DNA of 53,435 nt, taken from the NCBI GenBank assembly GCA_018064845.1, contig JAGHUK010000005.1, positions 1 to 53,435 of the forward strand. Direction: 5' to 3'. Within the stretch, counting starts at the first letter, position 1. The number at the start of each line of letters is the position of its first letter. Positions 1 through 53,435 of this stretch are shown here, piece after piece. A model generated the notes under the pieces. It searched no databases. It was not told the origin of the DNA and saw only the letters and a list, made by a program, of their open reading frames with translations. Made by a program: the position numbers and the translations under genes. The stretch is from Candidatus Hennigella equi. Lineage in GTDB: Bacteria; Bacillota_I; Bacilli_A; Mycoplasmatales; Mycoplasmoidaceae.

Positions 1-157
1 GCGTAGTTGTAGTTAGCTTGTTGAAGTTTGTTAGCCATGAAAGCTTCTTCAAGGTTAACATTTTCAGAGTCTGCACGTTGACAGCCTTGAGCTATAAGGG
101 GCTAACCCCACTGCCACTTAAATCAGATATGCTAGATGTCGAAACCTGTGCATCCCC
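1..157 (-). ncRNA. ssrA: tmRNA (SsrA), 5' part, cut by window edge
   Basis: Transfer-messenger RNA rescues stalled ribosomes and tags the unfinished peptide. On the minus strand the RNA starts near 157 with GGGGATGCACAGGTTTCGAC, the usual mycoplasma tmRNA 5' end, followed by the GCAGTGGGGTTAGCCCC hairpin block that I recall from other mycoplasma tmRNAs. From a GCA resume codon at 74-72 an open tag frame reads A-D-S-E-N-V-N-L-E-E-A-F and on to A-N-Y-N-Y-A at the window edge, resembling mycoplasma tags that contain ANQQ and end NYAFA. The 3' half (end of tag, pseudoknots, CCA end) lies outside the window. Confidence 0.92.
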
Positions 158-174
158 ATTTAGTGGTAAGCATT

Positions 175-180
175 ATTATA
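175..180 (-). promoter_or_regulatory. -10 box of the tmRNA promoter
   Basis: A perfect TATAAT on the minus strand ends 17 bases before the mature tmRNA 5' end at 157. Transcription would start around 167, leaving a leader of about ten bases to be trimmed by RNase P. Confidence 0.6.
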
Positions 181-186
181 CATAAA

Positions 187-213
187 AATAAAAAAATCTA
201 GGATTTACCTAGA
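187..213 (-). terminator. Rho-independent terminator after the ArsR-like pseudogene
   Basis: On the minus strand AATCTAGG, a short loop and CCTAGATT form a hairpin followed by a T run. It overlaps the end of the ArsR-like reading frame (TAA at 207-205) and insulates it from the tmRNA promoter. Confidence 0.7.
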
Positions 214-492
214 TTTCTTAGCTACAGCTAATGCTTGTTGACCAAATTTAACCATTTCATCAAGTAAGTGTATATTTGGGGTGTAATAATGGCTTTGCCC
301 TTCTTTTTTCACAATAATACCAGCTTGTTCTAATTTATTTAGATGAAAAGATAATGTTGGTTGAGTTATTTTAAATTAAACCAATAATTCTTTACCAGAC
401 AAACCAGGATGTTGTCATATTTCATTAAAGATTTTTCATCTTGTTTTGTCACTTAATGTCTTGTGAATTTTCACTATTTTGCTTGCATTCAT
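205..492 (-). pseudogene. ArsR-family winged-helix repressor with premature stop
   Basis: Read with TGA=Trp the frame begins MNASKIVKIHKTLSDKTRW and continues through a recognisable ArsR/SmtB helix-turn-helix (KELLV-stop-FKITQPTLSFHLNKLEQAGI) and wing (KKEGQSHYYTPN) to a natural TAA, 95 codons in all, the usual size of the family. Codon 39 (378-376) is TAA, which is a real stop in the mycoplasma code and falls just before the DNA-recognition helix. No start codon lies shortly after it, so a functional repressor is unlikely unless this is a sequencing error. The family senses metals, redox or sulfur compounds; no metal-binding Cys pair is visible here. It is divergent from the gyrB operon and faces an inverted repeat at 628-657. 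Confidence 0.75.
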
Positions 493-627
493 TTAATACT
501 CAACTTTCACTTGTATTATATTTTTGTATAGATACATATACATATTTAAAACACAGATACATTTATATAAGTAAAAGTATTTTATTTTTAACCTTTACAC
601 GCGTAAATGCGCAAGTAATCATTTTTC

Positions 628-657
628 TTATACCAATATATAAATATATTGGTATAA
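628..657. repeat. Perfect 13+13 bp inverted repeat over the gyr promoter
   Basis: TTATACCAATATA (628-640) and its exact reverse complement (645-657) flank a TAAA loop. Neither side is followed by a T tract, so it does not look like a terminator. It overlaps the likely -35 (TTGGTA, 649-654) of the S4-gyrB-gyrA promoter and lies between this operon and the divergent ArsR-like gene, so an operator is the simplest reading. Confidence 0.65.
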
Positions 658-678
658 AAAAGTTTATTAAGTTATAAT
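649..678 (+). promoter_or_regulatory. Promoter of the S4-gyrB-gyrA operon
   Basis: TTGGTA (649-654), an 18-base spacer and TATAAT (673-678) form a good vegetative promoter. Only six bases separate the -10 from the ATG at 685, so transcription probably begins at or next to the start codon and the mRNA would be leaderless. Confidence 0.65.
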
Positions 679-684
679 TTGTGT

Positions 685-903
685 ATGTTAAACAAGGACA
701 TAATTATCAGTTCTGAGTTTATAACATTGGCACAACTTTTAAAGTTTGCAAACGTTATTGAATCTGGTGGTCAAGCTAAGGAATTTTTAGCTAATAACAC
801 CATTATGATTAACAACGAATCTGATAACCGTCGTGGAAGAAAGCTACGTGTTGGTGATCAAGTTATCATCAACAATGATCTTTGTTTAACATTAAAAAAA
901 TAA
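685..903 (+). CDS. yaaA: S4-domain RNA-binding protein (YaaA-like)
   Basis: Small single-domain S4 protein of 72 residues with the typical order: F-I-T-L-A-Q-L-L-K near the N terminus, then SGGQAKEFL, a short basic segment RRGRKL and the R-V-G-D-Q-V-I strand. S4 modules bind structured RNA, and this group usually sits between dnaN and gyrB in Firmicutes, where it is suspected to act on the ribosome. Here it is the first gene of the gyrase operon, 12 bases before gyrB. A TTG at 679 is in frame, but the ATG at 685 is preferred because TATAAT ends at 678, which leaves no room for a leader before 679. There is no recF next to it. Confidence 0.85.
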   Translation: MLNKDIIISSEFITLAQLLKFANVIESGGQAKEFLANNTIMINNESDNRRGRKLRVGDQVIINNDLCLTLKK

Positions 904-915
904 ATAGGTAAAAAT

Positions 916-2877
916 ATGGCAGAAGAACAAAAAGTTAATAATGCTGAATATGACTCTTCCAATATTAAGATCTTGGAAGGTCTTGAAGCAGTAAGAAAAA
1001 GACCTGGTATGTATATCGGTTCTACCGGTGTAGATGGTCTTCACCAACTTATTTGGGAAATTGTTGATAACTCAATCGACGAATGTATGGGCGGCTATGC
1101 TACTAGAGTTATCGTTACTCAAAAGAAAGATGGTGCCATTGTCGTAGACGATGATGGTCGTGGTATCCCAGTAGACATCCACCCAAAAACAAAGAAATCA
1201 ACGGTAGAAACAGTTTTAACTGTATTACACGCTGGTGGTAAGTTTGATAATACATCTTACAAAATTTCTGGTGGTTTACACGGTGTTGGTGCATCGTGTG
1301 TTAACGGTTTATCAAAATACATGAAAGTATGAGTAAACCGTAACTATGATACATACTTTGTAGAATTTAGAGATGGTGGTCATGCAGTTGCACCATTAAA
1401 AGTTATTGGTAAATCTGAAACTAAAGTTCATGGTACAACAATTGAATTTGTTCCAGACTTTACAATTATGGAAAAACTTCCATATGAAGATGACCGTATC
1501 ATCGCAAGAATGAAACAACTTGCTTTCTTGAATAAAGGAGTAAAGCTTGTTTACATTAATGAAAAGACAGACCAAAAATATACATGACTATATGAAGGTG
1601 GTCTAAATGAATATGTTGCTGAACTAAATAGAGATAAAGATCCTTTAGTTCCTGATATCATATATGGTGAAATTAGACAAAAAACGAAAGTACCAAACGT
1701 TTTGGAAGAAACATATTATGATATCAACGTAGAAGTTGCTTTCCAATACAACAAAGGTTATGCAAACTCTCTATACTCATTCTGTAACAATATTAATACT
1801 ACTGAAGGTGGTACACACGAAGAAGGCTTTAGATTAGCTTTAACTAAAGTCATCAACCGTGCAGCTGTTGAAAAGAAGTTAATGAAAGATACAGACGATA
1901 AGCTAACTAAAGATGACGTTACTGAAGGTTTAGTTGCAATCTTATCAATTAAACACCCTAACCCTCAATATGAAGGTCAAACTAAGAGAAAACTAGGTAA
2001 CACTGAAGTTAGACAATTAGTTAATAGTGTAACTACTCAAATCTTTGAGAAATACTTACAAGAAAACCCTAATGAAGCAATGATGATCATTAGAAAGATC
2101 ATGCTTGCTGCTGAAGCTAGAAAGAAATCACAAGAAGCTAGAGAAATTACAAGACGTAAATCTCCATTTGAAACTGGAGGTTTACCTGGTAAGTTAGCTG
2201 ACTGCTCATCTCGTGACTCATCTATCTGCGAACTATATATCGTCGAAGGTGACTCTGCCGGTGGTTCTGCTAAATTAGGACGTAACCGTGAGTTCCAAGC
2301 AATCCTACCACTTCGTGGTAAGATCATTAACGTTGAAAAAGCTAAGACAGAAAAAATCTTTGATAATGCAGAAATCCAAGCCTTAATTACTGCCATAGGT
2401 ATTGGAGTAATGCCTGAAATAGATATGACAAAGATTCGTTACAACAAGATCATCATCATGACCGATGCTGATGTCGATGGTGCACACATTCGTACCTTGA
2501 TGTTAACATTCTTCTTTAGATACATGAAGCCTTTAATTGAACAAGGACACGTGTTCTTTGCAAGACCACCTTTATTCAAGTACCAAGCTGGTAAGAATGT
2601 CAAATATGCATATTCTGACCAAGAATTGGAAGACTTTAAAAAAGAAGGTGCAAACCAAAGATTCACTATCCAAAGATATAAAGGTCTTGGTGAAATGAAC
2701 CCAGAACAATTGTGAGAAACAACAATGGATCCTACAAACAGAACTATTGTTAAAGTTACAATTGCTGATGCAATTGAAGCTGATAAGCAATTTAGTTTCT
2801 TGATGGGTGATGATGTTGCTCCAAGAAAAGACTTCATCAAAACAAACGCGAAGTTTGTTAAGAATATTGATGCATAG
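916..2877 (+). CDS. gyrB: DNA gyrase subunit B
   Basis: ATPase subunit of DNA gyrase, which with GyrA introduces negative supercoils. The 653-residue product has the GHKL ATPase motifs in order ([30 protein letters not shown]), the transducer region, and the TOPRIM signatures [17 protein letters not shown] and [12 protein letters not shown] that bind the catalytic metal. Several Trp residues are encoded by in-frame TGA (for example at 1330-1332 and 2713-2715), while TGG is also used (the Trp of L-I-W-E-I), which fixes the genetic code. It lies between the S4 gene and gyrA in one transcription unit. A gyrase rather than topo IV assignment rests on the GyrA partner and the yaaA context. Confidence 0.96.
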
Positions 2878-2893
2878 GAAAGGAGTTTAGATT

Positions 2894-5416
2894 ATGGCAA
2901 AAGAAAATGAAATTCGTGAACAACTAGAAAAATCTAAAGTTGAAGAAAAAGAAATAGCTAAAGAACTTCAAAACTCATTCCTTGAATATGCAATGAGTGT
3001 AATCGTGGCTCGTGCTCTTCCAGATGCAAGAGATGGTTTTAAACCAGTACACAGACGTGTTCTATATGCAGCTTGAAACCTAGGAATGACTTCTGGTGCA
3101 CAATATAAGAAATCTGCTAGACTAGTCGGTGAAGTAATTGGTAAATACCACCCACATGGTGATACTGCCGTTTATGAAACAATGGTTAGAATGGCTCAAG
3201 ATTTCTCAATGAGATATCCATTAATTGATGGACACGGTAACTTCGGTTCTATCGATGGTGATGGTGCAGCAGCTATGCGTTATACTGAAGCTAAAATGTC
3301 AAAGTTAGCTGATACAATGCTAAACGACATTGAAAAGAATACAGTTGAACTAATTGATAACTATGATGGAACTGAAAAAGAACCGGTAGTTCTTCCTTCA
3401 TTATTCCCTAACATGTTAGCAAATGGTTCAAGTGGTATTGCTGTTGGTATGGCAACAAACATGCCACCACACAACTTAGGAGAAATTGCTGCTGGTGTGG
3501 AAATGGTAGCAAAAAATCCTAACTGTTCTATTGACGAAATTATGACTGTATTAAAAGGTCCTGACTTCCCAACTGGTGCAAGCATTATTGGTGGTGCAGG
3601 TATTAAAGAATACTTTGAAACAGGTCATGGTTCTGTTACGGTAAGATCTAAAACAGATATTGAATACATGGATAATGGAAAACCAAGAATTATTGTTCAT
3701 GAAATTCCATATGTTGTAAACAAATCTCAATTAATTGAAAAAATTACTCAATTAGTTAAAGATGATAAGATTCAAGGTATTACAGACCTACGTGATGAAT
3801 CTAACCGTTTAGGTATTAGAATCGTCATTGAATTAAGAAGGGATGTTGTACCTGAAGTTATCTTAAACCAACTATTTAAGATGACTCAATTACAAACTTC
3901 ATTCTCTGTTAACATGTTAGCTCTAGTTAACAATGAACCTAGAGTGTTAAACATGAAGGAAGCTTTACAAATCTATATTGATCACCAACTTGATGTTCTA
4001 ACAAAGAGAACAAAGTTTGATTTAGATAAAGCAAAAGCTAGACTTCATATTCTAGAAGGTTTACACATTGCGTCTCAACACATCGATGAAATCATCAAGA
4101 TGATTAAAAACGCTAAAGACGACAAGAAACTTCTAGAAGACTTGATGCACAAGTTCAAATTATCTGAAATCCAAGCAAAAGCTATTCTAGAAATGAAACT
4201 TCGTTCATTATCTGGAATGGAACAAGCTAAGATTACAAATGAAATTAAAGAACTTGAAATTGCTTGTAAAGAATACGAATCTATTCTTGCTAATAGAGAC
4301 AAACAAATTGATTTGATGCTAGACGCATTAAAGAAACTTGTTGATAGATTTGGCGACGAAAGAAGAACAGAAATTTCTTACAACCAATCTTCTTCTATCG
4401 ATGACGAAGATCTAATTCCGATTGAAGACATCGTTATTACTATGTCAACAAGAGGATATCTAAAACGTCTTCCTATTGATGAATATAGAAGTCAACACCG
4501 TGGCGGTGTAGGTGTAACTGGTACAGCAACACACAATGATGACAACGTTGCTAAAATTGTTGTTGCTAACACTCACACTGACATCTTAATCTTTACAGAT
4601 TATGGTAAAGTTTATAGACTAAGAGGACACGAAATTCCTGTAGGTTCTAAACAATCTAAGGGTATCCCTGCTATTAACTTCATCCAAATTGAAAAAGATG
4701 AAAAGATTATTACAATGTTACCAATTGATGATTATGAAGAACAAAAATCATTGATCTTCTGTTCAGCTAATGGTATTGTAAAACGTACATCATTAATTGA
4801 ATATGAACACATTAATAGAAATGGTAAGATTGCTCTTGGATTAAAAGAAGGCGATAAACTGTTCGATGTTAAGATTGTTGCAGAAGAAAACAACGTCTTT
4901 ATTGGTAACTCTACTGGTAAACTAGTAAGATTCAAAGTTTCTGATGTAAGAAACATGGGTCGTACAGCTGCTGGTGTTAAGGGTATCAACATTGATGGTG
5001 GTACAGTTGTTGGATTTAGTACTAGCTTGGCTGGTAACAAAATTCTATCTATCGGTACACGTGGTGTTGGTAAGATTACTGATGTTGAAGAATATCGTGA
5101 AACTAAACGTGGTGCTAAGGGTGTAACTACTTTAAAAGTGACTCCAAAGACTGGAAAACTTGTCTTTGCTGCAGCTGTTGAAGGTAATGAAGATGCCTTG
5201 ATTATGACAAAGAAAAACATGATTATTCGTATGTCATTATCAGAAGTAAGAGATATTGGTCGTGCTACACAAGGTGTTAAGTTAATTAGACTTGATGATG
5301 ACGATAGAATCGCTTCTATTGCAATCTTCAAGAACGATGAAGCTGAAGGTGGCGAACCTACTCCATCAACTCCAGAGGGACAAGAAACTGTTGAAGTTTC
5401 ACCAGAAAATAGATAA
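2894..5416 (+). CDS. gyrA: DNA gyrase subunit A
   Basis: Breakage-reunion subunit of gyrase, 840 residues. The catalytic tyrosine is Y130 in AAMRYTEAK, and the conserved [10 protein letters not shown] loop sits at about 85-94. The C-terminal beta-pinwheel carries a GyrA-box-like QHRGGVG near the start of its blades, which favours gyrase over ParC. The last residues are acidic ([16 protein letters not shown]). A good Shine-Dalgarno (GGAAAGGAG) precedes the ATG, and TGA at 3074-3076 encodes Trp. It follows gyrB by 16 bases and is followed after two bases by a lipoprotein gene. Confidence 0.96.
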
Positions 5417-5418
5417 TT

Positions 5419-6210
5419 ATGAGAAAAAGCTTCATATTAATTTCTTCAATATTAGCTAGTGTTGTAGCACCAACTACATTATTAGTTAGTTGTGGCAATC
5501 ACGAAAAAGACCCCGATGAGCCTGTTGGTCCAATGCCCGACTTACCAACAGATTGAGGTGATGGTGTTAACCTGCTAGAAGAATACACACCAATCGAGAG
5601 TGCTGTTGAAGGTAATTTTTCATCTGATGAAGAGGCAATAACTAATTATGTTTCAGAAGAAAAAGTGGCAGAGAACTTTATTGATGATTATATTTATTTT
5701 AATGCGACATTAGCTCATGAGGATGTTAAAAAGCTTATGATTTATGTTCCTAAAGAATATGTTTCACTATCAAAAGACAAGATATGGGCAATATTAGAAG
5801 CAAAATGAAGTCTTGAGGGTTGTGGTCGATTAAATTTTGCTTTTAAAGTTGAGGAAGAGATTGATGATATAGAGTCATACACTGTCGAATGTGCTGTTGT
5901 TGATTTACCTATTACAGTTTGTTATAACCAACACGTAGGGCAACCAAGTACATATGATCAAATTAACCCGATCTTTAATAGAACATATGATTTTGACGAT
6001 CTTGACACAAAATGAATGTTATCAAGTGATGATAAATGGGCACTACATATCAAACAAACAATCACATCGGGTGGCAAAACAAACACAACAGAATTTAAGT
6101 TCAATCATCTAACTTGATTTTTATATTCAACACAAGATTTACGTAGGTATATACGATATTTCGATTTCCAATCACATTATTTCCAAAATAAACATTACAT
6201 TGAAGAATAG
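5419..6210 (+). CDS. Lipoprotein of unknown function in the gyrase operon
   Basis: 263-residue surface lipoprotein. The first 24 residues are a lipoprotein signal peptide (MRKSFILISSILASVVAPTT, then LLVSC) with the acylated Cys in the lipobox. A Pro- and acid-rich linker (DPDEPVGPMPD) follows. The rest is mostly beta-like with no family I recognise; its style resembles the other lipoproteins of this window. It starts two bases after gyrA (TAATTATG junction, no Shine-Dalgarno) and ends just before a strong terminator, so it is most likely cotranscribed with gyrase. Several Trp are encoded by TGA. Confidence 0.85.
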
Positions 6211-6226
6211 CGAAATTAAACGTGTT

Positions 6227-6254
6227 AAAAAAAAGAGATAAATCTCTTTTTTTT
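6227..6254 (+). terminator. Terminator of the gyrase operon
   Basis: AAAAAGAGAT and ATCTCTTTTT pair around a tiny loop and run into a T tract, a typical Rho-independent terminator between the lipoprotein gene and the pyr operon. Confidence 0.85.
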
Positions 6255-6285
6255 ATATTTTTATATAAAAAATATAAATAGTGAT

Positions 6286-6291
6286 TATAAT
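6286..6291 (+). promoter_or_regulatory. -10 box of the pyr operon promoter
   Basis: TATAAT lies 16 bases before the pyrC start. The leader would be about ten bases, too short for a PyrR attenuator or riboswitch, so any control must act at transcription initiation or on enzyme activity. Confidence 0.6.
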
Positions 6292-6307
6292 ATCATAAGA
6301 ACAAATT

Positions 6308-7504
6308 ATGGGTAAAGTGAGAATTAACATTTTTGATCTAGATAAAAATAAAACTGATTTTTTAATGTTTCTTAACCAACACCCAGAATTAAACTCTAGC
6401 GAATATACAATTATCCCGGCTTTCATTGATGTGCATGTGCATTTCCGTGAACCGGGTTTTTGTTATAAGGAAACAATTTTAACCGGATCACAAGCCGCAG
6501 CTAAGGGTGGATACACTACAGTATTTACTATGCCAAACCTTAAACCGGTATCTGATACAGTGTCTCACATTAAACAACAATTAGACATTATTAAGAAAAA
6601 TGCAGTAATAAATGTTTTACCATATGGAGCTATATCAATTAACGAAGAAGGAAAGAAACTTTCTCCATTAAAACAAACAGCAAAGCTAGTTATAGCATTC
6701 TCAGATGACGGCAAAGGCGTTCAAGATCCAAAATTAATGAAGAAAGCTATGCTTCTAGCTAAGAAGCTCAACAAAGTAATTGTTGCTCACTGTGAAGATA
6801 ATACATTAATCCATGGCGGATACATCCACGACGGATGTTATGCAAGAAAACATAATCACAAAGGAATTTGTTCGGCTAGTGAATATGAACAAGTAAAAAG
6901 AGATATTAAGCTTGCAAAAGAAACAGGGTGCAAATATCATGTTTGTCATGTTTCTACAAAAGAATCTGTTGAAGCTATTAGGCAAGCTAAGAAACAGGGT
7001 GTTAATATAACTTGTGAAACAGCACCTCATTACTTAATACTAGATGATTCAATGCTAAAGGAAGATGGATGCTTCAAAATAAATCCTCCTATTAGATGCA
7101 AAGCTGATAAATTAGCATTAATAAAAGGAATTCAAGATGGAACAATAGACATGATAGCAACAGATCATGCTCCACACGCTAAAGAAGAGAAAAATAAAGG
7201 ATTGAAAGATAGTGCTTTCGGTGCAAGTGGAATTGAAATAGCTTTTCCTTTACTTTACACACACTTAGTTAAAACTAAAATTATCACATTAGAAAAACTA
7301 ATTGACTTATTAGTAACAAATCCACGCAAGAGATTTAACTTACCCAAATCTAATGACTTTACTGTGTGAAACCTAAAAGAGAAAGACATCATTGAACCTA
7401 GTAAATTTATTTCTAAAGGTAAAAATACTCCATTTAAGGGATATGAAGTATATGGAGTAAATTACTTAACAGTTCACAATGGAAAGGTGGTTTATAAAAA
7501 ATAA
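6308..7504 (+). CDS. pyrC: Dihydroorotase
   Basis: Zinc amidohydrolase that interconverts N-carbamoyl-aspartate and dihydroorotate, third step of UMP synthesis. The 398-residue product shows the metal-binding D-V-H-V-H-F-R-E-P-G at 41-50, further His in VAHCEDN and YHVCHVS, and the ATDHAPH motif near 280, all class I dihydroorotase marks. The beta-sandwich formed by the N terminus is shorter than in the usual 425-430 residue enzymes. TGA at 7367-7369 is Trp, and the frame runs on to TAA at 7502-7504. First gene of the pyr operon; pyrK starts two bases later. Confidence 0.93.
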
Positions 7505-7506
7505 TT

Positions 7507-8225
7507 ATGAGAGAAGTTGTTGTAAAAATAAAACAAAACAAAAAAATAGCACCAGGAGTTTATAAACTCGTGCTAAAGGGTGATGTAAAAGATTGCAACC
7601 GTCCTGGAACATTTGTTCACATTCAAATTGATGGTTGTTATCTAAGAAGACCAATTTCCATCTGTGATGTTAATAGAGATGAATTAACATTGCTATACAA
7701 AGTATTAGGCAGAGGAACAGATATTCTATCTAGACAAAAAGGTTCTCTTAACATCTTAACCAACCTTGGAACTGGCTACAATTTAAAGAAAGCTAAAAAA
7801 CACACTTTACTAATTGGTGGAGGAATTGGTATACCTCCATTGTTTATGTTAGCTAAGGAACTAATCAAAAAAGGTGTTAGTGTAACAACAATAATGGCCT
7901 TTAACACTAAAGCAGAAATGTTTTATGTAAATGAATTCAAAAAACTTGGTGCTAAAGTTTTGGTAACTACAGTGGATGGAAGTTACGGTATTAAAGGTTT
8001 TGCAATGGATGCAATGAAAAACCTTAAATATGATTACTTATATACATGTGGGCCAATGCCAATGCTAAAAGCAATCTATAAGATGACAGAAGGTCTTGGT
8101 GAATACTCATTAGAAGAAAGAATGGGTTGTGGAACAGGAACATGTATGGGTTGCACCCTAGAAACAAGAAGTGGGCCTAAGCAAGTATGCAAACATGGTC
8201 CAGTCTTCCCTGGAAAGGAGTTGCT

Positions 8226-8232
<7 letters not shown>
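7507..8232 (+). CDS. pyrK: Dihydroorotate dehydrogenase electron-transfer subunit
   Basis: Iron-sulfur flavoprotein that passes electrons from dihydroorotate (via PyrD) to NAD+. The 241-residue protein has the FAD-binding RRPISICD segment, an NAD-binding GGGIGIPPLF loop and a C-terminal 2Fe-2S cluster with Cys in GCGTGTCMGC and QVCKHG. Under the mycoplasma code the frame reads through TGA (8227-8229) as a C-terminal Trp and stops at TAG (8230-8232), so it overlaps the pyrD start at 8226. Its presence makes the downstream PyrD a class 1B, NAD-dependent enzyme that needs neither oxygen nor quinone. Confidence 0.93.
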
Positions 8233-9136
<904 letters not shown>

Positions 9137-9137
<1 letters not shown>

Positions 9138-9835
9138 TGGGAAAAGATGTAATAATTGCTTGTGACTTTCCAAATAAGATTGAGGCACTAAACTTTCTAG
9201 ATTTATTTATTAAAGAAAAACCATTTGTAAAAATAGGAATGGAATTATTTTATAGTGCTGGTCCAAGCTTTTTAAAGGAACTAAAAAGAAGAGGACACAA
9301 AATCTTCTTAGATTTAAAACTCTATGATATTCCTAACACAATTAGAAGATGTTCAAGAGTACTATCATATCAATATGTAGATATGTTTAGTATTCACGCT
9401 AGTGGAACTAAAGCCATGATGCAAGCTGCTATGGAGGGCGCAACTAGAGAAGATGGCAAACATCCTTTAGTAATTGCTATTACACAACTAACTTCTACTG
9501 ATCAACAAAGTATGGAAAGTGATATCTTAATTCACGAACCAATTGATAAAGTTGTTATGCATTATGCAACACTAGCAAAGAAAAGTAAACTTAATGGTGT
9601 TGTGTGCTCTGCACTGGAAGCACAAAAAGTTCACAAGGTTTGTGGAAAGAAATTCTTAACTGTAACACCAGGTATAAGATTTGATATGAAAAACAAAGGT
9701 GATCAAAAACGTGTTATGACACCTGCACAAGCTAAAAGAGCTGGATCTGACTATATAGTAGTAGGAAGACCTATTACGCAAGCAAAGGATCCAGTAGCTA
9801 TGTATAAGAAATGTGTTAAGGCATTTGTAGGATAG
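9137..9835 (+). CDS. pyrF: Orotidine-5'-phosphate decarboxylase
   Basis: Final step to UMP: decarboxylation of OMP. 232 residues, standard for the short bacterial family. The catalytic charge network D-L-K-L-Y-D-I-P is at about 67-74, preceded by V-K-I-G-M-E near residue 34, and the phosphate loop TPGIR and VVGRPIT complete the site. The ATG overlaps the pyrD stop (TAATG), implying translational coupling, and pyrE follows after nine bases. Confidence 0.95.
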
Positions 9836-9844
9836 GAGAAAAAT

Positions 9845-10492
9845 ATGAATAAAAAAGAAATTCAAGAATTAATTGCAAAAGATTTATTAAGTATTAAAGC
9901 TGTATTTTTAAGTCCAAACGAGCCATTTACATGAGCAAGTGGAATTAAAAGTCCAATCTACTGTGATAATAGATTAACATTATCAGCGCCTAAGATTAGA
10001 TATGATATTGAACAAGCTTTAGCTGATATTATTCAAAGTAAATATCCAAAGGTAGATGTAATAATAGGAACATCAACTGCGGGCATTCCACATGCCGCAA
10101 TTGTTGGACACCTACTAAACAAACCAATGGGTTATGTTAGATCTAAATCTAAAGATCATGGTAGAAAAAATAGAATTGAAGGAAAAGTTCTTCCAGGACA
10201 ATCTGTAGTAGTTATTGAAGATTTGGTTTCTACTGGTGGTAGCTGTATTGATGTTGTAAAACATCTAAGAGAACAAAAGATAAATGTTTTGGGTGTGGTT
10301 TCAATCTTTACTTATGGAATGCAAAAGAGTGTTGATGCGTTTGAAGCAGAAAAAATTGAAAATACTTCATTGACAAACTTTGATGTAATTGTTAAGATTG
10401 CAGCAGCAGAAGGATATATAAAGGAAGAGGATAAGAAAAAACTTATAGCCTTCAGAAACAACCCATCTGATGAAAGTTGAATTAAGGAGTAA
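9845..10492 (+). CDS. pyrE: Orotate phosphoribosyltransferase
   Basis: Transfers ribose-5-phosphate from PRPP to orotate, giving OMP. 215 residues. The N-terminal block ending [16 protein letters not shown] is typical of the family (the Trp is TGA). The PRPP-binding motif [13 protein letters not shown] lies near residue 120, and the KSKDHGRKN loop carries catalytic basic residues. The frame reads through TGA (Trp) at 10478-10480 to TAA at 10490-10492. A Shine-Dalgarno (AGGAGAAAA) precedes the ATG. Confidence 0.94.
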
Positions 10493-10494
10493 TT

Positions 10495-11613
10495 ATGAGA
10501 AGTTTAATTGACATTAAAGATTTAACAACTGAAGAAATTGATAATTTAATTAAAAGAGCAATTGATATTATTAACCACAAAGAACAATATGCTCATGTTT
10601 GTGATGGTAAAAAAATTGCTACATTATTCTACGAACCATCAACAAGAACAAGATTAAGTTTTACATCAGCAATGCTAGAACTTGGTGGAACAGTAATTGG
10701 GTTTAGTGATGCTTCGTCTTCAAGCGTTGCTAAAGGTGAAAGTGTTGCAGATACTTGCAAAACTGTAAGTAACTTCGCCGATATTATTGCAATGCGTCAT
10801 CCAAAGGATGGATCAGCATTATCTGGTTCATTTGCAACAGATATTCCATTGATCAATGCTGGTGATGGTGTTCACTGTCACCCAACACAAACATTAACAG
10901 ACCTTTTAACTATCTACCGTGAAAAAGGTAGATTAGATAACCTAACTATAGGTATGTGTGGTGACCTTAAATATGGAAGAACGGTTCACTCACTAACAAT
11001 GGCAATGTCAAGATATAAAAACATTAAATTAGTTCTTATCTCTCCTGAAGAATTAAGAATGCCTTCACACGTTATACATGACATTATAAAAAAACACAAA
11101 ATGCCTTATAAGGAAGTAACTACTCTAGAAGGTAACTTAAAAGATCTAGACATTCTATATATGACAAGAATTCAAAGAGAAAGATTCTTTGATCCAAAAG
11201 AATATGAAAGATTAAAAGACAGTTATATCTTAACGGTAGATAAACTTAAAGAAGCTAAATCAGATATGTGTATTCTTCACCCACTTCCAAGAGTAAATGA
11301 AATTGAAACTGCAGTGGACAAAGATCCAAGAGCAGCATACTTTAGACAAACTCTTAATGGTAAATATATAAGAATGGCTCTTATTCTTCAATTACTAGAA
11401 TGGGCAAAACAAAAAGCTAAACGTGATTACTATTATGATGGTACTAAAGCTAGATATGATTTAGTATGTAAAAATCCTAGATGTATCTCAAGTATAGAAC
11501 AGGGGCATAAACACATCTTTGTACCAACAAGTAAAAAAGGTATTTGAAAATGTGTCTACTGCGAAATGGAAGTAGACTTGAGAAAGAAAAATCAAAACAA
11601 AAAAAGAGCATAA
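10495..11613 (+). CDS. pyrB: Aspartate carbamoyltransferase fused to a PyrI-type zinc domain
   Basis: Condenses carbamoyl phosphate with aspartate, the committed step of UMP synthesis. The catalytic part (about residues 1-305) has F-Y-E-P-S-T-R-T-R (45-53), HCHPTQ, and the HPLPRV loop. The protein is 372 residues, about 65 longer than a plain PyrB. The extension contains C325-x4-C330, then 22 residues and C353-x2-C356 in the contexts CKNPRCIS and KCVYCE. E. coli PyrI has the same spacing (Cys109, 114, 138, 141) and similar words (CPNSNCIS, KCKYCE). So only the zinc domain of the regulatory chain is present; its nucleotide-binding allosteric domain is missing. TGA at 11548-11550 (Trp351) must be read through to reach the second Cys pair. 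Last gene of the pyr operon. Confidence 0.93.
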
Positions 11614-11626
11614 GCTCTTTTTTTTG
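11601..11626. terminator. Bidirectional terminator between pyrB and a convergent lipoprotein gene
   Basis: AAAAAGAGC (11601-11609) pairs with GCTCTTTTT (11614-11622) around the pyrB stop codon, followed by more T. A-rich on the left and T-rich on the right, it can serve both converging genes. Confidence 0.85.
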
Positions 11627-11651
11627 TATTTTTTCATAAATTTCATTTATT

Positions 11652-12722
11652 CTACAAACAGAAGCAGGGAGCAAGACTGTTAGCTCCCATGTAGACAACA
11701 CTAAATCCACCATGAGCACCGCTACGAACCACCTCTCAGGCAGTAGAAGTAGATTGAGTGGAAGGAGAGGATAATCAGGAGTAGCCACCATGGTTGTTTA
11801 ATTCATCATCAAAACCAGCATAACTATATATTGTGTCCTTATATTTAGTAATTATGTTAGTACCCTCAGTAATTTTTTGATCAGAATCTCTAACTACTTG
11901 TGTTTTAATTCTGTCTGCATTAGTAATCGTAATTTCACTATAATATTTATAACCTTTTGTTAATGTTTCCTTAACATCATCTGATGTGATTCTTGGGTAA
12001 ATTTCTTTATGTGTTGGCAAAAACACTTTACTAAAATATTCTGTGTCTGTTGTAACGCCAGAAGATCAAGAAGTCGTTGTTGTTGCAACATAATGCTTAG
12101 TCATTTTAACTGCATTTTGTAAATCGCGTGGCAACATAGAGAACACGGATTTACCTTTAAATGGTGTTGGATTGTTTTTTTCAAATCAAACTGCACATTC
12201 ATCACCTTCACCATTTAAGTTTTGTTGTATTGATGCAGTTGTATAATCCAAATTTGAATTGTCTTTCTCTTCCTTTTCCGTATCATTTCATTGGCAAGCA
12301 AGGGATTTGCCATTAGCATCAGAAATAAGGTTAGAAAATTCAAAAGTAAGTGCTGCTTTCTTATTGTCTCCAAACATATTCACTTGATAGTGAGTTGCGT
12401 CATCGGAAGATGTCCCTACAACTTTAACAATGTGTTTTTGGTTGTTAATTATAACTTGTCTTTCGGCACCAATAAATTTAGACATCATTAGCGGAATTTC
12501 ACCATTGATTGTAAGTGAGTTACAAAATTCTGTTTCAGAAATGTCACCATTTTCAAGTGCTACACATTTTTCATTGAGATATGTCCAATCGCATGTTTCA
12601 AATGGTTGATAAGATGGTTCTGGTTCGGGTTGGGGTTCGGGTTTTTTACCACAACCAATTAAAACAATTGTTGGTGCAAGCACTGTTAATGTTATAGGGA
12701 ATAAAATAAATTTTCTTTTCAT
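11652..12722 (-). CDS. Lipoprotein with C-terminal DUF6273-like domain
   Basis: 356-residue surface lipoprotein. A signal peptide ends in VLIGC (lipobox Cys), followed by a Pro/Glu-rich spacer (PEPQPEPEP). The C-terminal half has FSMLPRDL, an FLPTHKEIYP segment, then S-W-L-S-S-P and G-G-F-S-V-V-Y and ends A-P-C-F-C-L. This order (LP..L, LP..E, W..SP, late R/APCFC) resembles the DUF6273 domain seen on Firmicute surface proteins; the function is unknown. The lipoprotein at 50520-52166 ends in the nearly identical A-P-C-F-C-I. It begins six bases after the GMP reductase-like gene, with no Shine-Dalgarno, so it is likely cotranscribed. Three TGA codons are read as Trp. Confidence 0.87.
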
Positions 12723-12728
12723 AATTTA

Positions 12729-13844
12729 TTATCTGTTATAAGAATTTTGCGCTTCAGTTGTCATTAAACGATATTCATCAAACTCTTTAACATCTTTTAA
12801 TGTTCTGCATTCTGTATAGCTCATTGCGGAAGTGAAGTAAGCTATAAAGTTTTCTGTTCATCCCTCAATAGTATATGAAATAGGAATTTCTTTTACTACA
12901 CCTTCAGATGTTTTAAATAAACAGTTTTCAATACAATTTGCACTAGCAATTTCTTTTTGCGCTTTCTTTGTGCTCATTCCATAGAATACTTTCTTATAGT
13001 CAAATAAGTCTGGTCTAAATAAGAAATTATCATGCTTATCAATATTGTGTCAATTAGCTTTTAAGTCTTCATCAGCTTTTAATTTTGACCATCTTTCTCC
13101 CGGAGCTTCTCAAGCTTGACTAAAAATTCTACCACACATTACATAATCAGCACCCAAGAATAAAGCTTTAATGATGTAATCATAGTTCTTCATTCCACCA
13201 TCAGCAACTATCATTGCAGGTTTAGGTGATTTGTTTAATAGGTAAGATTGCATCATTTGTTTTTGAATCTTCTTGCATCCAAGAATTAAACTTCCCATTG
13301 GATAGAAGATTCCTGTGTTAGATGCGGTTAAACAACCAGAACCGCCACCAATGCCAACTCTAATGAAGTCTGCACCAGCTTCAGATAAATATCTGAATGT
13401 TATAGGGTTTGCAATATTACCACACATGATCACAATCTTATTCTTATAAATTTTTCTAAGATTTCTAATTGTGTCTTGCATTGACTTCATATGTCCGTTT
13501 GCAATATCAATTAAAATTCCAAACTTTTTAAGCTTTTTTAATTTGGCTGCATTTTTAATAAAATAATTATTTGCTTCTGACAAACTAATGGCAATCATAT
13601 ATTTTGTCATTAATTTAAGTCTTTTTTGAAAATTAATGTTTCTCGGAATAATAACGTTAATTTTATTTTTAGTATATATTTCTGCTGATTCTTCATCTAC
13701 TACTGAGCTCATTGGTGCAGTAAATAAAGGAAGCATCTTATTAATGTATGGATTACATTCTGATCTAGAGTTGATAGTAGTAAATGGTTTAGGGTAGATT
13801 GCTACTTCTCTAATCCCAAACAATTTTGTATCTTTATAGCTCAT
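12729..13844 (-). CDS. GMP reductase / IMP dehydrogenase family enzyme
   Basis: TIM-barrel nucleotide oxidoreductase of 371 residues. Visible blocks: LFTAPMSSVVDEESAEIY near the N terminus, a glycine loop GIGGGSGCLTASNTGI holding the likely catalytic Cys, PAMIVADGGMKNYDYIIKAL, GADYVMCGRIF and a C-terminal YFTSAMSYTECRT. The two CBS domains of typical IMPDH (about 490 residues) are absent, and the length is closer to GMP reductase, which converts GMP to IMP. IMPDH without CBS cannot be excluded from sequence alone. The frame needs TGA as Trp (for example right after R-I-F-S-Q-A). A Shine-Dalgarno AAGGAG precedes the ATG. Divergent from the F420 ligase-like gene. Confidence 0.85.
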
Positions 13845-13879
13845 TTATATTCTCCTTAAAGTTAGGTATCTCAACCACT

Positions 13880-13898
13880 CGTTAATTATACATTAACG
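13880..13898. promoter_or_regulatory. Operator-like palindrome between divergent genes
   Basis: CGTTAAT (13880-13886) and ATTAACG (13892-13898) form a perfect 7-5-7 inverted repeat. It contains the minus-strand TATAAT (13885-13890) that would serve as -10 for the GMP reductase-like gene. The F420 ligase-like gene has its own TATAAT at 13926-13931 and Shine-Dalgarno AAGGAG before 13957. The shape is that of a dimeric repressor site. Confidence 0.5.
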
Positions 13899-13956
13899 AC
13901 ATAAATAAACCCAACAAAAAAGAATTATAATAATTTAGTATTTTAAGGAGTTCAAA

Positions 13957-15138
13957 ATGAAAGATTTTGGAGTTATATCTAGAGGGCTTGTAATGCCCCT
14001 AGTTCAAGATGGAGATGATCTTGCAAAAATCGTTTCCAACCAAGTTATTAAATTACATAAGAAACGTGCAATAGAATTACAAACTAAAGATGTTTTAGCT
14101 ATTACTGAATCAGTAGTTGCAAGAACACAAGGCAACTATGCTAAATTGTCTGATATTAGTGACTGTGTTTACAATAAATACAAAAACCAAGAAATCGGTA
14201 TTTGCTTTCCTATCTTATCTAGAAATAGATTTGTTAATTTATTAAAAGGTTTAACAAAACATGCTAAAAAGGTTTATTTGCAATTATCCTTCCCTGCTGA
14301 TGAAGTAGGAAACCACTTCATAACTGAACAACAATTATTTGATAAGAGAATCGGAATGGATGATTCATTCAATGAAAAAGAATTTAGAAAAATCTTTCCT
14401 AATATCAAACATAAATTTACTGGCATAGACTATATTAGTCTATACAAACAAGCTGTTGGTTCAAAATGCCAAATAATTTTAAGCAACAATCCTTGTGAGT
14501 TATTGAAATATACAAAGAATATTATTTGTGCTAATATTCATGATCGTTTCATTACTAAGGCCATGATTCTTAAAAAAGATCCAAAAGCTAATGTTATGTT
14601 ACTTAGTGATATCCTAACAAAACCAAATAAGGGTTCTGGTTTCAATAAGGATTACGGTATCCTAGGATCTAACTTCTCTACTGATAACAAAATTAAATTG
14701 TTCCCAAGAAACTGTTTTGAATTTGTTAAGAAGGTTCAAAGCCTTATATATAAAGGAACGGGTGTAAAAATTGAAGTTATGGTTTATGGGGATGGAGCCT
14801 TCAAAGATCCAGTAGGAAAAATTTGAGAATTGGCCGACCCCGTTGTTTCTCCTGGTTATACATCTGGTTTAATCGGAACTCCAAATGAATTAAAACTAAA
14901 AATGTACATTGATAATGCTAAGAACCAAAAGAACAAAGATAAGTTGTTAAAAGAAGTAACTGGCAATATCAGACATAAAGGAAAGAATCTTGTTGGCACA
15001 AAAACAGCATTAGGTACAACACCAAGACAATTAACAGATTTATTAGGAAGCCTTTCAGACTTAACAAGTGGTTCTGGTGATAAAGGTACTCCAGTTGTCT
15101 TAATTCAAAACTATTTCAAGAACTATACTGATAAATAA
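13957..15138 (+). CDS. F420-0:gamma-glutamyl ligase-like protein (CofE family)
   Basis: 393-residue cytosolic protein. Features resembling the CofE fold family are the segment ALQTKDVLAITESVVAR (family members read like D-V-L-V-V-T-x-K-I-V-S-K), the following G-N-Y-A, acidic LQLSFPADEVGN and the V-M-V-Y-G-D-G-A-F-K-D-P-V motif before one TGA-coded Trp. CofE adds glutamates to the deazaflavin F420, but mycoplasmas are not known to make F420 and no other cof gene is in this window. The substrate is therefore unknown; related proteins in non-F420 Firmicutes carry the same annotation. The long C-terminal tail (about 100 residues, Lys/Asn-rich) is not part of the core I recognise. Confidence 0.68.
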
Positions 15139-15162
15139 AAAAGAGGTAAACCTCTTTTTTTA
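15137..15162. terminator. Bidirectional terminator between convergent genes
   Basis: AAAAAAGAGG (15137-15146), loop TAAA and CCTCTTTTTT (15151-15160). It serves the F420 ligase-like gene on plus and arcC on minus, whose stop codon overlaps the right arm. Confidence 0.85.
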
Positions 15163-16092
15163 TTTTGTAATAATGGTTCCGGCTTTGCCTTTAATTGCAT
15201 CTGGTAAATCAGATAGACAAGCAATAATAGCTTTTCTCTTGTCACCTTTATTAACAAAGTCAACAGCAGCTTGAACTTTTGGTAACATACTTCCAGTGCC
15301 AAATTCTTTGCCTTCAATATACTTTTGAATTTGCTTTACATTAACATCTCTTAATGATTGTTCTTTATTTGTTCCATAATTGATAAATACGTTAGGAACA
15401 TTTGTTAAGATTACTAAAATGTTAGCATCTAATTGGTCTGCTATCATTGAAGCCACATAATCCTTATCAATTACACCATCAACAAATTTATATTGTTTAT
15501 CTTCAACGATTGTTGGGATTCCTCCCCCACCACCACAAATAACTACTTTATGATGTTCTACTGCTGAAGCAACAGCATCAAAGTTCATTAATGTTATTGG
15601 TTTAGGACTAGGAACTACTCTACGATATCCTTTATTAGCAATATGAGTAATAGTTGATCCTAAAGGATTACGTTGAATCGCTTCTTCTTCTGTTTTATAG
15701 AATGGACCAACGGGTTTTGTTGGTTTTTTAAATGCGGGGTCATTCTTATCAACTATAGTTTGAGTTAAGAAATAAATAACTTCTTTTGTTATCCCTTCTT
15801 TTATTAACTCATTAACTAAAGCGTTGTGAATGTGTAAACCGATATATCCTTGACTCATTGCTCCAGATTCTGCAAATGGCATTGATGGAATTTTATCATC
15901 AATATGATGAGCCACATTGAATGCATTGAAAATAGCACCAACTTGTGGTCCATTACCGTGCCCAATAACTACATCATTACCTAATTTAACTAATTGTGTA
16001 ATAACTTTAGCAGGTTCTTGAATTTTAACAATTTGTTCAGATGGGGTATCGCCTAAAGCGTTACCACCTAATGCTATTACTATACGAGACAT
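15160..16092 (-). CDS. arcC: Carbamate kinase
   Basis: Last enzyme of the arginine deiminase pathway: carbamoyl phosphate plus ADP gives ATP, CO2 and NH3. 310 residues, standard length. N-terminal RIVIALGGNALG and GHGNGPQVG, the central VICGGGGGIP, DKDYVASMIADQL and the late GTGSMLPKVQAAVDF are all carbamate kinase signatures. Its ATG overlaps the argF stop by one base (TAATG), so the two are translationally coupled. It competes with PyrB for carbamoyl phosphate. Confidence 0.96.
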   Translation of the reverse strand: MSRIVIALGGNALGDTPSEQIVKIQEPAKVITQLVKLGNDVVIGHGNGPQVGAIFNAFNVAHHIDDKIPSMPFAESGAMSQGYIGLHIHNALVNELIKEGITKEVIYFLTQTIVDKNDPAFKKPTKPVGPFYKTEEEAIQRNPLGSTITHIANKGYRRVVPSPKPITLMNFDAVASAVEHHKVVICGGGGGIPTIVEDKQYKFVDGVIDKDYVASMIADQLDANILVILTNVPNVFINYGTNKEQSLRDVNVKQIQKYIEGKEFGTGSMLPKVQAAVDFVNKGDKRKAIIACLSDLPDAIKGKAGTIITK

Positions 16093-17120
16093 TAAATACC
16101 TATTGTTGCTAAGATAATAGCTTTAATTGAGTGTAATCTGTTTTCTGCTTCATCAAAAACAAATGAGAAACGAGAATTAAATACTTCGTCAGTTACTTCT
16201 AGTTCACCATTTTTAACTTGTGGGTATTTTTTACCAAATTGTTTTGCAACTTCTCTACCCACATCTGTGTCTAGGCCGTGATATGATGGTAAACAGTGCA
16301 TGAAGATAGGACCTAATTTAGCTGTCTTTTCAGCATGTAACATTGTTTCCATATCAACTTGGAATGGACGCATTAATTTAATACGTTCATCTCAAACTTT
16401 GAAGTCTTCACCCATAGAAACTCAAATATCAGTATAAATAACATTTGCACCTTCTACAGCTTTCATCTTGTCTTCTGTGAATGAAATTGTTCCACCAGAA
16501 TCTTTACATCATCTCTTACATTGATCAATTAATTCTTTCTTTGGTCAGAATTTCTTTGGACCACATAAAACGTAGTGTAATCCTAATTTAGCACAAGTAA
16601 CCATTAATGAGTTACCCATATTAAATCTACCATCACCTAAGAATACTAATTTGATTCCTTTAAGGAAACCAAATCATTCCTTAATTGTCATCATGTCAGC
16701 AATCATTTGTGTTGGGTGAGATTCGTCAGTTAAACCATTTCAAACAGGTACTGTTGCATATTTAGCTAATTCTTCAACATCTGATTGTTTGAATCCACGG
16801 AATTCAATACCATCATAGAATCTTGATAGAACTTGTGCTGTATCTGCTACTGATTCTTTCTTACCAAATTGGCTTGAACTAGAATCTAGGTAAGTACAAC
16901 CCATTCCTAATTCAAATGCAGCTGTTTCAAATGAACATCTTGTACGTGTAGATGTTTTTTGAAACATAATACAGATAGATTTTCCTTTTAATCTCTCTGT
17001 CATTACACCAGTATGATTTTGTTTTTTTAAGTGAATACTTAAATCAATTAAGTAATTTAATTCATCTGGTCTAAAATCACTGATCTTTAAAAGATCTCTT
17101 GCTCTTAAGTTATATGCCAT
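16092..17120 (-). CDS. argF: Ornithine carbamoyltransferase, catabolic
   Basis: Second step of the arginine deiminase pathway: phosphorolysis of citrulline to ornithine and carbamoyl phosphate (also called ArcB). 342 residues. The carbamoyl phosphate site [12 protein letters not shown] is at about 53-64, followed by [11 protein letters not shown] and the HCLP loop near the C terminus. Several Trp are TGA, which breaks the frame under the standard code. Lies between arcA and arcC. With no carAB visible, it is the likely source of carbamoyl phosphate for the pyr operon. Confidence 0.95.
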
Positions 17121-17134
17121 AATTTATTTCTTCC

Positions 17135-18439
17135 TTATTGTTGTTCGTCTAAATCGTCTTTTATGTGTTTTTTGTGTCTTTTCAAGAATTTAATTCTTGC
17201 AGCGGCTGCACCACTAAATGCATTGAATGAAATTGGCTCACGGTATAGAGGCATAGACATACATCTAGCTGAACCCATTCCTAATGATAATTGGTTACCA
17301 TCAAATGTTAATACTTCAACTCCAGCATTTCTTAATGCTTGAACTGTTCTTACGTTTCTGTCATAACCAATTACTAATCCTGGTTTAATTACTAAGAAGT
17401 TAGTTGCATCGAAGTGCGTTTCAATATCAACCTTTTCTTGACTGTAGTTATCAGCTACAGGAATAAGTGTTGGTCTTACATGAATAATTGATTCAATCAT
17501 GTCTTCTAGAGTTGTATTGTGTTCAACCATTCTTAACTTCTTTTGAGTTAAATCAATTTTTCAGAATTTTAATGCTTGCGCAATGTTTGGTGAATACAAG
17601 AACTTGTTGTGATCAACCATTGTTAATCATGTATCTAGGTGCATTAAGTTTCATTTATGTGGAACATTAACACCAATGATTGTGTCGAAGTCAGCTCCCT
17701 TTTCTTTTTGTATCATTCTAGCCACTTCCATAATAGATTCTTTTTGAGTTCTATCAGAAACACCAATAACTAATGTTTTGTTGTTGTAAATGAATACATC
17801 GCCACCTTCAATAGTCGCTTTAGTCTTTTGACTATCATAGTAGATAGGAGTGTGTTTATATACCGGATGGAATTTAAACACTAAACGACTAAAGATTGTT
17901 TCTCTTTGTCTTGTTTTATATTTCATTTGTGATAAGATAACTCCGTTACCTACTGAAGAGAAATTATCACGTGTGAAATATAGGTTTGGCATTGGTTGGG
18001 TTACAAGCACATCTCTTGCAAGGCTTATTCCTAAATCAAATTTAGTAATACCTTTGATCATTGCTTCAAACATGCCTCTTACACTTCTCTTAGATAGGAA
18101 GTTAAAGATTTTCATTTGAATCAATGGATTTGTTACTCCTGACTCATCAACAAATTGATGGATGAAATTAAGCTTGTCTTGTTTTTCCATTGCTCTTCAT
18201 GTTTCAACTAGTAAATCTTCAAGATATACAACATCTACTCCATTTTCTCTTAGAATTTTGGTAAATTCATCGTGTTCTCTACCAGCTCTTTTTCAGTCTA
18301 GGATAGCAGAGAATAGCAATTCTTCCATATTACTTGGTGAAATATGAGATAATTCTTCACCAGGTCTTTTAACTAATACAGTTTTTAGTCTACCAATCTC
18401 ACTAAAAACTTGAATAGGTGATTGTCTTTTAATGAACAT
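17135..18439 (-). CDS. arcA: Arginine deiminase
   Basis: Hydrolyses arginine to citrulline and ammonia, starting the ATP-yielding arginine pathway. 434 residues. N-terminal [14 protein letters not shown], the [11 protein letters not shown] loop (catalytic Asp region), the [11 protein letters not shown] strand and the catalytic Cys in [11 protein letters not shown] near the C terminus are all present. The ATG at 18439 begins [17 protein letters not shown], matching the family N terminus; a purine-rich AAGAGA lies upstream and a minus-strand TATAAT is at 18462-18467, so this is the first gene of the arc operon. TGA is read as Trp at several places. argF follows after 14 bases. Confidence 0.96.
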
Positions 18440-18480
18440 ATTCGTCTCTTTTCTTTTTTATATTATAAATCAAATATAAG

Positions 18481-18507
18481 AAAAAGATAGACTATGTCTA
18501 TCTTTTT
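18481..18507 (-). terminator. Terminator after uvrB
   Basis: AAAAAGATAGAC and its exact reverse complement flank a three-base loop (18481-18507). On the minus strand it directly follows the uvrB stop and precedes the arcA promoter. Confidence 0.8.
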
Positions 18508-20500
18508 ATTTTAGTTTGCTTTCTAACTCAATTATTAGGTCACGGTAGTGGGCTGCAAGTTCATATTCTTGGTTCTTTGCTGCCTCATTCATTTTCTTAC
18601 GTAATGTTTTAATGGCTCTAGAACCAGATTTTTCATTGACCTTAGCGTTTTTATTAAAAATAGCTTCAAGAGCTTTAGCATCTGATTTACCATGCAAATC
18701 TTCTCTGATTGGTTTGACAATGGTATGTGGAGTTATATGATGTTTTTTGTTAAATTCTAATTGAATTTTTCTTCTACGATTTGTTTCATTAATAGCGTCA
18801 AGTAACGCATCATTAACATTGTCTGCAAACAACAAAACGTGAGCATTTTTATTTCTTGCTGTTCTACCAAAAGTTTGAATTAATGCATCTCTAGATCTAA
18901 AAATACCAGGCTTATCAGCATCAAAAATAACAGCACAAGATACTTCAGGCACATCCAAGCCTTCCTTTAATAGATTGATACCTACAACTACGTCATAAAT
19001 ACCTTTTCTAAGTGCATTAATAACTTTATCTCTTTCAAAAGTTTTTAATTCATTATGTAAATATGCAACTTTATATTTCTTTTCTTTTAAGAACTTAGTT
19101 AAATTTTCAGCCATCTTAATAGTTAAAACAGTAACTATAGTTCTTTCATTTCTTTTTATTTGTGCGTCTAACTCTTCGCATAAAGAGATAATTTGGTTTG
19201 TGCTTGGTTTAATTTGGATAATAGGGTCAACCAAACCTGTTGGTCTAACGATTTGTTCAACAATTAAATTATTAGATTTTTTCTTTTCGTAGTCCCCGGG
19301 CGTTGCTGAAACATATATAGCTTGTTTGACTCTTGATTCAAACTCATTAAAGTTAAGTGGTCTATTATCAAGTGCTGATGGTAATCTAAAACCATAATCT
19401 ACAAGAGTTTGTTTTCTGCTTCTATCACCAAAATACATTCCTTTAATTTGAGGAATTGTCATGTGAGCTTCATCAACAACCAATAATCAATCATCACCCA
19501 AATAATCAAAAATAGTGTATGGGGTTGAACCTGGTTTTCTTAACTCTAAATGCATTGCATAGTTTTCAATACCGGGACAAAAACCAGTTTCAGATAATGT
19601 TTCTATATCTCTATTGGTTCTTTCTGTAATACGTTGATGCTCTAATAACTTGTCGTGTTTTTTAAAATATGCTTGTCTTTCTTTTAATTCATTAGCTATA
19701 TTAGCTAATGATTTTTCAAACATGCTTGAATCAGCAACATATTCGTTAGCTGGATAAATAACATATGCTTTCCAAATTTCTTTAACAGTGTTGTTGTTAA
19801 CATCCATTTTAGCAATTTGTTCAATTTCATTACCAAAGAAAGAAATTCTAATCTTTTCTTGATTATTACTTCCTTCCATTATTTCAACAACATCACCCTT
19901 TACTTTAAAACAACCAGGTTCTAAATTAACATCGTTTCGTTTGTATGCTAAACGAACTAAATCATATTGAAGTTGTTTTAAATTGTAGTTAGCTCCTGTA
20001 TTTAGAATAATTCTAAATTTATCAAATACTTTTGGATCTACGGCTGGATAAATAGCAGCAACTGATGCAACAACAATAACTTTTTCTTCAGTTGATAAAG
20101 ATTGAATTGTAGACAATCTTAACATTTCAATTTCTTGATTTACCTTAGAAGATTTTTCAATATATGTATCAGAGGATGGTAAATAGGCTTCTGGTTGATA
20201 GAAGTCAAAATAAGAAATGTAATATTCAACTTTATTATTTTTAAATAATTCTTTTAATTCAGAATAAAGTTGTCCGGCTAATGTTTTGTTGTGAACAACA
20301 ATAAGTGTTTTCTTTTGTGTCTTAGCAATAACGTTAGCTATGGTAAAAGTTTTACCAGTTCCTGTTGCACCTAATAAAACCTGATGTTTAACACCTTTAT
20401 TTAAATTAGCAACTAGCTTATTAATAGCTTGTTGTTGGTCACCTTTGGGTGTCATTTCAGTTGTTAATTCAAATTTCTTTTTAGATTGTTGAACTTTCAT
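18506..20500 (-). CDS. uvrB: Excinuclease ABC subunit B
   Basis: Damage-verifying helicase-like subunit of nucleotide excision repair. 664 residues. Walker [11 protein letters not shown] near residue 46, the beta-hairpin region with [18 protein letters not shown] box [11 protein letters not shown], helicase motifs [13 protein letters not shown] and QTFGRTARN, and a C-terminal UVR domain ([19 protein letters not shown]) that contacts UvrC. The frame crosses a TGA-coded Trp just before LLVVDEAH. It starts one base after secA ends. uvrA and uvrC are not in this window. Confidence 0.96.
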
Positions 20501-20501
20501 A

Positions 20502-23108
20502 CTAACGTTCTACTATTTTATTAGTAGAGCTAGATTCTTGTTTCTTTTCTTCAGCCTTAATAGTTGGTCTATCAGCATCTTGTTGTTTGATAAGTTTTTC
20601 TTTAGCTGATCATTGAGCTGGCGCTTTTTGTGCATTAGCTTTTTGTCTAATCAAATCAGCAAAATCAATACGAATATTTTTGTTTGCTTCAGTAGAGAAT
20701 TTAGTTTTTAATTCAGCGTAATGCTTATCAGAAATTAGTTTACTATCATGTAATCTATCATTGATTGTTGCTGCAATATTAGGAATGTAAAGTCTATGAA
20801 TAGAAATTACTACTTTGTGAGCAACATTCTTTTTCAATGTTGTAAAGTGCTTATCTGCTTCTTCAACATAAATGTTAAGAGGTGATTTTTGTTCTAGAGA
20901 ACGAAGTGTTACACCTTCACGAATTTTACTCATTACATCTAGGTGTGTTGTTCATTCAGCATCAAAGTTTTGAATAATAATACTCTTTAACACTCTTTGG
21001 ATTTGTTCTGGGTTGTATGTTGCAATTCTAGCTTCAATTGAACCTCAAATAATTCTTGTAACTAAAGCAGTAACGGTTTGAACGTTTTGCTTTGCAAATA
21101 AACTCGGTTCGATTGCATCAAAACCTAACAATCTTAAATTAATAGCTTGTGCTAATTTAGTTTCATCAACATAATTTGGGTTTTCTTTAGAAAGGAAAAT
21201 ATTAACCAAATCTTTAGCAACAATATTAATCATGTTTCTAATAATTGGAATGTTTCGTTCATTTTTCAAAATTTGATCACGTTGTTTATAAACAACTTCA
21301 CGTTGGTTAGAAAGAACTACATCGTAGTCAGTTAGGTTCTTTCTAGTGTCAAAGTTAAGACCTTCAACTTTCTTTTGCATCATCTTAACCATACGGTTAA
21401 AGAATCATGAATCGTAGAATTCTTGGTCTGTAACTTTCTTTTCCGTTTTCTCTTTTTTATCAATACCAAAACGTTTAAATAATGGGTCTTCTGTTGAAAT
21501 GAAGAATCTAGTCATTCCAGGGTCACCTTGACGACCAGAACGCCCACATAGTTGATTGTCTACACGTCTTGACTCGTGTCTATTTGTTCCAATTACAAAC
21601 AAACCACCAAGTTCTTTCACGCCTGGTCCTAACTTAATATCAGTACCACGTCCAGCCATGTTTGTAGAAATTGTAATAGCTCCTCTTTGTCCTGCTAATG
21701 CAACAATTTCTGCTTCACGAGCGTGATTTTTTGCATTTAATAGTTCAAACTTCAAGCCTTTATTACGAAGTAATGCAGCTAATTCTTCAGAGTCTTCAAC
21801 TGAAGCTGTACCAACTAGAACTGGTTGTCCTTTAGTGTGTAATCTTTCAATTTCAGCAGCAACGTGAGCTCATTTAGCTGTCTTAGTTTCAAATACATAA
21901 TCAGGTAAATCTCGTCTGATAACTTTTCTGTTGGTTGGAACAGGAACAACAATCATGTTGTAAATTTTAATAAATTCATCAGCTTCTGTTAGGGCTGTAC
22001 CAGTAACACCAGAAAGTTTTTTATACAATCTAAAGAATGCTTGATATGTAATTGTAGCAACAATAACATTTTCAGGATCAATCTTAACCATTTCTTTAGC
22101 TTGGATGGCTTGGTGCAAACCAGCGTTATAACTACGTCCTTCTAGAATACGACCTGTAAAGTGGTCAACAAGCATGATTTTATTGTCTCTAACAATATAT
22201 TCAACACCATATCTAAATACAAAGTTAGCCATTAAACTATTTCTAATTTTATGAACTAAATCTGAGTTTTCGATGTTATATAGATTTTTAATTTTGAAAT
22301 ATTTTTCAGTTTTTTCCACACCACTATCATTTAAAGAAATAGTGTTTGTTTCATCATCTATGATGTAATCATCTTTAGTTAATGTTTTAACAAATCTATC
22401 TACATCAATGTATAGAGAAACATCTTTTTTAGGTTGACCTGAAATAATTAATGGGGTTCTAGATTCATCAATTAAAACAGAGTCAACTTCATCGATAATT
22501 GCCATGTTTAGGTCTCTAATAACTTTATCAGAGTATTCCTTTACCATGTTATCTCTTAAATAGTCAAAACCTAATTCAGAGTTTGTTGTGTATGTGATAT
22601 CACAAGCAAACATTTGTCTTTTAGTTTCACTATCCATATCAGCAACGTTATAACCAACTGTAATACCTAATGGATTAAGTGCTTGAGCACAGAATAATGC
22701 ATCACGTTTAACTAAATATTCATTAACTGTAACTACATGGACACCTTTTTTAGTTAATGCATTTAAATAAGCGGTTAAGATGATGGTTAATGTTTTACCT
22801 TCACCAGTGTACATTTCAGCAAGGTTGCCTTTATGAATTACAATAGCACCAATAACTTGAACAGGGTAAGCATATAAACCATGAACACGATAAATAGCTT
22901 CTCTAGCTGTTGCTAAAGCATCTGGAAGGATACCATCTAACGAAACTCCTCTTTTTAATTCACTTAGGAAAAAATTAGTACGTGATGATAATTCCTCATT
23001 ACTCATTGCACGATATTTATCTTTTAGTGCTTCTACTTCTTTTGCTTGTTTGTAGGCAGCACGTAATTCTCTTCCTCTTGGGGTGAAGACATTAAATCTT
23101 TTTTGCAT
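20502..23108 (-). CDS. secA: Preprotein translocase ATPase SecA
   Basis: Motor of the Sec pathway, needed here for the many lipoproteins. 868 residues. Walker A MYTGEGKT, the DEVD box [15 protein letters not shown], the preprotein crosslinking region, and in the second ATPase domain [17 protein letters not shown] and [13 protein letters not shown]. The C-terminal helical wing and scaffold follow. The tail is charged and lacks the Cys-rich zinc-binding end found in many SecA proteins, usual for mollicutes. Internal TGA codons are Trp. It lies one base after the DUF948-like gene and one base before uvrB. Confidence 0.96.
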
Positions 23109-23109
23109 A

Positions 23110-23448
23110 TTATTTTTTTGCTGCTTTTCTATTTCTTAGTTTCTTAATTTCATCTTTAACTTCTTTAGCAACTTTATAGATTGATTCTTTATTACCAGAA
23201 GATTGTTTAATTAAGTCTTGAGATTTTTGTTTTAAAACGGAGTCTAATATGTCAATAAAGTTAGAGATCTTAACGATAGAATCAACAACTGGTGTTAGTT
23301 GTTCTGATTTATATGTTAAATCCTCTACTAAGTAGTCAAGTTTTTTAGCTACGATATGAATCTTTCTAAATGTGATAATTAAATACACACATAAAACGAT
23401 TGCAACACAAACTAAAATTGTGACTAATACAATAAGAGCTGTATTCAT
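23110..23448 (-). CDS. Small membrane protein, DUF948-like
   Basis: 112 residues: one N-terminal transmembrane helix (about residues 4-26, rich in Leu, Val and Ile) and a long helical, Lys/Glu-rich cytoplasmic part with heptad-like spacing (LDYLVEDLTYKSEQLTPVVDSI). This layout resembles the DUF948/YtxG group of Firmicutes, whose role is poorly defined. A strong Shine-Dalgarno (AAAAGGAG) precedes the ATG. It is the first gene of a unit with secA and uvrB. Function unknown. Confidence 0.75.
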   Translation of the reverse strand: MNTALIVLVTILVCVAIVLCVYLIITFRKIHIVAKKLDYLVEDLTYKSEQLTPVVDSIVKISNFIDILDSVLKQKSQDLIKQSSGNKESIYKVAKEVKDEIKKLRNRKAAKK

Positions 23449-23562
23449 ATTAACTCCTTTTTTAACTTAAATAATTATATATATTTTTTAATATATATAA
23501 ATAACTTTCAGGTATATTTTTTCACCTTGTTTTAAGAAATATAAAAAAGCAAGAGGTATTAA

Positions 23563-24174
23563 ATGTACACACTTAATAAAAATGACTATAAATTGATCAA
23601 ACAATATAAAAAATTTAAAGATGATGAAGTAGCTTTATATTTCTTTGAGAAATTTAAAAATGATCTAACAAGTTTAGTATTTGGTAAAATAAACAGAAAA
23701 TTTAGTTCTATTCTATTTGAAAAAGGTGATTTAATCCATTTAGTTTGGAATTCAATAAAGAAAAGTTTGATTGAATATAAAAACAATCAAAACTTTAATT
23801 CAATATTAATTAAAAATTGTTATTATTCAACCATTAAAGAGGTTAAGAAATTTATTAATAATAATGAATTGGTGATGAATATTTCTTCATCACTTGAAAC
23901 TTATCAAACCACACCTAGAACTAAAATTGATAACAATACTATTGTTAGAATACAAACTCCAACAAAAATAGTGTTAGATGAGATTATTGAAGTTGCTTGT
24001 AGTTTAATAAAAGAATATACAAAACCAACAATTAAGAGAGTGATTTATCTAAAATCTATAGGTTATTCAGTTAGTGAGATTTGTAAAAAATTAAGAATAA
24101 GTAGGCATTATATTGATAACCTACTTAAACAAATTCAAAATGTTGTTAAAAATTATTATTCATTAACTTCTTAA
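23563..24174 (+). CDS. Sigma-70-like alternative sigma factor
   Basis: 203 residues, very Lys/Asn-rich. The C-terminal part (about 150-200) has a helix-turn-helix of region-4 type: RVIYLKSIGYSVSEICKKL followed by RISRHYIDNLLKQIQ. The N-terminal half (YKLIKQYKKFKDDEVALYFF ...) looks like a divergent region 2. Size and layout recall the MG428-type sigma-like regulator of Mycoplasma genitalium, which controls recombination genes and is also encoded apart from RpoD. It is the only rightward gene in this part of the window, and its last 12 bases overlap the 3' end of dnaN on the other strand. A weak Shine-Dalgarno (AAGAGG) precedes the ATG. Assignment rests on fold-level similarity. Confidence 0.65.
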   Translation: MYTLNKNDYKLIKQYKKFKDDEVALYFFEKFKNDLTSLVFGKINRKFSSILFEKGDLIHLVWNSIKKSLIEYKNNQNFNSILIKNCYYSTIKEVKKFINNNELVMNISSSLETYQTTPRTKIDNNTIVRIQTPTKIVLDEIIEVACSLIKEYTKPTIKRVIYLKSIGYSVSEICKKLRISRHYIDNLLKQIQNVVKNYYSLTS

Positions 24175-25275
24175 TGGAACAATTAAATTTAAGAAGTATG
24201 GATTATTGGATGATAAAACAATTGGTGCATTAGTATTATTAAAATTAAATGAAATATTATCACTCTTAATTATGTTAAGTAATGTGATTAATAATCTTTG
24301 ATTTAATTTAATCTCAAAATTTTCAACATTAGATTTAGATATATCAACTTGCTCAAATGAGTTACCAGTTTCATTAGAAATTGATTTAATAATTAATTTT
24401 CCATCTTCAATTTTTAAATTAGTAATTGGTCTTTGTTCATTTGAAACAAACACTGATCCACGATTTATAGCATGTATTAATTCGGATAATTTAACAGTAA
24501 AAGAATATTTTTGTTCTGATAATATAGCTTTAATAATATTTGGATATGTATCTTTAAATAATGAAAATTTAATTAATGTTGAGTTTAAATTTAAAATACA
24601 TTCTTTATCATTTAAATATAAATCTATAGTTTTATTTTCTGATGAAGAAAGAATTTCAACAGCCATATCTATAGCTTTTGGTTCAATAATAAATCTAGCT
24701 CCATCACCTAAATAATCAAATTTATAATAAGCCATTCTAAATGAATCAGATGCTACACACTCCATTTGTTTTTCATCTATAGGATTAAATAGAATTCCTG
24801 TAGTAGCTAAATTAGAATTTGAAAAAGGTGATGATGTAAAGGGTTTAACTCTTTGTGAAATATTAACTAATGTATCATATGTGATAGTTGTTTTCTTTCA
24901 ACCATCATAATTAAAGTCTAAAATAGGGAATGAAGAGTCATCAATTAGAATAATTTCAGAAGAAGATTTTGGTGTATTAATTTGAAGAATTCTATCATCA
25001 ATTTGATTAATAGTTATAGTATCTTGATCAATTTTAGATAAATAACTATAAAGTAGTTTTGCTTTAACTAAAATATCTCCAGTTTTAGATATTTCAACAT
25101 TAGTAATTGTTTGTTGGTATGCCGCTGCCCCGTTTGTAGCTATGAAGATTAATTTGCCTTCTAAAGCTTTTATATGAACAGCTGAAAGTGTTGGATTTAA
25201 ATTATTACTATCAATCAAACTATTAATGTTTTTTAAACAACTAACTATTTCATTCTTCTTAACTGTAAATTTCAT
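24163..25275 (-). CDS. dnaN: DNA polymerase III sliding clamp (beta)
   Basis: Processivity clamp of the replicative polymerase. 370 residues, the usual length for three clamp domains. The N terminus MKFTVKKNEIVSCLKNINSL, VHIKALEGKLIFIATNG, the middle TDSFRMAYY-like segment (here ASDSFRMAYYKFDY) and the C-terminal ending S-N-N-P-Y-F-L-N-L-I-V-P-L are diagnostic. The terminal residues (LIVPLRS) differ from the common M-P-M-R-L end. One or more Trp are TGA, between the two long open stretches. Lies downstream of dnaA with 106 bases between, as in most bacteria; a minus-strand TATAAT is at 25313-25318 and AGAAGAG precedes the start. Confidence 0.92.
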
Positions 25276-25321
25276 ACTATTTTCTCTTCTTTTTATTTAT
25301 TTTATATTTATTATTATAGGT

Positions 25322-25381
25322 TGTGGAAAAGTCTATTTTTTCTATTTTATATAAATATAACATTTCCACATTTTCTCCACA
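25322..25381. other. DnaA-box cluster between dnaA and dnaN (oriC candidate)
   Basis: Three sites close to TTATCCACA are present: TTTTCCACA on the minus strand (25322-25330, 8 of 9), ATTTCCACA (25362-25370, 7 of 9) and TTCTCCACA (25373-25381, 8 of 9), separated by an AT-only stretch (25331-25361) that could unwind. A fourth, TTATCCATA, overlaps the dnaA start (26730-26738). Gene direction flips between dnaA and rpmH, consistent with an origin in this area. Confidence 0.6.
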
Positions 25382-26737
25382 TTACATCTTTTTATAAATG
25401 TTTTCAATTGTCATATTTAAATCAGGATCAGATTTAATAACTTTTTCCACTTTTTCAATCGCAGACATAACTGTTGAGTGGTCACGTCCTGAGAATAATT
25501 GACCAATTTGAGAGTATGTCATATTAAATTTATTTCTCAAAACATACATACAAACATTTCTAGGTGTGATTAAGTATTTAAGTTTAGATTTAGATTTAAC
25601 CATATCAACCTTCACACCATAACTATTACAAACTTGTTCTATGATGATGTTTGGATCCATATCATAACCAAACAAATTAATCTCTTCTTGGTTGGATGGT
25701 GCAAGAATACTTCTTACTGTATTTAAATCAATCACAGAATATTTTGTTAAATTATTAGCTGCAAAGAAAAAGATTTGATTAATATCTCCAATTAATCTTC
25801 TAATATCATTTGTATTTCTTCTCGCAATAAAAGACACAGCATCTGGTGAGAAAGTGTAAACTTTATTAGATTCATCAACTTTTTTATTGATAATTTCCAC
25901 AACATTTTCTACATCAGGTTTTTGGATTGTTAATGTAATTCCGGAGTGGAATCTAGATTTCATTCTATCTTCAAAACCTACCAATAAATCTATATTTTTA
26001 TCAGATGTAAATACAATGTATTTTTTATTCTTAATTGCATTGTTAAAAATTACAAATAATAACTCATTAATTTTTGTTCGGCCTGATAAAATTTGAATAT
26101 CATCTATTAACAATAAATCATATCCAAAATACTCATCCTTAATTTTTTCTATCAATGTTTTATCATCTGAAATTAAAGCATTGTAAATTTGTCTACTAAA
26201 ATCATCTGAAGATATATATTTAACAGATTTATCTGGGAATACTTTTATAAATTCATTACCGATAGCATGTAATAAATGTGTTTTCCCCAAACCCACATTA
26301 GCACTAATAAAAAGCGGGCTAATAAAGTGGTCAGTAGTTATTTGTTTACCCGCTAAATAAGCTGAATTATTAAATGGACCAACAACTAAATTATCAAAAG
26401 TGTAGTCTTTGTTAATTCCTATTACCCTACCAATTGGTTTGTAATCCATTTTAGTTGTGATAACTTTATTTTCATTCTCTGAAACAACTTTAAATTCATA
26501 ATTAGTGTTTTCATAAGAATTGAAAGTTTGTGTTAAATCTGTTAAAAAATCGTTAATTATTACTTGTTTAGCAAAAGTGTTTTTTGCTACCACTGTAATT
26601 ACATTACCACTCAAATCTTTTATTTTCAATGTTGCCACAAATTTGTCAAAAAATTCTTTATTAGTACTTTTTTCTCTTAAAGCTGATAAAGTTGAATCGA
26701 AATTTTGAGATAATTTTTGTGGAATTTGTTTATCCAT
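25382..26737 (-). CDS. dnaA: Chromosomal replication initiator DnaA
   Basis: AAA+ protein that binds DnaA boxes and opens the origin. 451 residues. Domain III has the Walker A FISANVGLGKTHLLHAIG, Walker B LLLIDDIQIL and sensor regions. The C-terminal DNA-binding domain carries the signature LFSGRDHSTVMSAIEKV. Domain I at the N terminus is weakly conserved. No Shine-Dalgarno is seen before the ATG; a minus-strand TATAAT is 14 bases upstream, so the leader is very short. Divergent from rpmH across 72 bases of pure AT-rich DNA. Confidence 0.96.
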   Translation of the reverse strand: MDKQIPQKLSQNFDSTLSALREKSTNKEFFDKFVATLKIKDLSGNVITVVAKNTFAKQVIINDFLTDLTQTFNSYENTNYEFKVVSENENKVITTKMDYKPIGRVIGINKDYTFDNLVVGPFNNSAYLAGKQITTDHFISPLFISANVGLGKTHLLHAIGNEFIKVFPDKSVKYISSDDFSRQIYNALISDDKTLIEKIKDEYFGYDLLLIDDIQILSGRTKINELLFVIFNNAIKNKKYIVFTSDKNIDLLVGFEDRMKSRFHSGITLTIQKPDVENVVEIINKKVDESNKVYTFSPDAVSFIARRNTNDIRRLIGDINQIFFFAANNLTKYSVIDLNTVRSILAPSNQEEINLFGYDMDPNIIIEQVCNSYGVKVDMVKSKSKLKYLITPRNVCMYVLRNKFNMTYSQIGQLFSGRDHSTVMSAIEKVEKVIKSDPDLNMTIENIYKKM

Positions 26738-26809
26738 ATAGAGTTTTGTTGATTATAAATTAATATATATTATAATTATAAAAATAGTTTTTTATAGAGA
26801 GGTTTTTAT
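26738..26809. promoter_or_regulatory. Divergent dnaA / rpmH promoter region, AT-rich
   Basis: 72 bases, almost all A and T. TATAAT on plus at 26771-26776 serves rpmH and TATAAT on minus at 26757-26752 serves dnaA. The stretch could also act as the unwinding element of the origin. Confidence 0.55.
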
Positions 26810-26956
26810 ATGCAAAGAACATATCAACCAAACAAAGCAAAAAGAAGAAAAACTCACGGTTTTTTAGTTAGATCTAAAACTTCAAAAGGAAGAAAAGTTT
26901 TAAAAGCTAGAAGACAAAAAGGAAGAAAAAGATTAACTGTTTCTGATGAAAAATAA
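26810..26956 (+). CDS. rpmH: 50S ribosomal protein L34
   Basis: 48 residues, Lys/Arg-rich. [18 protein letters not shown] and [16 protein letters not shown] are the L34 signature. First gene of the conserved rpmH-rnpA-yidC cluster next to dnaA. Its last 11 bases overlap rnpA. Confidence 0.97.
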
Positions 26957-27293
26957 ATCATCTACTGTTTTAATTTCAATTAAAACAAATAAAGAAATAG
27001 TTAGTGTGTTGAAAGTTGGTAGAAAATTAAATTTACCATACTTAACATTATGATTAGCTAGACAATCTAATAAATCACAAATTGAGTATGCATTGTTAGT
27101 TAATAAAACACAATTCAAACACGCAGTTGCAAGAAATAAAGTTAAGAGACAATTGCGTAACATCTTGATAACTAGCGATATTAAAGGTGGAATTAGAATA
27201 CTAATTAAACCCAATGCAAATTATTCAAAGAAAACATATCTAGAAGTAAAAGAACAATTTATAAAAACAATTAAGAAATATCAAAATGGGTAA
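26946..27293 (+). CDS. rnpA: Ribonuclease P protein component
   Basis: Protein cofactor of RNase P, which trims tRNA (and tmRNA) 5' ends. 115 residues. The RNR-type motif [14 protein letters not shown] at about 62-75 is diagnostic. The ATG at 26946 lies inside the end of rpmH; starting there gives the expected N-terminal V-L-I-S-I-K-T-N-K. Trp is TGA near residue 36 (LTLWLARQ). Overlaps yidC by eight bases. Confidence 0.94.
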
Positions 27294-28449
27294 TCAATCA
27301 GCACTAAAATATTCAAATATTCGTGGTAATGATACTTCAGCTTCTGCTGGAAGCCCATTTTGAGCTGATAAAAACACAAACCGTAAAACAGTTTTTAAAA
27401 AAGTAATGAAACAAGTATGAAGATGGACAAAGATTGCTATCTTCTTATTTATGATGTTAATGGGTTTGTGAGGATGTTTCCAAACAATGGTAGATCCAAC
27501 AGTATCACAAAATTCATTAATTGGTAGAGGCTTGGAATTTGGATATCCATTTGCGACCACAGGTGATTATCGTTTTGATTTACAAATGGCAATAGATTCC
27601 AACCAGTATAATTCTTTAACATTTGAATGAGCAATATCTGGTGTGGGCCCAACAAGTCCATTCTACGCATTATTTGTTTGACCAGCAGCTGCTATTGTTA
27701 CTATGTTTATGTGAGTGACAAAGAACTGATGAGGCGGCATGAATGCTTTATTAGCTATTTTCCTATTGTTACTTTTCATTAGAATTTTGACTATGGCAAT
27801 TTCTTTGAAGTCAAGTTTCCAAAATGAAAAGATGACTGAAGTACAAGGACAAATTGCTGAAATCAATGCTAAGTACAAAGATGCTAAAGACAATCAGTCT
27901 AAGCAAATGAAGCAGCAAGAAATTATGGCTTTATATAATAAAAATAACATTAAGCCATTTGCTGCTTTTGAACAAATGTTCTTAACACTACCTATTTTCT
28001 TAATTATTTATCGTGTGGTAACTATTGTTAGACCAATTAAAGTTACAATTTTATTTAATATTTGAAACTTTGCGGCAGCACCACTAACTCAATTATTTAG
28101 TAATTTTATTAACGGTGGATGAACATACATCTTCTTCTTATTATTAGTAATTGGTAGTCAAATTTTCTCAATGAAGATGCCACAAATCTTCGCTCGTAAA
28201 CGAAGTAGGAATGCAAGCACAGCCTCTGATGAAGGCAAAAAACAATACAAGAAAACACAAAGAACTCAAAATATCTTTATGATCGTAATGTGTGTTATCG
28301 TAGCGTTCTCTGCTGTGGGTGTTGGAGTTTATTGATTCCTTAACTCATTATTTACTGTAGCACAAGCATGAATAATGCATATCTTAATTACAAAAAGAAA
28401 AACTAAAGATAAACAATCTGGCGCTAGATTAGTTAACTTTGACATCTAA
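27286..28449 (+). CDS. yidC: Membrane protein insertase YidC
   Basis: Inserts and folds membrane proteins with or without SecYEG. 387 residues. After a polar N terminus come an anchoring helix (about 45-65), an extracellular loop, and the conserved core: helix followed by the cytoplasmic hairpin ([18 protein letters not shown]), then [20 protein letters not shown] and two C-terminal helices ([18 protein letters not shown] and [20 protein letters not shown]). Many Trp are TGA. Ends with a positively charged tail (ITKRKTKDK). Its stop overlaps the rsmA start by one base. Confidence 0.93.
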
Positions 28450-29255
28450 TGAATAATATTAAACAAATTTTAAAAAATAAGAAGTTTTTGCCTTCTAAAA
28501 AAATGGGGCAAAACTTTTTATCTAACCATATTGTTATTGATGAAATATGTGATAATATTCCTGATTTATCATCATTTGACTGCATTTTAGAAATTGGACC
28601 AGGATTGGGTGCCATTACCGAATATTTAGTTTCACAAAATAAACCTTTAATTTGTATTGAGCTAGATAAAAGATTGTATGCGGACCTTAAACATAAGTTT
28701 AAAAACTATAAGAATCTGCATTTGATCAATAATGATTTCTTAGAAGTTGATTTAGATAAATTAACAAAACAATATAAAAAAATTATTGTCATTGCAAACA
28801 TTCCCTATTCAATCACAACACCAATTGTTTTAAAATGTTTGTCATTTATTAAAATTAAAACTTTATATATCATGGTGCAAAAAGAAGTTGCTGATAAATG
28901 AGTATATAGCAAGACTTCCAACAGAAATGCTGCAACCAACATCATTAATTATTATTTTGATATGCATAAAATTATGACTATCAAAAATACTAATTTTGTG
29001 CCTGCACCCAAAGTTGATTCAGCGATGGTGTTATTGGATAAGAAAACAGATGCACCATATGACCCTAAATTTTATCAATTTATCCGTCCTTTCTTTTTAG
29101 CAAAGAGAAAAAAATTATTAAATAATCTTCCATCTGGAATTGATAAAAATAAAATAACAACTATCCTAATAGAATTAGGATTTGATAGTAATGTTCGCGC
29201 TGAAGAATTAAATTACGAACATTGAATGATGTTGTATAAAACATTTAAGAGATAG
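28449..29255 (+). CDS. rsmA: 16S rRNA dimethyladenosine transferase
   Basis: KsgA/RsmA dimethylates two adjacent adenines near the 3' end of 16S rRNA. 268 residues. K-K-M-G-Q-N-F-L at the N terminus, the SAM-binding E-I-G-P-G-L-G-A-I-T, and the catalytic I-A-N-I-P-Y-S-I-T are all present. The helical C-terminal domain contains the PAPKVDSAM motif and FFLAKRKKLLNNL. TGA codons at 28900-28902 and near 29224 are Trp. Confidence 0.95.
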
Positions 29256-29256
29256 T

Positions 29257-31453
<2,197 letters not shown>

Positions 31454-31462
31454 AATAATTGG

Positions 31463-31468
31463 TATACT
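31463..31468 (+). promoter_or_regulatory. -10 box for rpoE
   Basis: TATACT with TTGGTATA just upstream lies 19 bases before the rpoE ATG; TAGGA at 31477-31481 is the ribosome binding site. Confidence 0.45.
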
Positions 31469-31487
31469 TAATTAGATAGGAATAACT

Positions 31488-31961
31488 ATGGAAAACAAAC
31501 AAATCATAACTTTAGCTTACGAATTAGCTAAAACTAAATACAAAAATAAACCTTTCACATTTGAACAATTATGAAATGATTTAGTTAAAAAAGCTAGATT
31601 AGATGCACAAGAACAAAAGATTGTTGGACATGTTTACACATGCATGTTACAAGACCACAGATTCATTTTTATTGGTAATCATGAATGAAAAGTTAGAGAA
31701 TTTTTAAAAGAATCAGAACAAGCAGCTTTAAGTCATGCTTTATATGACTTTAAACAAGAACAAGAAGCTGAAGCTAAACGTCTTGCTGACTTGAATGATA
31801 AGGCAATGTTAGAACAAGAAGCTTATTATGATGAAGAAGATCTTGAAGCTATGCATAAAGAATACAAAGAAAAACTTATGCATGATGTTGATGAGGAAGA
31901 TGAAGATTTACCTTCAGATCAAGAAAGCGAAAGCGAAGATGAAGAAGAGGATGCTGAATAA
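31488..31961 (+). CDS. rpoE: RNA polymerase delta subunit
   Basis: Delta of Firmicute RNA polymerase raises promoter selectivity and recycling. 157 residues: a folded N-terminal domain (about 1-85, with P-F-T-F-E-Q-L-W-N-D-L and F-I-F-I-G-N-H-E-W-K) and an unstructured, strongly acidic tail of Glu and Asp. Trp residues are TGA. The ATG is preceded by ATAGGAATAA. Ends inside a terminator, so it is probably monocistronic. Confidence 0.9.
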
Positions 31962-31972
31962 GCATCTTTTTT
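31950..31972 (+). terminator. Terminator of rpoE
   Basis: GATGCT (31950-31955) pairs with AGCATC (31961-31966) and is followed by six T. The stop codon is in the loop. Confidence 0.8.
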
Positions 31973-32024
31973 ATTTTTGTTATTTATAACAAAAATAAAA
32001 TTAAAATATAAGTAGGAGATAGAT

Positions 32025-32942
32025 ATGGGATTTTTTGATAGATTTAAAAAAGCAATAAAGCCTAGCAATTCATTACTAGTTAATATGAATGATATGCTAG
32101 CAAAAGCAAATGCAGGACACTATGCAGTTCCTGCTATTAACATTAACAACCTTGAATGAATTGGTGCTGTATTAGATGCAGCCCAAGAAATGCGTTCACC
32201 TGTTATTTTGGGTGTATCTTCAGGAGCGGCAAGATATATGTTTGGCTGAAGAAACGTAGTTAACATGGTTGAAAATGTAATGCAAAACAAAAAAATTACT
32301 GTGCCAGTAGCATTACATGTTGACCACGGAACATATGAAGCGTGCGTTGATGCATTGAATGCTGGATTTAGTTCAGTAATGTTTGATGGCTCTAAATTAC
32401 CATTTGCTGAAAATGTTGAAAAAACTAAAGAAATAGTTAAGTTAGCTAAAAAGTATAACGCTACTGTTGAAGCAGAAGTTGGTAGCTTTGAAGCTAAAGA
32501 CGGCACTGCAGCTGATGGTGAATTAGCTGACACTAATGAATGTACAGCCATGGCATCACAAACTGGTATATGTTGTTTAGCAGCCGGTATTGGAAATATT
32601 CATGGAATTTATCCAGATGACTGAAAAGGACTAAATTTTGATAAATTAATAGATATTTCAAGAAACGTTAATAACATTCCATTAGTATTACATGGTGGAA
32701 CTGGAATTCCTAAAACACAAATTAAGAAAGCAATTGAATTAGGAATTTGTAAAGTTAATGTAAATACAGAATGTCAATTAGCATTTGCACATGCTATTAG
32801 AACATACGTTGAAAACAGAAATGACCTTGATAAAAAAGCTAAAGGTTTTGATCCAAGAAAATTATTAAAACCAGCTTGTCAAGCAATTAAAGAAACTGTT
32901 ATTGAAAAGATTAAAATCTTTGGTTCAGAAAATAAAGCTTAA
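32025..32942 (+). CDS. fba: Fructose-bisphosphate aldolase, class II
   Basis: Glycolytic aldolase that splits fructose-1,6-bisphosphate; zinc dependent. 305 residues. H-V-D-H-G-T (zinc His), VEAEVGSFEAKDG, GNIHGIYPD and L-H-G-G-T-G-I-P are family motifs. The usual N terminus (L-V-N-M-N-D-M-L) begins only at residue 18; the first 17 residues (MGFFDRFKKAIKPSNSL) are an amphipathic extension. The ATG at 32025 is kept because a Shine-Dalgarno (TAGGAGA) lies just upstream, and none precedes the internal ATG at 32083. Confidence 0.94.
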
Positions 32943-32948
32943 TAAATT

Positions 32949-34046
32949 ATGAATTTATTTGTGGGAATAGTTGGCTTGCCCAATGTAGGTAAATCTACGC
33001 TCTTCAACGCGATTACAAATTCGCAAGTTGAAGCAGCCAATTATCCTTTTGCCACAATTGAACCAAATGTTGGTATTGTCGCAGTGCCTGACAAGAGATT
33101 AACTGCTCTATCAGCACTAATCAATCCACAAAAAACAACCCCAGCCATTTGTCGATTTGTTGACATAGCTGGTTTGGTTAAAGGCGCTAGTAAAGGCGAA
33201 GGATTGGGGAATCAGTTCTTAGCAAACATCCGCGAAGCAGATGCAATATGTCATGTTGTTAGGTGCTTTGCTAATAAAGATATTACTCATGTCTACAACT
33301 CAGTAGATCCTAAAAGAGATGTAGAAATTATTAATCTTGAATTAATTGTTGCTGATTTAGACGTAGTAAATAAAAAAATAGAAAAAGTTCATCGTAAAGC
33401 TATATCTGGTGATAAAGAAGCTAAATTTTTAGATGATTTGTATGCTAAAGTACAAAAACAATTAATGGATAATAAGTTAGTCAAAGACTTAACTTTTAGT
33501 GAAGAAGAATTAAAACAAATTAAATTAGACAATTTTTTAACATTTAAACCAACTTTATTTATTGCTAATGTAGATGAAGCAAGTATTGCCCATCCAGAAA
33601 ACAATCCATACTTATCTCAATTAAAAGTTTGTTGCAAAAAGGACGACATTATCGTTCCTATTTCTGCACAAATTGAATATGAAATTTCTAAACTATCAGA
33701 ACAAGATAAAATTCCGTTCATGCAAGACTTAGGATTAAAAGAAACGGGTTTATCTACAGTTATTGTTCAAGCTTACAAACTATTAAATTTATCTAGCTTT
33801 TTTACCTTTGGTAAAGATGAGGTGAAAGCTTGAACATTTATCAATGGTATGACCGCACCAGAATGTGCTGGTATTATTCATAGCGATATTCAAAAAGGTT
33901 TTATTAGAGCAGAAGTTATGAATGCCTCAGACCTAATTGAATTAAAATCTGAAAACGAAGTAAAAGCAAAAGGTTTGCTTCGTGTTGAGGGTAAAGACTA
34001 CATTATTAAAGATGGCGATGTAGTTTACTTTAGATTTAATGTATAG
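32949..34046 (+). CDS. ychF: Ribosome-associated GTPase/ATPase YchF (OLA1 family)
   Basis: Universally conserved Obg-related P-loop protein that prefers ATP; linked to ribosomes and stress. 365 residues. [12 protein letters not shown] is the P-loop at the N terminus, followed by [27 protein letters not shown] and the C-terminal TGS domain with [15 protein letters not shown] at 33831-33833 is Trp. Followed after eight bases by tdk, with AGGAGGA between. Confidence 0.96.
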
Positions 34047-34054
34047 GAGGAATT

Positions 34055-34681
34055 ATGGCAAAGATTAATGCGTTTAGAACACAAAAAGGTTGAATAGAAG
34101 TTATATGTGGACCAATGTTCTCTGGTAAGTCTGAAGAATTATTAAGAAGAATTAATCTTCTACAATTTGCTGAAGTTAAATATCTTATGTTTACTCCTAA
34201 CACTGATACTAGATCAGGATTAAAGAAAGCAAAGAGCAGAGACGGCAGAATAATTGATTCAATTTCAGTTGGATGTTCTAGAGAAATTATTGATTGAGTT
34301 AATAATAGTAGCGAAGATGTACAAGTTATCGCTATTGATGAAGCCCAATTCTTTGATGAAGAATTACCTGAAGTATGTAATTATTTAGCTAACAATGATT
34401 ACATAGTAATAGCTTCAGGTCTTGATATGGATTCATGAGGAAGACCTTTCACTCCTATGATGAAACTATTGATTTACGCAGAACGTGTGACAAAATTAAA
34501 AGCCATTTGTACCAATTGTGGTGCCTCTGCATCATTTACAGGGCACATCAAACCAAGACCAATGGATGCACAAATCCTAGTTGGTGATAAGAATGAATAT
34601 ACAGCCCATTGTAGACATTGTCATTCACAAAGTAAATTAAATTATTATAATTTTCCTAAAGTAAGAAAGGCAAAGGTATAA
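34055..34681 (+). CDS. tdk: Thymidine kinase
   Basis: Salvages thymidine to dTMP. 208 residues. The P-loop [15 protein letters not shown] is near the N terminus, A-I-D-E-A-Q-F-F contains the Walker B and catalytic Glu, and a structural zinc is bound by C-x2-C in ICTNCG and C-x2-C in HCRHCH. TGA codons are Trp (for example DSWGRPF). Perfect Shine-Dalgarno AGGAGG upstream. Confidence 0.95.
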
Positions 34682-34683
34682 AC

Positions 34684-35886
34684 ATGAATTATCCAATGCA
34701 ACAATTAGTTATTATAGGCCCAGCACTATTTATAGTGTTAATGATTGCTTTTCCACTTATCGGAGTATTTGGTGGATGGAAAAGAGCTGTTTATTGGGGC
34801 GGAGGAAACTTCCTATTCTACGTAATAGGTTTATTAGTATGAAGATTTACCTCTGGCGGAATTGTTAATCTAATTAAACCATTATTAGAAAAATTAACAA
34901 CAGAAGCAGATTTTAGTAAGATTGCTGTGACGATTGCTGCGCCAATCTTCTTCGTTCTAATCTTCATTGTTGCCAACTTATTATTACTTATTAACTACTA
35001 TGCTTGATTTAAAAGAGTAGCTAAACTTAAAAAGTACCAAAAAGTTAAAAAGACTGACAAACAAGGTAATGTTACTAAGGTGAAGGTTCAAGTTCAAAAG
35101 AACACATCAACTAAATATAAGGTAATTAATCATGTTGTTGGTGGAGTTAGTATGACAGCATTAATGTTGCCATCAACATTTGCATTCACTCAAGCTACAA
35201 TGTATGCAACTACATCTGTTACAACAAGGAAAAACAATGCATTTGCAAGCAATGTTTACAATATGTTAGCTAAAGTTAATGACAAAATGTCTTGATTATC
35301 ATACTATACTGCCGATTCAGCAAAGGACTATGATGCTTTATTTGCTGGCTTAGCCATGAGGGAAAAGAAAATCGTTGTTAAACTTCCAGGACAAGAAGAA
35401 GAACAAGAAGTGGAAGTTATTGATGCTGTATCACAAACTTTTGAACAAGGTATAGGTCAAATATACGATTCTGCAACCAAAGGTGAGGGCGCAGAAAAAA
35501 CACTTGATGAATCAATAACTGAATTAAAAGATTCTTGAAATGCTATTGTTGAAGGAGCTGGTGATGAAATGTCTGCTCTATTCAATTCTGATAATGCAAC
35601 AGAAGTTATGCAAGGATTATTAGAAATTCCTGACGATAGTGGAGCAACACTAGGAAAAGATGAGGTTGAAGCTTTTATCGATCCTGAAGGAAAGTTCCAA
35701 GAAAAAATTAATGAATATAAACAACAATTTGATCAAGTAACAATTGGTGAAGCTGCCTACAACAACATATTAAATGAAATATCTGGTATGTATGATTTTA
35801 AAGAAGAGGAAGTAACACCAGAACAACAAGCCGAATTTAATAAGGCACTACAACAAGTAATGAATCTTCTATTCAATAAGGCATAA
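34684..35886 (+). CDS. Multi-pass membrane protein of unknown function
   Basis: 400 residues. Four hydrophobic segments: about 7-29, 36-55, 80-104 and 148-168. Between the third and fourth lies a basic loop (KRVAKLKKYQKVKKTDK); after the fourth comes a long, acidic, soluble tail (EEEQEVEVIDAV and many Glu/Gln). The first two helices with G-G-W-K-R-A-V-Y-W-G-G-G hint at a CvpA-like membrane region, but I do not recognise the family with confidence. It starts two bases after tdk and ends at a terminator, so it is in the fba-ychF-tdk transcription unit or close to it. Confidence 0.75.
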
Positions 35887-35912
35887 AAAAAAGAGGTTGA
35901 ACCTCTTTTTAT
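35886..35912. terminator. Bidirectional terminator between convergent genes
   Basis: AAAAAGAGGT and ACCTCTTTTT pair around a three-base loop. It lies between the end of the membrane protein gene (plus) and the end of the NrdD glycyl-radical fragment gene (minus). Confidence 0.8.
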
Positions 35913-36097
35913 TTTACGTAGTTAGCTTCGTGATCGTTGTTGTGATCCACTCTTTGAGATCTTTCATCAACCTTCGATTGACAGAATCTTTCATCAAATG
36001 ATAGATAGCCAGTAATACGACTAATTTGACAGATATGAGTTGATCCACAAACCGGACATTTAGTTTCGCCTGGACGTAAATATGTTACTTTTCCCAT
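35909..36097 (-). CDS. Detached C-terminal zinc / glycyl-radical domain of NrdD
   Basis: 62 residues. C14-x2-C17 in K-C-P-V-C-G-S is the second half of the NrdD four-Cys zinc site, and S-R-I-T-G-Y-L-S places the radical glycine at G30, followed by a degraded but recognisable tail. This is the last part of a class III ribonucleotide reductase, which is normally joined to the catalytic barrel. Here the large NrdD gene (36637-38580) stops right after its first Cys pair. The fragment has its own ATG and Shine-Dalgarno (TAGGAGT), 31 bases after nrdG, so it looks like a working separate gene rather than debris. Confidence 0.85.
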   Translation of the reverse strand: MGKVTYLRPGETKCPVCGSTHICQISRITGYLSFDERFCQSKVDERSQRVDHNNDHEANYVK

Positions 36098-36128
36098 AAT
36101 ATAAGACTCCTATAATTTCATTATATGT

Positions 36129-36635
36129 TTATTTGTAATCTTTGTTAAGAATTACCTTATTTTGCTTTAATGATTCTTGTACAAGAATGATTCTTTGATT
36201 CTTTGAACCTCGTCATTCAATGTTTTCATCCATTAGTTCTTTAATGAATGGTCCATCGACAAGAACATCAATGTTGGACAACAATTGTTTAATATATGTA
36301 TTGGTCTTAGACAATTCTATTAGTTGTTCTCAGGTGTAACCTGTGTAAGACCAAATATTAATATTGTGTTCTTTTAATTTCTTAGCAATGTAAGCAAATG
36401 GTTCTGGTTGGTCGAAGGGATCTCCACCACTAAAGGTTACCCCAGCTAAGTAGGAAGCATCGATTGTTTTTTGTATTTCTTCATCACAATCAATCAATGC
36501 TCCACCCTTAAAGTCTCACGTGTGCTTATTAAAGCAATCTGGGCACCCGTGGCTACACCCTTGGCTAAAGAAGACTCTTCTTAAACCGGGACCATTAGCA
36601 TTAGATTCTAAGATACTTGCTAATCGTATTTGCAT
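36129..36635 (-). CDS. nrdG: Anaerobic ribonucleotide reductase activating protein
   Basis: Radical SAM enzyme that makes the glycyl radical on NrdD. 168 residues. The [4Fe-4S] site is C27-x3-C31-x2-C34 (GCSHGCPDC) and the SAM-binding T-F-S-G-G-D-P-F is at about 64-71. The ATG is one base after the stop of the large NrdD gene (TAA-T-ATG), with no Shine-Dalgarno, suggesting translational coupling. TGA is read as Trp three times. Unusually, it sits between the two pieces of its own substrate. Confidence 0.93.
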
Positions 36636-36636
36636 A

Positions 36637-38580
36637 TTATCTTGATTTGCAATCCAAACAGTATCTAATGTGGAAGTTTACACCAATATAGTTAATGTTT
36701 GTTCTTGAGTAAGCATACATTACTACTCTCATGATGTCATCTGGCGTTGGGTAGTTGTCAAATTCTACGTAAGAGATGTGACCACCATTACATAATTCAT
36801 GATAAGGTGCTTCAATAGTTAATTTTTCTGCCACACTAATTGCATAATCTACAGGAACGTGGAATGAGTTAGTGTAGTATCCTTTAGTTGTAACTCAAGG
36901 AATTTTTCCAAATTCTTTTTCATCTAATGGGAAGAATTTACCACTTAAACCTTCAGCTGGTGTTGCATAACAAGCGAAGTTAAGTTTATATTTTTGTTTA
37001 AACTTATCACAGTTTTCTCTAATACGTTTAACAATTTGGTAACCCAATTCTTGTGCATCTTTACTTTCACCGTGGTGTTTACCAATCAATAGTTTCAATG
37101 TTTCAGCTAAACCGATGAAACCAATACCCCACGTACCGTGTTTCAATACTGGTTCAATTGAATCATTTTTATCTAATCCTTCAGATCCAACAATTAAACC
37201 TTCACCACAAACAAATGGCATATCTTTAACTTTAAGTTTCTTTAAAGTTTCATATCTGTGCATTAATTGAAGTCTTACTTCTTCACACAATTCGTCTAAA
37301 GATTTAAAGAATACTTCAATGTTCTTGTTAGCTTTAATAGCTAGTCTTGGTAAGTTCATTGTACAAGGAGCGATGTTTCCACGACCTTCTACACATGGTT
37401 TACCATTAATATCAGATAGCAAGTATGTACGGCAACCCATTGTTGCAGGCATAACGCCTTTGTCATAATATTCCTTATTGAATGTAGCATCAATGTTCAT
37501 GAATGTTGGATTCATTCTCTTGCTCGCTACTTTACATGCTAATCTAAATAAGTAGAAGTATGGGTCTTTAGGGTTTCTGTTAACACCTTCTTTAACTCTA
37601 AAGATGATGTTAGGGAAGATTGGTTGTTCGCCGCAACCTAATCCTTTTTCATATTCTTGTAAGAAACATTCACACACTAGTGCAGCATCTTTACTTTCTG
37701 GTAATCCAATGTTGATAGAACTAAATGGAACTTGGCTTCCAGCTCTAGAGTGAAGTGTGTTAAGGTTGTAAACTACACCTTGCATTGCTTGGCAAACTCT
37801 ACGTTTTAGAATTTTGTTAACAACTTCATCATTCTTTCAGTCACCGCCTGTAGCTTTGATATCGGCGATGATTTTTCTACGTGTATTTGGAATAGTGATA
37901 GCAATATCATTATCAAAGTTAGGGTGTGATTGTCCACCAAACATATCGTTTTGACTTGCTTGTAGAGCAATACATAAAATTGCTCCAGCAGTTTCAATGG
38001 TTGTTGGGGGGTTAATAGTACCGTAACCAGTATTAAATCCTTTTTCAAGCAATCTTCTTGTTGGCAAGTGTAGACAGTTTGTTGTTAAGTTGTAACTATC
38101 TAAGTCGTGAATATAGTAGTCACCAACTTCATGGTGAGTAGCCATGTCTCTTGGCAAATGCTTTAAAAGCATGTGTCATTTGTTAGATTCAGAAGCAATT
38201 CTCAATAGCTTTGCTGAGAAGTTATTTCCTACGTTAGCATTATCTCTATCTGTTTCAATACCAATTTTGTAGATTGTGTTCATTAATCTACTTCCACGTT
38301 CACGCACTTTGTTACGTTGAACACGGTATGATTGATATTTTTTAGCTAAAGCTGTGTGGCCGTATTTTCTTAAGGTTGCAACAACCATGTCTTGAATTTC
38401 TTCAACTTCTACTGCATCTTTACCAGCTTTTTCAATTTGATTAACAACTTCGTCAGATACTTTAGTTAAATCGCCTTCTGCTAAAGCAATGTTACTTGCT
38501 ACAGCGGCAGCAATAATAGCATCATGTATCTTACTTGAATTGAATTTGACTTCACGTCCATCTCTTTTAATTACTTTCAT
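36637..38580 (-). CDS. nrdD: Anaerobic ribonucleoside-triphosphate reductase, large piece lacking the radical domain
   Basis: Class III ribonucleotide reductase, reduces NTPs to dNTPs without oxygen. 647 residues. An ATP-cone fills about 1-95 (MKVIKRDGREVKFNSSKIHDAI). The catalytic barrel has N-C169 in YNLTTNCLHLP and the thiyl Cys C406 in GNIAPCTMNLPRLA. It ends ...NFHIRYCLDCKSR then TAA: C641-x2-C644 is the first half of the zinc site, and the second half plus the radical Gly are on a separate gene (35909-36097). Adding 62 residues restores a full-length enzyme of about 709. Several TGA are Trp. It follows pth by one base. Confidence 0.93.
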
Positions 38581-38581
38581 A

Positions 38582-39148
38582 CTATTTACTTCCTTGATTT
38601 ACTTTACTTATTGCGATATTGATTGGTGCACATAAACTTAGTTTAACGAATTCTATTGCTTTGCTAATTGGGTATTGTAGTGCATCTAATTCTTGTTTGG
38701 TCATTTTGCCCAACACATGGTCTATCACCGTGGCGTGTTGTGGGTGACCAATCCCAATTTTGAATCTTACAAACTTATCAGATCCTAGTTTAGCAATAAT
38801 GTCTTTGATTCCATTATGGCCACCAGCAGACCCAGAGGTTCTTACTCTAAATTTGCCTGGTTCTAGGTCAAGATCGTCATGAATAACAATGATATCTTCA
38901 GGTTTGATCTTATAAAACTTGGCAACCTGACCTACACAATTACCTGAAAGGTTCATTAATGTTGTTGGTTTAATAAACATTACCTTTTGGTCATTGATAG
39001 TAGCCACAGTATAATCGCCGTCAAAACTATTCGATTCTATCTTAAGGCCTAAGTCTTTTAAGATTGCATCTAAGGTTATAAAACCTACATTATGACGGGA
39101 GTTTGAATATGGCTTGCCCACGTTACCAAGCCCTACCACGAGTTTCAT
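38582..39148 (-). CDS. pth: Peptidyl-tRNA hydrolase
   Basis: Recycles peptidyl-tRNA dropped from ribosomes. 188 residues. K-L-V-V-G-L-G-N-V-G-K-P-Y-S-N-S-R-H-N-V-G-F contains the catalytic His (H20 region) and HDDLDLEPGKFRV plus GSAGGHNG are further active-site blocks. A minus-strand TATAAT is at 39158-39163, nine bases before the ATG, giving a very short leader. First gene of the unit that contains nrdD and nrdG. Confidence 0.95.
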   Translation of the reverse strand: MKLVVGLGNVGKPYSNSRHNVGFITLDAILKDLGLKIESNSFDGDYTVATINDQKVMFIKPTTLMNLSGNCVGQVAKFYKIKPEDIIVIHDDLDLEPGKFRVRTSGSAGGHNGIKDIIAKLGSDKFVRFKIGIGHPQHATVIDHVLGKMTKQELDALQYPISKAIEFVKLSLCAPINIAISKVNQGSK

Positions 39149-39237
39149 TGTAAAAGTATTATATATAAATATAAAAAAATAAAAAATAAATATTATTTAT
39201 TTTCTTAATTTTTATATTTGTTACTAAGAAAAGCAAT

Positions 39238-39266
39238 AAAAAAACCCAGCTTTTGCTGAGTTTTTT
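39238..39266 (-). terminator. Terminator after the 866-residue lipoprotein gene
   Basis: On the minus strand CTCAGC, loop AAAA and GCTGGG (with one G-U pair) run into seven T. It separates the lipoprotein gene from the pth promoter. Confidence 0.8.
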
Positions 39267-39281
39267 AGAGTGATCACTCAA

Positions 39282-41882
39282 TTATTCTGCTAATAGTTGA
39301 CGTAATCAACGGAAGATTTCTCATCCATCTTCGCCCAATGAAGCAAAGTCATCTGCATGAGTTGCTAAATATTCTTGAATGTAGTCAAAACGAGAAAGTT
39401 TTAGGTGATCATATTCACTTAGAGGGAATCTGTCGCCTCTTACATATGACGCTTGACTCTTTTGAAGACGACGTTTAGTTACTTCTTTTACTTTATCAGC
39501 TGCAACTTTATCACCAGCTTTAGCTTTTTGTATATTCTTTTGGTGTTCTCTTTCCGCTTTAATTTCAGCATCAGATTTAGCCAACAAAGTTGTTTCAATG
39601 ATGTTAAGAACAAGTAATCCAACATCCATTAGAATATCTGTTATGAAATATTCACCACCTGGGTCAAACTTGTTAAATGTTGGGTCAAACTTTTCAGGTA
39701 AAATTTCAAGTCTTTCAACATCTTTTAAGAATTCCTTGCAGTCATCGGTTTCAGCAAAGAATTGGTAATATGCTAATTTTGTTCTTGCAAGCTCAAAGTC
39801 TATTTTTTCGAATTTAATATATTTGCTGTCGAACTCTTTTTGGTCGTATTTACCATCATCATCGATATCTACATATAGTTGTTCATCTGCAGCAAATTGT
39901 TTAGCAAATTTGTCACCATATTTTGATTTAGATAACTTATCACATTGATCTTCTCAATGAAGCAATGGTTTAAAGTGATGTTTAGTGTAAATTGCGATAG
40001 TTGCACCACCAAGAGCAAGACCAGCTAATGTAACTGCCAATCCAATAGCAGATCTACCCTTGCTTGGATTTAGTGGAGTTCATAATTGGTAAATGAATGT
40101 AGCTAGATAGCTAAGTTGAGTGGCTTCATCTAAACATTTAGCACCAAGAATGATACCAGATGTTAGTTTCATTTCATCAAATCCATGATCAATATAAGTC
40201 TTTATAAAACCTTTAGCAGTTTTAAAAGCTAAACTTGAATTGTAGAAGAATTCTTTAGTGATTGGGAAATCGTGACAATCGAAATTTTCTGGAATATCAT
40301 AACGACATGCTTGTCAAGGTTTGTTGAAAGTTTCGTTGTATGTAACAAACAATTTGTTTTTAACTACGTTTTTACCTTCATTTGCTCCATTTTTCTTTAG
40401 AACAGGGTTAGAAACAATTTCAACATTTGATTGAACATCCATGTAAGTAACGAATTTTTCACCTAAAGTGTATCCACTTTCGCTACCTTGTTCTTTTTTA
40501 GCGCCGGCAGAGTCTATGAATTCTTGGATTGTTTTGTAGTTTTGTCCACCATCTTCAGACATTAATAGTCCGGCTTTAGCTAATGAAGACATATGGATTT
40601 CTCCGGTTTTTTCGCCAATACCAATACCATCAAAGAATGGTTCATAAGCACACTTGCTTGTGTCGTAGTCTTCAGTAACATTTCATTTAAATGTTATGTT
40701 TTCAGCTTTATTCTTGTCGAAATAAACGCTTTGGATGTCAGCGTCTTCAGCTGCTGGTTCAACATATGCGTCGTAATCAGTGATTACTGGTTGCATATCA
40801 TCCAAGATTTCACTAATAGGTTTAGATTCATCAATAGTGTTGCTAACAACATCTTTGCTCATTTTGTATAAGTGAGCAGTAGCTTCTTTAATAAGTTGTG
40901 GTTTGTTTTTGTAAATGTCAGCTTTAACTGCCGTTCAGTCAATACTTATACTACGAGCATTAGAGTATTGATCTTGGTTAATAGATTTAAGAATAGGGAT
41001 AATTACATATTCAGGAACCATGTGGAAAGGATCAAAAACGTTGTCAACAGTTCCAGTTTCATTGTTGTGAATATTAAAGATTCTGCCCATGTAGCTAGAA
41101 ATATCAGCTCCAGGACGGAAGTTAGGATCTTGCATTAGAACATTTAATCTGTTATCGCTGTAGTAGTATGGTTTTCCCGGTTTAGCTTGAATGTATTCAA
41201 ATGAGTATTGGTGTAAGAACTCATTCAACTTTTCAATACCAGCCAATTTAGCGATTTCAGCGTTTGTGCTGTCGAATAATTGGAATAGTTTTGTTCTAGC
41301 AACTTCAATTGCTCCTAATGGGTCGTTTTCTCTATAACCTTGAGCTTCTAGTTTAGCTTTAAGTTGAGTGAAACGACTTGTTGCATCAGCTAAAATTTGT
41401 GTTTGCAAATATGGATCAATATCTACGTGTTGCATATACAAACCAAAAGATTGTTTGAAACCATTAAACATAGTATCAAGATCACTTCAAGAAGCACGAG
41501 TCACTCTCTTGATGTGTAGATTATATGCACGGTTAGCAAAATTTTTCAAACCAGTAGTTAAGGCTGTATAGTTAATATTAGTGTTACCTTTAACGCTGTA
41601 GGTATCAAAGAATTGCATTTGGTTTGAAAATGTATTTAATCTAGCATTAACAACCTCAGGATCTGTGATACCGTCTTGTTTTAACTTATTACGATAAGCA
41701 CGATCAAGGTCCTTTCTCATATTTTGGTATGTTATTTCATCAACACCATACTTCTTATCCATTCAGTCTTCGTTAGCATGTTTGCCTGTTTTAGAACATG
41801 AAGAAAGAGCAGGAACGCAAACAGCACTAACTGTTGCCATTCCGGCAAGTGTAGATAACAATATTTTGTGATTCTTTTTCAT
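39282..41882 (-). CDS. Large lipoprotein of unknown function (866 residues)
   Basis: Lipoprotein signal peptide ending ALSSC (Cys about residue 29), then a long, mostly helical extracellular part. Two hydrophobic stretches occur late: about 610-635 (SAIGLAVTLAGLALGGATIAIY) and about 750-770 (DVGLLVLNIIETTLLA); the first is long enough to be a membrane helix, so the C-terminal 230 residues may be inside or membrane-embedded. No known domain is recognised and it has none of the leucine-rich repeats of its neighbours. Trp are TGA and the ORF is unbroken over 2.6 kb when read so. A strong Shine-Dalgarno (AAGGGGTG) and a TATAAT at 41902-41907 precede it, so it is transcribed alone. Confidence 0.85.
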
Positions 41883-41933
41883 AATTCACCCCTTCACTCG
41901 TATTATATATATAAATATTAAGTATTAATACAT

Positions 41934-41972
41934 AAAAAAAATAATATTTGTATGAAATACAAAATATTATTC
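41934..41972 (-). terminator. Terminator after the 457-residue LRR lipoprotein
   Basis: A long AT-rich hairpin (AATAATATTT...GTAT against ATAC..AAATATTATT, one bulged base) is followed on the minus strand by eight T. Confidence 0.65.
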
Positions 41973-43340
41973 TTTAATTTCTGGTGGTTTTGGACCGGGG
42001 ATTATTTGCCATTTACCCTGTTCTATTTCATCATAACTGAACCCTATTCTTTGAAGAAAATCAAGTCAACCTTCATATATTAATTCTGAATAAGGCAAGA
42101 TAATTTGACCATTAGATGGTTTACCTGCAAAGGCATCTGTGCAGTCGGGTCCTAAATCCGGAATTGAATCTGGGTCTCATTGTGAAAAGTCAACAATATG
42201 CAGATTATTCATGTCGCCAAAGCTCATATAGTTGATATGTTCCATAGATCTAGGAATAACAACTTTTCCAAACGGTGTTCCGTCAAAAGCACGATCGCCA
42301 ACCTCTACCACTTTGTGTTGTGGTTCTCACAAAGCATGTTCAAGAGAGCGACATTCTAGAAAAGCAGCAGAAGGAATCTTTTTTAGTATAAGTATTTTTT
42401 CCTCTTGTTTTTCTACACTGACAAATGTTAATTCTTCAGTATGTGGACCTAGATCTCTTAAATATGTGCAACCAGAGAAACAAGCTTCAGAAAGTTGTAT
42501 TTGTTTTGCACAAGGTAAATAGACATTTTCCAAGTTTGAACAACTAGCTAAACAGTTTTTACCAAAGATGTAAAAATTATCATGAAAAGTGATTTTTTCT
42601 AAGGATCAACATGCAAAGAAAGCACCCTCTTGTAATTCAACAAACTCAGGAGAAAAACTAAAGCAAACATTTACAAGCGCTGTACATCCTGAGAAGGCAT
42701 ATTTTCCTATATTTACTAGAGCTGGACCGAACACCAATGAATAAGTAAGTTCTTCGTCACCTAGACGACAATTTTCAAATGCATTATCACCAATAGAAAT
42801 GATTGATTTTGTTCAATTTGGGTCTAGAATATCACCTTGTCTTACATATATCTCAGACAAACTAATACATTCAGCAAAAGCATTGTAACCAACGTGTTTT
42901 GGGTATTGGTGGAAGATAACTTTTCTTAGGTATGCAGCATTGAAAAAGCATTGATCAGGAACAAAATCCATGAAGTCATTTAACTCAATAGATCCTGTTA
43001 AATTGTAGTTTTCAAAAAAGCATTCTTCTTGCAAAATAACCTTGTATTTTTCGTTGTTGAAAAGCACATAATTTGGTATGACTAAATCTTGAGCAATAAG
43101 ATTTTCACTATTCTTATAAACTATCTCTTTTTCGGTTGGATAAATATCATAATCACGCATTGGCGCAAAGTGGCCTTGTTCTCTACCTTGTCAATCACTT
43201 CCATCAACGTTTCTAAGTACATTTGTTGGTGGTTCTGGATCGACATGACCTTGACAACTATATGCACAAAAACCTGCAGGAATTGTTCAACAACTTACTG
43301 CAATCGGTGCTAAAGCTTTTATCAACTTTTTGCTTCTCAT
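41967..43340 (-). CDS. BspA-like leucine-rich-repeat lipoprotein
   Basis: 457 residues. The N-terminal signal ends with a Cys in F-C-A-Y-S-C (lipobox A-Y-S-C). From about 100 onward there are repeated LRR_5-type units: phrases such as IGDNAFENCR, IGKYAFSGCTALVNV, LSEACFSGCTYL and VGDRAFDGTPF each end in A/C-F-x-x-C/G, the hallmark of BspA-like surface proteins that bind host matrix proteins or other bacteria. It begins one base after the upstream lipoprotein gene ends, with no Shine-Dalgarno. Trp often TGA. Confidence 0.88.
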
Positions 43341-43341
43341 A

Positions 43342-44613
43342 TTAAATCCACTTTATGTTAAATACAATAGAACATCCCATTGATTCTGTAAGGGGATCAT
43401 CACCTCTTAATGTAACAAGAGTCACTGTTTCAAAATCAGCTTCTTCTCCTGAAGGCATTTTTGATAGATCAAAAGAATAAAAGAAGTTGACGATGTACAT
43501 TGGGCATTGATCAAACAACCTAGGTTCAGTTTCAATAACAGAAAAATTGCAAGTGAAAGCATTGGCAAATCTAGGATCAATATGACTATAGTCAACAGTG
43601 AATGTTAGATCTAGGTATTCATGTAATTTACGGTAACAAAGAATAGAAGTCATTTGTTGTGAATAAATATAGTTTCCACCACCAGAAGGGCAACATGCTG
43701 GTGCGTAATATACACCATCTGTTAATGATTTTGTTAAGGAATGAAGGTCGCCGGGTTTTGGGTCATAATTGAAAACTGCTGGTGATTTTTGTAATGGTGA
43801 CAATCAAACATTAAAATCAATAACCAATTTTGGAGCTTCAACAGCCAAAATATCATCACATTTAAATGTAACAACTATTCTGTCGTGCAAATGTGTTGGG
43901 TTAATTACATCAAAATATGGAATTTTTTTAGTTGGAAATTCATCATTGTAATTAATTCAAAGAATTGGACAATAAGATTTTTCGATTGATTCACAATGGA
44001 ATGTCATTGCTTTATTTTGACGTTCTCGAATAATTGGTTTAAAGTTAAATCATGATTCAAATTCAGGAGGTAAAATTTGACCAACAAACAAATCAATAGG
44101 TTTAGAAACATAATATAAATTTTTTTGAGCAACGTCTCTTACGATATCAACAGACTTAGTTGAATAATCACGTGATACATATGTTAGTTCATTGTTTTCA
44201 AAACCTAATAAATTAGTTTCTGATTCTGGAGCATCCGAAATTAAGAAAATTTTTAATGATGATTCGACAAGAGTTTGTCTATGTTTAGCATTGATAATAA
44301 TAGAAACTGTTTTAGGAAATTTTGCAGTACTTGATACAGTTAACAATCCGTGTCTATTTATTCATATTTCTGGAGAAGGAGCGTCAACACTTCAATCATA
44401 ATCTTCAGCTGTATCTATTGTTGCACCAACCAACACATATACTTGCATTTTGTTGCCAGGCATAATGTAGTTAAATTGTGTATATAACATTGTTTCTTCT
44501 TGCTCAGAGTAACTATTTACTATTTTGTTAATTGCACAACTAGACAAAGTTAAAACTGTTGGTATAGAAACCAACCCTGAAATGGTAAATAATTTTTTTA
44601 AAAATTTATTCAT
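43342..44613 (-). CDS. Lipoprotein, beta-rich, no repeats
   Basis: 423 residues. Signal peptide MNKFLKKLFTISGLVSIPTV followed by L-T-L-S-S-C lipobox. The rest is beta-rich with immunoglobulin-like phrases (P-E-I-W-I-N-R-H-G-L-L-T-V-S-S) and ends ...C-S-I-V-F-N-I-K-W-I. No LRR units. Its ATG lies one base after the stop of the upstream LRR lipoprotein (TAA-T-ATG). Earlier in-frame ATGs (MKMNN) would overlap that gene and lengthen the signal, so 44613 is preferred. Function unknown. Confidence 0.82.
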
Positions 44614-44614
44614 A

Positions 44615-46876
44615 TTATTCATCTTCATATTCAATTTTTCAACCGTCTTCCGCACAACGTAAACCGTGACTCGTTAATGTTGTTATCCAATCAGCTTCAT
44701 ACTCTTGTTGTGAAGTTCTTAATTTAATAATTCCAGAAGGTTGTAAAACATTTAAAGAATATATTGAATCACAACAATCTGCAAATTGTCAAGGAGCACC
44801 AAAACTTTTTAAATCAAGAAGCTCTAGGCCATTAATTCCAAAAAATGCGCTAGATTTTATGCTTTTTTCAACTGGATATAATTTGATGCGACGTATTTTT
44901 GTGTTATAGAAAGCATATTGGCCTATTGATTGTACAGACGCAGGGATATCCAAAAAATCACTATTTAAAAGTGTGCAACCATAGAAGGCTCGTTCTCCAA
45001 TCGCTGTTAGATGCTCAGGTAAATTTAATTCTCCTCTTAAATAACAGCATTGATAGAAGGCATCCTTTCCGATTGTATTTAATGATCTTGGGAACGCTAA
45101 ATTACCGATTAAACCTGTGCAATTAGCAAATGCAGATTCACCGATATTTTCCAAACCATTATTTAAAGAAAGTAGTCAACGTAAACTTTCAGTTTGAACA
45201 AAAACATCATCAAATGCATTATTGTTTATTGTTTGAATTTCATCTGGCAATTTAATACTTTCATAGTAGTTAATAAAAGGTAAATCACGTTTTTTAATAC
45301 CATTTAAAATTCGTTTATTTGTTGTAGAGAAGCAATCGTCTTCCATTACGTTTTCAGCATCTTGTGCATAGACATTTCAAAGATAACTATCAGGATAGCT
45401 TTCTTGTTGTGCTGTAGCCGCTAAACCAAAAGTTGTATCTAACACTCCAGCCCAAGCAATTTCATCTGCATCTGTTGAATCCGGATTGATAATTATTGTG
45501 CCTGTAGCAGAGATGTTTGATAAAGGTTTTTCGTTTGGCGCCTCTGCGTTAGTGCTTTCTAATAATGAGCTTTGATCATAATCAGTAACATCAATTAGAG
45601 AGAATTTTTTGCAATTATCAAAAGCAAACTTATTAATAACTTTTATTGTTTTACAAAGTTTAATTTTTGATAAATTTGTACAACCAGAAAAAGCATATTC
45701 GTCAATAGTACTAAATTGAGATTCGCAATTAGTAAAATCAACCGATGTTATGTTTGTACAATCTTGGAATGCTGACTTTCCTAAGGTAGCCAAAGATTTA
45801 GGTGGAGCGATAGTTCCATAAAAACCTGTACAACCGTTAAAAGCATTATTGCCAATAGTAGTTACTTCATCCCTAAACTTAACTCTCATTGGTGATGTGA
45901 TTGCGTTTGTTCCACTAAAAGCATCAGCTGCTATTTCAGTAATTTGGGCGGTTTTTGAATGAGGCAAGACAAAAACATCATATTTAGATCAATCTACACC
46001 ATCATTTGGACCTAAAATTTTAGTACCAGTTTCATCAATTTTAAAACAGCCTTCAACAGTTTCTTTTAATGATGAAATTTTAAAACCATCTAAACTTTGT
46101 CTTTTTAAAATTTCATCCCACTCTATATCATCAAAATAATCAAGACGCGCAGTTACTCTTCTTTGGGAAGGGTCTACATTTGTGCCTAAATCATAGAAAA
46201 TTGAGTTATTAAAATACAACCAACGTGGTATTTCTAATTGATCACCAAATTCTAGATGTCCAATTCCTTTACATCCAGAAAAAGCATATGCTCCAACATT
46301 TACAAGTGATTGAGGAAAAACTAACATTCCCGAAAGCGAGTTACAATTTCTAAAAGCAAAATCACCAACTGTAGTTATGGTAGATGGTAAAGATAATGCT
46401 CCTGTTATTCTTTGGCAATCACAAAATGCTTCATTTTCAATAACTTCCAAATTAGGTGCATGTGTACCCAAATCTATATCGTTGGTAATACCATAACAAC
46501 GAACAAAAGCCCTGCATCCAATTCTTTTTAATTGTGTGCACCCATCAAAGATGATAGTGTTAATATCACATGCATAACCATCAAATATACCATTAAATGC
46601 ATCGTTAGCAATATAAACGACATCTTTTGGTATTTGTAATTTATGGTAGCCAAACAAGTCTTCAATTTTTACATATGGTTTAAAACCATACAGTGTTTTT
46701 TGATCTTGTTCGTCTTCTCTTACATCCAACAATCTTTCTGGAATGATATCGTCATCGTTTTTATTAATGTTAATTACATTGCTGTAAGACACGCATGCAG
46801 TAAAAACAGGTAAAGTTGATACCATAGGTATCAAAGTAGATAAAATATGAATTCTATTTTTTCTAGAAATCTTCAT
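44615..46876 (-). CDS. Large BspA-like leucine-rich-repeat lipoprotein
   Basis: 753 residues. The signal peptide ends in V-F-T-A-C (Cys28). Three blocks of LRR_5 repeats are visible: about 90-200 (RIGCRAFVRCYGI, IENEAFCDCQRI, VGDFAFRNCNSL, VGAYAFSGCKGI), about 320-420 (IGNNAFNGCTGF, LGKSAFQDCTNI, IDEYAFSGCTNL, INKFAFDNCKKF), and about 560-690 (IGESAFANCTGL, IGKDAFYQCCYL, IGERAFYGCTLL, IGQYAFYN). Such proteins act as adhesins in other bacteria. A leaderless promoter, shared palindromically with the plus-strand gene at 46908, drives it. First gene of a three-gene minus-strand unit. Confidence 0.92.
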
Positions 46877-46907
46877 ACAACAATTATATATTTTATATAA
46901 TTTAGTT
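46877..46907. promoter_or_regulatory. 31-bp palindromic divergent promoter
   Basis: ATTATATA (46883-46890), TTT, and TATATAAT (46894-46901) form an exact 8-3-8 palindrome made of two outward-facing -10 boxes. Each TATAAT ends six bases before the ATG it serves (46876 on minus, 46908 on plus), so both transcripts would be leaderless. RNA polymerase cannot occupy both sites at once because each -35 zone extends over the other gene's start. Confidence 0.65.
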
Positions 46908-48626
46908 ATGAAAAATAAATCAAAATATTTCGGTTTACTTTCATGCCTATTTATTCCTATGTCAATAGGAACTATTTTTAGTGTTTCTTCGTGCGGTCGA
47001 ACAAACCCAAAACAAGACGATTGAATAACAGAGCCTTTAAATAAAACATATGAAAGTGAGATAGATAGCGAAAGAAAAGCGACTATTTATCTTTATGGTT
47101 TTGAATATAGTAAAGAAAAAGTTTCAATAGATGATTTAGTAGTTGAAACAACATTTGCAATTCCAGAATCAACAATCGATGTTAGTATTTTTGAACCACA
47201 ACCAGACATTAATTCATTCAACCTAAAACTAGAAATTACTAATGCAGTTGCCGTTGAAAATTTAAATGGTAGTTTTAAATTCTTTATTGAAAAAGATGGA
47301 CAAAAAACACAAATAAAAACAAAAGAATCAGTTTTCTACATTACATTATTTAAACACAGACATATTATTATTAATGAATCAACCGAATATGTACAACTAG
47401 TCAATGGAGAAGGAACTTTAAATTTTTCATTTGATTATCAAGGTGCTTTTGAACCTTCAAAGCTACAAGTAACAAACGATTTTGATGACAGAACGTTGAC
47501 AACAGTTTTTGAATCAACCATCACCGAAATTACTAATGTAAAAATAAATGTTTCATTAGCTATTCATGGCGCTCTACCAAACACAGCTATCGGAACATTC
47601 CACTTTATATATGAATCAAAAGAGGTTGAATCTGAAGCATCACCAATAACTATTAATATGCTTGGCGAAACATGAATAGTTCAAACCTACAATGATATGG
47701 ATGTTATTTATGATACAGGCACAGGTGGAGGAATAACGGGAGTTGTTATTAGAGGATTTAGCTTTAATGGGTTGACATCTGAATTTGAACCAGATGTTGA
47801 TGTTTTAATAGATGATGATCCTCTTAAACCTGGTCGTAATGTGTCTGTTGAAGAATTTGATTTAGGCGCAAAAACATTAGCGGTTAAGTTTTATATGGAT
47901 ACTGCCGATTTTGTCAAAGCAAGAAAGGCTAAATTTATTTTCAATGTTCCTGGAAGATTTGAAGGTGAATATGAAAGACAATTAAAGTGTTGTATACCTG
48001 TTCCTGAACAATATGTAACCGTTTCACCTGAAGAGGTTGAAGGTCATATGAGATACAACCTAATTGGAATGTTGGACAAACCTTCAACAGACACGATTCC
48101 ATACAATACATTGGTTATTCCTGACTCTGTTCAATGGATTCAACCATCTAGTTTGTTGGGATATTTTGCTCCTGGCAAATCTTGAGAAGGCGTGACATAT
48201 CTAGATTTTTCACAAGCCGTAGGCTTAACCAACATTGAATATGATGCCTTTAATAACAATGTAAATTTGACTAGAGATGTAATATTACCACGAACAGTTA
48301 ATCACATTGGAAGTAGGGCATTTGTTAATTGCAATATTGAATCTCTTTATATTCCAACAAATTTTCAATGACCAACAACTGTAGATTCTGAAGCATTCCA
48401 AGGATGTAAAAAGATTAATACGATTGACTTATCAGACTTTAAGTCAGTTCCAGATTGAATTAAAGTAGCAGACAATCATATCTTCAATGAGGTATCGCAT
48501 GAAGGATCTGACAAGGGAATAATTTATATTAACGATCTTTCCCTTGAAGCAGAATGAAGACAATACTTATTAGATGCAGGATATGCGGGTATGGTCGGAG
48601 AATGACAATTTATTGAAAGGAAATAA
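46908..48626 (+). CDS. Lipoprotein with C-terminal LRR units
   Basis: 572 residues. Signal peptide ends I-F-S-V-S-S-C. Residues about 40-370 are beta-rich, three related stretches each with a T-F/F-x-V or 'E-x-x-D-V-x-V' pattern and no known name. The C-terminal 170 residues carry LRR_5 units (NTLVIPDSVQWIQPSSL, TNIEYDAFNNNVNL, HIGSRAFVNCNI, DSEAFQGCKKI). This puts adhesin-like repeats on top of a stalk-like part. Leaderless start at 46908. Followed by a second LRR gene with TAA-T-ATG spacing. Trp are TGA. Confidence 0.87.
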
Positions 48627-48627
48627 T

Positions 48628-50514
48628 ATGAACAAATTTAAATTAATAAATGGAGCATGTATAGCAGCAGTTGGATTGGGAGCAATCATTCCTCCTGTTT
48701 GTATTCAATGTGTTAATTCGCAAAAAGAATTATTTAACATCACTGATGGTATTTTGTATGGTTTTAATAAATCATTATCACAAAAACAAATTAATAAGTT
48801 GTTAGAAGGACAAGATACACTAACCATTCCTTCTTATGTGACTAGAATTATGCCACAAGCGTTCTTTAACCCGAATGGTGATTATGATGTTGAAAGTTAT
48901 TCATTTATTCCATCAAACATTAAGACACTAGATTTATCTAAGGTCAACAATCTTGCTTTTGTTGGTAAGCAAGCATTTTATTGCGCGCCTTTTGAAAATA
49001 TTATATTTCCTCATGATATTTCAGTTGTTGAAGATTATGCTTTTGGTTATTGTGTAAATTTAAATTACATTGACTTATCACAATATAACAATTTTCCTTT
49101 GGTAGGTTGATCAAGTTTAGCTTGAAATTTTGGTCATGCTAAATCTGGTGTTATTTTAGTACAAAATGAAATAGCTAAAATTGAATGACAATATTATTTC
49201 TCAGTAAATAATGATTTTGTTTTTGGATCAGGACATTGAGTTATAGATGTACTTTCCTTCTCAAAAGTGTTTAATTTGAACGGAGACACAGTTGAAGGAT
49301 TTAGTGATGAATTCCTAAAAGCAAGTGATTTTCAAAAGCGTGAATTTATTAGATCTATAAGTGGAGATGATTCGGTTTTATCTTTCCCAATTTACACAAA
49401 TGGTCAAATAATTAAAAAGATTCTTCCTAATGCGTTCTATAACGAACAAACCGATTCATCTACAATACCATCATGAGTAAATGAATTATATTTTAGTGAT
49501 GAACAAAAAATAGCTTCGATCGGATCAAAAGCATTTAAAAAAGCGCCTTTCAAACAAATTATTTTAAATAATGACATCAACGAAGTCGGAGAACTTGCTT
49601 TCCAAGACTGTCCAAATTTGTTATACATAGATGCATCAGATTTACATTTTGTACCTGAAAATTGAAGTACAGTAGACGGAACGTGATCAACTCAATCTAT
49701 ATATAACGGAACAATAAAAATTAAAATTCCAAATTATAAAGAAACGATTTTCGACTATTTCAGAAAATGTGGATTAAACAATTGATCAGAGGAAGTTTCA
49801 TACAATCAACCTTTGAATATATATCACAATCTTTTGCTTGGATTTTATTATCCAGAACTTTCTGAAAAGGAAATTTCTCTTCTTCTAGATCCACAAGACA
49901 CCAGAGATGTGCAATTAACAATCCCAAGAGAAGTTGTTGCAATCAACGATAGAGCATTCGCTATTGTGTCTCACCCAACTTATTGGTCTACAATCCCAAC
50001 ATGTGTTAAGAGGGTATCCTTTGAAGATGATAGTATGTGTGATTATATTGGCCTAGAAGCATTCCTAGATGCAAAATTTGAACACATTAATTTACCAAAC
50101 CAATTAATAACTATTGGTGATATGGCGTTTATGCATTGTAGAAACTTAATTGATATTAATTTTCCTGCATCATTAGTTGAAGTAGGAAATCTTGGTTTCT
50201 ACGGATGTAACACACTCACTTCAATTAAATTACCAACAACATTACAATCTATTGGTTTGCAAGCATTTAGATCTTGCTATAAGATAAAAAATATTGATAT
50301 TTCAGACTTTCCAACAGATTGTACATCTGTACCTGTTGGATGATCAAAAATGGATGTATTTACAGACTTATGTCAAGATAGTGGTTGTACTATTACTGTT
50401 GCTAAAGGTACAACAGAAACAACAAAAGCAATGTGAAAGGAATATTTTATAACAGCAAGCGACTCAACAATGATCTTTGATAGTGATCATTGAAAAATTG
50501 TTGAACAACAATAA
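48628..50514 (+). CDS. BspA-like leucine-rich-repeat surface protein
   Basis: 628 residues. Signal peptide with an unusual lipobox region (PPVCIQC); either Cys24 or the following Cys could be acylated, or it may be cleaved differently. Three LRR clusters: about 60-160 (IMPQAFFN, VGKQAFYCAPF, VEDYAFGYCVNLNYI), about 270-340 (ILPNAFYNEQ, IGSKAFKKAPF, VGELAFQDCPNL) and about 420-580 (INDRAFAIV, IGLEAFLDAKF, IGDMAFMHCRNL, VGNLGFYGCNTL, IGLQAFRSCYKI). The middle repeats end in A-P-F rather than a Cys, unlike those of the minus-strand protein. Next gene starts six bases after its stop. Confidence 0.88.
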
Positions 50515-50519
50515 AAAAT

Positions 50520-52166
50520 ATGGCACGACTAAATATTTTAAAAGCTTTAATAATTGCTCCATTATCAATGGGGTTATTTAGTTGTGCAATTTCATGTGCA
50601 AAACCACAACCAGGTCCAACACCACCAGACCCACCACCACCTCCACCGCCAGAAGTTCCATATATTACAGCGCCTGATGATTTAGAACAATCTATTAATT
50701 TAGTAGATGGAGCTGGCTGTGCAATCTATGAAGGATTTAGATATTCAAATCTTGATATTGAAGACGAAGGCATATTCACTATCAACGCCCCTGGTTTTAA
50801 TGAGGCATTTGATAAGATAGATTACCAAATTGGTATTGATAGTTTAGATACAGAAAACCAAACATTTAACGTTAAAGTAACGATAAATAATGGTAAGTTA
50901 ATGGATAATGTAACTTCACGGTTCCATTTCTATTATGATGATGATGAAATAGAAGTAGATCAAACACCAATATTCCATTTATCATTAACTGGCGAAATGG
51001 GACAACCAAAAATTATTTATCCAGAAGAATATTCTGGTAATGTGCCTCTTTGTTCTGATACGGTTGCTTATGATATTCCAGGTTTTTCATACCGTGGTGT
51101 ATCAAACCCAGAAAACATAATAATTCAACCAAATTTTGATGCATCAGGTGTATTTAAAGCAAAAATTATTAATTTAGATACTGACGAACAAACATTTGAC
51201 GTCCATGTTAATGGTTATGATGTTACATCAAGATCATCAGACAATGCAATGAAATTTATATTAGATGAACAAGAACTTTTAGTTCCAGAACATGAACCAA
51301 CCAGAACAACATATTATCCTGGTGGTTATCCTGATTTTAAAAAAGGAGATTCTGATTCGTGGATGAAGTTGTGTATTAATGCTAGGTTATATGGTTTTAA
51401 AGAGTTGCAAGACCTTTATCATATAGAAACTTTTATTGGCTTAACAAAAACGTTTGTTGATCAAAACGGTTTTGAATACACAGTTAGAGTTATAGGTGAA
51501 AACCATGACGACTTAATTGGTGAAACATTATATGAAGGAACAAAAGCTTGTTTAACTTTTGAAATGATTAATGTTGTATGTGGTATAGAAAAAGATGAAG
51601 AGGATCAACCAGTAAGAGTTACCAAATTTATACCTTTTGATGATACCCCAACATGAAATCATGCTTGACCTGAAAGCACATTAAGAGCATTCTTGAATAG
51701 TGATAATTATATTGATGGGTTTAGAGGAGCATATCTCCCAGATTGAATTTCTTTATACATTCCTCGTGTTAAAAAGAAAACATTATTATTGGATGGAACG
51801 GTTCAAGAAACAGAAGATTATGTTTTTGTTGAAAGTCCAGCTGAAATTGGAGCCAACCTAGATCCTGATGCATATTCTGACCCAAGTGTTTATCGCAAGG
51901 AAGGAACTGTTTATGAGTTTTATGGAGACCTTTATTCAAATGAGTCAGACGGAAGACGTGTAAAAACATCTGCATTGGACGGTAGTGGACAAAGATATTG
52001 ATTACGTTCTGAAATCTGTGATCCAGATGAACCGCCGGAAGGAGAAAAAGGAAAAACTGGATGCTATATTGAAGGAGGATGGGTTGAAATGTGATATAAA
52101 CATAATCCATACCAACAAAAAGGAGATAAGCAGAATTTTTGTGTAGCACCATGCTTCTGTATATAA
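50520..52166 (+). CDS. Proline-linker lipoprotein with DUF6273-like C terminus
   Basis: 548 residues. After the signal (A-I-S-C as lipobox, preceded by LFSC) comes an extreme Pro stretch of about 20 residues (PGPTPPDPPPPPPP), a typical wall or surface spacer. Two similar beta modules follow (each with E-x-Q-T-F-x-V and about 130 residues apart: TENQTFNVKVTINN and TDEQTFDVHVNGYD). The C-terminal 200 residues have K-T-L-L-L-D and W-L-R-S-E-I and end A-P-C-F-C-I, like the DUF6273-type end of the lipoprotein at 11652-12722. Trp TGA is common here. No LRR units seen. Confidence 0.85.
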
Positions 52167-52173
52167 GGAAATT

Positions 52174-53435
52174 ATGATAAGAAAAAAATGATGAAAAGCA
52201 TTAGCGTTATCAGGTAGTGCAGCGACACTCTCATTTTTGCCCATTGCTATTTCTTCATGTTTTGAAAAGAAACCTGAACCAACACCCGAAGAGGCAACTA
52301 TAACATTGCCTTTAAAAGAAGTAACAACTATTGAACACGCTACACAAATGACAATATTTTGTAGTGATACAACAGTATTAGAACTTAGAGTTGGTATAAA
52401 GAATACTAAACCAGATTGTTTATCATTAGTTAGCGACACTATCCAAATGATTAATGGTGCCGGAACTATTGAATATATTATTGCAGATAGCATTACCAAC
52501 CCAACACAAATACTTTTTGATCTTGATGTGGCAATTTTAAATCCAGTCGGAAGAACAGAAGTGACAACCTTTGATAAATGTTCAATTATATATGCTAATC
52601 AAATTCCTGATGATGATAAGATAGTATGCTCATCATTCTCAATAGATTACTCTAATACGCATGTTGAATCATTTAATTTCACATTCTATCAAGAACCAAA
52701 AAGTGATATTAAAGTAACCTTTAAAACAGAAGAACCTGAAGGTACTTTATGAATAGATAGTGAATCATATCAAGTTCAAAAAGATCCTAAACCAGAAGTT
52801 AATTTATGGTATTTAACAATACCTGTTCATTTAAACATTCGTCAATATAAAAGTAGAGCTTTTGCTTTTGACCTTGAATTACAATTTATAAATTCTCGTG
52901 GTATTAAACAAACAACAAAATATACAAATTTAATTGTTAATTTTATAGAAATTGACTCTGAAGAAGTTCCATTAGACTATTATGAGATAAACTCTGCCGG
53001 CAAGATTCTTGGAATATATGATTCTATTTCTGAGCAACAAATGAGTGGCTATACTGTAATGAGATTCCCCGAAGAAGCTGAATCAATAGACGGTAGCGCC
53101 TTTGATAGAGTTAGCCATTTTGGTAACATCAAGAAAATTATTATGCCAAAGGGTATTAAAACTATTGGAGTAGATGCATTTTCTGGTTGTACAAATTTAT
53201 TTGAAATGGATTTGACAGACTATGGAGATAGAGGACCAACTTGATTCACTTATGGTTGTCCGCGAATGTTTGTTACAGAAAACATGAAGTTGAAATATGG
53301 ATATCTATGAACAGGCGGAATTATCGATAAAGAAAGTTGAGATGTATATCCAACTAGTATGGGATTACCAACAGGTTGAAATGTATTCTGTGCAAACCAA
53401 GTAACGCCTAGAGAATTGTATGATATAGATGAAGC
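52174..53435 (+). CDS. Lipoprotein with LRR unit, cut by window edge
   Basis: The first 420 residues are visible. Signal MIRKKWWKALALSGSAATL with A-I-S-S-C lipobox, then a P-E-P-T-P-E linker and beta modules spaced by acidic loops. At about 300-350 an LRR_5-like pair is present (ESIDGSAFDRVSHFGNIK and IGVDAFSGCTNLFEM). The design matches the gene at 46908 (modules, then LRR). The start ATG at 52174 has AAGGAAATT just before it. The stop lies beyond the window. Confidence 0.85.

What the first reader, a model, noticed from the sequence alone, without database searches (positions are those of the whole stretch)
35909..38580. Class III ribonucleotide reductase split through its zinc site, with nrdG between the pieces
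Seen: the large NrdD gene ends in TAA right after C641-x2-C644; nrdG follows one base later; then a separate 62-residue gene with its own Shine-Dalgarno carries C14-x2-C17 and the radical motif R-I-T-G-Y-L-S (G30). Known: in NrdD of phage T4 and E. coli these two Cys pairs together bind one zinc and hold the glycyl loop on the same chain. Inference: the enzyme is rebuilt from two chains, with the zinc ion acting as the clamp and the radical carried on a small, replaceable subunit. Damaged radical peptides could then be swapped, as GrcA (YfiD) does for pyruvate formate-lyase. A simple frameshift cannot explain it because nrdG separates the parts.
Basis: partly seen in the sequence, partly recalled or inferred. 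Interest (0 to 1): 0.82.

Follow-up and report, generated by a model that had tools for sequence, protein, structure and literature searches.

The report
Anaerobic reductase with detached radical subunit
In a whole group of uncultured gut mycoplasmas, the only ribonucleotide reductase found is made as two separate proteins, with the reactive radical on a tiny 60-residue piece that completes a zinc site of the big piece; it looks like a radical enzyme built around a cheap, possibly replaceable radical part.

Summary
In a TGA=Trp mollicute MAG, NrdD (647 aa) stops after its first Cys pair; nrdG follows; then a 62-aa gene carries the second Cys pair and the radical glycine. This is a conserved clade trait, not a local accident. 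All 41 family genomes whose NrdD is truncated there also hold a stand-alone glycyl-radical-domain (GRD) gene. Both Cys pairs and the Gly motif are always kept, and the small gene has dN/dS about 0.02-0.16. No class I/II reductase was found in the 42 genomes of the window's genus and its main sister genus. Gene order varies (large-nrdG-small, large-small-nrdG, small-large, or far apart), so frameshifting and readthrough are excluded. A TGA=Trp phage carries a lone copy of the small gene, 80% identical. Many relatives have also detached the GRD of pyruvate formate-lyase, and detached NrdD GRDs occur in other Bacilli and many gut phages. Best reading: an obligate two-chain class III RNR whose radical sits on a small subunit, joined through a shared zinc site. 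Exchange of damaged subunits is plausible but untested. I found no earlier report of a cellular split NrdD.

The parts
36637..38580 (-). NrdD large chain, 647 aa (code 4): ATP-cone, barrel, C169, radical C383, N402; no glycyl radical domain
   Evidence: Pfam ATP-cone and NRDD 1-515/562; fold matches P. copri and T4 NrdD; residues aligned to P. copri Cys416 and Asn435
36649..36660 (-). C641-x2-C644, first half of the zinc site, followed by KSR and TAA
   Evidence: aligned to T4 C543/C546 and to P. copri Cys680/683 (paper numbering = chain minus 4)
36129..36635 (-). nrdG, radical-SAM activase, ATG one base after the nrdD stop
   Evidence: TIGR02491, 147 bits
35909..36097 (-). small chain, 62 aa: second half of the zinc site plus glycyl radical domain
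   Evidence: Pfam NRDD 519-562, E 6.8e-8; conserved in 42 genomes; dN/dS 0.12-0.13 against its two nearest full-clade relatives
36047..36058 (-). C14-x2-C17, second half of the zinc site
   Evidence: invariant in alignment A1
36008..36010 (-). Gly30, predicted radical residue (RITGY)
   Evidence: aligned to Gly711 of P. copri NrdD; invariant in A1
36107..36111 (-). Shine-Dalgarno AGGAG of the small gene
   Evidence: SD-like motif before 28 of 42 small genes, 8% of random sites
36120..36148 (-). promoter-like TTAACA-17-TATAAT at the end of nrdG, could give the small gene its own transcript (suggestive only)
   Evidence: 11 of 12 consensus matches, best in the region, but total hits are near shuffles
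35888..35910 (.). hairpin with T-runs on both sides just after the small gene, possible shared terminator
   Evidence: reading
38582..39148 (-). pth (peptidyl-tRNA hydrolase) directly upstream, probably same operon; not part of the enzyme
   Evidence: PF01195

Best explanation
A working class III ribonucleotide reductase made of two obligate chains. The large chain holds the ATP-cone, the barrel, the radical Cys383 and two zinc ligands. The small chain (about 59-75 aa) holds the other two zinc ligands and the radical glycine. The chains meet by closing one four-Cys zinc ribbon, so that the glycyl loop of the small chain enters the barrel of the large one. NrdG installs the radical on the small chain; in each turnover it passes to Cys383 and back. 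When O2 destroys the glycyl radical only the small chain is cut, and a fresh one can dock. Shown here: sequence, conservation, pairing of the genes, selection, absence of another RNR. Inferred from NrdD structures: shared zinc site and loop insertion. Inferred and weakest: that small chains are exchanged in the cell (I put this step alone near 0.45). The stated confidence is for the obligate two-chain enzyme.
For: 41 of 41 genomes with NrdD truncated after the first Cys pair also hold the stand-alone small gene; 53 of the other 54 family genomes have neither. All 41 large chains end YCxxC and all 42 small chains have CPxC and R[IV]TGY. dN/dS 0.02-0.16 for the small gene. Class I/II RNR absent from 42/42 genomes of genera g1 and g7, present in 46 of the 53 others. 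Catalytic Cys383, Asn402 and Gly30 align with Cys416, Asn435 and Gly711 of P. copri NrdD. The two Cys pairs bind one Zn in T4 and E. coli NrdD (PMC4493059). nrdG is next to the large gene in most loci. Exchange is suggested by a phage with a lone small gene and by the parallel split of PFL in relatives.
Against: All genomes of the split clade are drafts from metagenomes; no protein, metal, EPR or activity data. Two g7 genomes show no RNR at all, so need is inferred. In 17 of 41 genomes the small gene is on another contig or out of the fetched range, so co-regulation is not general. A promoter of its own is only suggestive. Complex formation was not modelled.
Confidence: 0.84

Rival explanations
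1. Two obligate chains, but the split is a frozen accident (neutral gene fission): the zinc site holds the pair together for life and small chains are never exchanged. This differs from the best explanation only in the exchange step.
For: One origin is compatible with the tree of g1, g7 and g11. A shared four-Cys zinc site could hold the chains tightly. In the g11 genomes the gene is merely interrupted in place by a stop and a new start.
Against: Similar splits recur in PFL of relatives, in Bacilli family f20 without any zinc in the small chain, and in phages. Lone small genes in phages make sense only if a free radical domain can dock on a host enzyme.
Confidence: 0.4
2. Broken gene: NrdD is a decaying pseudogene and the 62-aa ORF a remnant.
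For: Mollicutes lose genes readily; some genomes of the family have no RNR.
Against: Same cut in 41 genomes, purifying selection on both genes, own start signals, no other RNR in most.
Confidence: 0.02
3. The two pieces are joined into one chain by trans-splicing, a split intein, frameshifting or readthrough.
For: Split and interrupted RNR genes with introns or inteins are common in phages (PMC3653736; PMC12363816).
Against: nrdG, kilobases or another contig lie between the parts, so ribosomal recoding is impossible in most. The tail after C644 is only KSR here and 2-40 unconserved residues elsewhere, too short for intein halves, and small genes have their own ATG and mostly an SD. RNA trans-splicing was not tested with an intron search.
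Confidence: 0.03
4. The small gene is a spare part (like GrcA) for a full-length NrdD encoded elsewhere, and the truncated gene is irrelevant.
For: Such co-existence does seem to occur in other Bacilli: G392, G574 and G631 hold full-length NrdD plus a 90-100 aa stand-alone GRD.
Against: In the window genome and its five congeners the only NrdD found is the truncated one; few g7 genomes have a second NrdD, and that is of another type.
Confidence: 0.03

Closest known systems
Class III ribonucleotide reductase NrdD/NrdG (T4, E. coli, P. copri, T. maritima)
   Same: ATP-cone, barrel fold, catalytic Cys and Asn, Gly motif, zinc Cys pairs and NrdG partner are all there; about 36% identity and top fold matches to P. 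copri NrdD.
   Different: Known enzymes carry the zinc ribbon and glycyl loop on the same chain; here they are cut between the two Cys pairs into two genes.
YfiD/GrcA and phage T4 Y06I, spare part of pyruvate formate-lyase (PMC8683613)
   Same: Small stand-alone glycyl radical protein that would dock on a larger catalytic chain; a phage also carries one.
   Different: Belongs to NrdD, not PFL; is the only radical domain of the enzyme rather than a back-up; joined through a zinc site. YfiD/Y06I are the only spare parts validated so far according to that paper.
Fragmented class I RNR of Aeromonas phage Aeh1 (NrdA-a/NrdA-b; PMC3653736)
   Same: An RNR large subunit coded by two separate genes that still works without splicing.
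   Different: Class I, cut by a homing endonuclease gene in one phage; not a clade-wide cellular design and not at a metal or radical site.
Interrupted phage nrdD genes (Lactococcus 949, Clostridium c-st, Aeromonas phiAS4, Jug phages)
   Same: nrdD present as several ORFs.
   Different: Introns, inteins or recent breakage at varied points, several with splicing shown; not a fixed two-protein enzyme.
PFL plus 'autonomous glycyl radical cofactor' of Ca. Mycoplasma girerdii (PMC5476646, PMC9239101)
   Same: A mycoplasma with a stand-alone glycyl radical protein, among its most abundant transcripts.
   Different: Annotated there as a PFL replacement part. In genomes of the family read here PFL itself lacks the domain. 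The girerdii sequences were not held, so their state is unknown.

Membership tests
Class III RNR (NrdD) | Sequence family and ATP-cone | tested here: met
   NRDD 533.8 bits, ATP-cone 76 bits; NF005497 924.5 bits over cut-off 764
Class III RNR (NrdD) | Barrel fold of NrdD | tested here: met
   AlphaFold2 pLDDT 81, pTM 0.77; Foldseek top hits all NrdD
Class III RNR (NrdD) | Radical Cys and active-site Asn | tested here: met
   C383 and N402 align with P. copri Cys416 and Asn435; invariant in A4
Class III RNR (NrdD) | Zinc ribbon and radical Gly on the same chain as the barrel | tested here: not met
   One Cys pair on each chain, Gly on the small chain, in 41 of 41 genomes
Class III RNR (NrdD) | NrdG activase partner | tested here: met
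   TIGR02491 above cut-off, gene one base downstream
Class III RNR (NrdD) | Zn binding, glycyl radical, NTP reduction | not testable with these tools
   needs protein work
GrcA/YfiD spare part of PFL | Homology to the PFL glycyl radical domain (PF01228) | tested here: not met
   Small protein matches NRDD, not Gly_radical; in G000 PF01228 matches only the intact PFL
GrcA/YfiD spare part of PFL | Co-exists with a complete enzyme that it can rescue | tested here: not met
   No complete NrdD in G000 or five congeners
GrcA/YfiD spare part of PFL | Restores an O2-cleaved enzyme | not testable with these tools
   needs biochemistry
Split RNR working in trans (Aeh1 NrdA type) | Two separately started ORFs, both conserved, no splicing element at the break | tested here: met
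   Separate ATG, mostly SD, variable order and distance, short unconserved tails; no dedicated intron or intein scan was run
Split RNR working in trans (Aeh1 NrdA type) | Complex of the two chains is active | not testable with these tools
   needs coexpression

The most novel reading that the evidence does not exclude
Detached, disposable glycyl-radical subunits are a general anaerobe strategy: radical enzymes (NrdD several times, PFL in relatives of this mollicute) shed the O2-fragile radical onto a cheap 50-95 aa protein that is exchanged after damage, and phages carry such subunits to keep or take over the host's nucleotide reduction.
Probability: 0.42. Interest if true: 0.93.

Novelty: new variant of a known kind. 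Interest (0 to 1): 0.86.

Why it matters
Every characterised NrdD I know of keeps its radical glycine on the catalytic chain. Here nature has cut it off, inside a metal site, and a whole lineage seems to depend on the result for DNA building blocks. That gives a ready-made system in which the radical part alone can be labelled, titrated, swapped and stripped of zinc, and it makes directly testable the suggestion in PMC8683613 that replaceable radical parts may exist for glycyl radical enzymes other than PFL. Parallel splits (PFL in relatives, NrdD in another Bacilli family, phage-borne copies) hint at a repeated evolutionary answer to O2 damage. It also matters for annotation: 'autonomous glycyl radical cofactor' genes in such mycoplasmas can be obligatory subunits rather than spares.

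Tried and rejected
Pseudogene, assembly error, frameshift or readthrough, intein or trans-splicing (see rivals). Chance ORF: rejected by Pfam and cross-genome conservation. A GrcA of PFL: rejected by family match; PFL of this genome is a separate, intact gene (L481). The first ORF lists with table 11 cut genes at TGA and were redone with code 4. Pfam, NCBIfam and PHROGs have no family of their own for the small proteins; only C-terminal parts of full-length NrdD models match. INPHARED has no match to the window's small protein and only unannotated gut records for the 95-aa type. The AlphaFold2 model of a phage 87-aa protein has a folded N-domain (pLDDT 73-82) and an unstructured GRD (45-48), so it says nothing on docking. 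Promoter-like sites before small genes are enriched over random windows (11/42 at score 10 or more vs 2.7%) but less so over shuffles (6.7%) and large genes have them too (5/39), so they are not used as proof. Co-folding the two chains with zinc was not possible with these tools.

Full report
WHAT IS THERE. The window belongs to a 636-kb, 82%-complete mollicute assembly that reads TGA as Trp. On the minus strand lie pth, the nrdD large chain (36637-38580, 647 aa), nrdG (36129-36635) and a 62-aa gene (35909-36097), then a hairpin with T-runs. The large chain matches an ATP-cone and Pfam NRDD 1-515 of 562; the 62-aa protein matches NRDD 519-562 above the curated cut-off.

WHERE THE CUT FALLS. 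Against P. copri NrdD (8p23) the large chain ends at Cys684/Cys687 of the deposited chain, 680/683 in the paper's numbering, and the small chain supplies Cys695, Cys698 and Gly711 (the offset of 4 was checked against Cys416, Asn435 and Gly711 in PMC11226230). Against T4 the last pair of the large chain is C543/C546. In T4 and E. coli the motif CxxCx14CxxC binds one Zn, in a ribbon between the last barrel strand and the glycyl loop (PMC4493059). The cut therefore runs between the two ligand pairs of one zinc site. The predicted large chain (pLDDT 81, pTM 0.77) best matches P. copri NrdD entries, among them dATP forms whose radical domain is disordered.

IT IS A CLADE TRAIT. In 298 genomes of the order, NRDD matches end near position 516-535 throughout the window's genus (g1) and sister genus g7 but reach 562 in family f5. 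Full-length Clostridium genes, about 63% identical, are the nearest outside relatives. One congener locus comes from goat reticulum and several g7-like ones are rumen ('Ureaplasma sp. RUG...') and other uncultured Mycoplasmataceae MAGs. Reading the loci gave 41 large chains, every one ending YCxxC plus a tail of 2-40 residues, and 42 stand-alone small genes, every one with CPxC and R[IV]TGY. All 41 genomes with such a large chain have a small gene, one (G200) has the small gene only, and 53 of 95 family genomes have neither (relatedness means the Fisher p-value there is not a probability). Order: large-nrdG-small within 350 nt in 16 genomes, the same but 1.1-2.4 kb apart in 5, large-small-nrdG in the two g11 genomes, small-large in G146, another contig or out of range in 17. 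In g11 the large gene stops at TAA and the small gene restarts behind AAGGAG, which looks like an early stage.

IT IS UNDER SELECTION AND APPARENTLY NEEDED. dN/dS of the small gene is 0.02-0.16 in unsaturated pairs, similar to the large gene. Class I/II RNR (PF02867) is absent from all 42 g1 and g7 genomes and present in 46 of the other 53. In most g1/g7 genomes the split NrdD is thus the only RNR found; G152 and G188 also hold a full-length NrdD of another type. These are drafts, and two g7 genomes show no RNR at all, so need is inferred. NrdD is reported as the most highly expressed gene of the related Ca. Mycoplasma girerdii (PMC10557491); its sequence was not held, so whether that enzyme is split is unknown.

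ORIGIN. In a 76-row tree the split enzymes of g1, g7 and g11 group together (SH-aLRT 89, not starred) next to full-length Clostridium NrdD, compatible with one transfer and one split. Three g7 genomes (G146, G245, G257) have a divergent NrdD, also cut between the Cys pairs, on a long branch whose place is unsure.

PARALLELS THAT BEAR ON FUNCTION. (a) A TGA=Trp phage record of 43 kb (IMGVR_UViG_3300001598_000013; terminase-, portal-, capsid-, DNA-polymerase- and queuosine-pathway-like ORFs, named by eye) carries one small gene, 80% identical to the window's and sharing its unusual C39, and no large chain. The record may be a fragment. (b) PFL is split in many g7 genomes and in G271 and G261: a chain of about 705-740 aa without the glycine plus an 80-106 aa GRD ORF, adjacent or on another contig. 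The window genome's own PFL is intact. (c) In Bacilli family f20 NrdD is cut after the zinc site and followed by a 45-60 aa GRD gene without zinc Cys, then nrdG. (d) In families f23 and f16 a 90-100 aa GRD protein with its own N-domain co-exists with full-length NrdD; in G320 the matching NrdD has lost its GRD. (e) 313 viral loci encode relatives of that protein; all 80 fetched are stand-alone ORFs, five directly after a NrdD large ORF. A detachable radical domain thus seems to have arisen several times. I found no paper describing this in the open-access library searched; most subscription papers were not searchable.

MECHANISM. Best supported: two obligate chains, a shared zinc site, the radical on the small one, activation by NrdG. 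Swapping after O2 damage is an attractive reason for the design, but only indirect evidence supports it. A frozen accident held together by zinc remains a serious rival.

VERDICT. Observation confirmed; interpretation supported for the two-chain enzyme, open for zinc clamp and exchange. It works like an obligate version of a spare-part system. It belongs to class III RNR by sequence, fold and partner but fails the single-chain feature, and it is not a GrcA.

Noticed in passing
L475-L494 (G081, G155, G117, G131, G108, G143, G114, G194, G167, G134, G271, G261): Pyruvate formate-lyase is also split in many relatives: a large chain lacking the glycine and a stand-alone 80-106 aa glycyl radical ORF, next door or on another contig. 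The window genome's PFL (L481) is intact.
   Followed up: partly
L281, L282, L286-L291, L293 (family f20): Independent split of NrdD in another Bacilli family: the cut lies after the zinc site, the small GRD protein has no zinc Cys, order large-small-nrdG; the large chain ends in a new Cys-containing tail (CCGR, NCGC and the like).
   Followed up: partly
L283-L285, L292, L431-L444 (families f23, f16, f14, f28): Stand-alone 90-100 aa NrdD-type radical domain with its own N-domain beside full-length NrdD: candidate true spare part for NrdD. In G320 the full-length partner has lost its radical domain.
   Followed up: partly
L351-L430 (IMG/VR contigs): Family of phage-borne stand-alone NrdD radical domains (313 loci, 80 fetched), most without nrdD nearby; in L392, L402, L403, L425 and L427 it directly follows a NrdD large ORF.
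   Followed up: partly
L182, L349, L461, L462: TGA=Trp phage with DNA-polymerase-like and queuosine-pathway-like genes (folE, queC, queD, queE by eye) and a reverse-transcriptase-like gene just upstream of its lone NrdD radical-domain gene.
   Followed up: partly
L140, L296, L297 (G146, G245, G257): Divergent NrdD whose stand-alone radical domain has an insertion of about 20 residues after the glycyl motif; in G146 the small gene precedes the large one.
   Followed up: no
L090, L093 (Clostridium): nrdD interrupted by extra DNA; intron or intein not identified.
   Followed up: no
L189, L192, L194, L196-L198, L219, L222, L228, L249, L261: Phage nrdD genes broken into several ORFs, probably introns or stop-codon recoding as described for Jug phages.
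   Followed up: no
small genes of G211, G275, G182, G209, G257, G120: TATAAT lies only 6-7 nt or so before the ATG of the small gene and there is no SD, which suggests leaderless transcripts.
   Followed up: no
window 36097-35909, residue 39: The small chain of the window has Cys39 (ERFC) where other cellular copies have Gly; the phage copy shares it, which hints at exchange between phage and host.
   Followed up: partly
window 39282-41897 and 41967-43340 (-): An 871-aa lipoprotein-like ORF without a Pfam family and a BspA-type leucine-rich repeat surface protein lie upstream of the RNR operon.
   Followed up: no
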